Positions 1-64,000 of a stretch of DNA of 64,000 bases are shown one piece after another; position 1 is the first letter of the stretch, and the number at the start of each line of letters is the position of its first letter. The stretch is from Frankiales bacterium (GTDB lineage Bacteria; Actinomycetota; Actinomycetes; Mycobacteriales; Jatrophihabitantaceae). The notes under the pieces are model-generated. The model had not been told where the DNA came from. It made no database searches and saw nothing but the letters and a program-made list of their open reading frames with translations. The translations under genes were made by a program, and so were the position numbers. The stretch is taken from the NCBI GenBank assembly GCA_025966315.1, contig JAOPUZ010000023.1:62001-126000 (forward strand), written 5' to 3'.

Positions 1-2
1 CC

Positions 3-278
3 ACCACGCACGCCGACCCGACCTACCGGGTGCACGACTCGATCTTCTACTGCGTGGCCAACATGCCCGGCGCGGTACCGCACACCTCGACCTATGCGCT
101 GACCAACGTGACGTTGCCGTACGCACTGGAACTGGCCAACCGAGGCTGGCGTGATGCGCTACGTTCCGACGCCGCGCTCGCGCTCGGCCTCAATGTGCAC
201 GCCGGTGAACTCACCAACGCCCAGGTGGCCGAAGCACACGGCTACGCGAGCCGAACGATCGGGGAGGTACTGGCATAA
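3..278 (+). CDS. ald: Alanine dehydrogenase, C-terminal part (5' end outside window)
   Basis: Ninety-one residues are visible, read in frame from base 3 to a TAA at 276-278. The stretch CVANMPGAVPHTSTYALTN followed by LPYALELANRGW is the conserved C-terminal block of NAD-dependent L-alanine dehydrogenase, which interconverts L-alanine and pyruvate plus ammonia in the cytosol. The family is about 370 residues, so roughly three quarters lies upstream of the window. The stop codon overlaps the apparent start of the next gene, an FAD amine oxidoreductase, which suggests a shared transcript for amino-acid or amine catabolism. Identification is firm because this block is nearly invariant in actinobacterial Ald. 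Confidence 0.93.
   Translation, partial: TTHADPTYRVHDSIFYCVANMPGAVPHTSTYALTNVTLPYALELANRGWRDALRSDAALALGLNVHAGELTNAQVAEAHGYASRTIGEVLA
261..277 (+). promoter_or_regulatory. Ribosome binding site and ATA start of the FAD oxidoreductase
   Basis: GGGGAGGT at 261-268 sits 7 bases before ATA at 275-277. Everything about the site (strong Shine-Dalgarno, 4-base overlap with the upstream stop, conserved downstream coding) fits translational coupling, except that the start codon is ATA and not ATG. Either a rare non-AUG initiation is used, or one base differs from the parental sequence. Confidence 0.5.
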
Positions 279-1693
279 CGGCCTACCGGCAGCTCTCCCT
301 CTGGCACGACACGCTCGATTCCGGTCGCGATCGGGTCGTCGACTCCCTGACGCCTCGCTCGTCGCTTGCCGCCGCCGCGCTGACGGCGCCGAACCGAGGA
401 AAGTTCGACGTGGCGATCGTCGGAGCCGGCTTCACTGGGCTGTGGGCCGCCTATTACCTGGCTCAAGCTCGTCCGGACCTGCGGATTGCGGTGCTCGAAG
501 CGGAAACCGCCGGGTTCGGTGCCTCGGGACGAAACGGCGGCTGGTGTTCCGCGTTATACCCGGTGTCGTTGCCGACGCTGGAACGAGAGCATGGGCGCGC
601 CGCGGCGATGAACCAGTACCGCGCCATGCAACAGGCGGTCGACGAGATCGAACGAGTGGTGGGTAGCGAGAAGCTCGCCGCCGACTTCGCCCGCGGTGGC
701 ACGATCACGCTGGCCCGAAGCGAAGCCCAGCTCGAGCGGGCGAGCGATGAGGTGGCCGAGTTCGAACACTTCGGCTTCGCTGCGGACGACCTCACCCTGC
801 TCGACGGAACGCAGGCCCGCGAACGCGTCCGGGCCACCGGCACACTGGGGGCGACATTCACGCCGCACTGCGCAGCGATCCAGCCGGCCAAACTCGCGCG
901 GTCACTAGCCACGCTGGTGGCGACTATGGGCGTCGAGATCTATGAGCGCACGCGGGTCACGCGGATCGAGCCGGGGCGGGTCGATACCGTCCACGGTTCG
1001 ATCCGGGCGGACGCGATCGTTCGTGCCACCGAGGGATATACGGCTCAGTTGCACGGCGCTCGGCGGATCTTGGCTCCGGTCTACTCGCTGATCATCGCCA
1101 CCGAGCCGCTACCCGCATCGATGTGGGACGAGATCGGGTTGGCCAACCGCGAGACGTTCGCGGATTTCCGGCATCTGATTGTCTACGGCCAGCGCACCTC
1201 GGACGACCGGCTGGTATTCGGCGGTCGCGGAGCGCCGTATCACTTAGGCTCGCGCATTGTCGACCGCTTCGATCGAGTGCCAGCCGTGTTCGAATCATTG
1301 CGAGCCGGGATGGTCGAGCTCTTTCCGGTCACGGCGTCGGCGCGGGTCACGCATCGCTGGGGTGGTCCGCTCGGTATCGCTCGGGATTGGCACGCCGCGG
1401 TGGACTTCGACGCGACGACCGGACTCGGATTCGCCGGCGGGTACGTCGGTGACGGCGTGTCGACGACCAATCTGGCCGGGCGCACGCTGCGTGACCTGGT
1501 CCTGGGACATCGGAGCGAGCTGACCAAGTTGCCGTGGGTTGGACACCGCTGGCCTGAATGGGAGCCGGAGCCGTTGCGGTGGCTGGGCGCCAATGCCGGC
1601 CTGCAGGCGATGCGATTCGCCGACGCCGCTGAGAATCGCCACGGCAAGCGATCGAAGGTCGCCGCTGCGGTCAACGCAATACTGAAACGATGA
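275..1693 (+). CDS. FAD-dependent amine/amino-acid oxidoreductase (DAO family), apparent ATA start
   Basis: The product is a D-amino-acid-oxidase-fold flavoprotein. The dinucleotide motif VAIVGAGFTGLWAAYYL is followed by an acidic residue after beta-2 (LEAE), the ASGRNGGW motif typical of this subfamily, and a C-terminal FAGGYVGDGVSTTNLAGR block. The substrate is unknown. No ATG, GTG or TTG precedes GTG 410 in frame, yet 45 upstream codons read TAYRQLSLWHDTLDSG..., the usual N-terminal extension of the family. They run back to ATA at 275-277, which overlaps the ald stop as ATAA instead of ATGA and lies 7 bases after GGAGG. Starting at 275 gives 472 residues; starting at GTG 410 gives 427 and clips the first Rossmann strand. 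The gene is followed by a 4-base overlap with the next. Confidence 0.8.
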   Translation: MTAYRQLSLWHDTLDSGRDRVVDSLTPRSSLAAAALTAPNRGKFDVAIVGAGFTGLWAAYYLAQARPDLRIAVLEAETAGFGASGRNGGWCSALYPVSLPTLEREHGRAAAMNQYRAMQQAVDEIERVVGSEKLAADFARGGTITLARSEAQLERASDEVAEFEHFGFAADDLTLLDGTQARERVRATGTLGATFTPHCAAIQPAKLARSLATLVATMGVEIYERTRVTRIEPGRVDTVHGSIRADAIVRATEGYTAQLHGARRILAPVYSLIIATEPLPASMWDEIGLANRETFADFRHLIVYGQRTSDDRLVFGGRGAPYHLGSRIVDRFDRVPAVFESLRAGMVELFPVTASARVTHRWGGPLGIARDWHAAVDFDATTGLGFAGGYVGDGVSTTNLAGRTLRDLVLGHRSELTKLPWVGHRWPEWEPEPLRWLGANAGLQAMRFADAAENRHGKRSKVAAAVNAILKR

Positions 1694-2415
1694 GCCAGCG
1701 TGCTTCGGACGCGCGCGGTGAGAATCGCGATAGTCCGACGGTGGAGTTCGAGCAGCGCACCGTGCCGGCGCGGATGCGTGAGAAGTACCCCGCACCGCGG
1801 TGGGCTGACGTCCAGGCGCTGATTGCGGACACGCTCGTCGCCCACGTCGCTTTCGTGGCCGAAGGTGCCCCTCGGGTACTTCCGGTGGCCATCGCGACCA
1901 GTGGGACGGACGTGCTGCTGCACGGATCGTCGGGGTCAGGATGGCTGCGCGCCTTGGCGGCCGGCCTGCAGGTCTCGATTTCGGTGGCCGCCGTGGACGG
2001 TCTGGTCATCGCTCGCTCGGCGTTCGAGTCCTCGATTCACTATCGCAGCGCGGTGCTGTTCGGCCGGTGCAGAGAGCTCCGCGGCTGCGCGGCGGCGGCG
2101 GCGCTCGATGTGCTCACCGATGCGCTCATCCCGGGCCGAGTAGCCGAGGTTCGCCGGCCGACCGCCAAGGAGTTGGCCGCCACCCTGGTGCTCCGGGTGA
2201 CGGTGAGCGACTGGACGTACAAACTGTCCGACGGCTGGCCTACGGACCCGGACTCCGATGTGGCAGGTGACGCCTGGGCCGGAGTGCTGCCGACCGCGCG
2301 CGGATATCTGGCGCCCCGATCGGCGCCCGACCTGCGCAGCAACGTCGCCGTTCCGGAGTCAGCGCTGAACTTGCTGAAAAATTCGCTAGAAGGGCCGCCC
2401 GTCGCGCAAAGTTAG
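1690..2415 (+). CDS. Pyridoxamine 5'-phosphate oxidase-like (PNPOx, split-barrel) protein
   Basis: A 241-residue cytosolic protein with the split-barrel flavin-binding pattern of the Pyridox_ox_2 group: AHVAFVAEGAPRVLPVAIATSGTDVLLHG near residues 50-80, then a second half with SSIHYRSAVLFGRCREL. Such proteins bind FMN, F420 or heme, and the exact cofactor and substrate cannot be read from sequence. Its ATG overlaps the upstream oxidoreductase stop as ATGA, so the two are translationally coupled. The last bases of the gene run into an iron box that serves the next gene, a DUF2470-like protein. PNPOx and DUF2470 domains are fused in HugZ-type heme proteins, so the pairing may be functional. Confidence 0.82.
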   Translation: MSQRASDARGENRDSPTVEFEQRTVPARMREKYPAPRWADVQALIADTLVAHVAFVAEGAPRVLPVAIATSGTDVLLHGSSGSGWLRALAAGLQVSISVAAVDGLVIARSAFESSIHYRSAVLFGRCRELRGCAAAAALDVLTDALIPGRVAEVRRPTAKELAATLVLRVTVSDWTYKLSDGWPTDPDSDVAGDAWAGVLPTARGYLAPRSAPDLRSNVAVPESALNLLKNSLEGPPVAQS

Positions 2416-2430
2416 GTTAGCCTTACCTCA
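2412..2430. promoter_or_regulatory. IdeR/DtxR-type iron box
   Basis: TTAGGTTAGCCTTACCTCA matches the IdeR/DtxR operator TTAGGTTAGSCTAACCTAA at 17 of 19 positions and keeps the dyad core TTAGGTTAGCC. It straddles the PNPOx stop and ends 18 bases before the ATG of the next gene. Occupation by iron-loaded IdeR would block a promoter for the downstream gene or read-through from the operon. Iron repression is inferred. Confidence 0.8.
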
Positions 2431-2448
2431 TTGTCAAAGGGAGGCTCA

Positions 2449-2781
2449 ATGTCAGATCGACGTCCGAACACCGACCGCTCCGCCAACACCGGCCCGGTCG
2501 ATCTCAGTAGAAGTGATGCCCTGCTCGCCTTCAGCGAACGCGCCCGCCACCACACGAACGACGCCCACCAGCACGAGCTCTGCCGCTACGTCGCCAACTC
2601 GCTGGGCCGCCCAGTCCACACCGTCATCGGGGCGCAGCTCAGCGCGCTCGGTCCACACGGAGCGGAAGTCCACTGGGTGGACGAAGACGGCGCCGGCAGC
2701 TTCACGATCCGGTTCGATCACGAGGCAAAGACCGTCCCCGCGCTGGCGGACGCGTTGCGGATCGAACTCGAAGTCGATTGA
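2449..2781 (+). CDS. DUF2470-like (HugZ C-terminal-like) small protein, iron-box controlled
   Basis: A protein of 110 residues. From residue about 25 the pattern HHTNDAHQHEL, then AQLSALGPHGAEVHWVDEDG, FTIRFD and a final VPALADALRIEL follows the DUF2470 plan, which is found at the C-terminus of HugZ-like heme-utilisation proteins and in glutamyl-tRNA-reductase-binding proteins. The start is ATG 2449, with AAAGGGAGG just upstream. A TTG at 2431 is in frame but abuts the iron box and has no ribosome site. The iron box at 2412-2430 points to induction under iron limitation. A role in heme or iron handling is inferred from family and operator. The domain call is by pattern only. Confidence 0.65.
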   Translation: MSDRRPNTDRSANTGPVDLSRSDALLAFSERARHHTNDAHQHELCRYVANSLGRPVHTVIGAQLSALGPHGAEVHWVDEDGAGSFTIRFDHEAKTVPALADALRIELEVD

Positions 2782-2791
2782 CGCCGGTCGG

Positions 2792-3919
2792 TCAGGCCTT
2801 AGCGGCCAGCTGGCCACAGGCTCCATCGATTTCACGGCCCCGAGTGTCGCGAACCGTGACCGGCACGCCATGCGCCGCGAGGCGAAGCCGGAATTCATCC
2901 TCGACCGGCTTCGGGGACGCGTCCCAGTCCGAGCCAGGCGTCGGGTTGAGCGGAATCAGGTTAACGTGCGCGAGGCGCCCGGAGAGCAGTTCGCCGAGCA
3001 GGTCCGCACGCCACGGCTGATCGTTCACCTTGCGGATCATCGCGTACTCGATCGAATAGCGTCGGCCGGTTCTGGCGGCGTACGAGTCGGCGGCTTCCAG
3101 CACCTCACGGACCGGCCAGCGAGTATTCACCGGCACCAACGTGTTGCGCAGTTCGTCATCCGGCGCGTGCAACGAGACCGCGAGCGTGACGTTGAGCCCC
3201 TCGTCCGCCAGCTTGTCGATGGCCGGTACCAGACCGACCGTCGACACCGTGACCGATCGCTGGGACAACCCGAGACCACCGGGCGCCGGGTCGATCAAAC
3301 GATGCAGGGCCGCTACGACCCGGGTGTAGTTGGCCAACGGCTCGCCCATGCCCATGAACACGACATTCGACAGCCTCGTCGGACCGCCGGACAGCTCACC
3401 GGACGCGGCCAGCCGGGCCGCCGCCGCTGCCTGCTCGACGATCTCGGCGGTGGACAGATTCCGGGTCAGGCCACCCTGACCGGTGGCACAGAACGGACAC
3501 GCCATCCCGCAACCGGCCTGGCTGGAAATGCAGACGGTCACCCGATCGTCCCGCTCGGCCGTACCGGCGGCCTTGCGGCGGTAGCGCATCAGCACGCTCT
3601 CGACGAGGGTTCCGTCGTGCAACTTCCAGAGTGTCTTACGGGTCATGCCATTATCGGTTTCGACGTGACGCACCTCGGTCAACAACTCTGGCAGCAAGGT
3701 GGCCACAAGCTCGTCGCGGCGACCCGCGGGCAGGTCTGTCATGGCCGCCGGGTCCGCGGTCAACCGCGAGAAATAGTGCCGCGAAAGCTGATCGGCGCGG
3801 AAGGCGGGCAGCCCCAGTTCCGCTACGGCGGCACGGCGCTGCTCCTGGGTCAGATCGGCGAGGTGGCGCGGCGGCTTGGTGCGTTTTGGAGCATCGAATA
3901 CCAGCGGAAGCGTTGTCAT
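2792..3919 (-). CDS. rlmN: Dual-specificity 23S/tRNA (adenine-C2)-methyltransferase RlmN
   Basis: A radical-SAM enzyme of 375 residues that methylates C2 of A2503 in 23S rRNA and A37 in some tRNAs. The 4Fe-4S motif is CGMACPFC within [29 protein letters not shown] and the second conserved Cys near the end (GACGQLA) are also present. Length is normal. It is convergent with the DUF2470-like gene, with only 10 bases between stop codons. It follows cdsA on the same strand after a 194-base spacer holding tandem repeats. Confidence 0.96.
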
Positions 3920-3991
3920 GAGGCATCCATTGTCGCACCGGATCGGCGCGGTCGGTGCCTGCTGCCTCAGAACGCGGTGCTTGCCAGCTTG

Positions 3992-4113
3992 GCCGCAGTG
4001 CCAGCTAGCTCGGAGCGCGGGCGCCCTAGCTCGGGCCGCAGTGCCAGCTAGCTCGGAGCGCGGGCGCCCTAGCTCGGACCGCAGTTGCCGCTGGCTCGGA
4101 CCGCAGTGCCCAG
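3992..4113. repeat. 43-bp tandem repeat with degenerate further copies
   Basis: Two identical 43-base units lie at 3992-4034 and 4035-4077, each reading GCCGCAGTGCCAGCTAGCTC and on to CTAGCTCGG. Shorter degenerate copies follow (ACCGCAGTTGCC..., ACCGCAGTGCCC...) up to the cdsA stop at 4114. The unit length is not a multiple of three and the array is noncoding, between cdsA and rlmN. AGCTAGCT and GCGGGCGCCC inside the unit are self-complementary. Confidence 0.85.
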
Positions 4114-5202
4114 CTACTTCGGCACGAAGTGGGTCAGCAGCAGGTAGGCGACCGGCGCACAGGGAAGTAGCGAGTCCAGCCGATCCATGATCCCGCCGTG
4201 CCCGGGCAGCAGCTTGCCCATGTCCTTCAATCCCAGATCACGCTTGATCATCGACTCGCCCAGGTCGCCCAGGGTCGCCGTTATGGCGATCGCGGCACCG
4301 AAGAGAACGCCCTGCCACCACTGCTGATGAAAGCAATAGACCATCATCAGCGTCGCGCCGGCAGCACTGGCGATGAGTGAGCCAGCCAGCCCCTCCCACG
4401 ACTTCTTGGGCGACACCGACCGTGACATCGGATGGCGACCGAACAACACGCCCGCGGCGTAGCCCCCGGTGTCGGACAGGACCACGGCCAGGATGAACAT
4501 GACCACCCGTGCCGCACCGTCGTCGGGGTGCGCCAGCAGAATGGCGAATCCCGCGAGGCCCGGGACGTACAGCGCCACCAGGACGCTGGCCGACACGTCA
4601 CGCAGATAGCCCGCCGCGCCGTCGCCGAGCCGCCAGATGATCGTTCCCAGAACGGTCAGCAACAGCGCACCGACCAAGCCGTCCGGCCCACGGGGCCAGG
4701 CGACCACGTCCATCGCGACCGCGCCGACGAGGAGTGGGATCAGCGGGGGCCGGGCCTCCACCGTCGAGATGGCGGCGACCATCTCGTACACGCCGAGCGC
4801 GGCAGCCAGAGCCACGACGACCACGAAACTGGGCCGATAGAAGAAAATCGTCAGCAGGATCAGGGCGCCGAGTGCGAGACCGACCCCGATCGCCGCGGGT
4901 AGGTTGCGGCCCGCCCGCGAGGTTACGGTCTCCGGCAACGGAGCGTCCGTCAACGGTACGGCCGCGTCCACCACGGTGAGATGACGGACCACGGGCGTGT
5001 CAGTGATCGACTCCGCCACTTCGACCTGGTCGAGCTCGGCAGCCACGTGATGCTGCGCCGCAGCGGTGAACTTGCCGCCCGATGCCTGGGTTTCGGACCG
5101 TGACCGGGCGATCAGCTCGGCGACGCTCGGACCACCGCCCGATCCCCCGTGCCGCCCGGGCCGCTTCTCGCGGACCGATGCGTCGCGGTCATCGTCGGCC
5201 AT
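4114..5202 (-). CDS. cdsA: Phosphatidate cytidylyltransferase (CDP-diglyceride synthase)
   Basis: An integral membrane enzyme of 362 residues that makes CDP-diacylglycerol from CTP and phosphatidic acid, the entry to all phospholipids. After a hydrophilic N-terminal stretch of about 100 residues come roughly eight hydrophobic segments. The signature runs [12 protein letters not shown] ... [33 protein letters not shown] near the C-terminus, with the conserved Asp residues. The N-terminal extension is typical of actinobacteria. Its ATG shares one base with the frr stop (TGATG), so the two are translationally coupled. Confidence 0.95.
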
Positions 5203-5759
5203 CAGAGCTCGAGGAGTTCAGCTTCTTTGTGCCGCACGGACTCGTCCACGTTGGCAACGTACTTGTCGGTCAGCTTCTGCAGCTCAGCCTCGGCGCGACG
5301 AGCATCATCCTCGCCGACCTCGCCGTCCTTGACCGCCTTGGCGAAGGTCTCGTTGGCGTGCCGGCGGATGGCGCGAATGGAGACCTTGGCGTCCTCGCCC
5401 CGACTCTTGGCGACCTTGACGAACTCACGACGACGTTCCTCGGTGAGCTGCGGAAACAGCACCCGGATGATGTTGCCGTCGTTGGTGGGGTTGACGCCCA
5501 GGTCGCTGTCCCGGATGGCACGCTCGAGGGCACCGAGCTGGGAGGCGTCGTAGGGCTTGATGACCGCCATCCGTGCTTCGGGAATGGACACCGAAGCGAG
5601 CTGCGGCAATGGCGTTATCGCGCCGTAATAGTCAATAGAGATGCGCGAGAAGCTGCCCGCCGAGGCGCGCCCGGTCCGCAACCCGGACATGTCGCCGTGC
5701 AGGACGGTTACGGCCTTGTCCATCTTCTCTTCAGCCTCGAAGAGGGTCTCATCTATCAC
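5202..5759 (-). CDS. frr: Ribosome recycling factor
   Basis: Full-length (185 residues) RRF, which with EF-G splits post-termination ribosomes. The sequence starts [20 protein letters not shown] and contains [11 protein letters not shown], the domain I/II hinge and the basic C-terminal helix of domain I ([21 protein letters not shown]). The start is GTG 5759. It sits in the classical rpsB-tsf-pyrH-frr-cdsA order, with 68 bases to pyrH and a 1-base overlap with cdsA. Confidence 0.97.
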
Positions 5760-5827
5760 GTGCCTTGCTCCTCGTCCGCTACCGCAACTCTGGATTTGTC
5801 GTCACGATCGTCGCCGGCCGACAACCG

Positions 5828-6559
5828 CTAGCTCGCGCCGACCAAGGTGCCGATCTTCTCACCGCGCACAACGCGGGCGATATTGCCCTCGGCCAGATCA
5901 AACACCACGATCGGCATATCGTTGTCGCGACACAGACTGAACGCCGTCGCGTCAGCGACCTGCAGCCCGCGGCGGAGCACCTCGTCGTAGGTGATGGTGT
6001 CGAATTTTACGGCTTCCGGATGCAATCTCGGATCGGCGTCGTAAACGCCGTCCACGCCGTTCTTGCCCATCAGCAGCACCTGACAGCCGATCTCAAGCGC
6101 TCGTTGCGCCCCGGCGGTGTCGGTGGAGAAGTACGGCATGCCGACGCCGGCCGCAAAAATGACGACCCGGCCCTTTTCCAGATGGCGCTCAGCCCGGCGC
6201 GGGATGTATGGCTCGGCAACCTGCCCCATCGCGATCGCGGTCTGGACCCTGGTTGGCGCACCGGCCTTTTCGAGGAAGTCCTGCAGGGCCAGACAGTTCA
6301 TGACGGTGCCCAACATGGCCATGTAATCGGCACGGTCGCGATCCATGCCGCGCTGGGAGAGCTCGGCGCCACGGAAATAGTTCCCGCCGCCGATGACCAC
6401 CGCCACCTGGGTTCCAGTGGCGTGCACTTCGGCGATCTGGCGGGCGATCGAGGCGACTACGTCAGGATCGACGCCAACTCGACCACCGCCGAAGATCTCG
6501 CCGGACAGTTTCAACATCACTCGCCGGTAGCCAGTGACCTCTTCCGATGTTCCGGTCAT
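5828..6559 (-). CDS. pyrH: UMP kinase
   Basis: A 243-residue member of the amino-acid-kinase fold that phosphorylates UMP to UDP in pyrimidine synthesis. Motifs seen are [13 protein letters not shown] at the N-terminus, [25 protein letters not shown], and [12 protein letters not shown] in the nucleotide-binding part. Length is normal. The start is ATG 6559, and the gene lies 81 bases after tsf with a stem-loop in between. Confidence 0.97.
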
Positions 6560-6603
6560 GGCGGCTCCCTGCGGTTACGTCGTGATGGTGGCTGAGTGAT
6601 GGT

Positions 6604-6633
6604 GTGGGTATGGCCGCGGACGACCATACCCAC
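6604..6633 (-). terminator. Stem-loop after tsf
   Basis: GTGGGTATGG and CCATACCCAC form a perfect 10-bp stem around a 10-base loop, beginning 7 bases beyond the tsf stop. There is no clear T-run after it on the minus strand, so it may be a weak terminator, a transcript-stabilising hairpin or a processing site between tsf and pyrH. Confidence 0.6.
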
Positions 6634-6640
6634 CCCTAGC

Positions 6641-7462
6641 TCAGGCGGTGCCGACCTCGAACCGGGCGAACCCGGTCAGAGTCACGCCGGCGGCATCCAG
6701 AACGGCCTTGACCGTCTTCTTGCTCTCGCGCACAGACTCCTGCTCGAGCAACACCTTGTCCTTGAAGTATCCGTTCACCCGGCCCTCGACGATGCGGGAC
6801 AGCGCGGCCTCGGGCTTGCCCTCGTTGCGGGCGATTTCTTCGGCGATCCGCTTCTCGTTCTCGACGATTTCGGCCGGGACGTCTTCGCGGGTGAGGTACT
6901 CAGCCTTCAGGGCCGCGACCTGCATCGCCGCGCCGCGAGCGGCTTCGACGTCAGTCCCGGTGAAGGACACGAGCACCCCGACCTGCGGCGGGAGGTCAGC
7001 AGACTTCTTGTGCAGGTACGTTGCGATGGTGCCTTCGAGCTTGACCGCGCGGCGCAGCTCGAGCTTCTCGCCGATGATCACGTTGAGCGACTCGATGTTC
7101 TGAGCCACGGTCTGACCATCAGCCAGCGTCTCGCTGAGCAACGACTCGACGTCAGTCACATTCGACTTGACGAAGTGCGCAACAATATCGCCGGCCAGGG
7201 CCTGGAACTGCTCGTTCTTGGCCACGAAGTCCGTCTCGCACGCCAACTCGATCATGGCGTTCTCGGCCGCGGCGACCAGGCCGTTGCTCGTTTCGCGCTC
7301 GGCACCGCGTTTGGCTGCTTTACCCGCCCCCTTGATTCGGAGCTCCTCTACAGCCCTGTCGAAATCACCGTCGGCCGCTTCCAATGCCTTCTTCGCATCC
7401 ATCATGCCCGCGCCGGTGGCGTCGCGGAGCTTCTTTACGTCTGCGGCGGTCACGTTCGCCAT
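6641..7462 (-). CDS. tsf: Elongation factor Ts
   Basis: A 273-residue guanine-nucleotide exchange factor for EF-Tu. The N-terminal UBA-like domain ([19 protein letters not shown]) is diagnostic, followed by the core domain with [22 protein letters not shown] and ending [21 protein letters not shown]. Length and start (ATG 7462) are normal. It follows rpsB after 124 bases that contain a T-tailed hairpin, so tsf may be attenuated relative to rpsB. Confidence 0.97.
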
Positions 7463-7531
7463 GTTCTGTCAGATCCTGTCTGTCTCGCCTCGGGCATCAC
7501 CCGACGGTGCACACCCGAGAGGGCTTGTTCG

Positions 7532-7575
7532 AAAAACGACAACCGTCGGGGCGGTGGTGAACCGCCCCGAACGGT
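7532..7575 (-). terminator. Rho-independent terminator/attenuator between rpsB and tsf
   Basis: On the minus strand, ACCGTTCGGGGCGGT pairs with ACCGCCCCGACGGT (one bulged base) across a 5-base loop, followed after a few bases by TTTTT (A-run at 7532-7536 on the plus strand). It starts 12 bases after the rpsB stop. This is a good intrinsic terminator that likely sets partial read-through into tsf. Confidence 0.8.
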
Positions 7576-7586
7576 GTCGGTCAGGC

Positions 7587-8558
7587 TTACGCCGGCTGAG
7601 TCTCTTCGGCCGGCTGAGTCGCTTCGGCCGGCTGAGTCTCTTCGGCCGGCTGAGTCGCTTCCGCCGCGACCGGCTGGCTGACCGCTTCGGCCTCACTGGT
7701 CGGTGCGGGTTCTGCCGGGGCGGTGGCCACCGCGGCCGGCGTTGCCTCTGCCTCTGAGGTCGTCGCGTCGTTCGGCTTGAGCAGGTTCTGCTCCCACTCG
7801 GCCAGCGGTTCGCCAGTACCGAGCTGACCTGGCTCGGGCTTGTCGTCCCGGCCCGCGTTGGCGGCAGCACCGGCACGCGCCATCAGACCCTCGGCGACGG
7901 CGTCGGCAATGACCCGCGTCAGCAGAGCAGCACTCCGGATCGCGTCGTCGTTGCCGGGGATCTTGTAGTCGACCTCATCCGGGTCACAGTTGGTATCGAG
8001 AATCGCGATCACCGGAATGTTCAGCTTGTGGGCTTCGCCGACGGCGATGTGTTCCTTCTTCGTGTCAACGATCCATACCGCGCTCGGCGTCTTCGACATT
8101 TCACGAATACCACCAAGGGTCCGTTCCAGCTTTGTCTTCTCACGGGTGAGAATGAGCTGCTCTTTCTTGGTCGCGGTGCCCTCCCAGCCGTTCTGCTCCA
8201 TGGCTTCGAGCTCCTTGAGCCGCTGGAGGCGCTTGAACACGGTCTGAAAGTTGGTGAGCATCCCGCCGAGCCAGCGCTGGTTCACGTACGGCATGCCGAC
8301 CCGAGTGGCCTGTTCGGCGATGGCTTCTTGGGCCTGCTTCTTGGTGCCGATGAACATGACGCTGCCGCCGTGGGCGACCGTCTCTTTGACGAACTCGTAC
8401 GCGCGATCGATGTAGGTCAGCGTCTGCTGCAGATCGATGATGTAGATACCGTTGCGCTCGGTGAAGATGAAGCGCTTCATTTTCGGATTCCAGCGTCGGG
8501 TCTGATGCCCGAAGTGCACGCCCGAATCGAGCAGGTTCTTCATGGTGACGACGGCCAT
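7587..8558 (-). CDS. rpsB: 30S ribosomal protein S2 with long repetitive acidic tail
   Basis: A protein of 323 residues starting [27 protein letters not shown] at ATG 8558, with AGGAGGA upstream. The frame stays open a further 83 codons but that part is not S2-like. The S2 core ([47 protein letters not shown]) ends near residue 240. The last 80 residues are Ala, Glu, Thr and Pro rich and finish in repeats of the hexapeptide (E/A)TQPAE. S2 sits on the solvent side of the 30S head, so a floppy tail is tolerable. The tail is longer than the usual actinobacterial one. Confidence 0.96.
7590..7662 (-). repeat. 18-bp coding tandem repeat in the S2 tail
   Basis: About four copies of an 18-base unit (CGGCTGAGTCTCTTCGGC with C/G changes) run from just inside the rpsB stop. 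In the coding sense they give alternating EETQPA and EATQPA. The unit is a multiple of three, so copy-number change would lengthen or shorten the tail without frameshift. Confidence 0.85.
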
Positions 8559-8873
8559 TCGGCGCGTCCTCCTCGTGTTCAGTGTGCCAGCGCATGGTCG
8601 TCGCGAAGCTGCTGCCTCGTAACCACCGGGAGCTGACCCAGCCTCGGTTGTCGCGATCGTGCCGGGGTGGCCGACCGCCCTGGTGCCCGCGCGGCTGTCG
8701 TCTGGCGATCCAACCGGATCGCACCGAGGACGGCAGGCCAATCTCTGGTAGCGAATCCGCTTGGCGTCGTTCTCACGACTGCGGCATAACCACCCGAGAC
8801 AGGGCACGCGAAGTCACCCAACTTGCGTCGGGCGCATCGGCAAGTCTATCGGGTGCGTGACCGTGGCGCGAAA
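8559..8873 (-). other. rpsB upstream/leader region, no gene seen
   Basis: The 315 bases between the rpsB start and the end of the LuxR-type regulator hold no convincing gene. The rpsB frame remains open through most of it but codes for no S2-like sequence. A TAGACT that could serve as a minus-strand -10 lies at 8843-8848, with no good -35, which would give a leader of about 275 nt. Autoregulation of S2 through its leader is known in other bacteria. No specific fold could be assigned here. Confidence 0.4.
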
Positions 8874-11800
8874 TCACTCTGTCGGCGCGGCCCCCAGCGG
8901 CCGATTCTCAGCGATCAGGCCGTCACGATGAGCTGCGGCCGCCGCCTCGGTCCGGCTGGCGACGCCCAATTTTGCCAGAATGTTGGACACGTGCACACTG
9001 ACCGTTTTATCGCTGATGTAGAGCCGCCGAGCGATTTGACGATTCGTGTCACCCAGGGCGACAAATTCGAGGACTTCTTGCTCACGGACCGTCAGGCGGC
9101 CGGCCGGTCCGGGCGAGCGGCCGGTTGCGTCTGATGCGTGTGCTTGGGCCGCGCGGGATTGTGCCCCCCGGGATTGGGCCGCGCTGCCACCCGACGGCTG
9201 ACCCGCCGCCGTCGAGATCTGATCCAGTTCAGCGGTCAGGGCCGGCGCAGTGAGGTGATCCGCCACGGCACGCGCGGACGCGATCAAGGCGGCCGCTTCT
9301 TCGGTTTGGCCCGCGGCGTAGAGCACGGACGACAGGCGGGCGTTCGAGCGAGCCTGCTCATATGGGCAGAACGCAAAGGCAGCGGCCGACTCGCGCCATC
9401 GGCTGATCAGCGGCTCTGCGGCCGGTACGGCTGCCTCGTCGCGTTCCAGGCCGGACAACCAGCACAGGCGCCCCCATTCGGCGTCGGCTCTGATCAACCA
9501 CGCTCGACCTTCAGGTCCGACATGGGATCCGTTGGCCTCGCTCAAATCGACGACCTTGTGGGCGTCTGAATGTAGTTCTGCGCCGCGATCCACAGCGGCG
9601 CCGCGGGCGGACGGGGTTGCTCCGCCCATGGCCTTGCACAACGCGGTCAATCCCAACGCCGAGCTGCGGATCCGTGCCATGAACGACGGCAACTGCCAGA
9701 TCTCAGTTATGACCGCGGTGAGCTCGTCGACGTCTGCGAGTGCGGCCTCGATCTCGCCGAAGTGGGTGTGCAGCTCGGCGGCCTGTGACAAGGCCATGAT
9801 GGCGATCAGCCCGTCCCGAGACCACCGTCGGCGTAGCTCAGGAAGCTCGTCGAGGAGGGTTCGATCACCCCGGGCGGCGCGGACGGCCAAGCTTGCGGCA
9901 ACGACCTTGGCCCGGGCAAGCGGTGGCGGATCTTGCCCGGTGAGATCGGTCAGGGCGACGCATGCCGCCCAGTCACCGCTGACGAAATGGGTGGCTGCGA
10001 GGTGCACTCGCGCATCGAGTCCGAAGCTGGCCCAACCCAAGCCACGTCCCTCGGCGAGCCGCCACCCGCGTTCGTAGGCCGCGACGGCCGCGGTTGTGTC
10101 GCCATGAGTGAAGCGCAGCATCCCGAGTTGGAACAGGGTTCGCAATTCTTGACTGGACTGACCGTCGCGGTGGGCGATGTTGACGAGCTCCTCCAGCTGC
10201 CGCGCTGCCGCCTTCGGGTCCCCTGCGCGTCGTTCGATCACGGCGATCGTGGTCCGGGCGTCGGTTGCCACTTCGGGAAGCTGGATCTCGTCGGCGAGTT
10301 CGACACTCTCGGTCGCCCATCGCAACGCGTCCTCGTCACGGCCGAGTTGGCCCAAGACGCGAGCGTGTGCGGCGGCAAGCCGGGATCGCAGCTCACTCGG
10401 GGGATCGCCGGCCAGCAGCTTGATCGCTTCCGCCGTCACATCCAGCGCTTCGAGTTCACCCTCGACCATCGAGGCGTGAGTACCGATCGCGAGCAGCAGC
10501 CGAGCCCTGCGCTCGACAGGCGCGTCCGACGGCATCCGAGCGTTAACGTCACGCACCAGCGCGAGCGCCCGCACGACGTGGCCGGCGGCGGCAGCAGCGT
10601 CGGCGGTGGTCACCGCCAATGCGACGCGGTCGGTCATCACGCCGGGCGATAGTCGATCCATTAGTTCGAGCGCCGCCTCGAAGTGCTGCATTGCCTCTTG
10701 GGGCGCGGCGACCCGTAATGCCTCGTCCCCGGCGCGGATGCTGGCCAGGTACGAGGTGTCCAGATCATGTGACTCGCGTGCATGGCGAGCGAGCTCGGCC
10801 GCGGTCCCCCCGATGCTGAGATCGCCCAGTGAGCTGGCAAAAGCCGCATGGATCCGCACCCGCTCACCAGGTAATAGATCGTCGTAGACGGCCTCACCGA
10901 AAAGGGCGTGTCGAAAGCCGTAACGGCCGTGCTCGTGTACCTGCAGGATGTGCGCGTCCGAAGCCTCGCGTAACGCGAGATCGAGCTGGGCGCCCTGAAT
11001 CGGTCCAAATCCTGGGGATCCTTCGCTGGCGCGCATGGCCGAGGAGAGCAGCTCGTGGGTGACCCGCCGCCCTGCGACGGCGACGAATCGAACGGTTTCA
11101 CGAGCAGGTTCAGAGAGTGACTCCAGCCGCAGCAACAGCAAATCGGCCAGCGCGGCCGGCACGGCATCCGGCTCAGCATCCGTCGCGTCGACCAGCTCTT
11201 CGAGGTAGAAGGCGTTGCCCTCGGCTCGATGCAGGATTCCCTGTATGGAGGACTCGCTCAGATCGCTGCGGCGGAAGTGCAGGAGCAAACGTGCCACGTC
11301 ATCACCCAGCGGATTCAGCTGAATCCGCTGCACATTCGGCAACCGGGCCCAGCTGGCCAGGGCCGGTCGCAGTGGGTGGCGCCTGCTGAGATCGTCGCTG
11401 CGATAGGACGCGACTACCGCTACGCGCTCGTCCGACAGTCGGTTCAGGAGGAAGCCGACGAGATCGCGGCTTGATTGATCGGCCCAATGCAGATCTTCCA
11501 GTAATAGGAGTACCGGCTGACCTTCACCCAGGAGCCGAAGGGCACCGGCAACAGCCGCAAACAGTTCGGAGCGTTCGAGCGATTCATCGGAATCGATATT
11601 CGGCGGCCGCTGACCTGAGGCATTCGGCTCGTCGGCCGACATGGTGCGGCGGTCCGGCAGCAGGCGTCCGATCGGCGCGAATCGGCGAAGCACCTCGGCA
11701 AAGAGGGCCGGCTGCTGCTGATTCAGGCGACCGAATGCCTCGCTAAAGGGAAGGTAGGGAAGTCCCACGTCGCCGAAATCGATGCAGTGACCAACGAGTT

Positions 11801-11981
11801 CGAGCATCCCAAGTTCGCTGGCTGAGGCCGACAGTTCGATGAGGAGGCGCGTCTTGCCGACGCCGGCGTCGCCCCCGAGGAGCACCCGACTAGCTCGCGA
11901 TGCCTGCGCCTCGACCAGCACTTCACGCAAAAGTGCCAGCTCGTCGGCTCGACCGAAGAGAGGCTGCGGGTTGACTGGCAT
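8874..11981 (-). CDS. Large LuxR-family transcriptional regulator with AAA ATPase and TPR-like repeats
   Basis: A protein of 1035 residues starting MPVNPQPLFGRADELALL at ATG 11981. An N-terminal AAA_16/STAND ATPase has Walker A GGDAGVGKTRLL near residue 35 and Walker B VLLLLEDLHWAD near residue 165. A long helical, TPR-like middle follows, and a C-terminal LuxR helix-turn-helix (LTVREQEVLEFVALGDTNRQIARRLYISDKTVSVHVSNIL) lies in the last 70 residues. This is the MalT/LAL plan: ligand or protein binding to the STAND module releases DNA binding. The frame is open 89 codons further upstream but that part is Arg/Ser rich and overlaps a better small ORF. The ribosome site at 11981 is weak (GAGGG, close). 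The target is unknown. Confidence 0.88.
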   Translation of the reverse strand: MPVNPQPLFGRADELALLREVLVEAQASRASRVLLGGDAGVGKTRLLIELSASASELGMLELVGHCIDFGDVGLPYLPFSEAFGRLNQQQPALFAEVLRRFAPIGRLLPDRRTMSADEPNASGQRPPNIDSDESLERSELFAAVAGALRLLGEGQPVLLLLEDLHWADQSSRDLVGFLLNRLSDERVAVVASYRSDDLSRRHPLRPALASWARLPNVQRIQLNPLGDDVARLLLHFRRSDLSESSIQGILHRAEGNAFYLEELVDATDAEPDAVPAALADLLLLRLESLSEPARETVRFVAVAGRRVTHELLSSAMRASEGSPGFGPIQGAQLDLALREASDAHILQVHEHGRYGFRHALFGEAVYDDLLPGERVRIHAAFASSLGDLSIGGTAAELARHARESHDLDTSYLASIRAGDEALRVAAPQEAMQHFEAALELMDRLSPGVMTDRVALAVTTADAAAAAGHVVRALALVRDVNARMPSDAPVERRARLLLAIGTHASMVEGELEALDVTAEAIKLLAGDPPSELRSRLAAAHARVLGQLGRDEDALRWATESVELADEIQLPEVATDARTTIAVIERRAGDPKAAARQLEELVNIAHRDGQSSQELRTLFQLGMLRFTHGDTTAAVAAYERGWRLAEGRGLGWASFGLDARVHLAATHFVSGDWAACVALTDLTGQDPPPLARAKVVAASLAVRAARGDRTLLDELPELRRRWSRDGLIAIMALSQAAELHTHFGEIEAALADVDELTAVITEIWQLPSFMARIRSSALGLTALCKAMGGATPSARGAAVDRGAELHSDAHKVVDLSEANGSHVGPEGRAWLIRADAEWGRLCWLSGLERDEAAVPAAEPLISRWRESAAAFAFCPYEQARSNARLSSVLYAAGQTEEAAALIASARAVADHLTAPALTAELDQISTAAGQPSGGSAAQSRGAQSRAAQAHASDATGRSPGPAGRLTVREQEVLEFVALGDTNRQIARRLYISDKTVSVHVSNILAKLGVASRTEAAAAAHRDGLIAENRPLGAAPTE

Positions 11982-12076
11982 GCCCTCATCTTGCCTGCCG
12001 CCTACGACAACGTGGCCATCCTTGACGGGGTCAAAGTGCAGATACCGAATGGCTGCCGTTTCTCGCGCCGGTGCGC

Positions 12077-12223
12077 TCAACTGCGTCGGTCGCGCCGCCG
12101 GGGCAACAGTCGATGCTGACGCCGAGGAAGCACGATGCTTTTTGCGGTAGCGCCGCGGAAGGCCGAGACGAGTCGTTCGCGGCGATACGCAAGTTCTGCC
12201 GATTGATCCAGGTAGCCGAACAT
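12077..12223 (-). CDS. Small protein of 48 residues upstream of the LuxR regulator
   Basis: ATG 12223 is preceded by AAGGAG at ideal distance. The product begins MFGYLDQSAELAYRRERLVS and is strongly basic at the end (RRQHRLLPRRRDRRS). The good ribosome site, codon use, and position directly in front of the regulator favour a real gene, which would be co-transcribed with it and end 95 bases before its start. No family was recognised. Arg richness could mean nucleic-acid binding, or simply GC-rich noncoding DNA read in frame. Confidence 0.5.
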   Translation of the reverse strand: MFGYLDQSAELAYRRERLVSAFRGATAKSIVLPRRQHRLLPRRRDRRS

Positions 12224-12642
12224 GGTGGTGGCTCCTTCTTGGTTCCATCGCCGGTGTTTCCGACTCCTCAAAGGTGCTCGTCTGAGTAGGGCCGCCACAT
12301 CAGACGAATTACCTAGGTGGCGAGGAAGTTCGGAGCTATGACTGGATCTAAGGGGCCTACGCGTCACCTAAGTACCCAGCGGCGTAGCCCGGCCTTCTAG
12401 GGCGTCGCCGCTTCGGCGCGTTGGGCCGCGTTGGATCGCCTAGATCGCCTAGATCGCCTGGATGGCCTCGATCGCCGAGGCGCCCTACCGATCAACCGCC
12501 GATCAACCGCCGATCACTGCCAATCACTGCCAATCACAATGGATTCCTGCCGATCTCAATGGACCCTGTGGACGGCGAACCCGTTGTCCACAGATCCTCG
12601 GTCGCTCTGCCGCGACCCGACTCGGCGCGAGAGCGTTACGTC
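12224..12642. other. Divergent intergenic region, repeats and candidate operators
   Basis: This 419-base stretch separates the minus-strand LuxR unit from the plus-strand M23 peptidase. Near the regulator, three related motifs occur: ACCTAGGT at 12311-12318, ATCTAAGGGG from 12347, and ACCTAAGT at 12366-12373. They could be operator copies for the LuxR unit. The part from 12427 to 12537 is filled by two short tandem arrays. The M23 frame is open through most of it but shows no credible coding. Confidence 0.5.
12427..12537. repeat. Two adjacent short tandem arrays (9-bp and 11/12-bp units)
   Basis: The first array has 9-base units of the type GATCGCCTA (12432-12480, with drift to GATGGCCTC). 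The second has GATCAACCGCC twice and then AATCACTGCC-type units (12488-12537). A third, similar array of GATCCGAGT and GATCCGGCT units lies inside the next gene at about 12673-12740. All look like slippage products. Confidence 0.7.
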
Positions 12643-13335
12643 ATGCGAATGTCGTCCCGCCCACTAATACGGCTGATCCGGCTACAACTGATTCGAGTAC
12701 GACTGATCCGAGTGATCCGAGTGATCCGATCGAGCGGGCCGATCTGGCTGAGCCGACCGAGCCCGCCTGCGAACTCTGGACGGCGCTACTGGTTGGCGCT
12801 GCCGGTAATACTTCTGGCTCTGCCCTCGCCCGCGCGTGCGGATGCCGGCCCGGGAATGGGCACCGGCCATCCCATCGGTGCCGAGTGCTGCCTGACGTCT
12901 CGGGTATCGGCCCGCGACAGCGTCAGTTACGCTGCCCCGATTCCCGGCCGCCTCGATGTGGTGACCACCTTTCAGCCGCCGCCCACGCCTTACGCGGCTG
13001 GGCACCGCGGGGTGGATCTGGCGGCGCCACAACGGGCGACCGTCTTCGCCGCCGGCGCTGGGCTGGTTCGCTTTGCCGGCCAGGTGGCAGGTCGCGGCGT
13101 AGTTGTGATCGCGCATCCCGATGGGCTGAGCACCGAATATGAGCCGGTTACTCCCGTCGTCAAAGCCGGTGCGCCAGTTATGCGCGGGCAGCCGATCGGA
13201 CAACTCTCGACGGGACACGCCGCGTGCGTTCCTGGAGTGTGCCTGCACTGGGGCGCTCGACGCGATCAGGGATATCTCGATCCGCTGAGCCTGCTGCAAC
13301 CGCTAGGTGTAGTCCGGTTAGTCCCGTGGGACTAA
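12643..13335 (+). CDS. M23 (LytM-type) peptidase-domain protein
   Basis: A protein of about 230 residues. A hydrophobic stretch YWLALPVILLALPSPARA near residues 47-64 looks like a signal peptide or anchor, so it acts in the envelope. The C-terminal domain has the M23 pattern: HRGVDLAAP (zinc His and Asp), VVVIAHPDGLSTEY, and CLHWGARR, where HxH is reduced to LHWG. The second zinc His is thus CLHWG with a non-His two residues earlier, which may mean a degenerate, EnvC/NlpD-like regulator. The start is uncertain: ATG 12643 and ATG 12649 are candidates, neither with a good ribosome site. The region before the signal consists of LIR/VIR repeats from a DNA tandem array. It is convergent with xerC. 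Confidence 0.75.
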   Translation: MRMSSRPLIRLIRLQLIRVRLIRVIRVIRSSGPIWLSRPSPPANSGRRYWLALPVILLALPSPARADAGPGMGTGHPIGAECCLTSRVSARDSVSYAAPIPGRLDVVTTFQPPPTPYAAGHRGVDLAAPQRATVFAAGAGLVRFAGQVAGRGVVVIAHPDGLSTEYEPVTPVVKAGAPVMRGQPIGQLSTGHAACVPGVCLHWGARRDQGYLDPLSLLQPLGVVRLVPWD

Positions 13336-13348
13336 CAAGAATTGGTCG

Positions 13349-14305
13349 CTACGCGCGCGGGTGAGCCTGGTCGAAGCTGGACCGCAACCTTTCGATCGAA
13401 ATGTGCGTGTAGATCTGGGTAGTTGCCAGGCTCGCGTGGCCGAGCAACTCCTGGACAGCACGCAGATCCGCGCCGCCATCGAGCAGATGCGTCGCCGCGG
13501 AGTGCCGCAATCCGTGCGGCGACAGTCCCGCAACATCCCCGGACGCGGTTCGCCGATTGACGACGGCACGGGCTTCACGCTGATCCAGACGACCACCACG
13601 CCGACCGAGGAACAGCGCCTGACCGGACCGGGAAGTCGACCAGACCGGCCGGCCCCCTCCAAGCCACGCTTGGATGGCGTCGTCGGCCGGTACACCGAAG
13701 GGAACCGTGCGCTGCTTGTCGCCTTTGCCGATCACCCGCAGCACGCGCCGCCGACGGTCGATATCGGAAAGGTCGAGCCCAACGAGCTCAGCGACCCGGA
13801 TCGCTGATCCGTACAACAGCTCCAGGATCAGCCGATCACGCAGCTGCAACGGATCGTCACCGTCAATCCGGTCAATGGCCGTAGCCGTCGCATCTGCGCT
13901 CAACACCAACGGCACGGTGCCGAGTCGACGCGGGCTGACCAGCAACTCGCCGGTGTCCGCAGTGAGCAATCCCCGGCCGTAGGCCCAGCTCGTGAACGTG
14001 CGTGCCGCGGCGGCGCGCCGCGCGATGGTCGAGCGGGCGGCACCAGCCAACGACATATCGGCCAACCATTGCCGGAGCACTTGCAGCGTCAACCCGGTCA
14101 GGCTGCCTTCGCCCGAACGCACTAGATGGTTCATCAGCAAGACCAGGTCGGCCAGGTAGGCAGCGACGGTGTGATCGGACCGGTTTCGTTCCAGGCGCAG
14201 CACCTGCTCATACTCGTTGAGGGCATAGGCCAACGGCTCGGGCAAGCCGGCGCGGATCGCAGACAGATCGATGCGCGATCGTCGACGTGCCGGGGGCGTG
14301 GTCAC
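13349..14305 (-). CDS. xerC: Tyrosine recombinase XerC
   Basis: A site-specific recombinase of about 318 residues that resolves chromosome dimers at dif. The SAM-like N-terminal core-binding domain (ALNEYEQVLRLERNRSDHTVAAYLADL) is followed by the catalytic domain with Arg (GSAIRVAELVGL), Lys (GKGDKQRTVPF), HxxR (HGLRHSAATHLL), His (LLGHASLATTQ) and nucleophile Tyr (IYTHIS). The start is not certain. GTG 14305 gives the family length, while the frame is open into dprA up to 14515. It belongs to the xerC-dprA-comM-yraN run typical of actinobacteria. Confidence 0.93.
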   Translation of the reverse strand: MTTPPARRRSRIDLSAIRAGLPEPLAYALNEYEQVLRLERNRSDHTVAAYLADLVLLMNHLVRSGEGSLTGLTLQVLRQWLADMSLAGAARSTIARRAAAARTFTSWAYGRGLLTADTGELLVSPRRLGTVPLVLSADATATAIDRIDGDDPLQLRDRLILELLYGSAIRVAELVGLDLSDIDRRRRVLRVIGKGDKQRTVPFGVPADDAIQAWLGGGRPVWSTSRSGQALFLGRRGGRLDQREARAVVNRRTASGDVAGLSPHGLRHSAATHLLDGGADLRAVQELLGHASLATTQIYTHISIERLRSSFDQAHPRA

Positions 14306-14414
14306 CTGTCGAAGGGTGCGCGAGGAACGCCCGCGGATCAACCCGCCACGCGGGACTCGCAGGACCACGGTCAGGATCGGCTGCGAAGTCCCCTGCTTCG
14401 TAGCAACGCTGCTC

Positions 14415-15761
14415 TCAGTCGCGATTGGAACGCGGGCGTGACGCCGGCGACAGCCGATAACCCTCGCGCGAGGCGCTGACCAGGCCCGAGTCCAGCAATG
14501 CGGGAAGGGCAGCAATCACCTGCTGAATTGGCCGGCCGCTGATCCGGGAAAGTTCAGCCTCGGTGACTGAACCGCGCCCAGGAAACCCGTCGAGCACCCC
14601 ACGCGCCAGGTCATCGAGCTCGTCGCGGCGCCTCGAATCGAGAGCTCTCGAACCCGGCCCGAGCGCCCCGGCTTCGGATAACCCCGCTCCAGACAACCCC
14701 GCTTCGAAGGTCCCGGCGGAGCCCGGCACTCCCGAAGCCGCGCCCACGTCATCCGAGGCCGACGCGCCGAGCGAGCCGCAGTAGCCAGCGACATCGGCTG
14801 GGCTGCGCGCCAGTACCGCGGGATTCTCGTCGCGGGCCAGCTGCTCATGACAGCCCACCGACATGGCCGAGGTCACCGGACCAGGCACGGCCAGCACAAC
14901 CCGTCCGAGCCCGCGCGCGTAACGAACCGTATTCAGCGCACCGGACCTGCTCGCCGCTTCGACGAGCAAGGTGCAGGTTCCTAGCGCGGCGATCAGTCGA
15001 TTGCGGCTCAGAAATCGCTGTCGGTGAGGCGCGCTGCCCGGTGGACGCTCGCTGACGAGCAATCCCGACTCCGCGATCTGTTGATACAACAACCGATTGC
15101 CGCTCGGGTACGGGCGGTCCAGCCCACCAGCGGACACGAGCACCGTGCACGCTCCGGCGGCCAGCGCCCCGCGATGGGCAGCCGCGTCGATGCCGTAAGC
15201 GCCACCGGAAATGATGCTGATGTCGCGCTGCCCGAGGCTGTAAGCCCACTCGGCGGCAATGTGCTCACCATAGGACGTCGCTGCCCGGGACCCCACGATT
15301 GCCACCGAAGCGACGCCGAGCGCGGCCGGATCGGCCGGGCCACGAGTCCACAGTGCGATCGGCGGGACGAGCGGTCCGATCTGATGGCCGCCGCCGTGGA
15401 TTGACGATCCGGACCTGACCCGACCGGCAAGCCGTGCGGCCAAGCGAGCCTGGGCGGCGCGCTCGGCCGCCTGGGCCAAACCCACGAAGGCGAAATGCGG
15501 CCAGCGTTCGCTATTGACGGTCAGGAGTTTGATCCCGTTTCGCTCCGCCGCGTCGAGGTCCTCAGCCGGGTTCGCGCTGGTGCGACGAGCCTCGGTCGCA
15601 GCTCGTACCGCGTCGCTGACGTCGCCAGTCCGCACCGCCTCAGCCGCTTGTTCGTAGCCGAGTACGGACACGAGTTGCCAGAGTGCTATCGAGCCAGGTT
15701 CGGCAACCCGGCTCAAGTAGGCCGCGGCCATCAACTCAGCGTCTGCGACCGGGACACTCAT
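14415..15761 (-). CDS. dprA: DNA-processing protein DprA
   Basis: A 448-residue RecA-loading protein for incoming single-stranded DNA in transformation. The Rossmann-like core shows VAIVGSRAATSYGEHIAAEWAYSL, IISGGAYGIDAAAHRGALAAG, SAGGLDRPYPSGN, ENPAVLARSPADVAGYCG and VEAASRSGALNT. A linker of about 55 residues rich in Gly, Ser and Ala (repeats of EAGLSGAGLSEAG) leads to a C-terminal winged helix (GRGSVTEAELSRISGRPIQQV). It overlaps comM by 4 bases (ATGA). Confidence 0.95.
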   Translation of the reverse strand: MSVPVADAELMAAAYLSRVAEPGSIALWQLVSVLGYEQAAEAVRTGDVSDAVRAATEARRTSANPAEDLDAAERNGIKLLTVNSERWPHFAFVGLAQAAERAAQARLAARLAGRVRSGSSIHGGGHQIGPLVPPIALWTRGPADPAALGVASVAIVGSRAATSYGEHIAAEWAYSLGQRDISIISGGAYGIDAAAHRGALAAGACTVLVSAGGLDRPYPSGNRLLYQQIAESGLLVSERPPGSAPHRQRFLSRNRLIAALGTCTLLVEAASRSGALNTVRYARGLGRVVLAVPGPVTSAMSVGCHEQLARDENPAVLARSPADVAGYCGSLGASASDDVGAASGVPGSAGTFEAGLSGAGLSEAGALGPGSRALDSRRRDELDDLARGVLDGFPGRGSVTEAELSRISGRPIQQVIAALPALLDSGLVSASREGYRLSPASRPRSNRD

Positions 15762-17290
15762 CGGGTCACCACGGCCCGCCGACCGGTACGCAACCAGATC
15801 GCTTCGTTCAGCTCAGCCAGCCCCGGAGCGTCTTGGCCGGCCAAGTCGGCCAGCGTCCAGGCCAACCGCAATACCCGATCGCAGCCTCGCGCGCTCAGCG
15901 AGCCCGTTTCAAGTTCGCGGTCTAGCGGGGCCAACACCTTCGGACTCGGGCGCCAGGGTCGTTGCCGCAGGAGTGGCCCAGGAATCTCGGCGTTCGTGTG
16001 CCACCCACGAGCCGACCACCTGGCTCGGGCCGCCGCACGAGCACGGACGACCCGAGCGGCAACGGTCGGGCTGTCCTCGCCCTGACGGTGTTCATCCATC
16101 AGATCCGCCCGGGTGACCGGATCAATCGGAATCTGCAGATCGATCCGATCCATTAACGGCCCCGAAAGCCGCTGCTGATAACGACGTCGCGCATCGGGGG
16201 TGCAACGGCAGTCGGTGTCCCGGGCCGAGCCACAGCCACACGGGTTGGTCGCCAGCACCAGCTGGAAACGCGCTGGGTACTCCACCGCGCCACCGATCCG
16301 GCGCAACGTGATCCGGCCAGATTCCAGCGGCTCGCGCAGGGAATCGAGGACTTTGGGCGCAAACTCAGCGGCCTCGTCCAGCACGAGGACTCCGCGATGA
16401 GCCAACGTTGCCGCGCCCGGACGGGCCAGGTTCGATCCGCCGCCGACGAGCGCCGCAGTGGATGACGTGTGATGCGGATTCTGCAGGGGTGGTCGCCGCA
16501 ATAGTCCGACACCACTGGGCAGGGCGCCGGCAACCGAGTGAATGGCGGTGACCTCGAGTGCGTGCTGATCACTCAGACCGGGCAGGATTCCCGGCAGCCG
16601 GGCCGCCAACATTGTCTTGCCTGCGCCCGGGGAACCGCTCAGCAGTAGATGGTGCGCACCGGCCGCGGCGACCTCGAGCGCGCGTCGAGCGACCGGCTGC
16701 CCGACCACGTCGCTCAGGTCGGGCGGTGGCGACGGCGCGGCCCGCTCGCCGACCTCGGCGAGGCGTAACTGCGGGCCTTCACCGCGCAGCGCGAGTACGA
16801 CCTCGCGCAACGAACTGGCGGCGTGCACCTCGATACCGGTGACCAAGGCCGCTTCGGCCGCATTGCCGCTAGGCACGGTGATGGTACGTACGTCCGCAGC
16901 CTGGGCCGCGAGCACCGAGGCCAAGATGCCTCGCACGGCACGTAGCCGCCCGTCCAAACCGAGTTCGCCCAGCCAGGCGGAGCCGAGAATCTTGGGCTGG
17001 GGCACGACCCCTGCCGCCGACAGCACGCTGAGAGCCAGCGCGAGGTCGAACATCGAGCCGTTCTTGCGCAGATCCGCCGGAAGTAGCGCCACCGTTATGC
17101 GGTGCGACGGCCAGCTGAACCCGGAATTCAACACCGCGGCGCGGACCCGATCCCGAGCCTCGGTCACGGAGGTGTCCGGCAGACCGGTGAAGGTGAGCCC
17201 CGGCAAGCCGGCCGACAGATCTGCTTCGATCTCGACCAGGTACCCGGAGACACCAGACAGAGTCACCGACAGGGTGCGCGCGAGACCCAT
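15758..17290 (-). CDS. comM: YifB/ComM family Mg-chelatase-like AAA ATPase
   Basis: A 510-residue hexameric helicase-like ATPase that aids branch migration of transforming DNA. The N-terminal Lon-like domain begins GLARTLSVTLSGVSGYLVEIEADLS and contains GLPGLTFTGLPDTSVTEARDRV. The AAA core follows with Walker A GSPGAGKTMLA near residue 215 and Walker B LVLDEAAEF, and the C-terminal Mg_chelatase_C domain ends it. ATG 17290 shares a base with the yraN stop, and the 37 further codons upstream are not conserved. It lies between yraN and dprA, with overlaps on both sides. Confidence 0.95.
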   Translation of the reverse strand: MGLARTLSVTLSGVSGYLVEIEADLSAGLPGLTFTGLPDTSVTEARDRVRAAVLNSGFSWPSHRITVALLPADLRKNGSMFDLALALSVLSAAGVVPQPKILGSAWLGELGLDGRLRAVRGILASVLAAQAADVRTITVPSGNAAEAALVTGIEVHAASSLREVVLALRGEGPQLRLAEVGERAAPSPPPDLSDVVGQPVARRALEVAAAGAHHLLLSGSPGAGKTMLAARLPGILPGLSDQHALEVTAIHSVAGALPSGVGLLRRPPLQNPHHTSSTAALVGGGSNLARPGAATLAHRGVLVLDEAAEFAPKVLDSLREPLESGRITLRRIGGAVEYPARFQLVLATNPCGCGSARDTDCRCTPDARRRYQQRLSGPLMDRIDLQIPIDPVTRADLMDEHRQGEDSPTVAARVVRARAAARARWSARGWHTNAEIPGPLLRQRPWRPSPKVLAPLDRELETGSLSARGCDRVLRLAWTLADLAGQDAPGLAELNEAIWLRTGRRAVVTR

Positions 17291-17646
17291 CAGAAAGCGC
17301 CCTCGACGTGACGGATCTGAGCGGTCTGGCCGGGACGCCACAGCACGCCTATGACGTCGAAACGCATCTCTAGCCAGTTGCGGGTCTGCCGGGCAAGCCA
17401 ATACACGGCCAGCAACCGCAAGCGCCCGCTCTTCTGCGCCGTCACCGCCTCGATCGGTTCACCGAAGGCGTTGGACGACCTCGTCTTGACTTCACAGAAG
17501 ACCAGGATCGAGCCGTGCTGAGCCACGATATCGATCTCGCCGCGATCACACCGCCAGTTGGTGTCGAGCAGGACGTACCCCGCATCGAGCAGATATTTGG
17601 CTGCGAGCCGTTCACCCGCGCGGCCCGTGTCGCCTTTGCTTCGCAT
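17290..17646 (-). CDS. UPF0102 (YraN) endonuclease-like protein
   Basis: A protein of 118 residues from ATG 17646; GTG 17667 is an alternative. Pattern: GRAGERLAAKYLLDAGYVLLDTNWRCDRGEIDIVAQHGSILVFCEVKTRS. The E..D..ExK arrangement (GEIDIVA, FCEVKTR) is the PD-(D/E)xK nuclease core of the Holliday-junction-resolvase-related UPF0102 family. The precise function is unknown. Conserved place between rnhB/DUF2469 and comM. Confidence 0.93.
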   Translation of the reverse strand: MRSKGDTGRAGERLAAKYLLDAGYVLLDTNWRCDRGEIDIVAQHGSILVFCEVKTRSSNAFGEPIEAVTAQKSGRLRLLAVYWLARQTRNWLEMRFDVIGVLWRPGQTAQIRHVEGAF

Positions 17647-17768
17647 ACCGTCGACTTTGCCGTCCACGCGGACGCAAAACGGTGCGCGAACAGATCTGTG
17701 GACAGCCGATCAGCCTGTGGACAACGAGTTCATTGCCGGTATGAAAGGGGCTGCAGAACGCGAGCTGA

Positions 17769-18092
17769 TCAGACCCCGAACGCGCCCTTGTCGCTGAGAT
17801 CGATGTCGGGTTTCTCGAGTTCCTCGACGTTGACGTCCTTGAAGGTCAGGACCCGAACGTTCTTCACGAAGCGTGCCGGTCGGTACATGTCCCACACCCA
17901 GGCATCGCGCATGGTGACCTCGAAGTAGACCTCACCGTCGGCGTTGCGCGGCGTGAGCTGAACGTCGTTGGTCAGATAGAACCGACGCTCGGTTTCGACG
18001 ACGTAGCTGAACTGTCCGACAATGTCCTTGTATTCGCGGTAGAGCTGTAGCTCCATCTCGGTCTCGTACTTCTCGAGATCCTCTGCACTCAC
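17769..18092 (-). CDS. DUF2469 actinobacterial conserved protein
   Basis: A 107-residue protein starting MSAEDLEKYETEMELQLYREYKDIVGQFSYVVETERRFYL, the hallmark of DUF2469 (Rv2901c-like), a family confined to actinobacteria. Acidic, no membrane segment, function unknown. It overlaps rnhB by 4 bases (ATGA) and is the strongest single marker of the phylum in this window. It is followed by 122 bases to yraN in which no gene is seen. Confidence 0.95.
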   Translation of the reverse strand: MSAEDLEKYETEMELQLYREYKDIVGQFSYVVETERRFYLTNDVQLTPRNADGEVYFEVTMRDAWVWDMYRPARFVKNVRVLTFKDVNVEELEKPDIDLSDKGAFGV

Positions 18093-18937
18093 GTCAGCAC
18101 TCCGTCGATCATCGCACCATCATCGCCTATCAGGAGCTCGCCGCGAATCAGCCCCGGAAGATTCCAGGACCGGCGGTGCACCGTCGACGGGCCGTGCTCG
18201 GCCAACGCGGCGATGTGTTGCGGCGAAGCGTAGGCCTTGTTGTCCTCGAAGCCGTACTGCGGATGGCTCTCGGCCAGCTCGACGAGCAAGGCATCGCGTT
18301 CGGTTTTGGCCAGCACCGACGCCGCGGCAATCGAGGAGCACCGCATATCGCCCTTGATCAAGGTGCGCACCGGCACGTCGCAACGCCAACGCTCCGGGGG
18401 CTGCGGCAGCCGACGGGTCGCCGCTCCGTCGCCGGCGCCCGCCAGGACATCGCCAGCGGCCGCGGAGCCTGCGTCGTCGCCGCCGGCCAGGTTGCCGATG
18501 ACGCCTTCGCCGCCTTCGTCGGAGACCAGTTCGAAGAGCGGAAGGTCCGGCCGCGGCGTGAGGTAGTCGTGGTTGCCGTCCAGCAAAATCCACTCCGGAC
18601 GGCTGGAGAGTGCCGACACCGCTCGCTCCGCGGCCAGCCGCAGGGCTGCGATGATGCCGATCGCATCGATCTCGCTGGCCGAGGCATGACCCACCGCACA
18701 GTCCAGCGCCCAGCGACGGATCCGCGGCACCAGCCGTTCACGCGCGAGCGGGGTCAGCAGCTTCGAATCGGCGACCCCGGCCGGTGCGGGCTTGGTGTCC
18801 GGGTGCAGCAGTACTACCCCGACGGATACCGGACCCGCCAGCGCCCCCCGACCGACCTCGTCGATGGCCGCCAGTACGCCCGCGCCCTCACGCCAGGCTT
18901 GGCGCTCGAAACGTAGCGTCGGTGGCACCCTGCTCAC
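18089..18937 (-). CDS. rnhB: Ribonuclease HII with internal insertion
   Basis: A protein of 282 residues from GTG 18937, which overlaps the Nudix stop (GTGA). It removes ribonucleotides from DNA. Catalytic acids are in AAIDEVGRGALAGPVSVGVV (Asp, Glu), WILLDGNHDYL (Asp) and the C-terminal SIAAASVLAKTERD region. Between GNHDYL and IKGDMRCSSIAAASVLAK there is an insertion of about 55 residues (DEGGEGVIGNLAGGDDAGSA..., PERWRCD) not seen in typical RNase HII, so the protein is longer than the usual 200-260. The frame is open 118 codons upstream but antisense-like and unconserved. Confidence 0.93.
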   Translation of the reverse strand: MSRVPPTLRFERQAWREGAGVLAAIDEVGRGALAGPVSVGVVLLHPDTKPAPAGVADSKLLTPLARERLVPRIRRWALDCAVGHASASEIDAIGIIAALRLAAERAVSALSSRPEWILLDGNHDYLTPRPDLPLFELVSDEGGEGVIGNLAGGDDAGSAAAGDVLAGAGDGAATRRLPQPPERWRCDVPVRTLIKGDMRCSSIAAASVLAKTERDALLVELAESHPQYGFEDNKAYASPQHIAALAEHGPSTVHRRSWNLPGLIRGELLIGDDGAMIDGVLT

Positions 18938-19422
18938 CGGCCTGTTCCGATCGCGCGGTCGATGAGATCCGGCAGCGCCAACGGCTCGTAGCGGGCCGCG
19001 CAGCCACGCAGATCGGACGCCGACACCCAGCGATAGTCCAACACGTTCGAAGCCTCCTGCCGACGGTCTGACTCCAGCATGACAGGCGGCCGGTCCACCA
19101 CCCGGACCAGAAAAAACCGGTCCCGCTGATGGTAGGTAATCCCCCGCAGCAACACACGGCGACTCTCGGAATAGTCGGCCGCCTGCCCCGGCGGCAGCGC
19201 CACCACAACCGAACATTCCTCGGCCAGCTCGCGTCGCGCGGCCTGTGCGGGCGTCTCGCCGTCCTCGCAGCGGCCACCGGGCGTCGCCCACACCGAATCG
19301 GCCGCCCCGGTGCGATGCAGTAACACCAGTACGTGTCCGGTCGGATCGAGCAGGATTACGCGGCCCGACACCCGGACCGGTAGCTGGTCGAAGTCCAGCA
19401 CGACCGACATCATCAGCCGCAC
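18934..19422 (-). CDS. Nudix hydrolase
   Basis: A 162-residue cytosolic pyrophosphohydrolase. The Nudix box is GRCEDGETPAQAARRELAEECSV, with the catalytic RE..EE kept and the usual Gly near its end replaced by Ser. The N-terminal strand is VSGRVILLDPTGHVLVLLHR. The substrate is unknown. It is followed by rnhB with a GTGA overlap and preceded by a second Nudix gene that looks like a paralogue (same RVILLDPxGxVLL opening), 22 bases away. Confidence 0.9.
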   Translation of the reverse strand: MRLMMSVVLDFDQLPVRVSGRVILLDPTGHVLVLLHRTGAADSVWATPGGRCEDGETPAQAARRELAEECSVVVALPPGQAADYSESRRVLLRGITYHQRDRFFLVRVVDRPPVMLESDRRQEASNVLDYRWVSASDLRGCAARYEPLALPDLIDRAIGTGR

Positions 19423-19444
19423 ATGCTGGGGATGGCCGCTGACA

Positions 19445-19915
19445 TCAGGATCCCGCCGCCGTGGCGACTATGTGCGCCAGTGACGGCGGCCAGACGGTCT
19501 CTTCCGTACTAAATAGCTCAGCTGGATCCCACCACCGTGCGCCCAGCACGACGCTCTGCTCCAGATCGGTGAGACAAGTGGGAGCCACCGGCGGCCGGCG
19601 TTGTTCCGTACGCGCGAGAAAGTAATGATTGGTCTGCTCCCAGAGTTCATCACCGAGCCACCAGTTCGTCGTCTCGACGAGGACTGGATCGGTCCTGGAG
19701 GTCAGGGTCACGGCGAGACCGGCTTCTTCAAGCGTCTCGCGCACGGCGGCCTGGGCAGGCGTCTCATGGGCCTCCACGCCGCCACCGGGGGTGAGCCATC
19801 GCGTCGTCCCACCGCCGGCGCGTTCGCGTTCGTGGACGAGCAGCACCGCTCCGTCGGGGTCGAGCAGGATGACCCGCCCGGCCGTCCGTCGACGCGGCGC
19901 CGACGCAGTAGTCAC
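19445..19915 (-). CDS. Nudix hydrolase, second copy
   Basis: A protein of 156 residues from GTG 19915, which overlaps the lepB stop (GTGA). The box GGGVEAHETPAQAAVRETLEEAGL fits GX5EX7REUXEEXGU fully. The opening GRVILLDPDGAVLLVHERE resembles the downstream Nudix protein, so this is probably a tandem duplication. Two nearby Trp-rich segments (TTNWWLGDELWEQTNHYF and ARWWDPAEL) are typical of this actinobacterial subgroup. The substrate is unknown. Confidence 0.9.
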   Translation of the reverse strand: MTTASAPRRRTAGRVILLDPDGAVLLVHERERAGGGTTRWLTPGGGVEAHETPAQAAVRETLEEAGLAVTLTSRTDPVLVETTNWWLGDELWEQTNHYFLARTEQRRPPVAPTCLTDLEQSVVLGARWWDPAELFSTEETVWPPSLAHIVATAAGS

Positions 19916-21231
19916 GACGGCGGAACGTGCCCGTCGGAGGCCACCGGAAGTTGCGTCGCCGACCGTCGACGACGAGCACGCCGCCGGCGCAGGCCAAACA
20001 AACCCAGCCCTGCGATCGCCGCGGCGGGCGCGGGTTCCCCCGCCGCGCCGACGCCGGGCAGACCGAGGGCGTTGAACGTCTTCGGGGTGCCCAGGGTCCG
20101 CCATCGCGAAGGTGGCCAGGCGATCACGACGGCCTTTCCGATGACGTTGTCGAGCGAGACCGTGCTCGCTTCGGGATCACAGTTCGCGCCGGTGCCGCCG
20201 TCCCCGCAGTGATACCGGGAATCGGCGGAGTCGCTGCGATGGTCGCCCATGACCCAAAGACGTCCCTCGGGCACCGTGACGGGACCGAAGCTACGACTGT
20301 CACCGGGCGCCCGGGCGCCCGGAGTCGCGGGCTTCGTCCACGGGCTGGGTTGATAGATGTAGGGCTCGTTCAAACTTCGCCAGGGACCGGACGGCCCGGA
20401 GTCGGAGATCTGCACGTTGCCCGCGTCGTCACAGCACTGCACCGTCTGGCCGCCGGTCGCGATCACGCGCTTGACCAGGTCTTTCTCACTCGGCGGTACG
20501 ACGCCGACGAGCTGGCCGAACCACTGCACGCCGTGCACCAACGGGTTGGACGACAGCACGACGCCGCCGCCTTCATCCCAATCGTCGGGCGCCTTGAACA
20601 CCACAATGTCGCCCGGTTGTGGATCGTGGATCCGATAGCCGGGCTTGAAGACGAGGATCCGGTCTCCGGAACAACCCGTGCAGCCGTGCAGGGTCTGCTC
20701 CATCGATTCCGACGGAATGTAGAACGGCTGAATCACGAAGGTCTTGAGGATGACGGCGATAGCGACGGCAATCACGATCAGGATCGGCAGCTCGAACCGG
20801 GCCGCCGCCCGACGGAAGGCACTTCGCTGCCGACGAACGACCGCCGGCTTCGACGCCGTAGCCGAGACCGTTCCGACGGAATCCGAACCGACGGGATCCG
20901 AACCGACGGGATCCGAACCGACGGGATCAGTGCCGACGGGATCAGTGCCGACGGGATCCGAACCGACAGGATCAGTGCCGACGGGATCCGAACCAACGGG
21001 ATCCGAACCGATAGGCGCGGCATGGGCCGAAGCCGTCGTCGAGGAGGTGCTCTCACTACCGTCGGCCGCGGCCCTGCCGGCCACGCCCGGCTCGGCGGGC
21101 GGCGCCGTGGGCGCGGTGTCGGGGACGGCGCGGCCCGACTTCATCGCTGATGGGTCATCGTCGGGGCGAGCCGCGTCCGAAGAATCCTCGGTACCCCAGA
21201 ATCCGGACCGTCGGGAACTGTCCTTGGCCAT
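19912..21231 (-). CDS. lepB: Signal peptidase I with pentapeptide-repeat N-terminal linker
   Basis: A 439-residue membrane peptidase that cleaves Sec/Tat signal peptides. The N-terminal 140 residues are cytoplasmic and disordered, with nine PVG(S/T)D repeats at residues 73-118. One membrane helix (LPILIVIAVAIAVILKTFVI) follows, then box B PSESMEQTL (Ser nucleophile), box C GDIVVFKAP, box D LVKRVIATGG (general-base Lys) and box E GDHRSDSADSR. The C-terminus has a short hydrophobic run followed by RRRRARRRR. It is larger than typical because of these tails. Conserved place between rplS and rnhB. Confidence 0.94.
   Translation of the reverse strand: MAKDSSRRSGFWGTEDSSDAARPDDDPSAMKSGRAVPDTAPTAPPAEPGVAGRAAADGSESTSSTTASAHAAPIGSDPVGSDPVGTDPVGSDPVGTDPVGTDPVGSDPVGSDPVGSDSVGTVSATASKPAVVRRQRSAFRRAAARFELPILIVIAVAIAVILKTFVIQPFYIPSESMEQTLHGCTGCSGDRILVFKPGYRIHDPQPGDIVVFKAPDDWDEGGGVVLSSNPLVHGVQWFGQLVGVVPPSEKDLVKRVIATGGQTVQCCDDAGNVQISDSGPSGPWRSLNEPYIYQPSPWTKPATPGARAPGDSRSFGPVTVPEGRLWVMGDHRSDSADSRYHCGDGGTGANCDPEASTVSLDNVIGKAVVIAWPPSRWRTLGTPKTFNALGLPGVGAAGEPAPAAAIAGLGLFGLRRRRARRRRSATQLPVASDGHVPPS
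20875..21015 (-). repeat. 15-bp coding tandem array in lepB
   Basis: Nine copies of a 15-base unit (GAACCGACGGGATCC / AGTGCCGACGGGATC on the plus strand) encode PVGSD or PVGTD. Copies are mixed in order, as expected from repeated duplication. The unit keeps the reading frame, so linker length in LepB can vary without loss of function. Confidence 0.9.
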
Positions 21232-21257
21232 CCGCCGGAGCTCGATACGGCCGCGTG

Positions 21258-21614
21258 TCAGCGGGCTACGGTGTCGCGCTTCTCTTTGATCTTGGCGGCC
21301 TTACCGCGCAGGTCGCGCAGGTAGTACAGCTTGGCGCGTCGAACGTCGCCACGCGTGACGACCTCGATCTTGTCGATCACCGGCGTGTGCACCGGGAAGG
21401 TGCGCTCGACGCCCACGCCGAAGCTGACCTTGCGAACGGTGAACGTCTCACGCAGGCCGCCACCCGAGCGTCGGATGACGACGCCCTGGAAGACCTGGAC
21501 CCGCGAACGGGTGCCTTCGACGACTCGTACGTGCACCTTCAGGGTGTCGCCCGCCCGGAAGTCGGGGACGTCGCTACGCAGCGACTCGGCGTCGAGCGTC
21601 TGAAGGATGTTCAT
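21258..21614 (-). CDS. rplS: 50S ribosomal protein L19
   Basis: A 118-residue protein starting [34 protein letters not shown] at ATG 21614. [21 protein letters not shown] and the basic end [19 protein letters not shown] are diagnostic. L19 sits at the 30S-50S interface. The frame is open a further 116 codons upstream across the trmD-rplS spacer but has no L19 character there. It lies 26 bases before lepB. Confidence 0.96.
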
Positions 21615-21744
21615 CTTGGATCCACTCTCTTGATACCTACGCCCGCAATGTCGGGCCCGCGCGACGGGGCGAGACGATTGGGCAGCCGCGGGGCAACCCG
21701 TCGATGGTGCCACAACGGGCGCGCGAATGAGAAATCGACTGGCC

Positions 21745-22488
21745 TTAGGACTCGAGCAGGTCCGGCCGTCGCACTGCCGTCCGCCGCATCGATTCATCCA
21801 GACGCCACTGGGCGATCCGGCCGTGATTGCCGGACAGCAAGACGTCCGGTACGTCCATCCCCCGCCAGCTGGCGGGCTTGGTGTAGGACGGCGCCTCGAG
21901 CAGACCGTCGCCGGCGTGTCCGAACGAATCGTCCAGCACCGAGTCAGGGTTACCGAGCACACCCGGCAACAGGCGGGAGATCGCCTCGATCATCACCAGC
22001 GTGGCCACCTCGCCGCCGCTCAACACGTAGTCGCCCAGGCTGATCTCATCCACCCGCATGCGGCGCCGGGCGTAGTCGGCAACGCGGGCATCGATGCCCT
22101 CGTACCGCCCGCAGGCGAACACCAGCCACGGTTCGGCGGCGAGTTCGGCCACCACGGACTGGGTCAGTCGTCGGCCGGCCGGGGTCGGGATGACCAGGCG
22201 CGGTTGGGCCGCTGACTCCGGCGGAGCCAGCTCGTCCAGCGCGAGCGCCCACGGCTCGGGCAGCATGACCATGCCGGGCCCGCCACCGTAGGGGGTGTCG
22301 TCGACGGTTCGATGCGGATCCGCGGTCCAGCGACGCAGATCGTGTACCGCCAAGCGGATCTGGCCGCGCTCCATCGCGCGCCCGATCAGCGACTCCTGAA
22401 GTGGCGCGAGGAACTGCGGGAAGATCGTGATCACGTCGACGTGCAGCTGCGCCGGCTCCGGTTGCTCCGTGCCGACGGGGATGCTCAC
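21745..22488 (-). CDS. trmD: tRNA (guanine37-N1)-methyltransferase
   Basis: A 247-residue SPOUT-fold enzyme that makes m1G37 and prevents frameshifts. Motifs: [22 protein letters not shown] at the N-terminus, [13 protein letters not shown], and the trefoil-knot region [16 protein letters not shown] with [20 protein letters not shown]. The ATG overlaps the rimM stop by 4 bases. A 130-base spacer follows before rplS, which may contain its own promoter. Confidence 0.96.
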
Positions 22489-22997
22489 AGCTCCAGCAAC
22501 CCTTCCGGCGGGTCCACCAGAATCTCGCCGACGGCCAGATCCACGGTGGGAACGAAGGCCTTGAGGAACGGGATCAGCAACTCGCGCTCGGGCTCGGCGA
22601 GCCTGGTGATGGCCAGCAGACTTCCACTGGGCGAATGCAGAACCTCCGCGACCGGGCCCAGTTCGACGCCGTCGAGCGTACGAACCCGCAGCCCGACCAG
22701 GTCGGTGTCGTAGAACTCGTCCGGGTCGTCCAGCGGAGGTCGGTCCGCGGCGGGCACGACCAGCACGGTGCCCCGAATGGACTCGACCGCACTGCGGCTT
22801 TCGATGCCAGCAAATCGGATGATCAGTTTGCCCGAGTGATCGCGGACTTCAGCCACCTCGAGTGGGCCGCGGTCGGGCGGGTCGGTAGCCAACCGCGCGC
22901 CGGGAACGAATCGCTCGGAGATTGCGTCCGTCCACGGCTCGACGAAAGCCTCACCGCGGATGCCGTGCGCTTTGCCGACCCGGCCGACCGCAACCAC
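22485..22997 (-). CDS. rimM: Ribosome maturation factor RimM
   Basis: A 170-residue 16S rRNA processing factor that binds S19 during 30S head assembly. The N-terminal strand VAVGRVGKAHGIRGEAFVEPWTD and the PRC-barrel half (DEFYDTDLVGLRVRTLDG ... [30 protein letters not shown]) are typical. The start is GTG 22997. Overlaps trmD by 4 bases; khpA is 53 bases upstream. Confidence 0.95.
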   Translation of the reverse strand: MVAVGRVGKAHGIRGEAFVEPWTDAISERFVPGARLATDPPDRGPLEVAEVRDHSGKLIIRFAGIESRSAVESIRGTVLVVPAADRPPLDDPDEFYDTDLVGLRVRTLDGVELGPVAEVLHSPSGSLLAITRLAEPERELLIPFLKAFVPTVDLAVGEILVDPPEGLLEL

Positions 22998-23050
22998 GTC
23001 CGGTGTCCCGGACGGATCGCGGTCGGGCGGGCCGGTAAGCGAGGTTCCGG

Positions 23051-23290
23051 TCAGCGGACCTCATCCGTGTCGACGACATCCACCCGGATGCCCTTGCCAC
23101 CAACCCCGTTGACGACCTGACGAAGCGCCTTGGCGGTACGGCCGTTGCGACCGATCACCCGGCCCAGATCGTCCGGGTGCACGCGCACCTCGAGGCGACG
23201 GCCCCGGCGATTGTCCACCAGGTCGACGACCACGTCGTCCGGGTGGTCGACGATGCCGCGGACCAGGTGCTCGAGGGCTTCCTCGAGCAC
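23051..23290 (-). CDS. khpA: KH-domain RNA-binding protein KhpA
   Basis: A 79-residue protein made of one type II KH domain: VVVDLVDNRRGRRLEVRVHPDDLGRVIGRNGRTAKALRQVV carries the GxxG loop as IGRNGR. KhpA with its partner binds RNA and influences division or sRNA function in Gram-positives. GTG start directly after the rpsP stop (1 base between), as is usual for the rpsP-khpA-rimM-trmD-rplS operon. Confidence 0.94.
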   Translation of the reverse strand: MLEEALEHLVRGIVDHPDDVVVDLVDNRRGRRLEVRVHPDDLGRVIGRNGRTAKALRQVVNGVGGKGIRVDVVDTDEVR

Positions 23291-23291
23291 G

Positions 23292-23792
23292 TTAGCTCTC
23301 CGCGCCGGTCGTCGCGTCCGTGGCCGGAGCCGCGGTCTCGACGGTGCTGGCTTCGGTAGCCGCGACCTCGGCTGAAGCAGTCTCGGTGTCAGCCGTCGCC
23401 TTGCGCGGCGCAGCCTTCTTGCGAGGCGTGGTCGCGTCGGGTGCCGATTCGCCTTCGGAGTCCTTCAGCGCGGCGTCGAACAGGGTCCGCTTGTCCGGCT
23501 TTGGTGCGGCCATCAACATCGGCGCCGGCTCGGGCAGCCCCTTGAACTTCTGCCAATCGCCGGTGACCTTGAGGATGGCGGTGACCGCTTCGGTCGGCTG
23601 GGCGCCGACGCTGAGCCAGTAGGCCGCACGGGCGGCGTCGATCTTGATGATCGATGGGTCGCTCTTCGGGTGATACTCGCCGATCGTCTCGATCGAGCGG
23701 CCGTCCCGCTTGGTACGGGCGTCGGCGACGATGACTCGGTAGTGCGGCTCGCGCATCTTGCCGATACGGGTGAGCTTGATCTTGGTTGCCAC
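23292..23792 (-). CDS. rpsP: 30S ribosomal protein S16 with Ala/Thr-rich tail
   Basis: A protein of 166 residues. [43 protein letters not shown] and [13 protein letters not shown] are the S16 core, ending near residue 90. The other 75 residues are a low-complexity tail ([44 protein letters not shown]), as often in actinobacteria but at the long end. GTG start at 23792. First gene of the rpsP-khpA-rimM-trmD unit. Confidence 0.96.
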
Positions 23793-23975
23793 TAGCTTTT
23801 CGGCTCCAGTGTGTGCAGGGACGGACCAGAGCGCCGTGGGTGGGGAACACCGAGACGTTGATCCAGATGGACTGGCCCGGTCGCGGTGAGAGGGTCCGCG
23901 AACAAGCCGGTACTCAGCCCGACATTCTGCCAGATCCGCGGGGACCGCGTGACCAGCCAGTTGCCGGCGGCGGCG

Positions 23976-26960
23976 TTACGGGACGAAATAGCCGAACAGA
24001 TCCTCGACGATATTGCCGGTCCCGGAGGTCTGCCGGGTGCTGAACGCTCCCCCGGCGGACAATGCGACGACAGCGGCGTTGGGCACGACCCGGTGCGGCG
24101 TGAAGTTCAAAGTGGACGATAGCGGTGGACTGGTCCCGGCCGGGTATACGTTCACGACCCCGTTCCCGGAGACCGGGACGGCGGTGATGCCGGTCCACAG
24201 CGCCTTGGCCTTGGCCGGCACTCCGAACTTGCCGCCAGCTTGCACGGTGAAGATCCGGCCGGTGGCCAAGGGTCCGCGTAACGGCCCCGGGGCGGTGCGC
24301 GTGTCGACCATCCGGACCGGGACGCCGAGTGAGATATAGCCGCCCGTTGCGCTCGGGCTGAAATAACCCAGCACGTCGACGACGGCATTGGACAGCCCGT
24401 TCTGGTTGCGCAGCGTGAAGTTGCCGGCCGCGTCCAGATTGACCACCGCGAGGTTGGCCCGGGTGTAATGCAGGTAGTTCAGCGTGGCCAGGTTGCGGAA
24501 GGTCCCGGTGTAGGCCGACAGGTAACCGCTGCCGCTGACGCTGGTCGCGGTGAGGTTGACCATCACCGCCTTCGCGCCCGTTGGCACGCCGCCATGACCC
24601 GCAACGTGCACGGTGACCGCACGGCCGCTACCGAGCCGGCCTATCGGTACGCCGACGCCGTAGCGGGTATCGAGAATGCGGCTCGGGGTCAGAGCGACAT
24701 AGCCGAGACCTGGATTCGCAGCAGATTCCTTGGGGCCGAAGTAGCCGACCACATCGACGATCCCGGTCAGCGACTTGGCGCTGGTGCGCAGCTTGAAGCC
24801 GTGCTTGCTGTTCAGGCTGACCACCGCGGCCGCCGCGGCCGTCCGATCGGACACGGTCAGGTTGACGTTGGACGTATTCGCGTAGGTGTCCGGATACGCC
24901 GCCAGGTATCCCGGCGACGTCGAATAGGCGCCGGTCAGGTTGATGACGACGGCGCTCGCGTCGGCCGGCACAAGGTTGGCCGGCACCGGGACCGCGATTT
25001 CACGGTTGGCTACCAGCGGGGCTTGGTGGCCGCCGAGCGCAGTGCGCGTATCCAGGATCCGGGTTGTCACGGGCAACGCGGTGTACCGGGCACCGGTCGG
25101 CACATCGAGGTTCACGACGCCACCGTGCGCGCGCTGCTTGAGTTGCGCCAGCACCTGGTCGGCCGTCAACGTACGGTCGGTGCCGAAGATCAGGGCGGCC
25201 GCGCCGGCGGCATGAGGTGACGCCGAGGAGGTGCCGTAGAACGGCGACTCGCCCGGGACGTTGGAGCTGACCCCGTCCTGCCCGAGGAGGTCGGGTTTCG
25301 TCCGCCCGTCGATCGTTGGGCCCCTGGAGGAGAACGGTTCCAGCTGGCTGGTGCCGTAGTACACGGCACCGACCGCGACGACGAACGGTGAGCTGGCTGG
25401 TTCGAGCATCGACCCGTTCGCCGCACGGGACGGGCTGCCGTCACTGCTCCGGATGAGGTGGCCGTCAGGTGCCGGGAAGTCGATCCAGATACTCGGCTCG
25501 GCTCGTAGCGAGGAGTAGAAATCGCCGAGATAGGTCAGGTCGTAGCGAATCGCTGCCGCGCCGGTGGGCAGCGTCGCACCGTTACGCAGAATGCGCACGA
25601 CGTAGAAATGTGGGTTGCCGTTGTAATGCGGCCCGCTGGCGGAATTATCGAGGTCGACGAACCTCGCGGGGGCGGCCGGCGAGCCGGGATCGGCCTGGCC
25701 CAGATATGACGCGACCAATCGGCCGGTCGCGACGTCGTACTCCATGACCGAGACGTTGATCGGCAGGATCGAGGACGGCGGCGGCGAACTGGAGGACGGC
25801 CACTGGTCCCAGGACAGCGCGACCTCACCGCTGGTACCGGGGTCGAGATACAACATGTCGTAATCCTGATGGGCCGGCACCGTCGCCGCGGATGCGAACA
25901 GGTCGACCGCGTCCGGGTTCTCGGTCGGGGTGCCAGGGTCGGAATTGACCAACGCGCCGGTCCAGTGATCCTGGGCGCTGTTGCCCGCGGACTGGAACCA
26001 CAGGATGTCGGCATCGTGGGCTCGTTTGACGGTGAGCGCCGTCGAGATGTACTGGCCGTTGCTGACGCCGGTGCCGTCACCACGACCGTCGGCGGCGAAT
26101 CCGAGTGAGCTGTTCACGACCTTGACGCCCTGATCCTGCAGTTGGGTCTCGGCTTGACTGAACCCGACGTTGTCGGAGATGCAGTACAGGTAGAGCTGTG
26201 CGGCCGGCGCCATCTGGTGCACGATCTCGGCCACGGCCGTGCCGTGATTGTCGTCGTTGAGGTGGGTGCCGCAGTGGTTCTGCGCGGCGGGCACCGTGAG
26301 TCCGGCCGGCAGGTTTCCGGCCTTGACCTCGGCGGCCAGCCCGCCGAAACTCGCGTCGACGATCGCGACCTTCACGCCTGCTCCCCGGCTGCCGGCGTTG
26401 ATCCAGATCTTGGCGTTCGAGGTGGTCACGGCCTGCGACGGCGTCGCCAGCGAGTACGCGCGGCGCGACGGGGCCACCAGTGCAACGCCAGCGGTCGCGG
26501 CCAGCGTGCGAAGTTGGTCAGCCGGCACTAACGCGCTCACCAGACCGCCGGCGGTGGCCAATACCTCACCGGCCGCGTCCGCGGCAGTCAACGCCTTGGG
26601 CCCGGACACGGTCACCGCAACCGAGCCGGATTCATCCGGCGCTACCGCGGAAACGCCCGCGGGTGTGGCGGCGTTCGATACGCCGGCCGCGCCATACAGC
26701 GACGTGTCGAGCTTGGGCACCGTCGTGGTCAGGGCCGGTGGCGCCTTCATCGGCTTCGCCCGGGCGTACTGCACCGAACTGGGCTTGCGGATCACCTTGG
26801 CCGCACCGATACCGGAGGGCGAGGACGGCTTGGTGGACGCGGACGGGGTCGGCGTGGGGTTGGCGGCCGGCGCCGCTTGCGCTGAGGGGACCGTGCTGGT
26901 TAGCAAGGCAGCAAGCAGCGCGGTCGCCGCGAGAGCAGCGACGGTCAACCGTCGTTTCAA
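23976..26960 (-). CDS. Secreted subtilisin-like (S8) serine protease with three C-terminal RILDTR modules
   Basis: A protein of 994 residues from TTG 26960. A clear signal peptide (MKRRLTVAALAATALLAALL ... AQAAP) shows export. The S8 triad is present: Asp in VKVAIVDASFGGL (about residue 205), His in DNHGTAVAEIV (about 243) and Ser in YGTSSASPHAAGAAALIF (about 585). From about residue 630 three modules of about 120 residues follow, each opening with a (R)ILDTR or MVDTR motif (TRILDTRTALGG, SRILDTRYGVG, VRMVDTRTAPG) and closing with VVDVxGYF. Such beta-rich modules occur in actinobacterial surface proteins and may bind the wall or polymers. No sorting signal is seen. The substrate is unknown. 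Single gene, 157 bases from the next. Confidence 0.88.
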   Translation of the reverse strand: MKRRLTVAALAATALLAALLTSTVPSAQAAPAANPTPTPSASTKPSSPSGIGAAKVIRKPSSVQYARAKPMKAPPALTTTVPKLDTSLYGAAGVSNAATPAGVSAVAPDESGSVAVTVSGPKALTAADAAGEVLATAGGLVSALVPADQLRTLAATAGVALVAPSRRAYSLATPSQAVTTSNAKIWINAGSRGAGVKVAIVDASFGGLAAEVKAGNLPAGLTVPAAQNHCGTHLNDDNHGTAVAEIVHQMAPAAQLYLYCISDNVGFSQAETQLQDQGVKVVNSSLGFAADGRGDGTGVSNGQYISTALTVKRAHDADILWFQSAGNSAQDHWTGALVNSDPGTPTENPDAVDLFASAATVPAHQDYDMLYLDPGTSGEVALSWDQWPSSSSPPPSSILPINVSVMEYDVATGRLVASYLGQADPGSPAAPARFVDLDNSASGPHYNGNPHFYVVRILRNGATLPTGAAAIRYDLTYLGDFYSSLRAEPSIWIDFPAPDGHLIRSSDGSPSRAANGSMLEPASSPFVVAVGAVYYGTSQLEPFSSRGPTIDGRTKPDLLGQDGVSSNVPGESPFYGTSSASPHAAGAAALIFGTDRTLTADQVLAQLKQRAHGGVVNLDVPTGARYTALPVTTRILDTRTALGGHQAPLVANREIAVPVPANLVPADASAVVINLTGAYSTSPGYLAAYPDTYANTSNVNLTVSDRTAAAAAVVSLNSKHGFKLRTSAKSLTGIVDVVGYFGPKESAANPGLGYVALTPSRILDTRYGVGVPIGRLGSGRAVTVHVAGHGGVPTGAKAVMVNLTATSVSGSGYLSAYTGTFRNLATLNYLHYTRANLAVVNLDAAGNFTLRNQNGLSNAVVDVLGYFSPSATGGYISLGVPVRMVDTRTAPGPLRGPLATGRIFTVQAGGKFGVPAKAKALWTGITAVPVSGNGVVNVYPAGTSPPLSSTLNFTPHRVVPNAAVVALSAGGAFSTRQTSGTGNIVEDLFGYFVP

Positions 26961-27117
26961 AGATTCCGCCTGGTGTATGTGCGAATGAGGATCGCGAGTG
27001 AGATGTGCGTTTGAGCCCGAGAGTTACCGAATAGTAAACGACGTACGGTGACTGAGCCGTCCGACTTCGTCACAGGATCGGCTCGACTTGCTGTGCTGCG
27101 GACGCTCCCGCCAACGC

Positions 27118-28446
27118 TCAGCTGAGATCCCACCGATGGCGGACCAGGGTCATCGGGGTGGGTGCGCCGATGTCTTGGGCGGTCAGCACGGCTCGGCGCG
27201 CGCGCAGCCACCATCGAATCATCTGTACCAGTCCGGCGGCCTGGATGATCACCGCCAGCCCGAAGGCGATCCGATAGGCGTGCAAATCTGGTCCCTCGGG
27301 AGCGCCGGCCGCGTCCAAAGCCCAGCCGATGACCAGCGCGCCGAGCATGCCCGCGAGGAAGCCGCCCACATTGACCACGCCGGTGGCCGTGCCGACGATG
27401 GCGGGGCCGTTGTAGTCACGGGCAAGGGCAAACCCGATGGCCGAGACCGGGCCGCCGAGTGAGGTAACCAGCACCAGCGTGATCAGCACCGACCGCGGCG
27501 CCGGCGTGCTGTAGGCGCCGAGCACCGCGTACCAGCCGAGCACGATGAGGACGTTCAGCCCGATGGCCACCGGTACCCGGGTCGCGGGATAGCGGCCGAT
27601 CAGCACACCCACGATCGGGCCGGCCACCAGTCCGATCAGGACACTGGCCAGCAGCACCGAGCTGGCCGCGCCGCGAGACATCCCTTGCCCTTCGACCAGG
27701 AACGGCACCCCCCACAGCAGGCCGAACACGATGGCGGTCGACATCGACGTGAAGTGGACCCAGAATCCGGCTCGGGTCCCTGGTTTGGACCACGCCATGG
27801 CGACCCGCCGTCCGACACTGTCCAGGGATGCGCGGAAGCTGGCCAGCTCCAGTCGCTGACGGGCGGACGGTTGGGAACGCGGCAGCACGAAGTAGACGCC
27901 GACTCCGCTGACCGCGGACAGGGCGGCGGCCACGGCAAAGGTCGGCGTCCAACCCACGCTGTGCAGCGCGGCCGACAGCGGCACGGTGGCGACGATGTTG
28001 CCGGCCGTACCGACCGTGGTGGTCGCCGCGACGACGAGCGGATAGCGCGACGGGGCGAATTGGGTGGCGGCAAAGCGCAAGACGCTGACGAAGGTGAGCG
28101 CGTCGCCGCAGCCGAGCAGCGCCCGGGCCACCACGGCGGCCGGATAGTTGTCCGCGATCGCGAAAAGTAACTGAGCCGCGAACATGGTGCCGGCGGCGGC
28201 GAGCAACAACCGCCGCGGTCCGTACCGGTCGACGAGTATCCCGGTCGGGATCTGCATTGCCGCGTACACCCCGAGCTGCAGCATCACGAAAACGCTGAGC
28301 TGGCTGGGACTGATGCCGAACCGGTCCGAGGCCTGCAGGCCGGCGACGCCGAGCGAGGTGCGATGGAACACGGCCACCAGGTACACCGTGACGGCGACGG
28401 CCCACCGGCGAATGGCGGTTCCGCGGTGGTGATGAACCATCGTCAT
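27118..28446 (-). CDS. Major facilitator superfamily transporter
   Basis: A protein of 442 residues from ATG 28446, which overlaps the amidohydrolase stop (TGATG). Twelve hydrophobic segments are visible. Between TM2 and TM3 lies GILVDRYGPRRLLLAAA, the MFS loop-2/3 signature, and GRYPATRVPVAIGLN is its counterpart in the second half. The sequence resembles nitrate/sugar-phosphate-type (NarK/GlpT-like) families only loosely; the substrate is unknown. Coupling to an amidohydrolase suggests uptake of that enzyme's substrate or export of its product. Confidence 0.88.
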   Translation of the reverse strand: MTMVHHHRGTAIRRWAVAVTVYLVAVFHRTSLGVAGLQASDRFGISPSQLSVFVMLQLGVYAAMQIPTGILVDRYGPRRLLLAAAGTMFAAQLLFAIADNYPAAVVARALLGCGDALTFVSVLRFAATQFAPSRYPLVVAATTTVGTAGNIVATVPLSAALHSVGWTPTFAVAAALSAVSGVGVYFVLPRSQPSARQRLELASFRASLDSVGRRVAMAWSKPGTRAGFWVHFTSMSTAIVFGLLWGVPFLVEGQGMSRGAASSVLLASVLIGLVAGPIVGVLIGRYPATRVPVAIGLNVLIVLGWYAVLGAYSTPAPRSVLITLVLVTSLGGPVSAIGFALARDYNGPAIVGTATGVVNVGGFLAGMLGALVIGWALDAAGAPEGPDLHAYRIAFGLAVIIQAAGLVQMIRWWLRARRAVLTAQDIGAPTPMTLVRHRWDLS

Positions 28447-29546
28447 CAGCCCACCACCCGCCCCCTCAGCACAATCCGGCGGGGTGTCGCCAACGTCGAG
28501 AATTCGATTCGCGGGTCGGCGTCGTACACCATCAAGTCGGCTTCGGCCCCCTCGACCAGCCCGCTGAAGCCAAGCCATTCCCGCGCTCGCCAGGAGGCGG
28601 CGGCCAGCACCTCAGGCTGCGGGATGCCGGCGCCGATCAAGGCCGCGATCTCGTCCAGGATCAGACCGTGCGGCAATGACCCACCGGAATCCGTCCCGGT
28701 GTGAATTCGCACGCCGGCATCCCAAGCGTTACGGACTCGCTCGCGCGAGGTTGCGTGCAGCGACCGCATGTGCGCGGCGTATAGGGGGAATTTGGCCTCG
28801 CCCTGCGCCGCGATGGTCGGGAAATTGTCGATGTTGATCAGCGTCGGCACGACCGCGATCCCACGCCGGGCCACCTCGTCCAGCAAGTCGTCGGTGAGTC
28901 CGCTGCCGTGCTCGATCGAGTCCAGGCCGGCCGCGATCAGGCCCGGCAACGCGTCCTCGCCGAATACGTGCGCGGCCACCCGAGCACCCAGCTCGTGGGC
29001 CTTGGCCACCGCGGCCGCCAGCACATCGTCCGGCCACACCGGAGCGAGGTCGCCCAGGTCGCGATCGATCCAGTCCGCGGCGATTTTCACCCATCCGTCG
29101 CCGCGAGCCGCCTGCGTCGCAACCTCAGCCACCAGGTCCGCTGGCTCGACCTCGACGCCGAGACCGCGGATGTAGCGATGCGGACGGGCGATGTGCCGGC
29201 CGGCCCGGATCAGCCGGGGCAGGTCGTCGCGCTGCTGGACGAAGCGGTTGTCGACCGGCGAGCCAGCGTCACGCAACAGCAACGCGCCGGTGGACCGGTT
29301 CGCCTCGGCCTGTTCGGTCATGGTCGCCTCGTCAGGATGGAAGCCCTGCGGGGACATGCCGATATGGCAATGGGCATCGACGAATCCGGGCAGCACCCAG
29401 CCGCCGGTGGAGATCGTCTCGGCATCGCGGACTGGTTCGAACCGCAGCCGTCCGTCGACGATCCAGACGTCCCGCTCGACCTCATCGGGCAGGAACACGC
29501 CGCGAAGGTGGCTGACCGGCTGCGGGCCGACCTCGATGCCCGTCAT
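28446..29546 (-). CDS. Amidohydrolase (metal-dependent, imidazolonepropionase/prolidase-like)
   Basis: A protein of 366 residues from ATG 29546, the start supported by a 4-base overlap with a short ORF ahead. Metal ligands: GFVDAHCHIGM (HxH), His residues in RVAAHVFGEDAL and DSIEHGSGL, and Asp in HTGTDSGGS. The C-terminal strand LMVYDADPRIEFSTLATPRRIVLRGRVV is the usual composite beta-sandwich end. It would hydrolyse a cyclic amide or peptide bond in the cytosol. Operon with the MFS gene. Substrate not predictable. Confidence 0.88.
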   Translation of the reverse strand: MTGIEVGPQPVSHLRGVFLPDEVERDVWIVDGRLRFEPVRDAETISTGGWVLPGFVDAHCHIGMSPQGFHPDEATMTEQAEANRSTGALLLRDAGSPVDNRFVQQRDDLPRLIRAGRHIARPHRYIRGLGVEVEPADLVAEVATQAARGDGWVKIAADWIDRDLGDLAPVWPDDVLAAAVAKAHELGARVAAHVFGEDALPGLIAAGLDSIEHGSGLTDDLLDEVARRGIAVVPTLINIDNFPTIAAQGEAKFPLYAAHMRSLHATSRERVRNAWDAGVRIHTGTDSGGSLPHGLILDEIAALIGAGIPQPEVLAAASWRAREWLGFSGLVEGAEADLMVYDADPRIEFSTLATPRRIVLRGRVVG

Positions 29547-29641
29547 CGGCCGCCCTTTGCGGTGCCGAGTTCCAGCGACGAACCGCTCGATCGGTAGGCC
29601 TGGGCAATGCGGTCGGCGATGTCGGACGGTGCGTCGGCCAT
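29543..29641 (-). CDS. Short ORF (32 residues) translationally coupled to the amidohydrolase
   Basis: ATG 29641 has GAGGAG nine bases upstream. The product MADAPSDIADRIAQAYRSSG continues for 12 more residues (SSLELGTAKGGR), and its TGA overlaps the amidohydrolase ATG. The sequence is amphipathic and the amidohydrolase itself has no better ribosome site, so translation of the short ORF probably feeds the enzyme gene. It may be a leader peptide or a micro-protein. Function unknown. Confidence 0.5.
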   Translation of the reverse strand: MADAPSDIADRIAQAYRSSGSSLELGTAKGGR

Positions 29642-29850
29642 GTCGTCGGGCTCCTCGGGTCGGCTCCCACGAGCCTAGATCGAACCCGGCTCGCACGGCC
29701 GCCCGGCGTACCTGCCACGAACTGAGCTCGACCATCGCAGCGATGTCCACGGTCGCGACTCGACCATCATCCTGACCAATGGTGACGCTCCTTGACGACC
29801 GGTGCAAGAGCAGGGCTCATGGCCAGCGGTCATGGTCACGTTGGTAGGGG

Positions 29851-29898
29851 TGATGGGGCATCTTGGTGATGGGGCATCTTGGTGATGGGGCATCTTGG
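29851..29898. repeat. 16-bp tandem repeat, three perfect copies
   Basis: TGATGGGGCATCTTGG is repeated exactly three times at 29851-29866, 29867-29882 and 29883-29898. It is noncoding, between the amidohydrolase unit and the 13E12-type gene, and ends 6 bases before the latter's stop codon. It may mark the edge of an inserted segment. Confidence 0.92.
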
Positions 29899-29904
29899 CG
29901 GGGG

Positions 29905-31200
29905 TCATTGGTGGTGGTGTCGGTTGTGTTGCGGGGTTTGGGTGGGGTCGATCCAGGCCGGCGGAATCCAGTAGGGCAGGCCGTTTTTCATGACGCAACG
30001 CCAGTTCAGGCGTTCGAGGTGTCGGTGGTGGCAGCCGCAGGCTCCGGCCAGGTTCCCGACATCGGTCGGGCCGCCTTGCCACCACGGGATCACATGATGC
30101 AACTGCACCCACTCCGGCGGAGCGGTGCAATGCGGAGCCGAACAGCCCCGATCCCGAGCGGCGACGGCCTCGCGTTGCGCCTTACTGGCCAACCGCCGGG
30201 CCCGACGGTGCTGCAGGATCGAGCCGCGGGAATCACGCACGATGATCGCCAGCGCCGCCTCCCGCGACAATCCCAGCGCGGTGTCCGGGCGTAACGGTTG
30301 GCCGTAGCTGGTCCGGGCGACGCCCCGCAGCTCCGTGTACTGCTGGGCGGTCATCGTGATGCTCAGCTGCACGCTCGGCCCGGTCGGGGTGACCCGGCCG
30401 GCGTGCAACGCGAGGTCACACAGGTCTTCGAAGGCATCGGCCAGTCGCTGGCTGCTGCTGCGAGGGTCGGGGGTGCCGTCCTCAGCCGGGGTGGGGGCGG
30501 CCTGGCCCTGCAGGACCGCGATCGCTTTCGCGCCCTGAGCCGGGGTGAGCCGGAACGTTCCTTCTACGGCCCCGTCCCGGCGGGTGTGCAGGCTCAACCC
30601 GCGGTGCCGGGCCGCCTCGGCCTCATCCGGTAACACCCCGTCCGGCAGCACAGTGTCGATCAGGCGGGTCGCGACGGCGGCGAGTTGTTTCGGGTCACAC
30701 TCCCGCGCCGCGGTCGTCAACACCTGCTCGGCCCGCTCGAACTCCTCGACCGGGAACAGGTCGGGTAGTTCGTCCAACGCGCCGATGATCAGCCCGACCT
30801 GCTCCGGTGAGATCGCGCCCTCACCAGCCGCACTTGCTACGGACGGCAGCACCGGCACCAACAGTTGCCCGACCATGCTTACCCGCTCGCTCAACGCGTG
30901 AGCGGCCGTAACCCGGCGCTTCGCTTCGGCCGGGGAGATCCGCAGCATCGCCACCAGCAGGTTCTTCACGTTGGTCGCCCCAAGCGGTCGGGCCAGGTCC
31001 CGCCGGTCCAGTTCGGCGACCCGGGCATGGCGGGCCGAGGCCAACCGCCGCTCAGCCACCTCCAAAGACCGCAACTCAGCCAACAAATCAGCATCACGCA
31101 GGCCCCGCACCACCCCGACCGGGTCGGTTACGTAGTCGATGATCGCAGCATGGACCGCCGTCAAACCCGCGGTCTCAGTCCCCGAATGAAGCGCTTCCAT
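29905..31200 (-). CDS. 13E12 repeat family protein with HNH endonuclease domain
   Basis: A 431-residue protein from ATG 31200 (MEALHSGTETAG). The DUF222/13E12 region spans about residues 10-300 (VRGLRDADLLAELRSLEVAERRLASARHARVAELDRR; GLSLHTRRDGAVEGTFRLTP). A C-terminal HNH module has CSAPHCTAPPEWVQLHHVIPWWQGGPTDVGNLAGACGCHHRHL with the HH, N and H residues and two Cys pairs. 13E12 proteins are multi-copy in actinobacteria and behave like homing or mobile-element-linked nucleases. The 100 bases upstream are duplicated 308 bp away, in front of a gene stub. The frame is open 83 codons further upstream but reads through that repeat. Confidence 0.9.
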   Translation of the reverse strand: MEALHSGTETAGLTAVHAAIIDYVTDPVGVVRGLRDADLLAELRSLEVAERRLASARHARVAELDRRDLARPLGATNVKNLLVAMLRISPAEAKRRVTAAHALSERVSMVGQLLVPVLPSVASAAGEGAISPEQVGLIIGALDELPDLFPVEEFERAEQVLTTAARECDPKQLAAVATRLIDTVLPDGVLPDEAEAARHRGLSLHTRRDGAVEGTFRLTPAQGAKAIAVLQGQAAPTPAEDGTPDPRSSSQRLADAFEDLCDLALHAGRVTPTGPSVQLSITMTAQQYTELRGVARTSYGQPLRPDTALGLSREAALAIIVRDSRGSILQHRRARRLASKAQREAVAARDRGCSAPHCTAPPEWVQLHHVIPWWQGGPTDVGNLAGACGCHHRHLERLNWRCVMKNGLPYWIPPAWIDPTQTPQHNRHHHQ

Positions 31201-31292
31201 AACCACAAACCTAGACGCAGGGTCCGACAGAAACCGCCCCGAAACCACCGACAGACACAGAATCATCAACAAAATAAGCCGAAAGCGAACAC
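31194..31292 (-). repeat. Upstream region of the 13E12 gene, copy A of a direct duplication
   Basis: The 5' flank and start codon of the 13E12 gene (ATG at 31198-31200) align without large gaps to 31502-31600. The distal 33 bases (31260-31292, AT-rich, containing AACAAAATAAGCCGAAAGCG on the plus strand) are identical in both copies and may hold the promoter. The part next to the start differs at about one base in four. Confidence 0.85.
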
Positions 31293-31307
31293 CCGCCCCG
31301 AATCGCC

Positions 31308-31356
31308 GACACCGACACGACACGACACCGACACCGACACCGACACCGACACGACC
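31308..31356. repeat. GACACC hexanucleotide microsatellite
   Basis: A run of GACACC and GACAC units, about eight copies with two 5-base variants, lies between the two copies of the 13E12 flank. Read through on the minus strand it yields a VGVGVG or SVSVSV string, which is not a credible protein. Confidence 0.9.
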
Positions 31357-31501
31357 GCTACCGATGCGGGAGTGGCCTGCCTGACGCCGCGCGGTGCGGA
31401 ACCGCGGCCACCACGATGACACGGTCGACACCAACAACGGCGACACCAACCGCCGCGAGACAGGGGTTTCGGTTCCGGTTTCGGTTTTTTCGAATGCTGC
31501 T

Positions 31502-31600
31502 CTTCCATAACGGCAAACGTAAGCACAGGGTCCGACAAGAATCGGCCCGAAATGACCAGCCTACTGAGAATCATCAACAAAATAAGCCGAAAGCGAACAC
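31502..31600 (-). pseudogene. 5' stub of a second 13E12 gene (copy B of the duplication)
   Basis: Same promoter block (31568-31600 identical to 31260-31292), same ATG position (31506-31508), and the first codons match: MEEQHS here against MEALHS in the intact gene. After these six codons similarity stops and the frame enters KKPKPEPKPLSRGG and a repetitive tail. This is what remains when most of a tandem 13E12 gene is deleted by recombination. Confidence 0.75.
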
Positions 31601-31675
31601 GCACGACGCAGGTTCGGCGGCTCGCGAGATCGGATCACCGACCGAAGCCGGTCGGAAAGGATCAACCGAAGGCAA

Positions 31676-31780
31676 TCACTCGAAGCCGATCATGCTGTGG
31701 TGGCTGATGTACCGATAGCCGATCCGCTGATAGACACCGTTCGCCGTCGCGTTACTCAGATCCGTGAAAAGGACGACTGC
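31676..31780 (-). pseudogene. GNAT acetyltransferase C-terminal remnant, in frame after the marR stop
   Basis: Codons directly following the marR TGA read AVVLFTDLSNATANGVYQRI and then GYRYISHHSMIGFE, stop. LFTDLxNxTxNxxYQRIGYR is the strand beta6 to alpha4 signature of many GNAT N-acetyltransferases. Only about 34 codons survive; the acetyl-CoA loop and N-terminal half are missing. The remnant is in the marR reading frame, separated by one stop codon, as if marR had recombined into the end of a GNAT gene. Confidence 0.72.
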
Positions 31781-32335
31781 TCAGCCGGCTCGGTCACCGG
31801 CAGCGGCGGCGGCGTCGTCGGCGGCGGCGGCGGCGGCGGCGGCAGCCCGCGCGCTACCGGAGCCGCCGATACCTCGATAGACCTGATGCACGTCAGAACT
31901 CAATCCCTGCCGGGCGGCAATGCCGGTCAAGAGCTCGGCCAACGACGACTTGTTCGCTGCGCTAAGTCCAGCAGTCATAGCCTGCTCGTGCCGGCGGGCC
32001 ACCACCGACAACTCGCGCAGCCGTTCCTCGCCAGCCGCGGACAGGTACAGCGCGTACAGCCGCCGGTCGGTCGGGTTACGGCGACACACGACCCAGCCTT
32101 GCCGCTCCAGATCATCGACAAAGGACACCACGCGGCTGGGCAGCGGTCCCAATTGTTCACTCAGCGCCTGCTGGCTACGACCGGGATCGGCAGCGATAGC
32201 ACAAACAATGCCGGCTTGCGCGGGGACGAGACCCAGGGCCGAAATACGTTCGGCGAACTGGTCGGCGGCATGCTTGCCGAGCTGGGCCAGCAGAAACGCT
32301 ATCTCGCCGCGGCGGTTACTCGAGGGTGCAGCCAT
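31781..32335 (-). CDS. MarR-family transcriptional regulator with poly-alanine tail
   Basis: A 184-residue protein. The winged helix is at residues 30-105: AQAGIVCAIAADPGRSQQALSEQLGPLPSRVVSFVDDLERQGWVVCRRNPTDRRLYALYLSAAGEERL, with the wing Asp-Arg-Arg of MarR. The last 25 residues (SGSARAAAAAAAAADDAAAA) come from a GCG/GCC trinucleotide run and are followed by TGA and then GNAT coding remnants, so the natural C-terminus may be lost or fused. Target genes and ligand are unknown; no adjacent transporter is on its strand. Confidence 0.87.
   Translation of the reverse strand: MAAPSSNRRGEIAFLLAQLGKHAADQFAERISALGLVPAQAGIVCAIAADPGRSQQALSEQLGPLPSRVVSFVDDLERQGWVVCRRNPTDRRLYALYLSAAGEERLRELSVVARRHEQAMTAGLSAANKSSLAELLTGIAARQGLSSDVHQVYRGIGGSGSARAAAAAAAAADDAAAAAGDRAG
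31797..31848. repeat. GCG/GTC trinucleotide run in marR
   Basis: About 17 consecutive triplets of GCG, GTC or GGC type encode the poly-Ala tail of the MarR protein. It marks the junction zone between regulator coding sequence and the GNAT remnant. Confidence 0.85.
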
Positions 32336-32423
32336 TCGGATACGAAATCAACCCAGAACGATTCACAGCCGAAACGCTGAACAGCGGTAGCCACCAGCCG
32401 GCCGGGACGCAGCGGCGCCGACG

Positions 32424-32480
32424 GGCCCGCGCCTTCAGGACCGGCCCGCGCCTTCAGGACCGGCCCGCGCCTTCAGGCCC
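32424..32480. repeat. 19-bp tandem repeat, three copies, abutting the ffh stop
   Basis: GGCCCGCGCCTTCAGGACC at 32424-32442 and 32443-32461, and a third copy (ending GGCCC) at 32462-32480, end exactly where the ffh stop codon begins. Noncoding, between marR and ffh. Confidence 0.92.
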
Positions 32481-34022
32481 TCAGGACTTCGGAAACTTCA
32501 GCTTGGACAGGTCCGGTAAGCCTTGCTGCCCGTTGGGGTTGAAGTCCGGCAGGCCGCCCATGCCGCCCGGCATCGCGCCGGGCAGGCCGCCGCCGGGCAA
32601 GCCACCGAAGCCGGCGGGGGTACGTGGCTGCGTCGGACCGCGCCCAGCCGATTTGCCCTTCTTCCCCTTCTTGCCCTTGCGATCGTTACGGTTATTGCGG
32701 CGGCTACCGGGTAGGCCCATGCCACCCGTCATGCGCGCCATCATCTTGCGCGCTTCGAAGAACCGGTCCACCAGCTGGTTCACGTCGCTGACCGCTACGC
32801 CCGAGCCGTTGGCGATGCGCAGCCGTCGCGAGCCGTTGATCATCTTCGGGTCAGCCCGTTCGGCCGGCGTCATGCCCCGGATGATGGCGGCGGTCCGATC
32901 CAGGTCCTTGTCGTCGACCTGGCTGATCATCTCTTTCATCTGGCCCGCGCCGGGCAGCATGCCCAGCAGGTTGGTGATCGGCCCCATCCGCTTGATGGCC
33001 TGTAGCTGCTGCAGGAAATCTTCGAGGCTGAAGTCCTTGCCGGACGTCAGCTTCTGGGCCATCTCTTCGGCTTCGGAGTCATCGAACGTCCGCTGCGCCT
33101 GCTCGATCAGCGTGAGCATGTCGCCCATGCCCAGAATCCGGGAGGCCATCCGATCCGGGTGGAAGACGTCGAAGTCTTCCAGCTTCTCACCGTTGGAGGC
33201 GTACATGATCGGTTGGCCCGTCACGTACCGCACCGACAGCGCGGCACCACCACGCGCGTCGCCGTCCAACTTCGTCAACACCACACCGGTGAAGCCGACG
33301 CCGTCGCTGAATGCCTGCGCGGTGTTCACGGCGTCCTGCCCGACCATGGCGTCGACAACGAACAAGATCTCGGTCGGCTGCACCGCGTCACGAATGGCGG
33401 CGGCCTGGGCCATCATGTCGGCGTCGATGCCGAGCCGGCCGGCCGTGTCGACGATGACCATGTCGTGCTGGGCGCGCCGGGCGAAGTCGATCGAGTCCTT
33501 GGCCACGGCCACCGGGTCGCCCACGCCGTTACCGGGCTGCGGCGCGAAAACCGCCACCCCGGCCCGTTCGCCGACGACCTGGAGCTGAGTGACGGCGTTG
33601 GGACGCTGCAGGTCAGCGGCCACCAATACCGGCGCGTGGCCCTGGTCCTTGAGATGGCGGGCCAGCTTGCCCGCCAGCGTCGTCTTACCAGCACCCTGCA
33701 GACCGGCCAGCATGATGACCGTCGGGGGGTTCTTCGCGAACTGCAATCGACGGGTCTCGCCACCGAGGATGGCCACCAGTTCGTCGATGACGATCTTGAT
33801 GACCTGCTCGGCCGGGTTCCACGCGCGGCTGACTTCTTCTCCCGCGGCGCGTTCCTTCACCGCCGCGATGAACTGCCGGACCACCGGCAACGCGACGTCA
33901 GCTTCGAGGAGGGCAATGCGGATCTCGCGCGCGGTGGCGTCGATATCGGCCTGGGATAGCCGTCCCTTGCCCCGCAGGCCGGTGAAGACCTTGTTCAGCC
34001 GGTCGGACAATGTGTCGAACAC
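32481..34022 (-). CDS. ffh: Signal recognition particle protein Ffh (SRP54)
   Basis: A 513-residue GTPase that binds signal sequences and 4.5S RNA and docks to FtsY. The N domain (MFDTLSDRLNKVFTGLRGKGRLSQADI) is followed by the G domain with G1 GLQGAGKTTLAGKLARHL, DTAGRLGIDADMM and TKLDGDARGGAALSV, and then the Met-rich M domain with KMINGSRRLRIANGSGVAVSDVNQLVDRFFEARKMM. The end is Gly/Met/Pro rich. GTG 34022 is chosen over GTG 34031 because GAGGGG lies 8 bases ahead of it and the product then starts MFDTLS as in relatives. Separated from rpsP, its usual neighbour, by about 9 kb of accessory genes. Confidence 0.96.
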   Translation of the reverse strand: MFDTLSDRLNKVFTGLRGKGRLSQADIDATAREIRIALLEADVALPVVRQFIAAVKERAAGEEVSRAWNPAEQVIKIVIDELVAILGGETRRLQFAKNPPTVIMLAGLQGAGKTTLAGKLARHLKDQGHAPVLVAADLQRPNAVTQLQVVGERAGVAVFAPQPGNGVGDPVAVAKDSIDFARRAQHDMVIVDTAGRLGIDADMMAQAAAIRDAVQPTEILFVVDAMVGQDAVNTAQAFSDGVGFTGVVLTKLDGDARGGAALSVRYVTGQPIMYASNGEKLEDFDVFHPDRMASRILGMGDMLTLIEQAQRTFDDSEAEEMAQKLTSGKDFSLEDFLQQLQAIKRMGPITNLLGMLPGAGQMKEMISQVDDKDLDRTAAIIRGMTPAERADPKMINGSRRLRIANGSGVAVSDVNQLVDRFFEARKMMARMTGGMGLPGSRRNNRNDRKGKKGKKGKSAGRGPTQPRTPAGFGGLPGGGLPGAMPGGMGGLPDFNPNGQQGLPDLSKLKFPKS

Positions 34023-34170
34023 GCCGTACACCCCTCATCGAACAGATTGCGGTGCCCATCAGGTTACGGGACGTTGGGTCGCCCGGCGGTCCGACGCGAG
34101 ATCACCGCCGTCACCGGCGCGATCACGAGCGCCAGACGTGAGCTGACCAGTCTCAGGCGAGTTCACAGCC

Positions 34171-34935
34171 TCAGACGAGTCCCCGGCCGCCGTCGAGGTA
34201 GATCACCTGGCCGGTCAGGTACCCCGATTCCTCGGCGGCCAGGAACGCGGCCACATGCGCCACATCGTCGGGCACGCCGGCACTGCGGGTCGGCGTGGCG
34301 GCGATCGTTCCCTCCCGCATCTCATCGATCGTCGAGCCGGTGCGCTCGGCCGACGATCTCGTCATGGCCGTCTCGATGAAGCCCGGTGCGATCGCGTTGG
34401 CCGTTACCCCGAACGGGCCAAGCTCGACGGCCAAGGTCTTGGTGAGCCCCTGTAGCCCCGCTTTGACGGTGGCGTAGTTGGCCTGGCCGCGCTTGCCCAG
34501 CGCCGACGTGGAACTCATGCTGATGATCCGGCCGTACCGGGCCTGAACCATGTACTGCTGCACCGCCTTGCTGCACAAGAACGCCCCGCGCAGGTGCACC
34601 CGGATCACGGTGTCCCAGTCGTCCTCCGTCATCTTGAACAAGAGGTTGTCCCGCAGCAGGCCGGCGTTGTTGACCAGAATGTGCAGGCCGCCCAATTCCC
34701 CGGCAATCCGCTCCACCGCCGTCGACACCTGCGCACTGTCACCCACGTCCGCCCCGACCGCCACCGCACGCCCGCCGGCCGCCTCGATGTCGGCCGCGAC
34801 GTCAGCCACGCCCTGGGCGTTGACGTCCAGCAACCCGACCGCCGCTCCGTCAGCAGCGAACCGGCGCGCGATCGCCGCACCGATGCCCTGGGCGGCGCCC
34901 GTGACCAACGCGATCCTGCCCTGCACTCCGCTCAT
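34171..34935 (-). CDS. SDR-family oxidoreductase (FabG-like 3-oxoacyl-ACP reductase type)
   Basis: A 254-residue protein from ATG 34935, with AGGAGGA upstream. Motifs in order: TGAAQGIGAAIARRFA (NADP binding), DVGDSAQV, NNAGLLRDNLLFKM, catalytic Ser-Tyr-Lys as ISMSSTSALGKRGQANYATVKAG, and PGFIETAMT. The close FabG match at LLRDNLLFKMTEDDWDTVI suggests a 3-oxoacyl thioester or similar ketone. It is divergent from the amidase, sharing a 237-base control region, and lies 148 bases from ffh. A fatty-acid role is not proven; many SDRs of this type serve catabolic pathways. Confidence 0.9.
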   Translation of the reverse strand: MSGVQGRIALVTGAAQGIGAAIARRFAADGAAVGLLDVNAQGVADVAADIEAAGGRAVAVGADVGDSAQVSTAVERIAGELGGLHILVNNAGLLRDNLLFKMTEDDWDTVIRVHLRGAFLCSKAVQQYMVQARYGRIISMSSTSALGKRGQANYATVKAGLQGLTKTLAVELGPFGVTANAIAPGFIETAMTRSSAERTGSTIDEMREGTIAATPTRSAGVPDDVAHVAAFLAAEESGYLTGQVIYLDGGRGLV

Positions 34936-35040
34936 CGCGGTTCCTCCTGGAGTTGATCGACTCGACCCGCTGATCCTGCTCCGAAATCCGGCGTTATGAC
35001 GCGGCGGCGCCGCAGATCCGCCCGATCCAGCGCCGGCAAG

Positions 35041-35099
35041 TGGCGTAACTTCGGCGCAATTCGGACGACCTGGCGTTGAAACCGTCACTGCGCAGGCTG
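35041..35099 (+). promoter_or_regulatory. Shared regulatory element upstream of the amidase (copy 1)
   Basis: TGGCGTAACTTC at 35041-35052 and TGCGCAGGCTG at 35089-35099 are spaced exactly as in the GntR gene upstream region (48 bases start to start), with partial matches between them (G.G..AATT). CAATTCGGAC also occurs twice nearby (35057-35066 and 35111-35120). Probably an operator and promoter bound by the neighbouring GntR/UTRA regulator. Confidence 0.65.
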
Positions 35100-35172
35100 G
35101 CGCATAGGAACAATTCGGACAAGCAATCGCGTCGGCGGCTGAGTCTCGCCGACCAAGCACGGAGGTACCTCG

Positions 35173-36621
35173 ATGACCGTTGACACCGCCCGCGACACTG
35201 CCACCGCATCGAGGGCAGCTGATCAGCTGCCGTTGACTATCACCGAAGCGGGTACGGCACTGCGGTCCGGCGCGATCACCGCGGTTGCCCTGACCCAGGC
35301 CGTTCAGGCCCGCGCCGACGTCCTGGATCCAATTCTGGGCTGCTACATCACCCGCACGAATGAATCCGCGCTGGCGGCCGCCGCCACGGCCGACGCCGAA
35401 CTGGCCGCCGGTCTCGATCGTGGCCCCCTGCACGGAATCCCGCTGGGAATCAAGGACATCATCGCCACGAACGAGGCGCCGACCACCGCCCAGAGCTTGA
35501 TCCTGGATCCACAGTTCGGCCAGCAGGGTGATGCGGTTGTCGTCCGTCGGTTACGAGCGGCCGGCGCCGTGATCACCGGCAAGGCGACCACCATGGAATA
35601 CGCGATCGGTGCGCCGGATTCGTCGAAGGGCTTTCCGACCCCGCGCAACCCTTACAACCTCGAACACTGGACTGGTGGGTCCAGCTCAGGCACCGGAAAC
35701 GGTGTCGCCGCCGGGATGTTTCTCGGCGGCCTGGGCACTGATACCGGCGGCAGTGTGCGGATGCCCGCGGCCTGGTGCGGCATCAGCGGTATGAAGCAGA
35801 CCTTCGGGCGCGTACCGAAGTCCGGCTGTGTGCCGCTCGGGATGAGCCTGGACCACATCGGCCCGATGACCCGCAGTGCCCGGGACTGCGCGGCGATGCT
35901 CGCCGTCATGGCCGGGCACGACAACAGCGACGCCTGCAGCGTGGACCGGCCGGTCGATGACTACCTGGCCGCCCTCACCGGTGACGTCACCGGCCTGCGG
36001 GTCGGCGTCGACCTGTCCTTCTTGGACCGAACGGAATGCGATCCGGACGTGGCCGCCATGATGCGAGCCGCGGTGGACGTATTCGCCGATGCCGGTGCGC
36101 TCATCGTCCCGGTCGCGCTGCCGCTGTACGAGGAACTGTCCTTTGCCAACCGGGTGACATCGAACTCGGAGTCGTCCACCTATCACCGGCCCGATCTCAA
36201 AGCTCGCTGGAGCGATTACGGCAAGCCCACCCGGATGGCCATCGGGCGCGGCATGCTGATCGCGGCGGCGGACTACGTCCAGGCGCAGCGGGTACGCCGG
36301 GTCGGCGTGCGGGCCGCCGCCGAGATGTTCGCCGACGTCGATCTGGTGCTCACGCCGACCTGTCTCAGCGCGGCGCCTAACGTCGAAGGCCTCGATTTCT
36401 TCGGGCTGTTCTCATCGCTGCTCATGTCGTACTGGAACGCGATCGGACACCCGGCCATGTCGATCCCGATGGGCTTGACCTCGGCCGGCCTGCCGGTGGG
36501 CCTGCAACTCGGCGGCCGGCCGTTCGAGGAGGCGACGATCTTCCGAGCCGCGGATGCCTTCCAGCTGCACACCGATCACCATCTGCAGGAGTCGCCGTTG
36601 GTGCTCGACTTGCTGGGTTAG
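35173..36621 (+). CDS. Amidase (amidase-signature family)
   Basis: A 482-residue hydrolase of the Ser-cisSer-Lys class. The catalytic Lys is in HGIPLGIKDIIA (about residue 94), and the two Ser are in WTGGSSSGTGNGVAAGMFLGGLGTDTGGSVRMPAAWCG (about 175 and 200). The C-terminal block VLTPTCLSAAPNVEG and GHPAMSIPMGLTSAGLPVGLQLGGRPFEEATIFR is standard. ATG 35173 follows GGAGGTACCTCG. Neighbours are a GntR/UTRA regulator and a solute-binding lipoprotein, pointing to catabolism of an imported amide or peptide-like compound. An N-terminal piece of a second such gene lies at 39181. Confidence 0.92.
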   Translation: MTVDTARDTATASRAADQLPLTITEAGTALRSGAITAVALTQAVQARADVLDPILGCYITRTNESALAAAATADAELAAGLDRGPLHGIPLGIKDIIATNEAPTTAQSLILDPQFGQQGDAVVVRRLRAAGAVITGKATTMEYAIGAPDSSKGFPTPRNPYNLEHWTGGSSSGTGNGVAAGMFLGGLGTDTGGSVRMPAAWCGISGMKQTFGRVPKSGCVPLGMSLDHIGPMTRSARDCAAMLAVMAGHDNSDACSVDRPVDDYLAALTGDVTGLRVGVDLSFLDRTECDPDVAAMMRAAVDVFADAGALIVPVALPLYEELSFANRVTSNSESSTYHRPDLKARWSDYGKPTRMAIGRGMLIAAADYVQAQRVRRVGVRAAAEMFADVDLVLTPTCLSAAPNVEGLDFFGLFSSLLMSYWNAIGHPAMSIPMGLTSAGLPVGLQLGGRPFEEATIFRAADAFQLHTDHHLQESPLVLDLLG

Positions 36622-36674
36622 CGGCGAAGCCCCCGGCCAGCCGCCGTTATTCCGTACGATTGCGCTGGGTTAAC

Positions 36675-36733
36675 TGGCGTAACTTCTGAGTAATTGAGCG
36701 GACGTGAACCGGTAATCGGTGCTGCGCAGGCTG
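36675..36733 (+). promoter_or_regulatory. Shared regulatory element upstream of gntR-type gene (copy 2)
   Basis: TGGCGTAACTTC at 36675-36686 and TGCGCAGGCTG at 36723-36733, with the same spacing as at 35041-35099. It ends 5 bases before the regulator's ATG, so binding here would give autoregulation. Confidence 0.65.
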
Positions 36734-36738
36734 TGCTA

Positions 36739-37488
36739 ATGCAGCAGCCCACATCCCGACCACTTCGCCGACGCCGACGCGTGGACGACTCGGGCCGGGT
36801 CCGTGATCTGATACGCGCAGAAATCCTGGCCAACCATTACCAACAGGAGCAGCTGCCTTCCGAGGCCGAACTGATGCTGGCTTACGGCGTCGGGCGCAAC
36901 CTCATCCGGGACGCATTGGATCTGCTCCGGTCCGAAGGGCTGATCGAGCGAATTCAAGGCTCGGGCACGTTTGTCATCAAGACCAAGATCCGTCATAACT
37001 TCGAGCGGTTTCACGCCGTGCACGACGAAATGCAGAACCCGCGCCGGGCCGGCGGCCGGATAACCGCGATGGCCACGGTGGTTGCACCCCGTCCGGTGGC
37101 GACCCAGCTCGAACTCGCCGCCGGATCGCTCTGCACGATGCTGCAATACCGGCTGACCATCGGCTCAGTGCCATTTACGATCGCGACCGCGTACGTCCCG
37201 TCGGCGATTGGCCAGCGACTGGCCGCGGTGCAATTCCAGGGGAACTTCCTCGCCTATCTGAATGCCGCCGGTCTATCCATCGGACGGGCCGACATGTCGG
37301 TCGAGGCGGTGGTCGCCGACGAGACCGTGTCCGAGGCGATGGAGATTTCGGTGGGCGAACCGGTGCTGTTGTTTCACCGTCGCCTTTATGGCGTCGACGG
37401 AACGCCGCTGGAAACCGGTTTCGTCCGGTGCCGGGGCGACGGCCTGATCCTCAACATGACCCTGCCGGTGACGCCGGACGCCGACTGA
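36739..37488 (+). CDS. GntR-family (HutC/UTRA) transcriptional regulator
   Basis: A 249-residue protein from ATG 36739. The winged helix (RVRDLIRAEILANHYQQEQLPSEAELMLAYGVGRNLIRDALDLLRSEGLIERIQGSGTFV) is a clear GntR domain. The remainder has the UTRA ligand-binding plan (LCTMLQYRLTIGSVPFTIATAYVPSAIG ... VLLFHRRLYGVDGTPLETGFVRCRGDGL). It probably senses a substrate of the adjacent amidase or transporter lipoprotein. A TTG or ATG further upstream would run back through the control element and is less likely. Confidence 0.9.
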   Translation: MQQPTSRPLRRRRRVDDSGRVRDLIRAEILANHYQQEQLPSEAELMLAYGVGRNLIRDALDLLRSEGLIERIQGSGTFVIKTKIRHNFERFHAVHDEMQNPRRAGGRITAMATVVAPRPVATQLELAAGSLCTMLQYRLTIGSVPFTIATAYVPSAIGQRLAAVQFQGNFLAYLNAAGLSIGRADMSVEAVVADETVSEAMEISVGEPVLLFHRRLYGVDGTPLETGFVRCRGDGLILNMTLPVTPDAD

Positions 37489-37561
37489 ACCGTCCGTAGC
37501 TCGAGCTGTATCCGCGCGACTTCTCACGCGTTTGTTTCCGCGCCCTCGAAAGGATCACGCA

Positions 37562-39184
37562 ATGCCCGCACGCGTCACCCGTCACGGCAAGACCTGGAAA
37601 TTAGCGGCGATCGGCGGCGTGTTCGCGCTGACCCTCACCGCCGCCTGCAGTCCCGGCAAGAAGACGACCGGCGGCGGCTCCTCCTCCAGCGGTCAGGCCG
37701 GCACCCTGGTCATCGGCATGACCGCGTCCGACATCCCGCTGCTGGACACCGGGCTCACCCAGAACCAGGGTTATGAGGGCGTGCGTTTCGTGGGCAATCA
37801 GCTGTACGACGGGCTGACCCGGTTCGATCTGAACCAGGGCACCGAGATCCCGAAGGTCGTCCCGAGCCTGGCGCTGTCCTGGACGCCGGATGCCACCGGC
37901 AGCAACTGGACGTTCAAGCTCCGTCCCAACGTGAAGTTCTCAGACGGCACCCCGTGGAACGCAGACGCGGCGATCTTCAACCTCGACCGCTACGTCGACA
38001 AATCCAGCCCGCAGTTCTACCCGGCGCTCAACGCGCAGGCCGGCCTGGCGTTGTCCGGCATCAAGTCGGCCAGCAAGGTCGATGACATGACGATCAAGAT
38101 CAGCACCGACGGACCGTTGTCCTACATCGCAACGAACCTGACCACGATCTCGATGGGCAGCCCGACCGCGATCAAGGCCGAGGGCAACGAGGGATTCGGC
38201 GCCAAACCGGTCGGCACCGGACCGTTCATCTTCGAGAGTGAAACCCGCGGCCAGCAATTGGTGATGACCGCCAACAAGAACTACTGGGGTGGCGCGCCGA
38301 AGATCAACAAACTGATCCTGCGGCCGATCCCGGACACCACCGCACGGGTCGCGGCCCTGCAGACCGGGCAGGTCAACTGGATCGAGGTCCCGCCGCCGGA
38401 CGACATCGCGAACCTGGAGAAGAGCGGCTTCCAGGTCGTGACCAACAGCTACGACCACATCTGGCCCTGGGCGTTCAACGTGTCGCAGAAGCCGTGGAAC
38501 GACGTGCGCGTCCGGCAAGCCGCCAACTACGCGATTGATCGCGAGTCGTTGATCAAGAATGTGCTGCAAGGTACGGCCGATCCGGCATACCAGGTCGCGC
38601 CAAAAGCGAACTCCGCCTATCGGGCGTCGAACGACCTGTACAGCTATGACCCGGCGAAGGCCAAGCAGCTGCTCGCTGCGGCGGGCTATCCCAACGGCTT
38701 CACAACGACGTTGTCCTACCCGACCAGCGGGAGTGGCAACATGATCCCGACGCCGATGAACGAGGCGCTGCAACAGGATCTGGCCAAGGTGGGTATCAAG
38801 GTCACCCTGCAACCGATCGAGTGGGCATCGATGATCACCAGCCTGATCGCCGGCAAGATTCCGGGCAACGCGCAAGCCATCAACGTGAGTGAGACATTCC
38901 AGCAGGACGGTTTCTGGACCGCGTTCTTCTCCCCCACCAGCTCCATCAACGTCGGTAAGTACAACGACCCGAAGGTCAACGCGCTGTTCGCCCAGATCAG
39001 GGCTGAGCTCGACCCGGCCAAGCGCAGCGACCTGTACGCCCAGGTGAGCAAGCTGATCACCGAGGACGCACCGTGGCTGTTCGTGGTCAACGATCGCGAT
39101 CCCCGCGCGCTGGCCAAGAACGTCACCGGCTTCATCCAGCCGAAGTCGTGGTTCGTCGACCTGACCCACCTGTCGGTTTCATGA
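37562..39184 (+). CDS. ABC transporter solute-binding lipoprotein, family 5 (peptide/nickel/oligopeptide type)
   Basis: A 540-residue protein. The lipoprotein signal GGVFALTLTAACSPG has Cys at about residue 27 and is followed by a Gly/Ser spacer. The body is DppA/OppA-like: LSWTPDATGSNWTFKLRPNVKFSDGTPWNADAAIFNLDR, YSYDPAKAKQLLAAAGYPNG and the C-terminal DLYAQVSKLITEDAPWLFVVNDRDP. ATG 37562 has AAAGGA upstream. No permease or ATPase gene is in this window, so the receptor is an orphan here; it may share a transporter encoded elsewhere. Its stop overlaps the start of an amidase stub (ATGA). Confidence 0.92.
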   Translation: MPARVTRHGKTWKLAAIGGVFALTLTAACSPGKKTTGGGSSSSGQAGTLVIGMTASDIPLLDTGLTQNQGYEGVRFVGNQLYDGLTRFDLNQGTEIPKVVPSLALSWTPDATGSNWTFKLRPNVKFSDGTPWNADAAIFNLDRYVDKSSPQFYPALNAQAGLALSGIKSASKVDDMTIKISTDGPLSYIATNLTTISMGSPTAIKAEGNEGFGAKPVGTGPFIFESETRGQQLVMTANKNYWGGAPKINKLILRPIPDTTARVAALQTGQVNWIEVPPPDDIANLEKSGFQVVTNSYDHIWPWAFNVSQKPWNDVRVRQAANYAIDRESLIKNVLQGTADPAYQVAPKANSAYRASNDLYSYDPAKAKQLLAAAGYPNGFTTTLSYPTSGSGNMIPTPMNEALQQDLAKVGIKVTLQPIEWASMITSLIAGKIPGNAQAINVSETFQQDGFWTAFFSPTSSINVGKYNDPKVNALFAQIRAELDPAKRSDLYAQVSKLITEDAPWLFVVNDRDPRALAKNVTGFIQPKSWFVDLTHLSVS

Positions 39185-39294
39185 CCGTCGTAGCACGACG
39201 ACCCAATCAGCGGACGGCGAGGGCGGCGGCCGCGGATGAGGTGGCGCTAACCATCACCGACGCGGGAATCGCGTTGCGCTTGCTGGCGGCATGA
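39181..39294 (+). pseudogene. N-terminal stub of a second amidase
   Basis: Thirty-seven codons starting with an ATGA overlap to the lipoprotein stop: MTVVARRPNQRTARAAAADE then VALTITDAGIALRLLAA, stop. The end matches the intact amidase N-terminus (DQLPLTITEAGTALRSGAI) in LTIT(E/D)AG(T/I)ALR, and the first codons ATGACCGT are the same. All catalytic parts are missing. It is therefore the remnant of a paralogous amidase once in operon with the lipoprotein. Confidence 0.75.
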
Positions 39295-39461
39295 CCGAAC
39301 GCGACCAACCGCGTGCCGCCGACCGCGGCGACCGGATCCCGGCGCCGGTTCGCATCCAGCTCGCCGGCGTGACGGTGTCGGCCGACCGAGTGCAGATACT
39401 GCCGGTGGTTGCCGACCAGGACGCGGCAGCGCCGGACTCCGGCTTGTCACCGCTGCTGTAA
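39291..39461 (+). CDS. Small protein of 56 residues, possibly AtzG/DUF4089-like
   Basis: ATG 39291 overlaps the stub's TGA (ATGA) and the frame ends at TAA 39461. The sequence includes IQLAGVTVSADRVQILPVV, which recalls the LAGLxLxxERxxxLxPxxA pattern of AtzG/DUF4089 proteins that partner amidases. The match is weak. If real, it and the stub are the two ends of a lost amidase/AtzG pair. The C-terminal half is Ala/Asp rich with no features. Confidence 0.4.
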   Translation: MTERDQPRAADRGDRIPAPVRIQLAGVTVSADRVQILPVVADQDAAAPDSGLSPLL

Positions 39462-39510
39462 TCGCCCGCCGGCACTCGGTGTAGCCGCCAATCGGCACAA
39501 GGCGGCTCGC

Positions 39511-39562
39511 CGGCTGGGTCGACTGGGTCGGCTGGGTCGGCTGGGTCGGCTGGGTCGGCTGG
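39511..39562. repeat. 9-bp tandem array GGCTGGGTC
   Basis: About five and a half copies of a 9-base unit (GGCTGGGTC, first with A for G) lie just upstream of the Pr6Pr-type membrane gene. The same unit occurs in coding DNA at 56944-57013. Noncoding here. Confidence 0.9.
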
Positions 39563-40199
39563 CATGCTGACCGGATGGCCAGCACACTCACTCCGTCCCA
39601 CGCGCCCGTACGGTTGCTCCGGCTGGCGCTGGCGGTGCTCGGCGCGCTCGCCATCTACTTCGACGGCCGGGACCAGGTCAGTTCCCTCGGCAGCTTCGTC
39701 GACTTCATCAGCTACTTCACGATCGAGAGCAACGTGCTGGCGGTGGTGGTGTTCACGATCGGCAGCATCGGCCGTGATCGCCGCGCCTGGTGGGACCGGC
39801 TCCGCGGCCTGAGCACGTTCTGCATGATCGTGACCGGTGTGGTCTACGCGGTGCTGCTGGCGACCTCCGGTCCGATCAGCTGGACGAACGTGGTGCTGCA
39901 CCGGGTGTTGCCGGTCGCGGTCACCCTGGACTGGCTGGCGCTGCCAACCGGGCAGCGGCTGGGCTATCGGCGTTCGCTGCTCTGGCTGCTGGCGCCGTTG
40001 CTGTTCAGTGCGTACTCGCTGATCCGGGGTCCGTTCGCCCACTGGTACCCGTATTCGTTTCTCAATCCGGGCCGTGGCTACGCCCGGGTCGCCACCTACT
40101 GTGTCGTGCTCGCGGCCGCGATGGCCTTACTGGCGCTGGTGATCGTGCTGGTCGGCAACGCCCGCCGACGGCTGGGCGGACCGGTTGGTGCGGCGGCGC

Positions 40200-44209
<4,010 letters not shown>

Positions 44210-44378
44210 CCTGCGCTCCTTCGTTGGTGGGATGTCGAAGGCTACGTTGCCCCGAAACGTACGCGAAGATTGTCGGGTGGCTGTTTCACCAATATGCGCG
44301 CTCGTGTTTCGGGCAGATTAACGATGCTGAGGCGAAGTTGAGCGGCATCACACCCGATACTTCGCTAGCGTCGGCATC
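44210..44378. promoter_or_regulatory. Divergent amt/pepN control region
   Basis: The 169 bases between amt (minus) and pepN (plus) contain GAAAC half-sites in both orientations (CCCGAAACGTAC near 44251-44262, GTTTCACC near 44283 and GTGTTTCGGG near 44304). GlnR boxes combine GTNAC and GAAAC, but the spacing here does not fit the consensus cleanly, so only a candidate nitrogen-control region can be claimed. Confidence 0.35.
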
Positions 44379-46916
44379 ATGCCGAGCGATGCGAGCAGCA
44401 CGACGAGCCTGACCAAAACCGAAGCAACCGAGCGTGCCCAACTGATCTTTGTCAGTAACTATCAGGTCTCCCTGGACCTAACGTTGGACGGCGCCGAGTT
44501 CCACTCCGAGACGGTGGTGACCTTCAGCCGGCGGCCAGACGTCCCCGACGCCGACACCTTCCTTGACGTCAAGCCGTCGCAGCTGTTGAGCGCGGAGCTC
44601 AACGGCGCGCCGCTCGACGTTTCGCAACTACGGGGCGGCCGCTTGCCGCTCAGCGGGCTGGCCACCGAGAACGAGCTCCGGATCGTGGCGCGGATGGCGT
44701 ACTCCGACGACGGCGAAGGCCTGCACCGGCACGTCGACCCCGCCGACGGGCGCACCTACCTGTACGCGATGTCGTTCCTCGACGCCGGGCCACGCTGGTT
44801 CGCCTGTTTCGACCAGCCCGATCTGAAGGCGACCTACGACCTGTCGGTGCGCTGCCCGACCGACTGGCTGGTCATCGGCAACGGCGCCGCCAGCCAGCGC
44901 GCGCCTGGATCCTGGACGCTGGCCACGACCAAGCCACTGTCCACCTACTTCGTCACGCTGGTGGCCGGCCCGTACCACTCGGTGATCGCCGAGCACGACG
45001 GCATTCGGCTCGGCCTGCACGCTCGCGCGTCGCTGGCCGCGCATCTGGACGACGAGGCCGAGGACCTGCTGCGGGTGACGCGGGCATCCTTCGACCGCTA
45101 CCACGAGCTGTTCGGCATCCGTTACCCGTTCGGGGAATACCACCAGGCCTTCGTCCCAGACTTCAATGCCGGGGCAATGGAAAACCCCGGGTGCGTGACG
45201 CTGCGCGACCAGTACGTGTTCCGCAGCGCCGCGACCCACGGCGAGCGCGGCAGCCGGGCCGGCACCGTCGTCCACGAGATGGCCCACATGTGGTTCGGCG
45301 ACCTGGTCACGATGCGCTGGTGGGACGACCTCTGGCTCAACGAGTCCTTCGCCGAGTACATGGCCCAACGGGTTCGCAGCGAAGTGACCGAGTACGAGGC
45401 CTGGACCGAATTCGGAATCCGCCGCAAGGACTGGGGATTCGTCGCCGACCAGTCGCCCTCGACCCATCCGGTGGCGACGAAGTCCGCGCCGGACGCGGAG
45501 TCCGCGCTGGCCAACTTCGATGGCATCTCTTACGCCAAGGGCGCCGCAGTGTTGAAGCAGCTGGCGGTCTACCTCGGAGACGAGGTGTTCTTCGCCGGGC
45601 TACGGCTGCATTTCGATCGCAACGCCTACGGCAACGCCGACTTCGCGGATCTGATCGCGGCGTGGACCGACGCGGGCGCCGTCGGCCTGCCGGAGTGGGC
45701 CGAGCAGTGGCTGCGCACGTCCGGCCTGGACACGCTCACCGCGGAACCGGGCAGCGACGGGGTGCTGCTCCGCCGCAGCTCGCCGGACGACACGCGGCGC
45801 CCCCACGCCATCACCGTCGGCGGCTATGACTCAACGGGCCATTTGGTGCTGAGCGAACCGGTTCGGTTGACCGCCGACGAGCAGGTGTTCGGGTTGCCAG
45901 CCGGCTCCGACCTCACGGTGGCCATCGCCGATTCCGGCGACGACACCTGGGCCAAGATCCGCTACGGCGACCGCTGGGCGGAGGTCGGCCGGCTACTGCC
46001 TGCGTTGTGCACGCCGCCGGGCCGCCCCGCGCGGGTGGTCGTTCTCAACTCGATCAAGGACGCCGTGCGCGACGCCGAGCTCGATCCGTCCGCCGCGCTG
46101 TCCACGCTGCTGGCCGCGCTCGTGGTCGAATCGACCGATGTGGTCAGCGGTGAGTTGTTCGCCTTCAGCACCGATCAGCTGGTCGGTCAGTTCACGGCTC
46201 CTCGGATGCGACCCGCGGCCTGGGCGCAATTGAACGCCGAAGCCGCGCGGCTGGTGGCGGCCAGTGCGGCCGGATCTGATCTGCAGCTGGTCGCGGCCCG
46301 CGCCTGGATCCGCACGACGGCCGCGGCCGGTCCGCTGCAGCAGTGGCTGGCCGGCGAAGCAGTACCAGATGGGGTCGCGATCGATTCCGAGCTGCGCTGG
46401 ATCGTGCTCGAACGCCTGGCGACGCTCGGTGCGTTGTCCGCCGAAGAGCTGGCCGCAGAGCTCCTGGCCGACCAGAGTGCGTCGGCGGCGACCCATGCGG
46501 CCCGCGCTCGTGCGCTGGCCCCGGACCCGGCCGCGAAGTCGGCGGCGTGGGCGCTGCTCACCGAGCCGGCCGGGGAGCGACCGATTTCGGCGTACGAGCT
46601 GTACGCGACCGCGGAGGGCTTCTTCCACCCGGCCCAGACCGAGCTCACCGCGCCCTACCTGGCGCGGTACTTCAGCGACATCCCGGCCACCGCGCGACAT
46701 CGGCGGGGATGGTCGCTCGGGCGCGTCGCCCGGTTGTGCTACCCGCTGACCGCCGCCTCGCCCATGGCCCTGGAGCTACAGGCGCAGGCGTTGGCTCGTC
46801 CCGACCTGGATCCCGCCATCCGACGGGCCATGCTGGACGGCGGCGACGTGCTCGGACGGGCCGTGCGGTCCCTGACGCGCTACGCGCCGTCCGAGCTCGA
46901 CCGGGGCGCGCGATAG
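44379..46916 (+). CDS. pepN: Aminopeptidase N (M1 family)
   Basis: An 845-residue zinc exopeptidase. GAMEN substrate loop (FNAGAMENPGCVTLRDQYVF), the zinc site HEMAHMWFGDLVTMRWWDDLWLNESFAEYM (HExxH and the downstream Glu), and the C-terminal ERAP1-like helical domain are present. The N-terminus (TSLTKTEATERAQLIFVSNYQVSLDLT) is that of actinobacterial PepN. No signal peptide, hence cytosolic peptide turnover. ATG 44379 lacks a clear ribosome site and could be leaderless. Confidence 0.95.
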   Translation: MPSDASSTTSLTKTEATERAQLIFVSNYQVSLDLTLDGAEFHSETVVTFSRRPDVPDADTFLDVKPSQLLSAELNGAPLDVSQLRGGRLPLSGLATENELRIVARMAYSDDGEGLHRHVDPADGRTYLYAMSFLDAGPRWFACFDQPDLKATYDLSVRCPTDWLVIGNGAASQRAPGSWTLATTKPLSTYFVTLVAGPYHSVIAEHDGIRLGLHARASLAAHLDDEAEDLLRVTRASFDRYHELFGIRYPFGEYHQAFVPDFNAGAMENPGCVTLRDQYVFRSAATHGERGSRAGTVVHEMAHMWFGDLVTMRWWDDLWLNESFAEYMAQRVRSEVTEYEAWTEFGIRRKDWGFVADQSPSTHPVATKSAPDAESALANFDGISYAKGAAVLKQLAVYLGDEVFFAGLRLHFDRNAYGNADFADLIAAWTDAGAVGLPEWAEQWLRTSGLDTLTAEPGSDGVLLRRSSPDDTRRPHAITVGGYDSTGHLVLSEPVRLTADEQVFGLPAGSDLTVAIADSGDDTWAKIRYGDRWAEVGRLLPALCTPPGRPARVVVLNSIKDAVRDAELDPSAALSTLLAALVVESTDVVSGELFAFSTDQLVGQFTAPRMRPAAWAQLNAEAARLVAASAAGSDLQLVAARAWIRTTAAAGPLQQWLAGEAVPDGVAIDSELRWIVLERLATLGALSAEELAAELLADQSASAATHAARARALAPDPAAKSAAWALLTEPAGERPISAYELYATAEGFFHPAQTELTAPYLARYFSDIPATARHRRGWSLGRVARLCYPLTAASPMALELQAQALARPDLDPAIRRAMLDGGDVLGRAVRSLTRYAPSELDRGAR

Positions 46917-46978
46917 GGTTGGGCCCGCTTGAGACGGGGCATTCCCACACGACGTACCGGTGACGAAGGGCAGTGTCC

Positions 46979-47356
46979 ATGGCCGAGATGACGGTTCGCG
47001 GTCTGACGATCGCAGTGCATGTGGGTGATCGCGAGAAGGGCCTGGCCTTCTACTGCGCTCTGATCGGGCGCGATCCCGATCTCGGCCCGGATCCCGACTT
47101 CTACGAGTGGGAGATCTCCCCCGGCGCCTGGCTGCAACTCGCCACCGGCCGTGAGCAGATCGCGCCGTCCTCGTTCCGGTTGCGGCTACAGGTCGAGGAC
47201 ATCGAGGCCGCCCGGCAGGTGCTGATGAGCCACGGCATCGAACCCGGGCCGACCAAGAAGTTGCCCAGCCTGGTGGCCTTCGCCAATCTGAGCGACCCGT
47301 GGGGAAACCCGCTGGGTATCTATCAGGACCTGGGCGGCGTCGTTCCCGGAGCCTGA
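46979..47356 (+). CDS. VOC-superfamily (glyoxalase/dioxygenase-fold) protein
   Basis: A protein of 125 residues from ATG 46979, with GAAGGG upstream. Two beta-alpha-beta-beta-beta halves are visible: TIAVHVGDREKGLAFYCALIGRDPDLGPD and SSFRLRLQVEDIEAARQVLMSHGIEPGP, ending SDPWGNPLGIYQDLG. Metal ligands are hard to assign. Function is unknown; many such proteins are stress or antibiotic-resistance related. It is convergent with ftsY, 19 bases apart. Confidence 0.85.
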   Translation: MAEMTVRGLTIAVHVGDREKGLAFYCALIGRDPDLGPDPDFYEWEISPGAWLQLATGREQIAPSSFRLRLQVEDIEAARQVLMSHGIEPGPTKKLPSLVAFANLSDPWGNPLGIYQDLGGVVPGA

Positions 47357-47375
47357 CCCCGAGAAGTTGCCGGAT

Positions 47376-48599
47376 TCAGTCGCCCAGCAAAGCATCGACG
47401 AATTGTTCGGGATCGAACGGGGCCAGATCGTCCGGACCTTCACCCAGCCCGATGAGCTTGACCGGCACACCCAGCTCGCGCTGCACACTGATCACGATGC
47501 CGCCTTTGGCGGTGCCGTCCAGCTTCGTCAGCACCACGCCGGTGACGTCGGCCACCTCGGTGAAGACCCGCGCCTGGATCAATCCGTTCTGCCCGGTCGT
47601 CGCGTCGAGGACCAGCAGGGTTTCGTCAATTGGTCCATGCTTCTCGATGACTCGCTTTACCTTGCCCAGCTCGTCCATCAAGCCGACCTTGGTGTGCAAT
47701 CGCCCGGCAGTGTCGATGAGGACCGTGTCCACATGCTGATCGCGGCCCTGTTTCACGGCGTCGAAGGCCACGCTCGCGGGATCGCCGCCTTCTGGTCCGC
47801 GTACCGTTTCAGCGCCGACCCGAGACCCCCACGTTTGCAGCTGGTCCGCGGCCGCGGCCCGAAACGTGTCGGCGGCCCCGAGCAGCACGGTGCGACCGTC
47901 GGCGACCAGGACCCGGGCCAGCTTGCCGCAGGTCGTCGTCTTGCCCGTCCCGTTGACCCCGACGACCAGCACCACGGCCGGCACGTCCCCGGTCGGGACG
48001 GTGTGCAGGGTGCGATCGAGTTCGGGCTGCAACGCCCGGACGAGCTCCTCGGCCAGCAACGCCCGTAATTCGCCTTGGCTGCGGGTGCCCAGCACCTGCG
48101 TGCGGGTGCGCAACGCGGTGACGATGTCATTGGTTGCGCCGACGCCGACATCGGCGAGCAGTAAGGCTTCTTCGACCTCTTCCCAGGCATCCTCGTCGAG
48201 AGCGTCCCGGGACAGCACCGAGAGCAGTCCGCGGCCCAGCGACGTCTGCGATCGGGCCAGCCGGGCTCGCAGTCGCTGCATCCGGCCGGCGGTCGGTTCC
48301 GGAACGTCCAGTTCGGGCCGGCGGACCGGCGGCGGCAACACCTCGTCCGCGGGCGGGACATCCGTGTCGGTCGAGCCGGCACCGGCGGTCGACGGCGGGG
48401 GCTCGACATCGGGCGGTACCGTCGCCGGCCCGGGAGGTGCAAGCGTGGTCGACCTGCCGGGGCCGGGCGTCGTCGATTCCGGCGGGGCGGTATCGCGCGG
48501 TGCGCCCAGCGACCGGCGGCGGCGGGGAATGACCAGCGACGCGGCCAGGCCGGCGGCGACGACGAGCACCACCAGGACGATCACAATCACTTCGAGCAC
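47376..48599 (-). CDS. ftsY: Signal recognition particle receptor FtsY
   Basis: A 407-residue GTPase, the membrane partner of Ffh. An N-terminal membrane helix (MLEVIVIVLVVLVVAAGLAA) replaces the charged domain of enteric FtsY, followed by a Pro/Gly-rich linker, the N domain and the G domain (GVNGTGKTTTCGKLARVL, DTAGRLHTKVGLMDEL, LTKLDGTAKGGIVIS). GTG start. Sits downstream of the L,D-transpeptidase and smc in the standard actinobacterial order. Confidence 0.96.
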   Translation of the reverse strand: MLEVIVIVLVVLVVAAGLAASLVIPRRRRSLGAPRDTAPPESTTPGPGRSTTLAPPGPATVPPDVEPPPSTAGAGSTDTDVPPADEVLPPPVRRPELDVPEPTAGRMQRLRARLARSQTSLGRGLLSVLSRDALDEDAWEEVEEALLLADVGVGATNDIVTALRTRTQVLGTRSQGELRALLAEELVRALQPELDRTLHTVPTGDVPAVVLVVGVNGTGKTTTCGKLARVLVADGRTVLLGAADTFRAAAADQLQTWGSRVGAETVRGPEGGDPASVAFDAVKQGRDQHVDTVLIDTAGRLHTKVGLMDELGKVKRVIEKHGPIDETLLVLDATTGQNGLIQARVFTEVADVTGVVLTKLDGTAKGGIVISVQRELGVPVKLIGLGEGPDDLAPFDPEQFVDALLGD

Positions 48600-48658
48600 G
48601 GGCTCATCCTGTCAGTCGTTAAGGGTGGGGATGCGGGCCGGAAGGTCCGGACGGGCGA

Positions 48659-49699
48659 TCAGCGAGTCTTGACCGCGCCGCCGGTGAGCCAGGTCGTCCA
48701 GCTGACGTTCCAGTCGCCGTAGCCGGTGCCCAACTGCATGGCCGGGCCGTTGGCGTTCGGGAACTTGACCACGTCGCCGACCTCGAGGTAGTTGTACAGC
48801 CGCTTCGCGTCGTTCGGCAGCAGATTGGTACAGCCGTTGGAGGTGCTGCGCTGCCCGATGTTGGCCACGTTCCACGGGGCGGAGTGCAGGTACTCGCCGC
48901 CGTAGGTGAGCCGTTGGGTCCACTGGACGTGCGGGTCGAAATAGCCCGGGCCGGTCATCGAGATATCGGCGCCCTTTTCCATGATGACCTTGGTGCCTCG
49001 GGAGGTCGGCGTGTTCGAGGCGCCGAGCGAGACCGGAAACTTGCCGTAGAGCTTGCCGTCGGTCATGACGGTCATGACCAGGGTGGCCGCGTTCACGGTG
49101 GCGATCTTGGCCGCCCCGGTCGAGATGGCGAGGGTCAGGCTGTCGTCATAGGTCAGGCCCTTGCCCGCGGTCATGCCCTTCACGGGCAGGCTCATCCGAA
49201 TCTGGGCGTGTGCCGGCCAGTAGCCGGCCAGCCGATAGTGCGCTTCCATCGCTGATCCCGCGTGGGCGGTTCGTTCGAAGTACCAGGCCCCGCTGGCCTT
49301 CTTGCCGTTGACGGTGACCGAGGTTGCCGCGGAAAAAGCGCGGGCGTCGGTGGGGGGCCGATTGAACCAGGCGATGATCGGCATACCCACGCCGAAGCTC
49401 GCCCCGTCGGCTTCGAGCAGCGACACGTGGACCGGCTTCGTCGGGACGGCCGGCTTGGTCGGCGCGCTGGTCGAGGGCGTGGCGCTGGGCGACGGCGAAC
49501 CGGAAACCGGCGATGCGGCCGTGCCGGAAGCCGAGGCGGACGTGGACCCGGCACCGCCGGACACACCAGATGATGCTCCGGCGTTCGGTTGCGGCGCCTG
49601 GCTGCAACCGGCCAGCAGACCGACCACCAGCAGGACGGTCACAAGCACGCAGGCACGACGGGACCAGATGACAGGCAGGATCAATCTTCGGGCGACCAC
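48659..49699 (-). CDS. L,D-transpeptidase lipoprotein (Ig-like plus YkuD domains)
   Basis: A 346-residue protein that makes 3-3 cross-links in peptidoglycan. Lipobox LLVVGLLAGCSQ gives Cys at about residue 32. A Ser/Thr/Pro spacer, an Ig-like domain and the YkuD domain (TNAATLVMTVMTDGKLYGKFPVSLG) follow, with the catalytic stretch LHSAPWNVANIGQRSTSNGCTNL. The upstream catalytic His and the Cys are kept, but the usual SHGC reads SNGC (His to Asn). It resembles mycobacterial LdtMt2-type proteins. GTG 49699 is the most upstream start and gives a full signal. Confidence 0.9.
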   Translation of the reverse strand: MVARRLILPVIWSRRACVLVTVLLVVGLLAGCSQAPQPNAGASSGVSGGAGSTSASASGTAASPVSGSPSPSATPSTSAPTKPAVPTKPVHVSLLEADGASFGVGMPIIAWFNRPPTDARAFSAATSVTVNGKKASGAWYFERTAHAGSAMEAHYRLAGYWPAHAQIRMSLPVKGMTAGKGLTYDDSLTLAISTGAAKIATVNAATLVMTVMTDGKLYGKFPVSLGASNTPTSRGTKVIMEKGADISMTGPGYFDPHVQWTQRLTYGGEYLHSAPWNVANIGQRSTSNGCTNLLPNDAKRLYNYLEVGDVVKFPNANGPAMQLGTGYGDWNVSWTTWLTGGAVKTR

Positions 49700-49783
49700 G
49701 GAGAGCCACGGTACCTGGCGAACCTGCGGGAGAGCTTCGCGAAACGGCCAGTCGCGGTATCCGTGACCGCATCGGCCGGCAAG

Positions 49784-52700
49784 CTACAACGCCGCAGGCT
49801 CCAGCACTTCCGTCGAATCGTGCAGCCGCTGGCTGATCACCTGCGTTATCCCGTCACCGCGCATCGTCACGCCGTACAGGGCGTCCGCGACCTCCATGGT
49901 GCGCTTCTGGTGGGTGATGATGATCAGCTGGCTACTGGCCCGCAGCTCACCGATCAAGCCGACCAACCGGCCCAAGTTCACGTCGTCGAGTGCGGCTTCG
50001 ACCTCGTCCATGACGTAGAACGGGCTAGGGCGGGCGCGGAAAATGGCGACCAGCAAGGCGACCGCGGTCAACGACCGCTCGCCGCCGGACAGCAGAGACA
50101 GCCGCTTGACCTTCTTACCCGGCGGCCGGGCTTCCACATCGATACCGGTGAGCAGCATGTCGTCCGGTTCGGTCAGCACCAGGCGCCCCTCCCCGCCCGG
50201 GAACAGCGTGGCGAACACGATCTCGAACTCGCGAGCCACGTCGTGGTAGGCGGCCGTGAAAACCTCGAGAATCCGGTCGTCCACCTCTTTCACCACGGTG
50301 AGCAGATCCCGGCGGGTGTTCTTCAGATCCTCCAGTTGAGCGGCCAGGAACTGGTGGCGTTCCTCCAGCGCGGCGAACTCCTCCAAGGCGAGCGGATTCA
50401 CCTTCCCCAGCAACGCCAGATCACGTTCTGCCCGGGCCGCGCGCTTTTCTTGCGTCGGCCGGTCGTACGGACCGGGCGGTGGCGCCACCACCGATTCGCC
50501 CCGCTCGCTGGCCACCGTGTATTCGGCCAGTTCCTGGGCCGAGGGCGGCACCAGCTGGTCGGGACCGTAATCGTTGACCAGCACGCTCAGCTCGATGCCG
50601 TACTCCTCCACGGCCCGCACCTGCAGAGCCTCGATGCGCAATCGCTGTTCGGCCCGCGCCACCTCGTCGCGGTGCACGGCATCGGTGAGCTGCGCGAGTT
50701 CGGCGCCGAGCTCGCGGCCTCGCGAACGGGCCGTGGCCAGCTGGGTTTCCCGCTCCCGCCGGGTCTCTTGCCCGGCGTCGCGTTCGGCGGCGGCCCGGAC
50801 GAGCAGCGCCGTGAGTTCTTCGAGCGCCACGTCGGCCGCGGCCCGGACCGATTCGGCCACCACGGCCGCTTCGGCGCGCTTGACTCGAGCCGCTTGTTGC
50901 TCGGCGCGTGCCTGCCGTTCGGTGTTGGCGGCGCGGGCAAGCTGATCGGCCCGACCGGTCAGCGCGCGGACTCGTTCCTCCTGCGTTCGGACGGCGAGCC
51001 GTACGTCCATCTCTGCCTGCCGGGCCTCGGCCACGACAAGCACCCGGGCGTCGCGCTCGGCGACCGAGGGTTCCTGCTCGCTCGGCTCGGCTTCGGCCAG
51101 CCGCAGGCGTTCTTCCAGCTCGACCAGACCCGCCAGATCTGAATCGCGGGCCTCCTCGGCCGCGGTGCGAGCCAGATCCAGTCGATCAGCCTCGGCCTCG
51201 GCGGCTCGTCCGGCCTGCGCCAGCTCAGCCAGCCGTTCGGCCACCGCGTTGAGCTGGGCGTCCGATTCGTGCAGCGCGACCAGCGTGGACTCCACCGCGG
51301 CACCGAGTTCGGCGACCTCGGCGGTGACCGACAGCAGTTCCGAGCCCAGTCGCTCGGCCGTGGCCGAGGCATCGGCCGCGCGCTGTTCCGCTTCATCGAC
51401 GGCGGCCAGGATCTCGATGGCCCCGGGGCTGCTGGACGAACCGCCGAAAGCCCAGTTACGACTCAGCACGTCACCGTCCCGAGTGACTGCGCGCAGCCTC
51501 GGATCATCCACGATGACCGCGACCGCCGCAGTGAGGTCGTCCACCAACACGACACCGGCCAGCGCCTGCGTCACCGCAACCTGAAGTGCGGGCGGAGCAG
51601 TGACAACCTCGACCGCCCAGCGGGCGCCGAGCGGTAGCGGTTGCTGCGCGCCGCCCGGATCGGGCGAACCACCACCGACGAGCAAGCCGGCTCGGCCTGC
51701 CTCGGCAGACTTCAACAACGCCAGCGCGGCCGTTGCGTCGGCGGAGTCAGCGACCGCGACGGCGTCGGCCAGCGCACCCAGGGCGGCGGTGATCGCCGCC
51801 TCATAACCGGCCTGCACCGACAACAAGGCTGCGACCGAGCCGAGTACCCCGGGCAGGTCCGCGCCGGCGGCCAGCAGCGCTCCCGCGCCGTCCTTGCGCT
51901 CCAGACCCATCGCCAACGCCTCGCGTCGCGCCGTCCAGGTCGAGTGTTCGCGCTCAGCGTCGCGTTCGGCGGTGCGGAGTTCGTCCAGCCGGGCCTTGGC
52001 CTGCTCATAGCCCGCGACCGCATTCTCGTGCCTGCTGTCGAGGTCGAGTTCGCCGTCGTCGAGAGCGCCCACTTCGCCCTGGGCCTGAGCCAGTTCGGCG
52101 GCCGAGGCGGCGGCCCGTTGCCGAGTCTGTTCCGCGGCCGCGCCGATCCGGGCAATCTCATCGCCGCCGGCCGAAGCGCGGGTGCGCAACGCGTTGACCT
52201 GGCCCGCAAGTTTTGCCAAGCCCTCGCGCCGGTCGGCCACCGCCCGCGCGGCGGCGACCAGGGCGCGTTCTGAATCGGCCAGGGTTCGTTCGGCGTCCTG
52301 CCGGCTGCTGACCGCCGCTGCGAGGTCGGCCCGGCTGGCCTCCAGCGCGGCGACCATGGTGGTTTCACGTTCCCGAAGCTCAGCCGCCTCGGCGTCCAGC
52401 TCGGCCGGATCGCGACCGCGGCGCTCCTCTTCGGCGAAGTCGGCGAGGTGGCGCAATCGCTCGGCCGCGAGGGTCCGGGTGCCGCGGAAGCGTTCCTGTT
52501 GGGAGGACAGCGTGAAGAAGATCTCTTGGGCGGCCGTTACCGCGGGCGCGTCGGCCGCCAGCGACTTCTCCAATTCCGTTTCCGCGGCGGTGGCTTCGGC
52601 CAGCGCCTGTTCCACGGAGCTACGGCGGGCACGCATCGCTTCTTCGTCCGCGACTTCGGCTTCGACCGTGTGCTGCAACGTGATCAGGTCGTCGGCAAGC

Positions 52701-53386
52701 AGCCGGAGCCGGGAATCGCGCAGTTCCGATTGCACGCCCGCGGCCCGCCGGGCCACTTCGGCCTGCCGCCCGAGCGGCTTCAGCTGCCGGCGCAGCTCAC
52801 CGGTCAAGTCGTTGAGTCGGGTCAGGTTGGCCTGCATGGCGTCGAGCTTGCGAACCGCGCGCTCTTTGCGCTTGCGGTGTTTGAGAACGCCCGCGGCCTC
52901 TTCGATGAAACCTCGTCGATCCTCCGGCCGAGCCTGCAGGACGGAGTCCAGCTGGCCCTGGCCGACGATGACGTGCATCTCGCGGCCGATGCCGGAGTCG
53001 GAAAGCAGCTCTTGGATGTCGAGCAGCCGGGCGCTGTCACCGTTGATCTCGTACTCGCTCGCGCCGTCGCGGAACATCCGCCGGGTGATCGACACCTCGG
53101 TGTAGTCGATCGGCAATGCGTTGTCGGTGTTGTCGATCGTCAGCGTGACTTCGGCCCGGCCCAGCGGCGGACGGCCCGCGGTCCCGGCAAAGATGACGTC
53201 TTCCATCTTGCCGCCGCGCAGGGCTTTGGCGCCCTGCTCGCCAAGCACCCAGGCGATCGCGTCAACGACATTGGACTTGCCGGACCCGTTCGGGCCGACG
53301 ACCGCGGTGATCCCGGGCTCGAAGCGAAGCGTGGTGGCCGAGGCGAAGGACTTGAAGCCCTTCAGGGTCAGCGACTTGAGATGCAC
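49784..53386 (-). CDS. smc: Chromosome segregation protein SMC
   Basis: A 1200-residue condensin ATPase. Walker A VVGPNGSGKSNVVDAIAWVLGEQG lies near residue 30 and the signature/Walker B pair LLSGGERSLTAVALLVAIFRARPSPFYVMDEVEAALDD near 1100. Two long Ala/Glu/Arg coiled-coil arms flank the hinge (LPGVLGSVAALLSVQAGYEAAITAALGALADAV) around residues 510-650. It acts with ScpA/B in chromosome organisation. Start GTG 53386. Neighbours ftsY and acyP-mutM-rnc are conserved. Confidence 0.97.
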   Translation of the reverse strand: MHLKSLTLKGFKSFASATTLRFEPGITAVVGPNGSGKSNVVDAIAWVLGEQGAKALRGGKMEDVIFAGTAGRPPLGRAEVTLTIDNTDNALPIDYTEVSITRRMFRDGASEYEINGDSARLLDIQELLSDSGIGREMHVIVGQGQLDSVLQARPEDRRGFIEEAAGVLKHRKRKERAVRKLDAMQANLTRLNDLTGELRRQLKPLGRQAEVARRAAGVQSELRDSRLRLLADDLITLQHTVEAEVADEEAMRARRSSVEQALAEATAAETELEKSLAADAPAVTAAQEIFFTLSSQQERFRGTRTLAAERLRHLADFAEEERRGRDPAELDAEAAELRERETTMVAALEASRADLAAAVSSRQDAERTLADSERALVAAARAVADRREGLAKLAGQVNALRTRASAGGDEIARIGAAAEQTRQRAAASAAELAQAQGEVGALDDGELDLDSRHENAVAGYEQAKARLDELRTAERDAEREHSTWTARREALAMGLERKDGAGALLAAGADLPGVLGSVAALLSVQAGYEAAITAALGALADAVAVADSADATAALALLKSAEAGRAGLLVGGGSPDPGGAQQPLPLGARWAVEVVTAPPALQVAVTQALAGVVLVDDLTAAVAVIVDDPRLRAVTRDGDVLSRNWAFGGSSSSPGAIEILAAVDEAEQRAADASATAERLGSELLSVTAEVAELGAAVESTLVALHESDAQLNAVAERLAELAQAGRAAEAEADRLDLARTAAEEARDSDLAGLVELEERLRLAEAEPSEQEPSVAERDARVLVVAEARQAEMDVRLAVRTQEERVRALTGRADQLARAANTERQARAEQQAARVKRAEAAVVAESVRAAADVALEELTALLVRAAAERDAGQETRRERETQLATARSRGRELGAELAQLTDAVHRDEVARAEQRLRIEALQVRAVEEYGIELSVLVNDYGPDQLVPPSAQELAEYTVASERGESVVAPPPGPYDRPTQEKRAARAERDLALLGKVNPLALEEFAALEERHQFLAAQLEDLKNTRRDLLTVVKEVDDRILEVFTAAYHDVAREFEIVFATLFPGGEGRLVLTEPDDMLLTGIDVEARPPGKKVKRLSLLSGGERSLTAVALLVAIFRARPSPFYVMDEVEAALDDVNLGRLVGLIGELRASSQLIIITHQKRTMEVADALYGVTMRGDGITQVISQRLHDSTEVLEPAAL

Positions 53387-53456
53387 ACGGGCTCCGGTCG
53401 GGGTACGTCAGCGGGGTTTAACCCGAGAGGCTACCCGCGCTGGTGTGCCACGACGC

Positions 53457-53645
53457 TCAGGCCAGCGCAGATTCCGAGCTGGTAATTCGATGAAGTTCGT
53501 CGAGGAAGTTGGCGGACTCGCGTTCGGTGCGAAGCTGCGCGAGTTCTGCTTCCAGATCACGAATGCGTACTCGCAGACGAGCCGCTTCCTCGATGAGATG
53601 TAGATCAGCTGTGGTGGGGAGGTGTCCCAATAACGCCCTGGCCAT
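53457..53645 (-). CDS. Small coiled-coil protein (62 residues), unknown function
   Basis: ATG 53645 (upstream GTG/ATG alternatives add 5 residues) gives MARALLGHLPTTADLHLIEE and then a heptad-rich stretch AARLRVRIRDLEAELAQLRTERE. It is charged, with a short N-terminal ALLGHL motif, and sits between acyP and smc on their strand. AAAGG precedes it at acceptable distance. The compact design suggests a dimeric coiled coil, perhaps an adaptor. I do not recognise the family. The 220 bases on its upstream side look like a promoter region. Confidence 0.6.
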   Translation of the reverse strand: MARALLGHLPTTADLHLIEEAARLRVRIRDLEAELAQLRTERESANFLDELHRITSSESALA

Positions 53646-53761
53646 GTGACGACCTTTCACGGACGAACTCGACTGTCGCAGCGGGCCAACAAGCGGTCAG
53701 GGTGAGCCTGACATAAGCGTCGTGAGCCGTCGGGGATCAGCCGGTCGAAAAAACGGATTTC

Positions 53762-53779
53762 TGTCACACCATGGTGACA
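53762..53779. promoter_or_regulatory. Inverted repeat TGTCAC-N6-GTGACA
   Basis: Perfect 6-bp arms, TGTCAC at 53762-53767 and GTGACA at 53774-53779, lie in an AT-richer 220-base gap between acyP and the small coiled-coil gene. The arrangement suits a dimeric helix-turn-helix repressor or Crp-like factor. It lies 117 bases upstream of the small gene's start. Confidence 0.55.
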
Positions 53780-53880
53780 CTGCAATCGCCCAGAAACAAA
53801 TCCCTGCTTATGTGTGTTGCCTCGTATTCACTGTGAACACCTGCCGCACACTGGCCGGTCGCCGGATAGACCGCAATTGT

Positions 53881-54156
53881 TCACTTTTCCACGAACCCGG
53901 TCAGCTGACCGTGGGCGGCGCTGAACCGTTCACCCACCTCGTCCACCCGGCCGGGAGCGTCCGCGCCGTGCAGCCGGGACAGCAGCGAACGCAGGTCAGG
54001 TTCGGCTCCCTCGGCCACCACCTCGACCCGGCCGTCGGCCAGATTCTTCGCCCACCCGGTGAGCCCGAGTTCGAGCGCCCGGGCCCGCGTCCACCAGCGG
54101 AATCCGACCCCCTGGACGTCACCGTGCACCCAGGCGGTCATCCGAACATCCGTCAT
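53881..54156 (-). CDS. acyP: Acylphosphatase
   Basis: A protein of 91 residues from ATG 54156, overlapping the mutM stop by 4 bases. [45 protein letters not shown] contains the phosphate loop with catalytic Arg (GVGFRWW) and Asn ([10 protein letters not shown]). It hydrolyses acyl phosphates. Conserved between mutM and smc in actinobacteria. Confidence 0.95.
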
Positions 54157-55046
54157 CCCCGTACCCCGTCGGCTCCAGTTCGGCGTCGGGGAACCGGCTG
54201 GCAGACCGGACAGAAGTAGGACGAGCGGTTCATCCAGGCCACCCGGCTGATCGGCGAACCGCAGCGCGGACACGCTTGGCCGACCCGTCCGTACGCGTTC
54301 AACGACCGGTCGAAGTAGCCGCTCTGCCCGTTGACGTTGACGTACAACGAATCGAAGGACGTGCCGCCGGCGGCGAGCGCGTCACCGAAGACGGTTCGCA
54401 ATTGCGACACCAACGATCGCAGCGTCGGCCGGCTGAGCCGATCGGTGGGACGATCCCCGTGCAGTCGAGCCGCCCACAGCGCTTCGTCGGCGTAGATATT
54501 GCCCACGCCCGAGATCGACGACTGATCCAGCAGCGCACGCTTGATCGTGGTGTGCCGGCCCCGAACCCGCCGTACCCAGCCTTCGTCGTCGAATTGCGGA
54601 TCCAGCGGGTCACGGGCAATGTGGGCGATGCCGCTCGGTACCGTGTCGGCGCCGTCCACGGTGGGCACCAGCTTGTCCAGATGCAGGCCGCCGAATGTCC
54701 GTTGATCGACGAATCGGAGTTGCTGCCCGGCGTCGGCGAAGCTGAACCGCGCTCGCAGATGTGGTCCGTCGTCGGCGTCCGCCGCGAGCACCAGCAACTG
54801 GCCACTCATCCCCAGGTGGGCGATCAGGCAGTCCGGGCCGCCGTCGAGCGGTAGCCACAGGTATTTGCCGCGCCGCTGAGCCGAGCTGATCGTTCGACCG
54901 GCCAGCCGAGCGGCGAAGTCCGCGGCCCCAGGCAGATGCCGACGGCCAGCCCGGGGATGCAGCAGGTCGAAGGTGTCGATCGTGCGACCGACCACCCACC
55001 GTTGCAGTCCGAGGCGGACGGTTTCCACTTCGGGAAGTTCGGGCAA
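54153..55046 (-). CDS. mutM: Formamidopyrimidine-DNA glycosylase
   Basis: A 297-residue base-excision enzyme for 8-oxoguanine. [16 protein letters not shown] at the start places the catalytic Pro2 and Glu3 directly after a TTG-coded Met. Lys is in [14 protein letters not shown]-like context, the H2TH motif is [18 protein letters not shown], and the C-terminal zinc finger is [24 protein letters not shown]. 6 bases after rnc. Confidence 0.96.
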
Positions 55047-55052
55047 GCCGTC

Positions 55053-55769
55053 TCAGGCTTCCACGTTGAGGGCGCGCCAGGCCGTTTCGGCGGCGGCCTG
55101 CTCGGCTTCCTTCTTGTTGCGACCCGGGCAGGCGCCGTACTGCTGGCCGCCCACCAACGCCGATGCCGTGAACGCCTTGGCGTGGTCGGGGCCTTCGGAG
55201 GTGATCACGTACTCCGGGACACCAAGCCCGCGGAGCGCGGTCAGTTCCTGCAGGGAGGTCTTCCAGTCCAGCCCGGCGCCGTGCGCGGAGGCGTTGGCCA
55301 TCACCGAATCGAAGAGCCGATGCACGACCTCGGACGCGACCGCGATGCCGTGCTCGAGATGAATGGCACCAAGGATCGCCTCCAAGGTGTCGGCCAGGAT
55401 CGAGGACTTGTCGCGGCCACCGGTGGCGTCCTCGCCCCGCCCGAGCAGGACGTACTTGCCGATGCCGTCGTCGCCGATGCCCCGGGCGACATCGGCGAGC
55501 GCGCGCATGTTCACCACCGAGGCCCGCAACTTGGCGAGCTTGCCTTCGGGAAGCTCCGGGTGGGCGCGATACAACGACTCGGTGACCACGATGCCGAGCA
55601 CCGAATCGCCGAGGAATTCCAGTCGCTCGTTGTGCGGGACGTCGCCGTTCTCGTAGGCGAACGAGCGATGGGTCAGGGCACGACGGAAAAGCTCGGCGTC
55701 CATTTCGACGCCGAGCTCAGCCGCGAGCTCAGCCGGATCTGCGGCCGACGGAGTTCTGCCCGCCTTCAC
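55053..55769 (-). CDS. rnc: Ribonuclease III
   Basis: A protein of 238 residues using GTG 55769, which has GAGGG 7 bases ahead. ATG 55829 and GTG 55793 are in frame, but the first would overlap rpmF by 29 bases. The signature [22 protein letters not shown] carries the catalytic acids, followed by [22 protein letters not shown] and a C-terminal dsRNA-binding domain ([14 protein letters not shown] ... [19 protein letters not shown]). Processes rRNA and double-stranded RNA. Part of rpmF-rnc-mutM-acyP-smc-ftsY. Confidence 0.95.
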
Positions 55770-55800
55770 GGATGTGCCCTCTGAAGCGGCCACTCGCTGA

Positions 55801-55980
55801 TCAGACTGCGAGGACCTGCCGGCCGTCATACTGACCGCAGGCGGCGCAGGCGGTGTGCGGCAGCTTGGGCTGTCCACAGGCGCGGTTCGGACAGGTGACG
55901 AGCGTCGGGGCGGTGGTCTTCCACTGCGAGCGACGCGACCTGGTGTTCGACCGCGAGGTCTTCCGCTTCGGCACGGCCAC
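55801..55980 (-). CDS. rpmF: 50S ribosomal protein L32 (zinc, C+ form)
   Basis: A protein of 59 residues from GTG 55980. [20 protein letters not shown] is the classical L32 opening, and the four zinc cysteines are in [30 protein letters not shown]. The stop at 55801 precedes rnc. It lies 69 bases downstream of the DUF177 gene, the usual pairing. Confidence 0.95.
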
Positions 55981-56049
55981 GGCGGTTACTCCTGACTATT
56001 GTTCGGATCGTACGGACGGCTCGCGCCACTGTAGGTGACGCGGTCAGCT

Positions 56050-56640
56050 TCACGGTTGAGTGTCGCTGCGGGTTTCACTTCGGGTGTCGCGGTGGGACTC
56101 ACTGCTGGCCTCACCGAACCGCTCGGCGAGAGCGGCCCAGCGAGGATCGAGCTGGGTGTGCGTGTGATCGGCCGGCAGGTCGTCGAGCCGTTCTCCACAA
56201 TCGGAGCACAAACCGGCGCAATCGGCTTGGCACAGCGGCGTCAGCGGCAAGCTGAGGACCACCACGTCACGCACGACCGGCTCGAGATCGAGATGATCGC
56301 CCTCGAGTCGGCTGACCTCATCCTCGTCGGTGGTTTTCTCGGTCAGGCTGTTCGGGTAAGCGAACAACTCGACGAAGTCGACCTCCAGCGCGTCGGTGAA
56401 ACCGATGAGACACCGCCCGCACTCACCGCGCAGCTCTGCCGTGACCGAACCGGTCGCCAGGACCCCTTCGGTAACCGACTCGATGCGAACGGTCAATGCC
56501 ATGGGCGAGCCCTCGGGCACCCCGATCATGTCCAGGCCTAGCTGCGCAGGTGCTGCCATCGGCCGCTCGTAGGTCCGGCTCAAACCCGGGCGTCGCCCCA
56601 ACTCCCTGGTGTCCAGGACGAACGGGCTACGCGGGTTCAC
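56050..56640 (-). CDS. DUF177 (YceD-like) protein
   Basis: A protein of 196 residues from GTG 56640, with GAAGG five bases upstream; an ORF extension of 29 codons looks unconserved. It begins NPRSPFVLDTRELGRRPGLSRTY. Two Cys pairs form the domain core: GECGRCLIGF and LCQADCAGLCSDCGERL. The family is linked to 23S rRNA accumulation and always sits before rpmF. The C-terminus is Ser/Arg/Asp rich (SHRDTRSETRSDT). Confidence 0.9.
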   Translation of the reverse strand: MNPRSPFVLDTRELGRRPGLSRTYERPMAAPAQLGLDMIGVPEGSPMALTVRIESVTEGVLATGSVTAELRGECGRCLIGFTDALEVDFVELFAYPNSLTEKTTDEDEVSRLEGDHLDLEPVVRDVVVLSLPLTPLCQADCAGLCSDCGERLDDLPADHTHTQLDPRWAALAERFGEASSESHRDTRSETRSDTQP

Positions 56641-56845
56641 GGTGACCTTCGGGTCGTACGGTTGGGAATCGATCTCAGCAACAACTACGCGGAAATTCGG
56701 TCTGACTGTGCAGCACAGCTCGGACATGGATCTGGCCGTCGTTCAACATACCTGAGCGGCGGGCCCACCCGGAAATCAGCGATCAGCGCCGCGGCACCCG
56801 GCCGCACCCTGTCGGGTCGGCCGACGCACGAGCGCAGCACCGGAG

Positions 56846-56902
56846 CGCCGGAGCCGGAGCGCGGCGCCGGAGCCGGAGCGCGGCGCCGGAGCGCCGGAGC
56901 GG
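56846..56902. repeat. 19-bp tandem repeat, three copies
   Basis: CGCCGGAGCCGGAGCGCGG at 56846-56864 and 56865-56883, with a variant third copy to 56902. Noncoding, just after the coiled-coil gene's stop, in the 269-base gap before the DUF177 gene. Another noncoding 19-bp triple lies at 32424-32480. Confidence 0.85.
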
Positions 56903-56909
56903 TCGGCTG

Positions 56910-57629
56910 CTACGCAGGCGCGGTGCCCTCGTCGGCTGGGGCGTCTGAGCCGGCTGGGTCGACTGGGCCGACTGGGTCGACTGGGTCGAGCGAACCGGCT
57001 GGGTCGAGCGGGCCGAGCGCGGCCCGGCCATTGTCGGCGGTGGCCGCCATTCGCCGCAGCTGGTCGGCCAGCTCGGACAGCGTGCGGTCAGCGTAGCCGC
57101 GAGCGTCGGTACGCATTTGCCCGGCGTAGCCGCGTGCCTGACCGCGTTGTTCTACCGCGTACTCGTCGGCCTGCTCCCGGACCTGAGCCGCGTACCGCTC
57201 GGCCTCGGCCCGCAAGCGCGCGGACTCGGCCGTCGCCAGTTGGTGCACGGTGGCCGACGAGACCAGCTCGCCCTGTTCGGCCAGCGCCGCCTGCCGACCC
57301 TGGTGGGCTTCGGTACGAGCCGCCGTGATCAAGGCCTCGGATTCGGCCGTCGCCGCCGCCACCAGTTCCCCGGCCGTGGCGCGCGCCGATTCGGTCAACT
57401 CGGTGGCCTCCGCCTGCGCCGCCGCGACCAGCGTGTCGCGATCGGCCACCATCCGGCGGGCCGCGGCCATCTCTGGCGGCAACACTTCGCGCAGGGCGTC
57501 GAGCAGGTCGAGGGTTCGCTCCCGAGGTACGACGCAGGACGAGGACATCGGCACCGTCCGGGCCGTCTCCACCAGCTCGACCAGCTCGGTCAGGATCTCA
57601 TCGGCCCGGGCCAGGGTGTAGTCGGTCAT
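56910..57629 (-). CDS. DivIVA-like coiled-coil protein (Rv2927c type)
   Basis: A protein of 239 residues from ATG 57629. MTDYTLARADEILTELVELVETARTVPMSSSCVVPRERTLDLLDALREVLPPEM is the conserved N-terminal part of this actinobacterial family. A long Ala/Glu/Arg coiled coil follows (AEATELTESARATAGELVAAATAESEAL ... RLRAEAERYAAQVREQADEY). It resembles DivIVA/Wag31 and ATP-synthase b-like proteins and is thought to relate to polar growth or division. The end (PLDPAGSLDPVDPVGPVDP) comes from a 9-bp DNA array. Lies between coaD and DUF177-rpmF as in mycobacteria. Confidence 0.85.
   Translation of the reverse strand: MTDYTLARADEILTELVELVETARTVPMSSSCVVPRERTLDLLDALREVLPPEMAAARRMVADRDTLVAAAQAEATELTESARATAGELVAAATAESEALITAARTEAHQGRQAALAEQGELVSSATVHQLATAESARLRAEAERYAAQVREQADEYAVEQRGQARGYAGQMRTDARGYADRTLSELADQLRRMAATADNGRAALGPLDPAGSLDPVDPVGPVDPAGSDAPADEGTAPA
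56944..57013 (-). repeat. 9-bp coding tandem array (same unit as at 39511)
   Basis: Units of GGCTGGGTC, GACTGGGTC and GAGCGGGCC type repeat about eight times at the 3' end of the coiled-coil gene, encoding DPV/DPA/GP repeats. The identical 9-mer family occurs in noncoding DNA at 39511-39562. Confidence 0.85.
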
Positions 57630-57681
57630 CGCGAGCGGCACGTCCTCAATCAGGTCGGGTGGCTTGATGCAGCCGCGTCGA

Positions 57682-58191
57682 TCAGTCGTCGTCCTGGTGG
57701 CGCTCGGCAATGCGGGCGATCAGATGCTGATGCACCAACTCAGGCACCAGGCTGCTGACGTCTCCACCATAGGTCGCGATCTCTTTCACCAGGCTGGAGG
57801 CCAGGAAGCTGTACTCGGGGTTGGTCGGCATGAACATCGTGTCGATGCCGGTCAGCCCACGGTTCATCTGCGCCATCTTCAATTCGTAGTCGAAATCGCT
57901 GACGGCTCTGATGCCCTTGACGATGACCGGGATCGAGTTTCGCTGGCAGTAGTCCACCAGCAGCCCGTGGAACGAATCGATGCGCACGTTCGGATACTTA
58001 CTGGTCACCTCACGAAGCAACGAGAGTCGCTCCTCGACGGTGAACAGCGTGCTTTTGGTCTTGTTGACCAGCACCGCGACGACGACCTCGTCGTAGAGGT
58101 CGGCGGCCCGGCTGATGATGTCGAGGTGGCCGTTGGTCACCGGATCGAACGATCCCGGACACACCGCCCGGCGGATCTTCTCCTGAGCCAT
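57682..58191 (-). CDS. coaD: Phosphopantetheine adenylyltransferase
   Basis: A 169-residue enzyme of coenzyme A synthesis joining 4'-phosphopantetheine and ATP. ATG 58191 has AGGAGAAAGG upstream. CPGSFDPVTNGHLDIISRAADLYDEVVVAV carries the (H/T)xGH motif, GIRAVSDFDYELKMAQMNR the phosphopantetheine site, and PEYSFLASSLVKEIATYGGDVSSLVP the second nucleotide motif. 25 bases after rsmD. Confidence 0.96.
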   Translation of the reverse strand: MAQEKIRRAVCPGSFDPVTNGHLDIISRAADLYDEVVVAVLVNKTKSTLFTVEERLSLLREVTSKYPNVRIDSFHGLLVDYCQRNSIPVIVKGIRAVSDFDYELKMAQMNRGLTGIDTMFMPTNPEYSFLASSLVKEIATYGGDVSSLVPELVHQHLIARIAERHQDDD

Positions 58192-58216
58192 TGCGGCCTT
58201 TCTCCTGGTTGATGGG

Positions 58217-58771
58217 TCAGTCGCGGCGACCGTACCAAAGACGCGCCTCACCGTAGCGGCGCTCTTTCCATCCTGTGAGCTGATCCGGCCAATCCGGCTC
58301 CGGATCGCGCGAGGACCGCTCCACCACGACGAGGCCGTCCTCGGCCAGCAAACGATCGTCGGCCAGAGCCGACAGCAGCGCTGCCACCGCCGCTGCGTCG
58401 AGGTTGTACGGCGGATCGGCGAAGACCACGTCGAACGGTCCTTCCAGCCCCGCCGTGATCAGATACGACTCGGCCGTGATTCTGCGCACTGTCGCGCCGG
58501 GTATGCCGACGGCGGCGATGTTTGCGTCGATCACGGCAGCTGCGCCTCGATCGGATTCGACCAGCACCACCGCCTCGGCGCCCCGTGAGAGTGCTTCCAA
58601 ACCGACCGCGCCGGAACCGGCGAACAGATCCAGGAAACGCACCTCGGTCAGGTCGAGCTCCGAAGCCAAGGTGTTGAAGAGTCCTTCGCGAGCACGTTCG
58701 GACGTGGGCCGGGTTCGTTCGGGCGGTACGGCCAGGCGGCGTCCCCTGGCCTCGCCACCGATGATCCGCAT
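58217..58771 (-). CDS. rsmD: 16S rRNA (guanine966-N2)-methyltransferase
   Basis: A protein of 184 residues from ATG 58771. MRIIGGEARGRRLAVPPERTRPTSERAREGLFNTL opens the family; FLDLFAGSGAVGLEALSRGA is the SAM motif I and VVFADPPYNL the catalytic DPPY. Lies 42 bases after recG in the order recG-rsmD-coaD. Confidence 0.95.
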   Translation of the reverse strand: MRIIGGEARGRRLAVPPERTRPTSERAREGLFNTLASELDLTEVRFLDLFAGSGAVGLEALSRGAEAVVLVESDRGAAAVIDANIAAVGIPGATVRRITAESYLITAGLEGPFDVVFADPPYNLDAAAVAALLSALADDRLLAEDGLVVVERSSRDPEPDWPDQLTGWKERRYGEARLWYGRRD

Positions 58772-58813
58772 CACGGCGCTAGACCTTAGCGGGCGGCTGG
58801 GATCGGGCGGCAA

Positions 58814-61009
58814 TCAGGATTTCTGCAGAAACTCGGTGCGCTCGGAGTCGAGTGAGCTCCATAGGAACTCGCTGAGTTCTGGGTGCGCGCTCAGCGTCGG
58901 GTCGGCGTCGATGACTTGCTGGGCCTCGACCCGGGCGGTGCGGATCAGCTCCTCGTCGCCGAGCAAGGACAGCAGCTTCAGCTGGGACCGGCGACCCGAT
59001 TGGGCCGCACCCAGGACGTCGCCCTCCCGGCGCTGGCGCAGATCCAGCATGGCCAACTCGAATCCATCGCGGGTCGCGCTGACCTCCTGCAGGCGGACGA
59101 ACGACGGGTGCGCGATCGGCAGCCTGCTCACGAGCAGACACAAGCCCGCCAGCTCGCCTCGTCCGATCCGCCCACGAAGCTGGTGCAGCTGCGACACCCC
59201 GAACCGATCGGCGTCCAGCACCACCATCATCGACGCATTGGCCACGTTGACGCCCACTTCGATGACCGTGGTGGCCACCAGCACCTGACAGTCGCCGTCG
59301 ACGAAGGCCTGCATCACCCGGGTCTTTTCCTCGGCCGGCAGCCGACCGTGCATCACGCCGAGGCGGACGTGCGCCAGCGGGCCGGCCGCCAATTCGGCCG
59401 CGGTGTTGAGCACCGACACCGTCTGCCCGGCCGTCTCGTCGTCGACCGCGCCACCGTCTCCGGCGAGTCCGTCGGTGTCGTCGCCCGCACCGTCGCCGAT
59501 CCGCGGGCAGACCACGTACACCTGGTACCCCTGCGCCACCTCCTCGGCGATCCGACTCCACACCCGGTCCATCCACTCCGGTTTCTCGGCCGCCGGCACG
59601 ACCTGGGTTTTCACTTCCTTGCGACCGGACGGAAGTTCGCGCAGCTCGGACGTCTCCAGGTCGCCGAAGACGGTCATCGCCACGGTGCGCGGGATCGGGG
59701 TGGCCGTCATGACCAGCAAGTGCGGCGGCGCCACGGCTTTGCCGCGCAGGGCGTCGCGCTGCTCGACTCCGAACCGGTGCTGCTCGTCGACCACGACCAG
59801 GCCCAGGTCGGCGAATTGCACGTTGTCCTGCAGTAGCGCGTGCGTGCCCACGACGATGCCGGCCGCGCCCGAGGCGATGTCGAGCAACGCCGCCCGTCGA
59901 GCCGCGGTGGACATCGAGCCGGTCAGCAGCACGACCGCGGTGCCCTGCTCGGCCCCGCCGAGTTGATTGGCATGGGCCAGCGAGCCCAGTAGTTCGGTGA
60001 TGGTGGCCAGGTGCTGGGTCGCCAGCACTTCAGTCGGCGCCAACAGCGCGGCCTGGCCGCCGGCGTCCACCACCTGGAGCATGGCGCGCAACGCGACCAC
60101 GGTCTTGCCCGAGCCGACCTCGCCCTGCAACAGCCGCTGCATCGGGTGCTCGGCGGCCAGCTCACGAGCGATCTCATCGGCGATCACCGCCTGCTCGCCG
60201 GTGAAGGTGAACGGCAACCGCTCGCCGAAGGCGTCGACCAGGCCCCCAGCGCGCGGCGGCCGGGCGATGGCCGGATTGGCGGCGTTGGCGTGCCGGCGCT
60301 GGGCCAGCACGAGCTGCACCCCGAAGGCCTCGTCGAAGGCCAACCGGTTCCGGGCCTGCTGCCGCTCGGCCCGATCAGCCGGTCGGTGGATCTGCCGGAT
60401 CGCGCGGTCCACGTCGAGGAGCCCGACGCGGGCGCGAAGTTCGAACGGCAACGGGTCGGCCACCTCGTCGAGCTGGTCGAGCACTAACCGGACACATTTG
60501 GCCACGGTCCAACTCGGTATCCCGCTGGCGGCCGGATAGACCGGGATGAGGGCGCCGGCGAAGTCGTCGGCCCGAAGTTCGTTCTCGCCGTCTCCGTCGC
60601 CATCATCGAGCAGGATGTAGTCAGGCTGATTCAGTTGCAGCTTGGTCCGGAATCGGGTCACCTTGCCCGAGAAGAACCCGCGCCGGCCCGGCCGCAGCTC
60701 CTTTTCCCGCCAGGGCTGATTGAAGAAACTCAGCGTGGCCTGCCGACCGCCGGCGCTGATTACGACCTCGAGCAGATTCAGTTTGCGACCGGGGATGCGC
60801 CGGGATTTCGCCGAGCTGACCTCGGCCTGCACGGTGACCTCGTCGCCTTCGACGAGCTGGGACAGGTCGGTGAGCTCGCCCCGTTCAGCGAAACGTCTCG
60901 GGTAGTGGTGCAACAGGTCGGCGACGGTGACCAGCGCCAATCCTTTGTCCAGGGAATTCGCGGTCCGGCCACCGAGCACGTCGCGCAGCAGCGTGTCCAT
61001 CGTCGCCAC
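58814..61009 (-). CDS. recG: ATP-dependent DNA helicase RecG
   Basis: A 731-residue fork-reversal helicase. N-terminal wedge (OB) domain: TVQAEVSSAKSRRIPGRKLNLLEVVISAG. Helicase motifs: Walker A LLQGEVGSGKTVVALRAML, VVDEQHRFGVEQRDAL (DEQH with the RFG hook), MTATPIPRT, and motif VI LHQLRGRIGRGELAGLCLL. An acidic insertion GDGAGDDTDGLAGDGGAVDDETAG sits in the second RecA domain. Start GTG 61009 or ATG 61000. 3 bases after the DAK2 gene. Confidence 0.96.
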   Translation of the reverse strand: MATMDTLLRDVLGGRTANSLDKGLALVTVADLLHHYPRRFAERGELTDLSQLVEGDEVTVQAEVSSAKSRRIPGRKLNLLEVVISAGGRQATLSFFNQPWREKELRPGRRGFFSGKVTRFRTKLQLNQPDYILLDDGDGDGENELRADDFAGALIPVYPAASGIPSWTVAKCVRLVLDQLDEVADPLPFELRARVGLLDVDRAIRQIHRPADRAERQQARNRLAFDEAFGVQLVLAQRRHANAANPAIARPPRAGGLVDAFGERLPFTFTGEQAVIADEIARELAAEHPMQRLLQGEVGSGKTVVALRAMLQVVDAGGQAALLAPTEVLATQHLATITELLGSLAHANQLGGAEQGTAVVLLTGSMSTAARRAALLDIASGAAGIVVGTHALLQDNVQFADLGLVVVDEQHRFGVEQRDALRGKAVAPPHLLVMTATPIPRTVAMTVFGDLETSELRELPSGRKEVKTQVVPAAEKPEWMDRVWSRIAEEVAQGYQVYVVCPRIGDGAGDDTDGLAGDGGAVDDETAGQTVSVLNTAAELAAGPLAHVRLGVMHGRLPAEEKTRVMQAFVDGDCQVLVATTVIEVGVNVANASMMVVLDADRFGVSQLHQLRGRIGRGELAGLCLLVSRLPIAHPSFVRLQEVSATRDGFELAMLDLRQRREGDVLGAAQSGRRSQLKLLSLLGDEELIRTARVEAQQVIDADPTLSAHPELSEFLWSSLDSERTEFLQKS

Positions 61010-61012
61010 GGG

Positions 61013-62644
61013 CTACTCCACGCCGATCAGCAGCGGGAAGTTCGGTTGGCCACCCAGGAAGCGGTTGATCTCGACCAGCGGGTGGTTCGAGCGGACGAAA
61101 GCCGCCACGACATCCGCGGCGGCACCGGCGGCGTCCCCGCTGCCGGCCAGCACGGTGACGAGCTCGCCGCCGGCGGCAATCAGCCGGGACACCAGTGAGC
61201 AGCCCATAGCGCTGATGTCGGATCCGATCTCGACGACCTCACCGTCGATGAGCCCCAGCACATCACCGGCCTGGCACCGGCCGGCGTAGGTGATGGACTC
61301 GCGGACCGCCACCGTCACCTCGGCGAATCGGGTCCCGGCCGCCGCCTCGGCCATGGCGATCACGTCGTCGTCAAAGCGGCGAGCCGGATCGTGGACAGCG
61401 ACCGCGGCCAGGCCCTGCACCGCGGACCTGGTCGGGATCACCGCGACCTCGACGCCGCGGGACCGGGCCTCGGCCGCCGCCAGCTGGGCCACCGCCAGCA
61501 CCGCCCCGGCGTTGGGCAGCAGGATCACCCGGACGGCATCGGTCGCCAGTACCGCGTCGAGCACTTCGATGGTGGACGGGTTGTCGGCGGGACCGCCTTC
61601 GACCACGGCGACCTGCTCGGCGCGGAACAGCTCGATCAGCCCGGCGCCGGGGGCAATGGCCACGATCCTGGTGCCGAGCCGCGTGCCGGCGGTTTCGAGC
61701 GGTCCGGTTCGATCGGCCAGCCGGCTGACCCGCACCTGTTCCGGACGTCCCGCGACCAGCCCGAGCTCGATGGCCGCGCCGATGTCCTCGGTGTGCACGT
61801 GCACGCTGAACTGACCGTCTCCGGTGCCCGCCACGACGATCGAGGTGCCGATGTGCCCGAGCTCGGCCCGGACCCGCGCGGCCCCGACATCATCGGTCTG
61901 CAGCAGGTATTGCACTTCGTAGCCACCGTCGGCCTGAGCGGCGTGACCACGTTCGTCGGAGGCTCCGGAATGCTCGTGCCGCCCGGCCTCCGCAACATGG
62001 CCGGCGCCGGCTCGCGCCACCCCGGTCACCACCAGGGCCAGCGATTCCAGCACCACAACCAGGCCGCGGCCACCGGCGTCCACCACCCCGGCACGGGCCA
62101 ACACGTCAAGCTGTCCGGTGGTACGGCGCAGCGCCAGATCCGCGCCAGTCAAGGCCGCCAGCACCGTTTCCGACAATCGCTGCTGGGGATCCGTGCCCGA
62201 GGCATCGTGAGCCGAGGCGGCCTCCGCGGCGGCGCGCAGCACGGACAGGATGGTGCCTTCGACCGGCTCGGCCACCGCCTCGTAAGCCGCTGAGGTGGCC
62301 CGCTGCAACCCGTCGACGAGATGGGCCGACCCGCCCGCGTCCACCCCGGCAAAACCCTCGGCCAGCCCGCGCAACACCTGCGAGAGGATGACGCCGGAAT
62401 TGCCGCGGGCGCCGAGCAGCGCGCCGCGAGCCATGATGCGTAACACCGATCCCGCCCCGGTCGACTCGTCGGCGGCGACCGCGTCGGCTGCGCAGCGCAG
62501 CGTCGAAGCCAGGTTCGTACCGGTGTCGCCGTCCGGAATCGGGAAGACGTTCAACGCGTCGATCTCACTCTGGCAGCGCACCATCGCCGTCGTCGCGTCC
62601 GAACACCAGCGGCGTACCGCGGCGGCGTCCAGCAGCGCTTGCAT
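61013..62644 (-). CDS. DAK2-domain protein, FakA-like (dihydroxyacetone/fatty-acid kinase type)
   Basis: A 543-residue protein from ATG 62644, with AGGAGG upstream. The DAK2/DhaL ATP-binding domain (DALNVFPIPDGDTGTNLASTLR, GARGNSGVILSQVLRGLAE) is followed by the middle and C-terminal DegV-like regions of FakA/YloV (EVQYLLQTDD, DNPSTIEVLDAVLATDAVRVILLPNAG). In firmicutes FakA phosphorylates exogenous fatty acids with FakB. Here the substrate is inferred only. The gene pair DAK2-recG is widely conserved next to rpmB. Confidence 0.9.
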   Translation of the reverse strand: MQALLDAAAVRRWCSDATTAMVRCQSEIDALNVFPIPDGDTGTNLASTLRCAADAVAADESTGAGSVLRIMARGALLGARGNSGVILSQVLRGLAEGFAGVDAGGSAHLVDGLQRATSAAYEAVAEPVEGTILSVLRAAAEAASAHDASGTDPQQRLSETVLAALTGADLALRRTTGQLDVLARAGVVDAGGRGLVVVLESLALVVTGVARAGAGHVAEAGRHEHSGASDERGHAAQADGGYEVQYLLQTDDVGAARVRAELGHIGTSIVVAGTGDGQFSVHVHTEDIGAAIELGLVAGRPEQVRVSRLADRTGPLETAGTRLGTRIVAIAPGAGLIELFRAEQVAVVEGGPADNPSTIEVLDAVLATDAVRVILLPNAGAVLAVAQLAAAEARSRGVEVAVIPTRSAVQGLAAVAVHDPARRFDDDVIAMAEAAAGTRFAEVTVAVRESITYAGRCQAGDVLGLIDGEVVEIGSDISAMGCSLVSRLIAAGGELVTVLAGSGDAAGAAADVVAAFVRSNHPLVEINRFLGGQPNFPLLIGVE

Positions 62645-62784
62645 TGGTGGCCTCCTGCCGGTACCGAGCTGGTGCGTGGCGTATCAGGACCCGTCAGTTG
62701 CTCGTCTGGACCCATCCGGTGCTCGCCGGATTCGCGGAATGAAACACTACTGGCCGTCAGCGTCAGGCTACGGCTGTTCCGGTT

Positions 62785-62813
62785 TTGAGCCAGGCTGCCC
62801 GCCTGGCTACACT
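62785..62813 (+). promoter_or_regulatory. rpmB promoter with inverted repeat in the spacer
   Basis: TTGAGC (-35, 62785-62790) and TACACT (-10, 62808-62813) are separated by 17 bases. Most of that spacer is GCCAGGC-TGCCC-GCCTGGC (62789-62807), a perfect 7-bp inverted repeat. Transcription would start near 62820 and give a leader of about 110 bases before the rpmB GTG. Confidence 0.7.
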
Positions 62814-62931
62814 GGGCGGGTTGTTCAGTGGATGCCGGCGACCAGCTAGCATCGGTCAGCACGCACGGCCGCTGGACGATCCTCATATCCGGCCCGCGCC
62901 GGCACATCGTTACCTGAAGAAGGAGTCCATT

Positions 62932-63123
62932 GTGGCCAGCCACTGCGACGTCTGCGGCAAAGGGCCCGGCTTCGGCATGTCCGTCTCGCACTCCCACCGA
63001 CGTACGCACCGCCGCTGGAACCCGAACGTGCAGACGGTCCGCGCCCTGGTAGCGCCCGGCACCCGCCGCCGCGTGACCGTGTGCACATCCTGCCTGAAAG
63101 CCGGCAAGGTCACCCGCGCCTAA
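62932..63123 (+). CDS. rpmB: 50S ribosomal protein L28 (zinc, C+ form)
   Basis: A protein of 63 residues from GTG 62932, with AAGGAG 7 bases upstream. MASHCDVCGKGPGFGMSVSHSHRRTHRRWNPNVQ is typical of L28; CDVC near residue 5 and CTSC near residue 51 make the zinc site. It is divergent from the DAK2-recG-rsmD-coaD operon and convergent with thiL. Confidence 0.96.
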   Translation: MASHCDVCGKGPGFGMSVSHSHRRTHRRWNPNVQTVRALVAPGTRRRVTVCTSCLKAGKVTRA

Positions 63124-63173
63124 GCATTGAGCGAGCTAGCAGCTCTAGGCAGCTAGCCGCGATCCAGCTCGAA

Positions 63174-63217
63174 ATACGCCGAAGGCCGAGTCCACCCGGA
63201 CTCGGCCTTCGGCGTAT
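63174..63217. terminator. Bidirectional terminator between rpmB and thiL
   Basis: A perfect 20-bp stem, ATACGCCGAAGGCCGAGTCC at 63174-63193 and its complement at 63198-63217, closes on a 4-base loop ACCC. It is the longest perfect palindrome I noticed in the window. It lies between two convergent genes and is symmetrical, so it can serve both. T-runs are short. Confidence 0.9.
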
Positions 63218-63229
63218 CAGCTCCGCGTA

Positions 63230-64000
63230 TCAGCGGAAATGCTCGTGGCCACCGTCCGGCCAGCGCACACCGTCGACGCGCACGCCGGAACCGGAGTTGA
63301 CCATCCCGATAGGCGTCCACTCTGACGGCAGGGACGCGAAGTTCGGAAAGGTCGCCACCAGGGCGTAGTCGTCACCGCCGGTCAGGATCCAGCTCATCGG
63401 GTCGACGTTGAGCGCCGAGCCGACGTCGCGCAGCTTCGGCGGGGCGATCAGGGCCGCCGCCCGGATATCGATCCGTACCTCGCTGGCCTCGGCGATATGG
63501 CCCACATCCGCGATCAGCCCGTCCGAAACGTCGGTCATCGCGGTGGCGCCGAGTGCGGCGGCGCGTGGACCCTGGGCGTACGGCGGTTCAGGACGACGAT
63601 GCGCATTGACCACCTGTACCGGCGAGCGAAACCCGCGCGCGAGCGTGGCGAAACCGGCGGCGGCCCAACCCAGCCGTCCGCTCACCGCCAGCACATCACC
63701 GGAACGCGCCCCGGACAACAGCACCGGGTCCCGCCCCTGCAGGTCGCCGAAGGCGGTCACGCCGAGGATGATCAGGTCGGCCGCACTGACATCGCCGCCC
63801 ACCACGACCGCGCCCACCTCGGCGCATTCCTCGGCGAAGCCGGCCACCAGCCCGTCGACCCAGCTGACCTCGAGTTCGGGCGGCAGGCCAAGGGCAACCA
63901 GCAACGAGCTCGGCTGCGCGCCCATCGCCACGATGTCGGCGAAATTGCGTGCCGCGGCCTTACGCCCGATGTCGTGAGCGGTCGACCAGTCCCGGCGGAA
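63230..64000 (-). CDS. thiL: Thiamine-monophosphate kinase (N-terminus outside window)
   Basis: About 256 C-terminal residues, open to the window edge. FRRDWSTAHDIGRKAAARNFADIVAMGAQPSSLLVALGLP, VGGDVSAADLIILGVTAFGD, TAMTDVSDGLIADVGHIAEAS and WILTGGDDYALVATFP are ThiL motifs. The enzyme phosphorylates TMP to the cofactor TPP. A GTG-led start at 63931 would lose the ATP-binding Asp region, so the true start lies beyond 64000. Confidence 0.94.
   Translation of the reverse strand, partial: FRRDWSTAHDIGRKAAARNFADIVAMGAQPSSLLVALGLPPELEVSWVDGLVAGFAEECAEVGAVVVGGDVSAADLIILGVTAFGDLQGRDPVLLSGARSGDVLAVSGRLGWAAAGFATLARGFRSPVQVVNAHRRPEPPYAQGPRAAALGATAMTDVSDGLIADVGHIAEASEVRIDIRAAALIAPPKLRDVGSALNVDPMSWILTGGDDYALVATFPNFASLPSEWTPIGMVNSGSGVRVDGVRWPDGGHEHFR

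Follow-up and report, generated by a model that had tools for sequence, protein, structure and literature searches.

The genes at positions 35173–39461 of the window (the whole 64,000-nucleotide stretch of DNA from a Frankiales bacterium that was analysed) are probably a ‘satellite’ of a nitrogen-controlled amide-import/amidase system of the Actinomycetota, in which a second amidase–adaptor pair has collapsed. The complete system, present elsewhere, consists of a GntR regulator, the transporter components DppBCDF, a lipoprotein receptor, and amidases lying beside small proteins predicted as two helices.

Following the plus strand, the locus begins with an amidase-signature enzyme of 482 amino acids (35173–36621; PF01425, E = 3.6e-95), then a GntR/UTRA regulator of 249 amino acids (36739–37488; PF00392 and PF07702) and a family-5 (SBP_bac_5) solute-binding lipoprotein of 540 amino acids (37562–39184; PF00496, E = 6.5e-89), in which we read a lipobox-like LTAAC and which has no adjoining permease. 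Two short frames complete it: a 37-codon stub (37 amino acids; 39181–39294) of a second amidase, one of the same type as the first, and ORF56, a 56-codon frame that is possibly a shortened AtzG/GatC-like adaptor (39291–39461). These five genes, as given in the original prediction, are real—the first three identified by Pfam match—and the permeases and the remainder of the second amidase are indeed absent: among the ORFs examined in 34171–39461, none encodes a permease, an ATPase or another complete amidase, and the full Dpp/Opp-type importer (receptor, two permeases, two ATPases) is found not in the window but on contig C6 of the same genome. ATGA overlaps, said to join all of the genes, occur at only two junctions, lipoprotein/stub and stub/ORF56; the amidase–GntR and GntR–lipoprotein gaps measure 117 and 73 bp, and the short-chain dehydrogenase/reductase (SDR) gene lies on the opposite strand.

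This FabG-like SDR (34171–34935, minus strand) had been taken as part of the cassette, a role now ruled out by synteny; it is a resident gene that adjoins ffh in 11 of the 12 stretches fetched from relatives (2 to 11 kb each), none of which contains the amidase, GntR or receptor genes at E ≤ 1e-8. Intact versions, anticipated in relatives, exist at other loci, but none was found at this site in those stretches. Of the wider proposal of a partly degraded catabolic system, the collapsed second amidase and the local lack of a transporter stand, whereas SDR membership and ATGA coupling at all junctions fall. That the resident acyl-CoA genes had simply been relocated was also considered and rejected, the genome’s best acyl-CoA dehydrogenase being only 41% identical to the relatives’ protein.

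Contig C6 carries what the original prediction overlooked: a complete and expanded cluster of a GntR gene, DppBCDF, two receptors, three AtzG/GatC-like small proteins and a tandem run of amidases, so that the permeases are missing only locally. We count 13 complete amidases in this run—a lower bound, hence at least thirteen—ten of which form a single clade (100/98) that excludes the window amidase, disfavouring a recent spin-off of the window locus from the C6 run; the satellite is best read as an older copy and not a recent C6 derivative. Trees of the receptor and of GntR do not settle the placement of the window copies. The two receptor paralogues on C6, 70 and 67% identical to that of the window, lie beside DppBCDF and the amidase run, and DppC of this type is encoded on C6 alone, the three other matches in the genome being 29–33% identical; the window receptor probably relies on the C6 importer. 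The two GntR proteins are just 51% identical, and that of the window may therefore see another ligand. In a preliminary survey, first-look candidates numbered 31 in this genome and at most 28 in any of 149 others.

Relatives bearing the same receptor do possess permeases, along with amidases of two types and small proteins resembling AtzG/GatC. Across 19 named actinobacterial loci that encode the receptor together with a Dpp-type importer, DppC, DppD and DppF are universal and DppB is found in 18; a small protein of AtzG2 type adjoins an amidase in 14, and one of AtzG1 type, accompanied by AMI0, is present in eight. Locus L081 has the order receptor–amidase–AtzG2, paralleling receptor–stub–ORF56 in the window, and in L073, L089 and C6 an amidase of the window type overlaps the gene of a small protein by ATGA (in L072 by GTGA), as the stub does ORF56. 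Neighbouring genes offered no consistent clue to the substrate apart from a third amidase, assigned by eye to the nitrile type, and no amidase above 39% identity was found in four large genomes of one genus.

The proposed nitrogen control stems from GlnR-type boxes predicted ahead of both window promoters: GTAAC-n6-GCAAT-n6-GACCT-n6-GAAAC (35045–35082, plus strand), 128 bp before the amidase ATG, and GTAAC-n6-GTAAT-n6-GACGT-n6-GTAAT (36679–36716, plus strand), 60 bp before that of GntR; a TTG at 36694 is a possible alternative start for the latter, the ATG at 36739 yielding the box spacing seen in relatives. Such candidate boxes also precede the C6 operon, C37 and 10 of 16 relatives’ clusters; judged by a GlnR box at the promoter, the window, C6 and C37 would all be placed in the GlnR regulon. 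Scanning with the consensus pattern, we find it in 12 of the 18 stretches scanned, each covering the 220 bp ahead of a first gene (chance expectation about 0.009 per stretch), and missing from the remaining six; these counts belong to the pattern scan, since in other scoring random sequence sometimes matched the weaker sites. This genome also has a box of the same layout some 210 bp upstream of glnA.

It is conceivable, if unlikely, that the box with its 11-bp spacing is instead bound by the cluster’s own GntR as its operator, or by MtrA, and that nitrogen control is absent. The box stands directly before the GntR gene in eight of the ten relatives’ stretches that have one, and several sites are near-palindromic (TTAAC-n6-GTTAC); a GlnR review cites, in its reference list, work on the binding of MtrA to GlnR boxes. 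Against this reading, the half-sites fit the GlnR consensus sequences published for several species (PMC10704036 among the sources). The box also precedes dppB in L080 and L081 and an AtzG-like gene in C37, and additional half-sites recur in 11-bp phase at several loci and upstream of glnA. An 11-bp direct repeat, moreover, suits a regulator of the OmpR type.

A second possibility, that the entire window locus is dying and its amidase, regulator and receptor are out of use, would account for the local lack of a transporter and second amidase and the apparent collapse of one amidase–adaptor pair in a genome with a complete system elsewhere. We consider it improbable, given that the frames are open, the catalytic motifs and the boxes at both promoters are retained, and the window amidase and receptor show dN/dS of 0.27–0.42 against their homologues. 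The amidase itself is a clear member of the amidase signature family (320 bits against PF01425, cut-off 27), and the motifs around K94, S170 and S194—the Lys-cisSer-Ser residues, which we take to be catalytic—are present both here and in ten C6 amidases in a motif alignment.

That the second amidase of the window has been reduced to the stub is well supported. Compared with the first 60 residues of 33 amidases, the stub scores highest (64) with the window’s own amidase, start to start over 33 residues, and next (63) with C6 amidase 175431, itself ATGA-coupled to an AtzG2-type gene; no further amidase remnant is found in three frames of 39181–39620. For ORF56 the evidence is mixed. The faint AtzG likeness first reported for it shows best in an HMM test (1 of 2000 shuffles), is less marked in a C-anchored alignment (40 of 2000) and fails in ordinary local alignment (664 of 2000), and a genome search with family profile A2 at E ≤ 0.01 does not report the frame; we grade this likeness, one of sequence, as weak. 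Position and ATGA coupling, shared with intact relatives, are what suggest an adaptor; ORF56 matches no Pfam or NCBIfam family.

Could the stub and ORF56 instead be small functional genes, serving to couple translation or as a short adaptor? Each of the two overlaps is exactly ATGA, neither frame has an internal stop, and their GC3 values are 0.74 and 0.83; yet the stub is amidase N-terminal sequence lacking the catalytic part, neither frame matches Pfam or NCBIfam (nor, convincingly, PDB sequences), and ORF56 finds nothing better than E 0.33 by tblastn in the 19 loci, so that we give this reading little credence. Chance likeness of the stub to an amidase, as might be argued from its weaker showing against an HMM of the full-length amidase (15 of 2000 shuffles did equally well) and in full-length pairwise comparison (1 of 300 as high), is highly improbable, the match being borne out in the N-terminal alignment (0 of 2000 as high), by the identity of its two best matches and by three of six weak tblastn matches in the 19 loci falling on amidase starts (L074, L080 and L088).

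Taking the locus as a nitrogen-controlled satellite, we envisage that nitrogen limitation would lead GlnR to switch on both the window and C6 loci, with the GntR protein tuning expression in response to a ligand. The orphan lipoprotein could then pass its cargo, a small amide or a compound resembling a peptide, to the importer encoded on C6, and the amidase would release ammonia. The stub and ORF56 would be leftovers of an internal deletion within the second amidase–adaptor pair. More tentatively, one importer might serve several dispersed receptor–amidase satellites that all answer to GlnR, and some sixteen diverged amidases in a run, with GatC-like adaptors that can be swapped among them, would widen the range of usable amides. 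We found no description of such a system in the open-licence papers searched; it would represent a way for actinobacteria to obtain organic nitrogen that has yet to be characterised, spread across several families, with an unusually large and diverged tandem amidase set and two small-protein families beside amidases that both lack a Pfam model. If true, it provides material for studying the division of substrates among amidases and any requirement for GatC-like partners in that division.

Among known systems, one of the closest is AtzE–AtzG of Pseudomonas sp. ADP, described in PMC6219798 as a 1-carboxybiuret amidohydrolase with a small, non-catalytic, GatC-derived partner, and as forming AtzG–AtzE–AtzH clusters with ABC transporters in Proteobacteria; here too an amidase-signature enzyme adjoins a small protein. 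In contrast, AtzH, AtzD and AtzF were not recognised (by eye) in the clusters read here, the window amidase falls below the AtzE cut-offs (276 bits against 461 for NF006631, 258 against 426 for TIGR02715), and the small proteins of the intact relatives match no Pfam family.

By annotation only, the gene set of Mycobacterium smegmatis MSMEG_1082–1090 is similar (PMC4222082, PMC3662644 and PMC4617892): a peptide/nickel-type transporter (1084), DppB (1085), a permease (1086), an ATPase (1087), a GatA-like protein (1088), a hypothetical protein (1089) and an amidase (1090), although MSMEG_1082 carries the annotation of a LuxR-type response regulator, unlike the GntR here. DppB MSMEG_1085 is given as induced 7.7-fold under nitrogen limitation (PMC4617892), and ratios of 4.6–51.8 stand against MSMEG_1082 and MSMEG_1084–1090 in the section of PMC4222082 on wild type and glnR mutant. 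A GlnR site is listed at MSMEG1082 in PMC3662644; PMC4222082 reports that no GlnR binding was seen upstream of MSMEG_1084 or 1090.

GatCAB is a further comparison, GatA being the best PDB relative of the amidase. AtzG and GatC entries head the Foldseek list for the structure that AlphaFold predicts for the AtzG2 family (pLDDT 85.6): 6c62_C is the top match, with GatCAB or GatA–GatC chains at ranks 2–5 (taken as GatC by length), 7, 8, 10 and 13, at E 0.68 or worse; the AtzG1 model returned no Foldseek match. Unlike GatCAB, the cassette has no GatB; a separate GatA-like gene lies at C29:159460, beside an ORF that we read by eye as GatB.

Reading along 34171-39461 of the window (G000:C29:62001-126000, from a host genome of 4.56 Mb in 77 contigs), we see that every member of the cassette named in the original prediction is present: a FabG-like SDR on the minus strand (34171-34935) and, on the plus strand, an amidase (35173-36621), a GntR/UTRA regulator (36739-37488), a family-5 solute-binding lipoprotein (the receptor; 37562-39184), a 37-codon stub (39181-39294) and a 56-codon ORF (ORF56; 39291-39461). 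The ATGA overlaps said to join all of these are found at the lipoprotein/stub and stub/ORF56 junctions only, and are absent from the remaining ones. A short tandem repeat of CTGGGTCGG-like units can be made out by eye at 39515-39565, immediately downstream of ORF56 and close to the cassette's right edge.

The proposed homology between the cassette and intact systems is confirmed by 19 actinobacterial loci and by a full cluster on another contig of the host genome (C6), which lay outside the view from which the prediction was made. The loci, all titled Actinomycetota, come from a collection of 84,980 species scanned with two short peptide patterns taken from the receptor alignment—patterns that miss distant relatives; within the order, the receptor is found at E ≤ 1e-140 in 6 of 397 genomes, the host included. 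DppC, DppD and DppF are encoded at all 19 loci, DppB at 18 (in the exception, L078, the contig begins inside the locus) and GntR at 12; a window-type or sister-type (AMI12) amidase and an AtzG2-type small protein each occur at 14, a nitrile-type amidase at nine, and an AMI0-type amidase at eight, each time directly preceded by an AtzG1-type small protein (AMIw, AMI0, AtzG1 and AtzG2 being labels coined in this analysis). Gene-by-gene reading of these loci found no amidase in L082, L084 or L085; the sequences of L077 and L086 stop soon past the receptor. The amidase and AtzG2 genes overlap by ATGA in L073, L089 and C6 and by GTGA in L072, and are separated or in reverse order at other loci; the order receptor, amidase, AtzG2 protein in L081 is that of receptor, stub and ORF56 in the window.

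Partial decay of the cassette also stands, the second amidase being apparently reduced to the stub, which, from its sequence, we take to be an amidase remnant. It aligns start-to-start with the window amidase over 33 residues, a score that none of 2000 shuffles reached against 33 N-termini, and its match to the C6 amidase joined by ATGA to an AtzG2 gene is nearly as good; weaker tests gave 15 of 2000 (HMM) and 1 of 300 shuffles (full-length alignment) as good, and tblastn in the 19 loci returned six weak matches, three of them on amidase starts. No further amidase remnant is seen in three frames of 39181-39620. ORF56 is a possible adaptor remnant: its likeness to AtzG was equalled by 1 (HMM), 40 (C-anchored) or 664 (local) of 2000 shuffles, and the AtzG2 family profile did not report it at E ≤ 0.01 in the host genome. 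That profile, at the same threshold, finds three places in the host genome and none in eight other genomes of the order. Neither the AtzG1 nor the AtzG2 family has a Pfam match or a convincing PDB sequence match. The AtzG2 model is confident (pLDDT 85.6) and consists of two helices plus a tail; a Foldseek search of 350,542 chains with it puts 6c62_C first, a chain that we take, by its length, to be AtzG, from an entry whose title concerns an s-triazine enzyme and its vestigial complex, and ranks 2-5, 7, 8, 10 and 13 are chains of GatA-GatC or GatCAB entries, every E-value being at least 0.68. For AtzG1 the model is less confident (pLDDT 72.7), and its Foldseek search found nothing.

The C6 cluster runs GntR (C6:162198), DppB (C6:162983-163927), DppC (C6:164013-164897), DppD, DppF, two receptors (70 and 67% identical to that of the window), a small ORF (170762-170980) and 13 complete tandem amidase genes on a single strand (L030 and L031; G000:C6:170980-191775), with small ORFs inside the run at 176873-177058 and 189010-189201. 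A third copy of this small-ORF family is found on contig C37, at a locus (L032; G000:C37:53663-57747) that comprises GntR, a GlnR-type box, an AtzG2-like ORF (56530-56706) and a pair of amidases sharing 55-56% identity with the window enzyme. A 65-codon ORF without a Pfam match precedes the nitrile-type amidase (L031 761-958; C6:190761-190958). A fourteenth C6 amidase, of a different type, runs off the contig; since the final 104 bases of C6 align at 99% with the end of contig C26 (and at 90% with an internal segment of it), and C26 carries three amidases of the fourteenth gene's type, one cut by the contig end, the run may continue there to a total of about sixteen, the join being inferred within a repeated stretch. 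Amidase matches number 27 in the host genome and 2 to 11 in 23 other genomes of the family. In the tree, ten C6 amidases form one genome-specific clade (support 100/98) with the window amidase outside it; their 65-78% identity, median dN/dS of 0.31 (45 pairs) and retained catalytic motifs argue that this expansion is old and maintained.

The SDR, by comparison, does not hold as a cassette member. A search at E ≤ 1e-150 located ffh in 20 of the 24 genomes of the family (host included), and the stretches beside it (2 to 11 kb each) were compared for 12 of them. In 11, ffh adjoins an SDR that shares 64-72% identity with the window SDR; the twelfth (L070, 2 kb) has glnD near ffh and shows no SDR. 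No match to the cassette's amidase, its GntR or its receptor reached E ≤ 1e-8 in any of the 12. The gene glnD falls inside six of these stretches, and ORFs were read for six. The SDR-glnD interval of L059 and L060, as read by eye, encodes another SDR (or a flavin oxidoreductase) together with an acyl-CoA dehydrogenase and a phosphotransferase; some of these genes can also be recognised in L062, L067 and L068. Gene neighbourhood thus indicates that the cassette occupies the site where relatives hold an acyl-CoA gene set, the window SDR being an apparent remnant of it; the best acyl-CoA dehydrogenase remaining in the host genome is 41% identical to the L060 protein. The cassette also lies near glnD and amtB, both nitrogen genes (40200-44209).

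A motif of 20 bases, drawn up from the sites ahead of the window amidase (35045-35082), the window GntR (36679-36716) and the C6 GntR, has no further exact match in the host genome; with up to three mismatches it gives seven matches, against four for a reversed control pattern. Within the window, a looser pair of half-sites has two occurrences, both at the amidase and GntR promoters, and 3 of 100 shuffles had as many. A GlnR pattern merged from published consensus sequences (last base C or T allowed, following the window sites) is present in 12 of 18 upstream segments, each the 220 bp ahead of a first gene: two in the window itself and 10 of 16 in relatives, about 0.009 being expected per segment. 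Start positions and first genes were set for this count after the motif was seen, and L074, L078 and L086, which have too little upstream DNA, did not enter it. The pattern is missing from the 220-bp segments of L079, L082, L083, L084, L085 and L089. The box stands 60-65 bp before the start in 10 of the 12 (exceptions: window amidase, 128; L080, 94), and 60 bp before GntR on C6; several loci show additional half-sites in 11-bp phase. The same layout recurs some 210 bp upstream of glnA, two further matches in the 4.1-kb glnA locus lie away from the promoter, and a weaker box precedes amtB (44306, minus strand). By annotation, MSMEG_1082-1090 of M. smegmatis is a similar gene set; PMC4222082, PMC3662644 and PMC4617892 report that it responds to nitrogen and that MSMEG1082 has a GlnR site, but PMC4222082 saw no GlnR binding upstream of MSMEG_1084 and 1090.

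With gene sets, homology, catalytic motifs, selection and boxes established, we propose that GlnR would switch on the window and C6 loci at nitrogen shortage, the GntR protein would add a ligand check, the window lipoprotein would feed the C6 importer (the sole one of its type in the host genome) in a predicted sharing, and the amidases would release ammonia. Among solved receptors, those closest in sequence carry the names heme-binding protein A, YliB and dipeptide-binding protein, from which we guess at a small peptide-like amide as cargo. Elsewhere in the window, an ORF at 19912-21231 (minus strand) carries, by eye, many DPVGS/DPVGT repeats preceding a signal-peptidase-like part.
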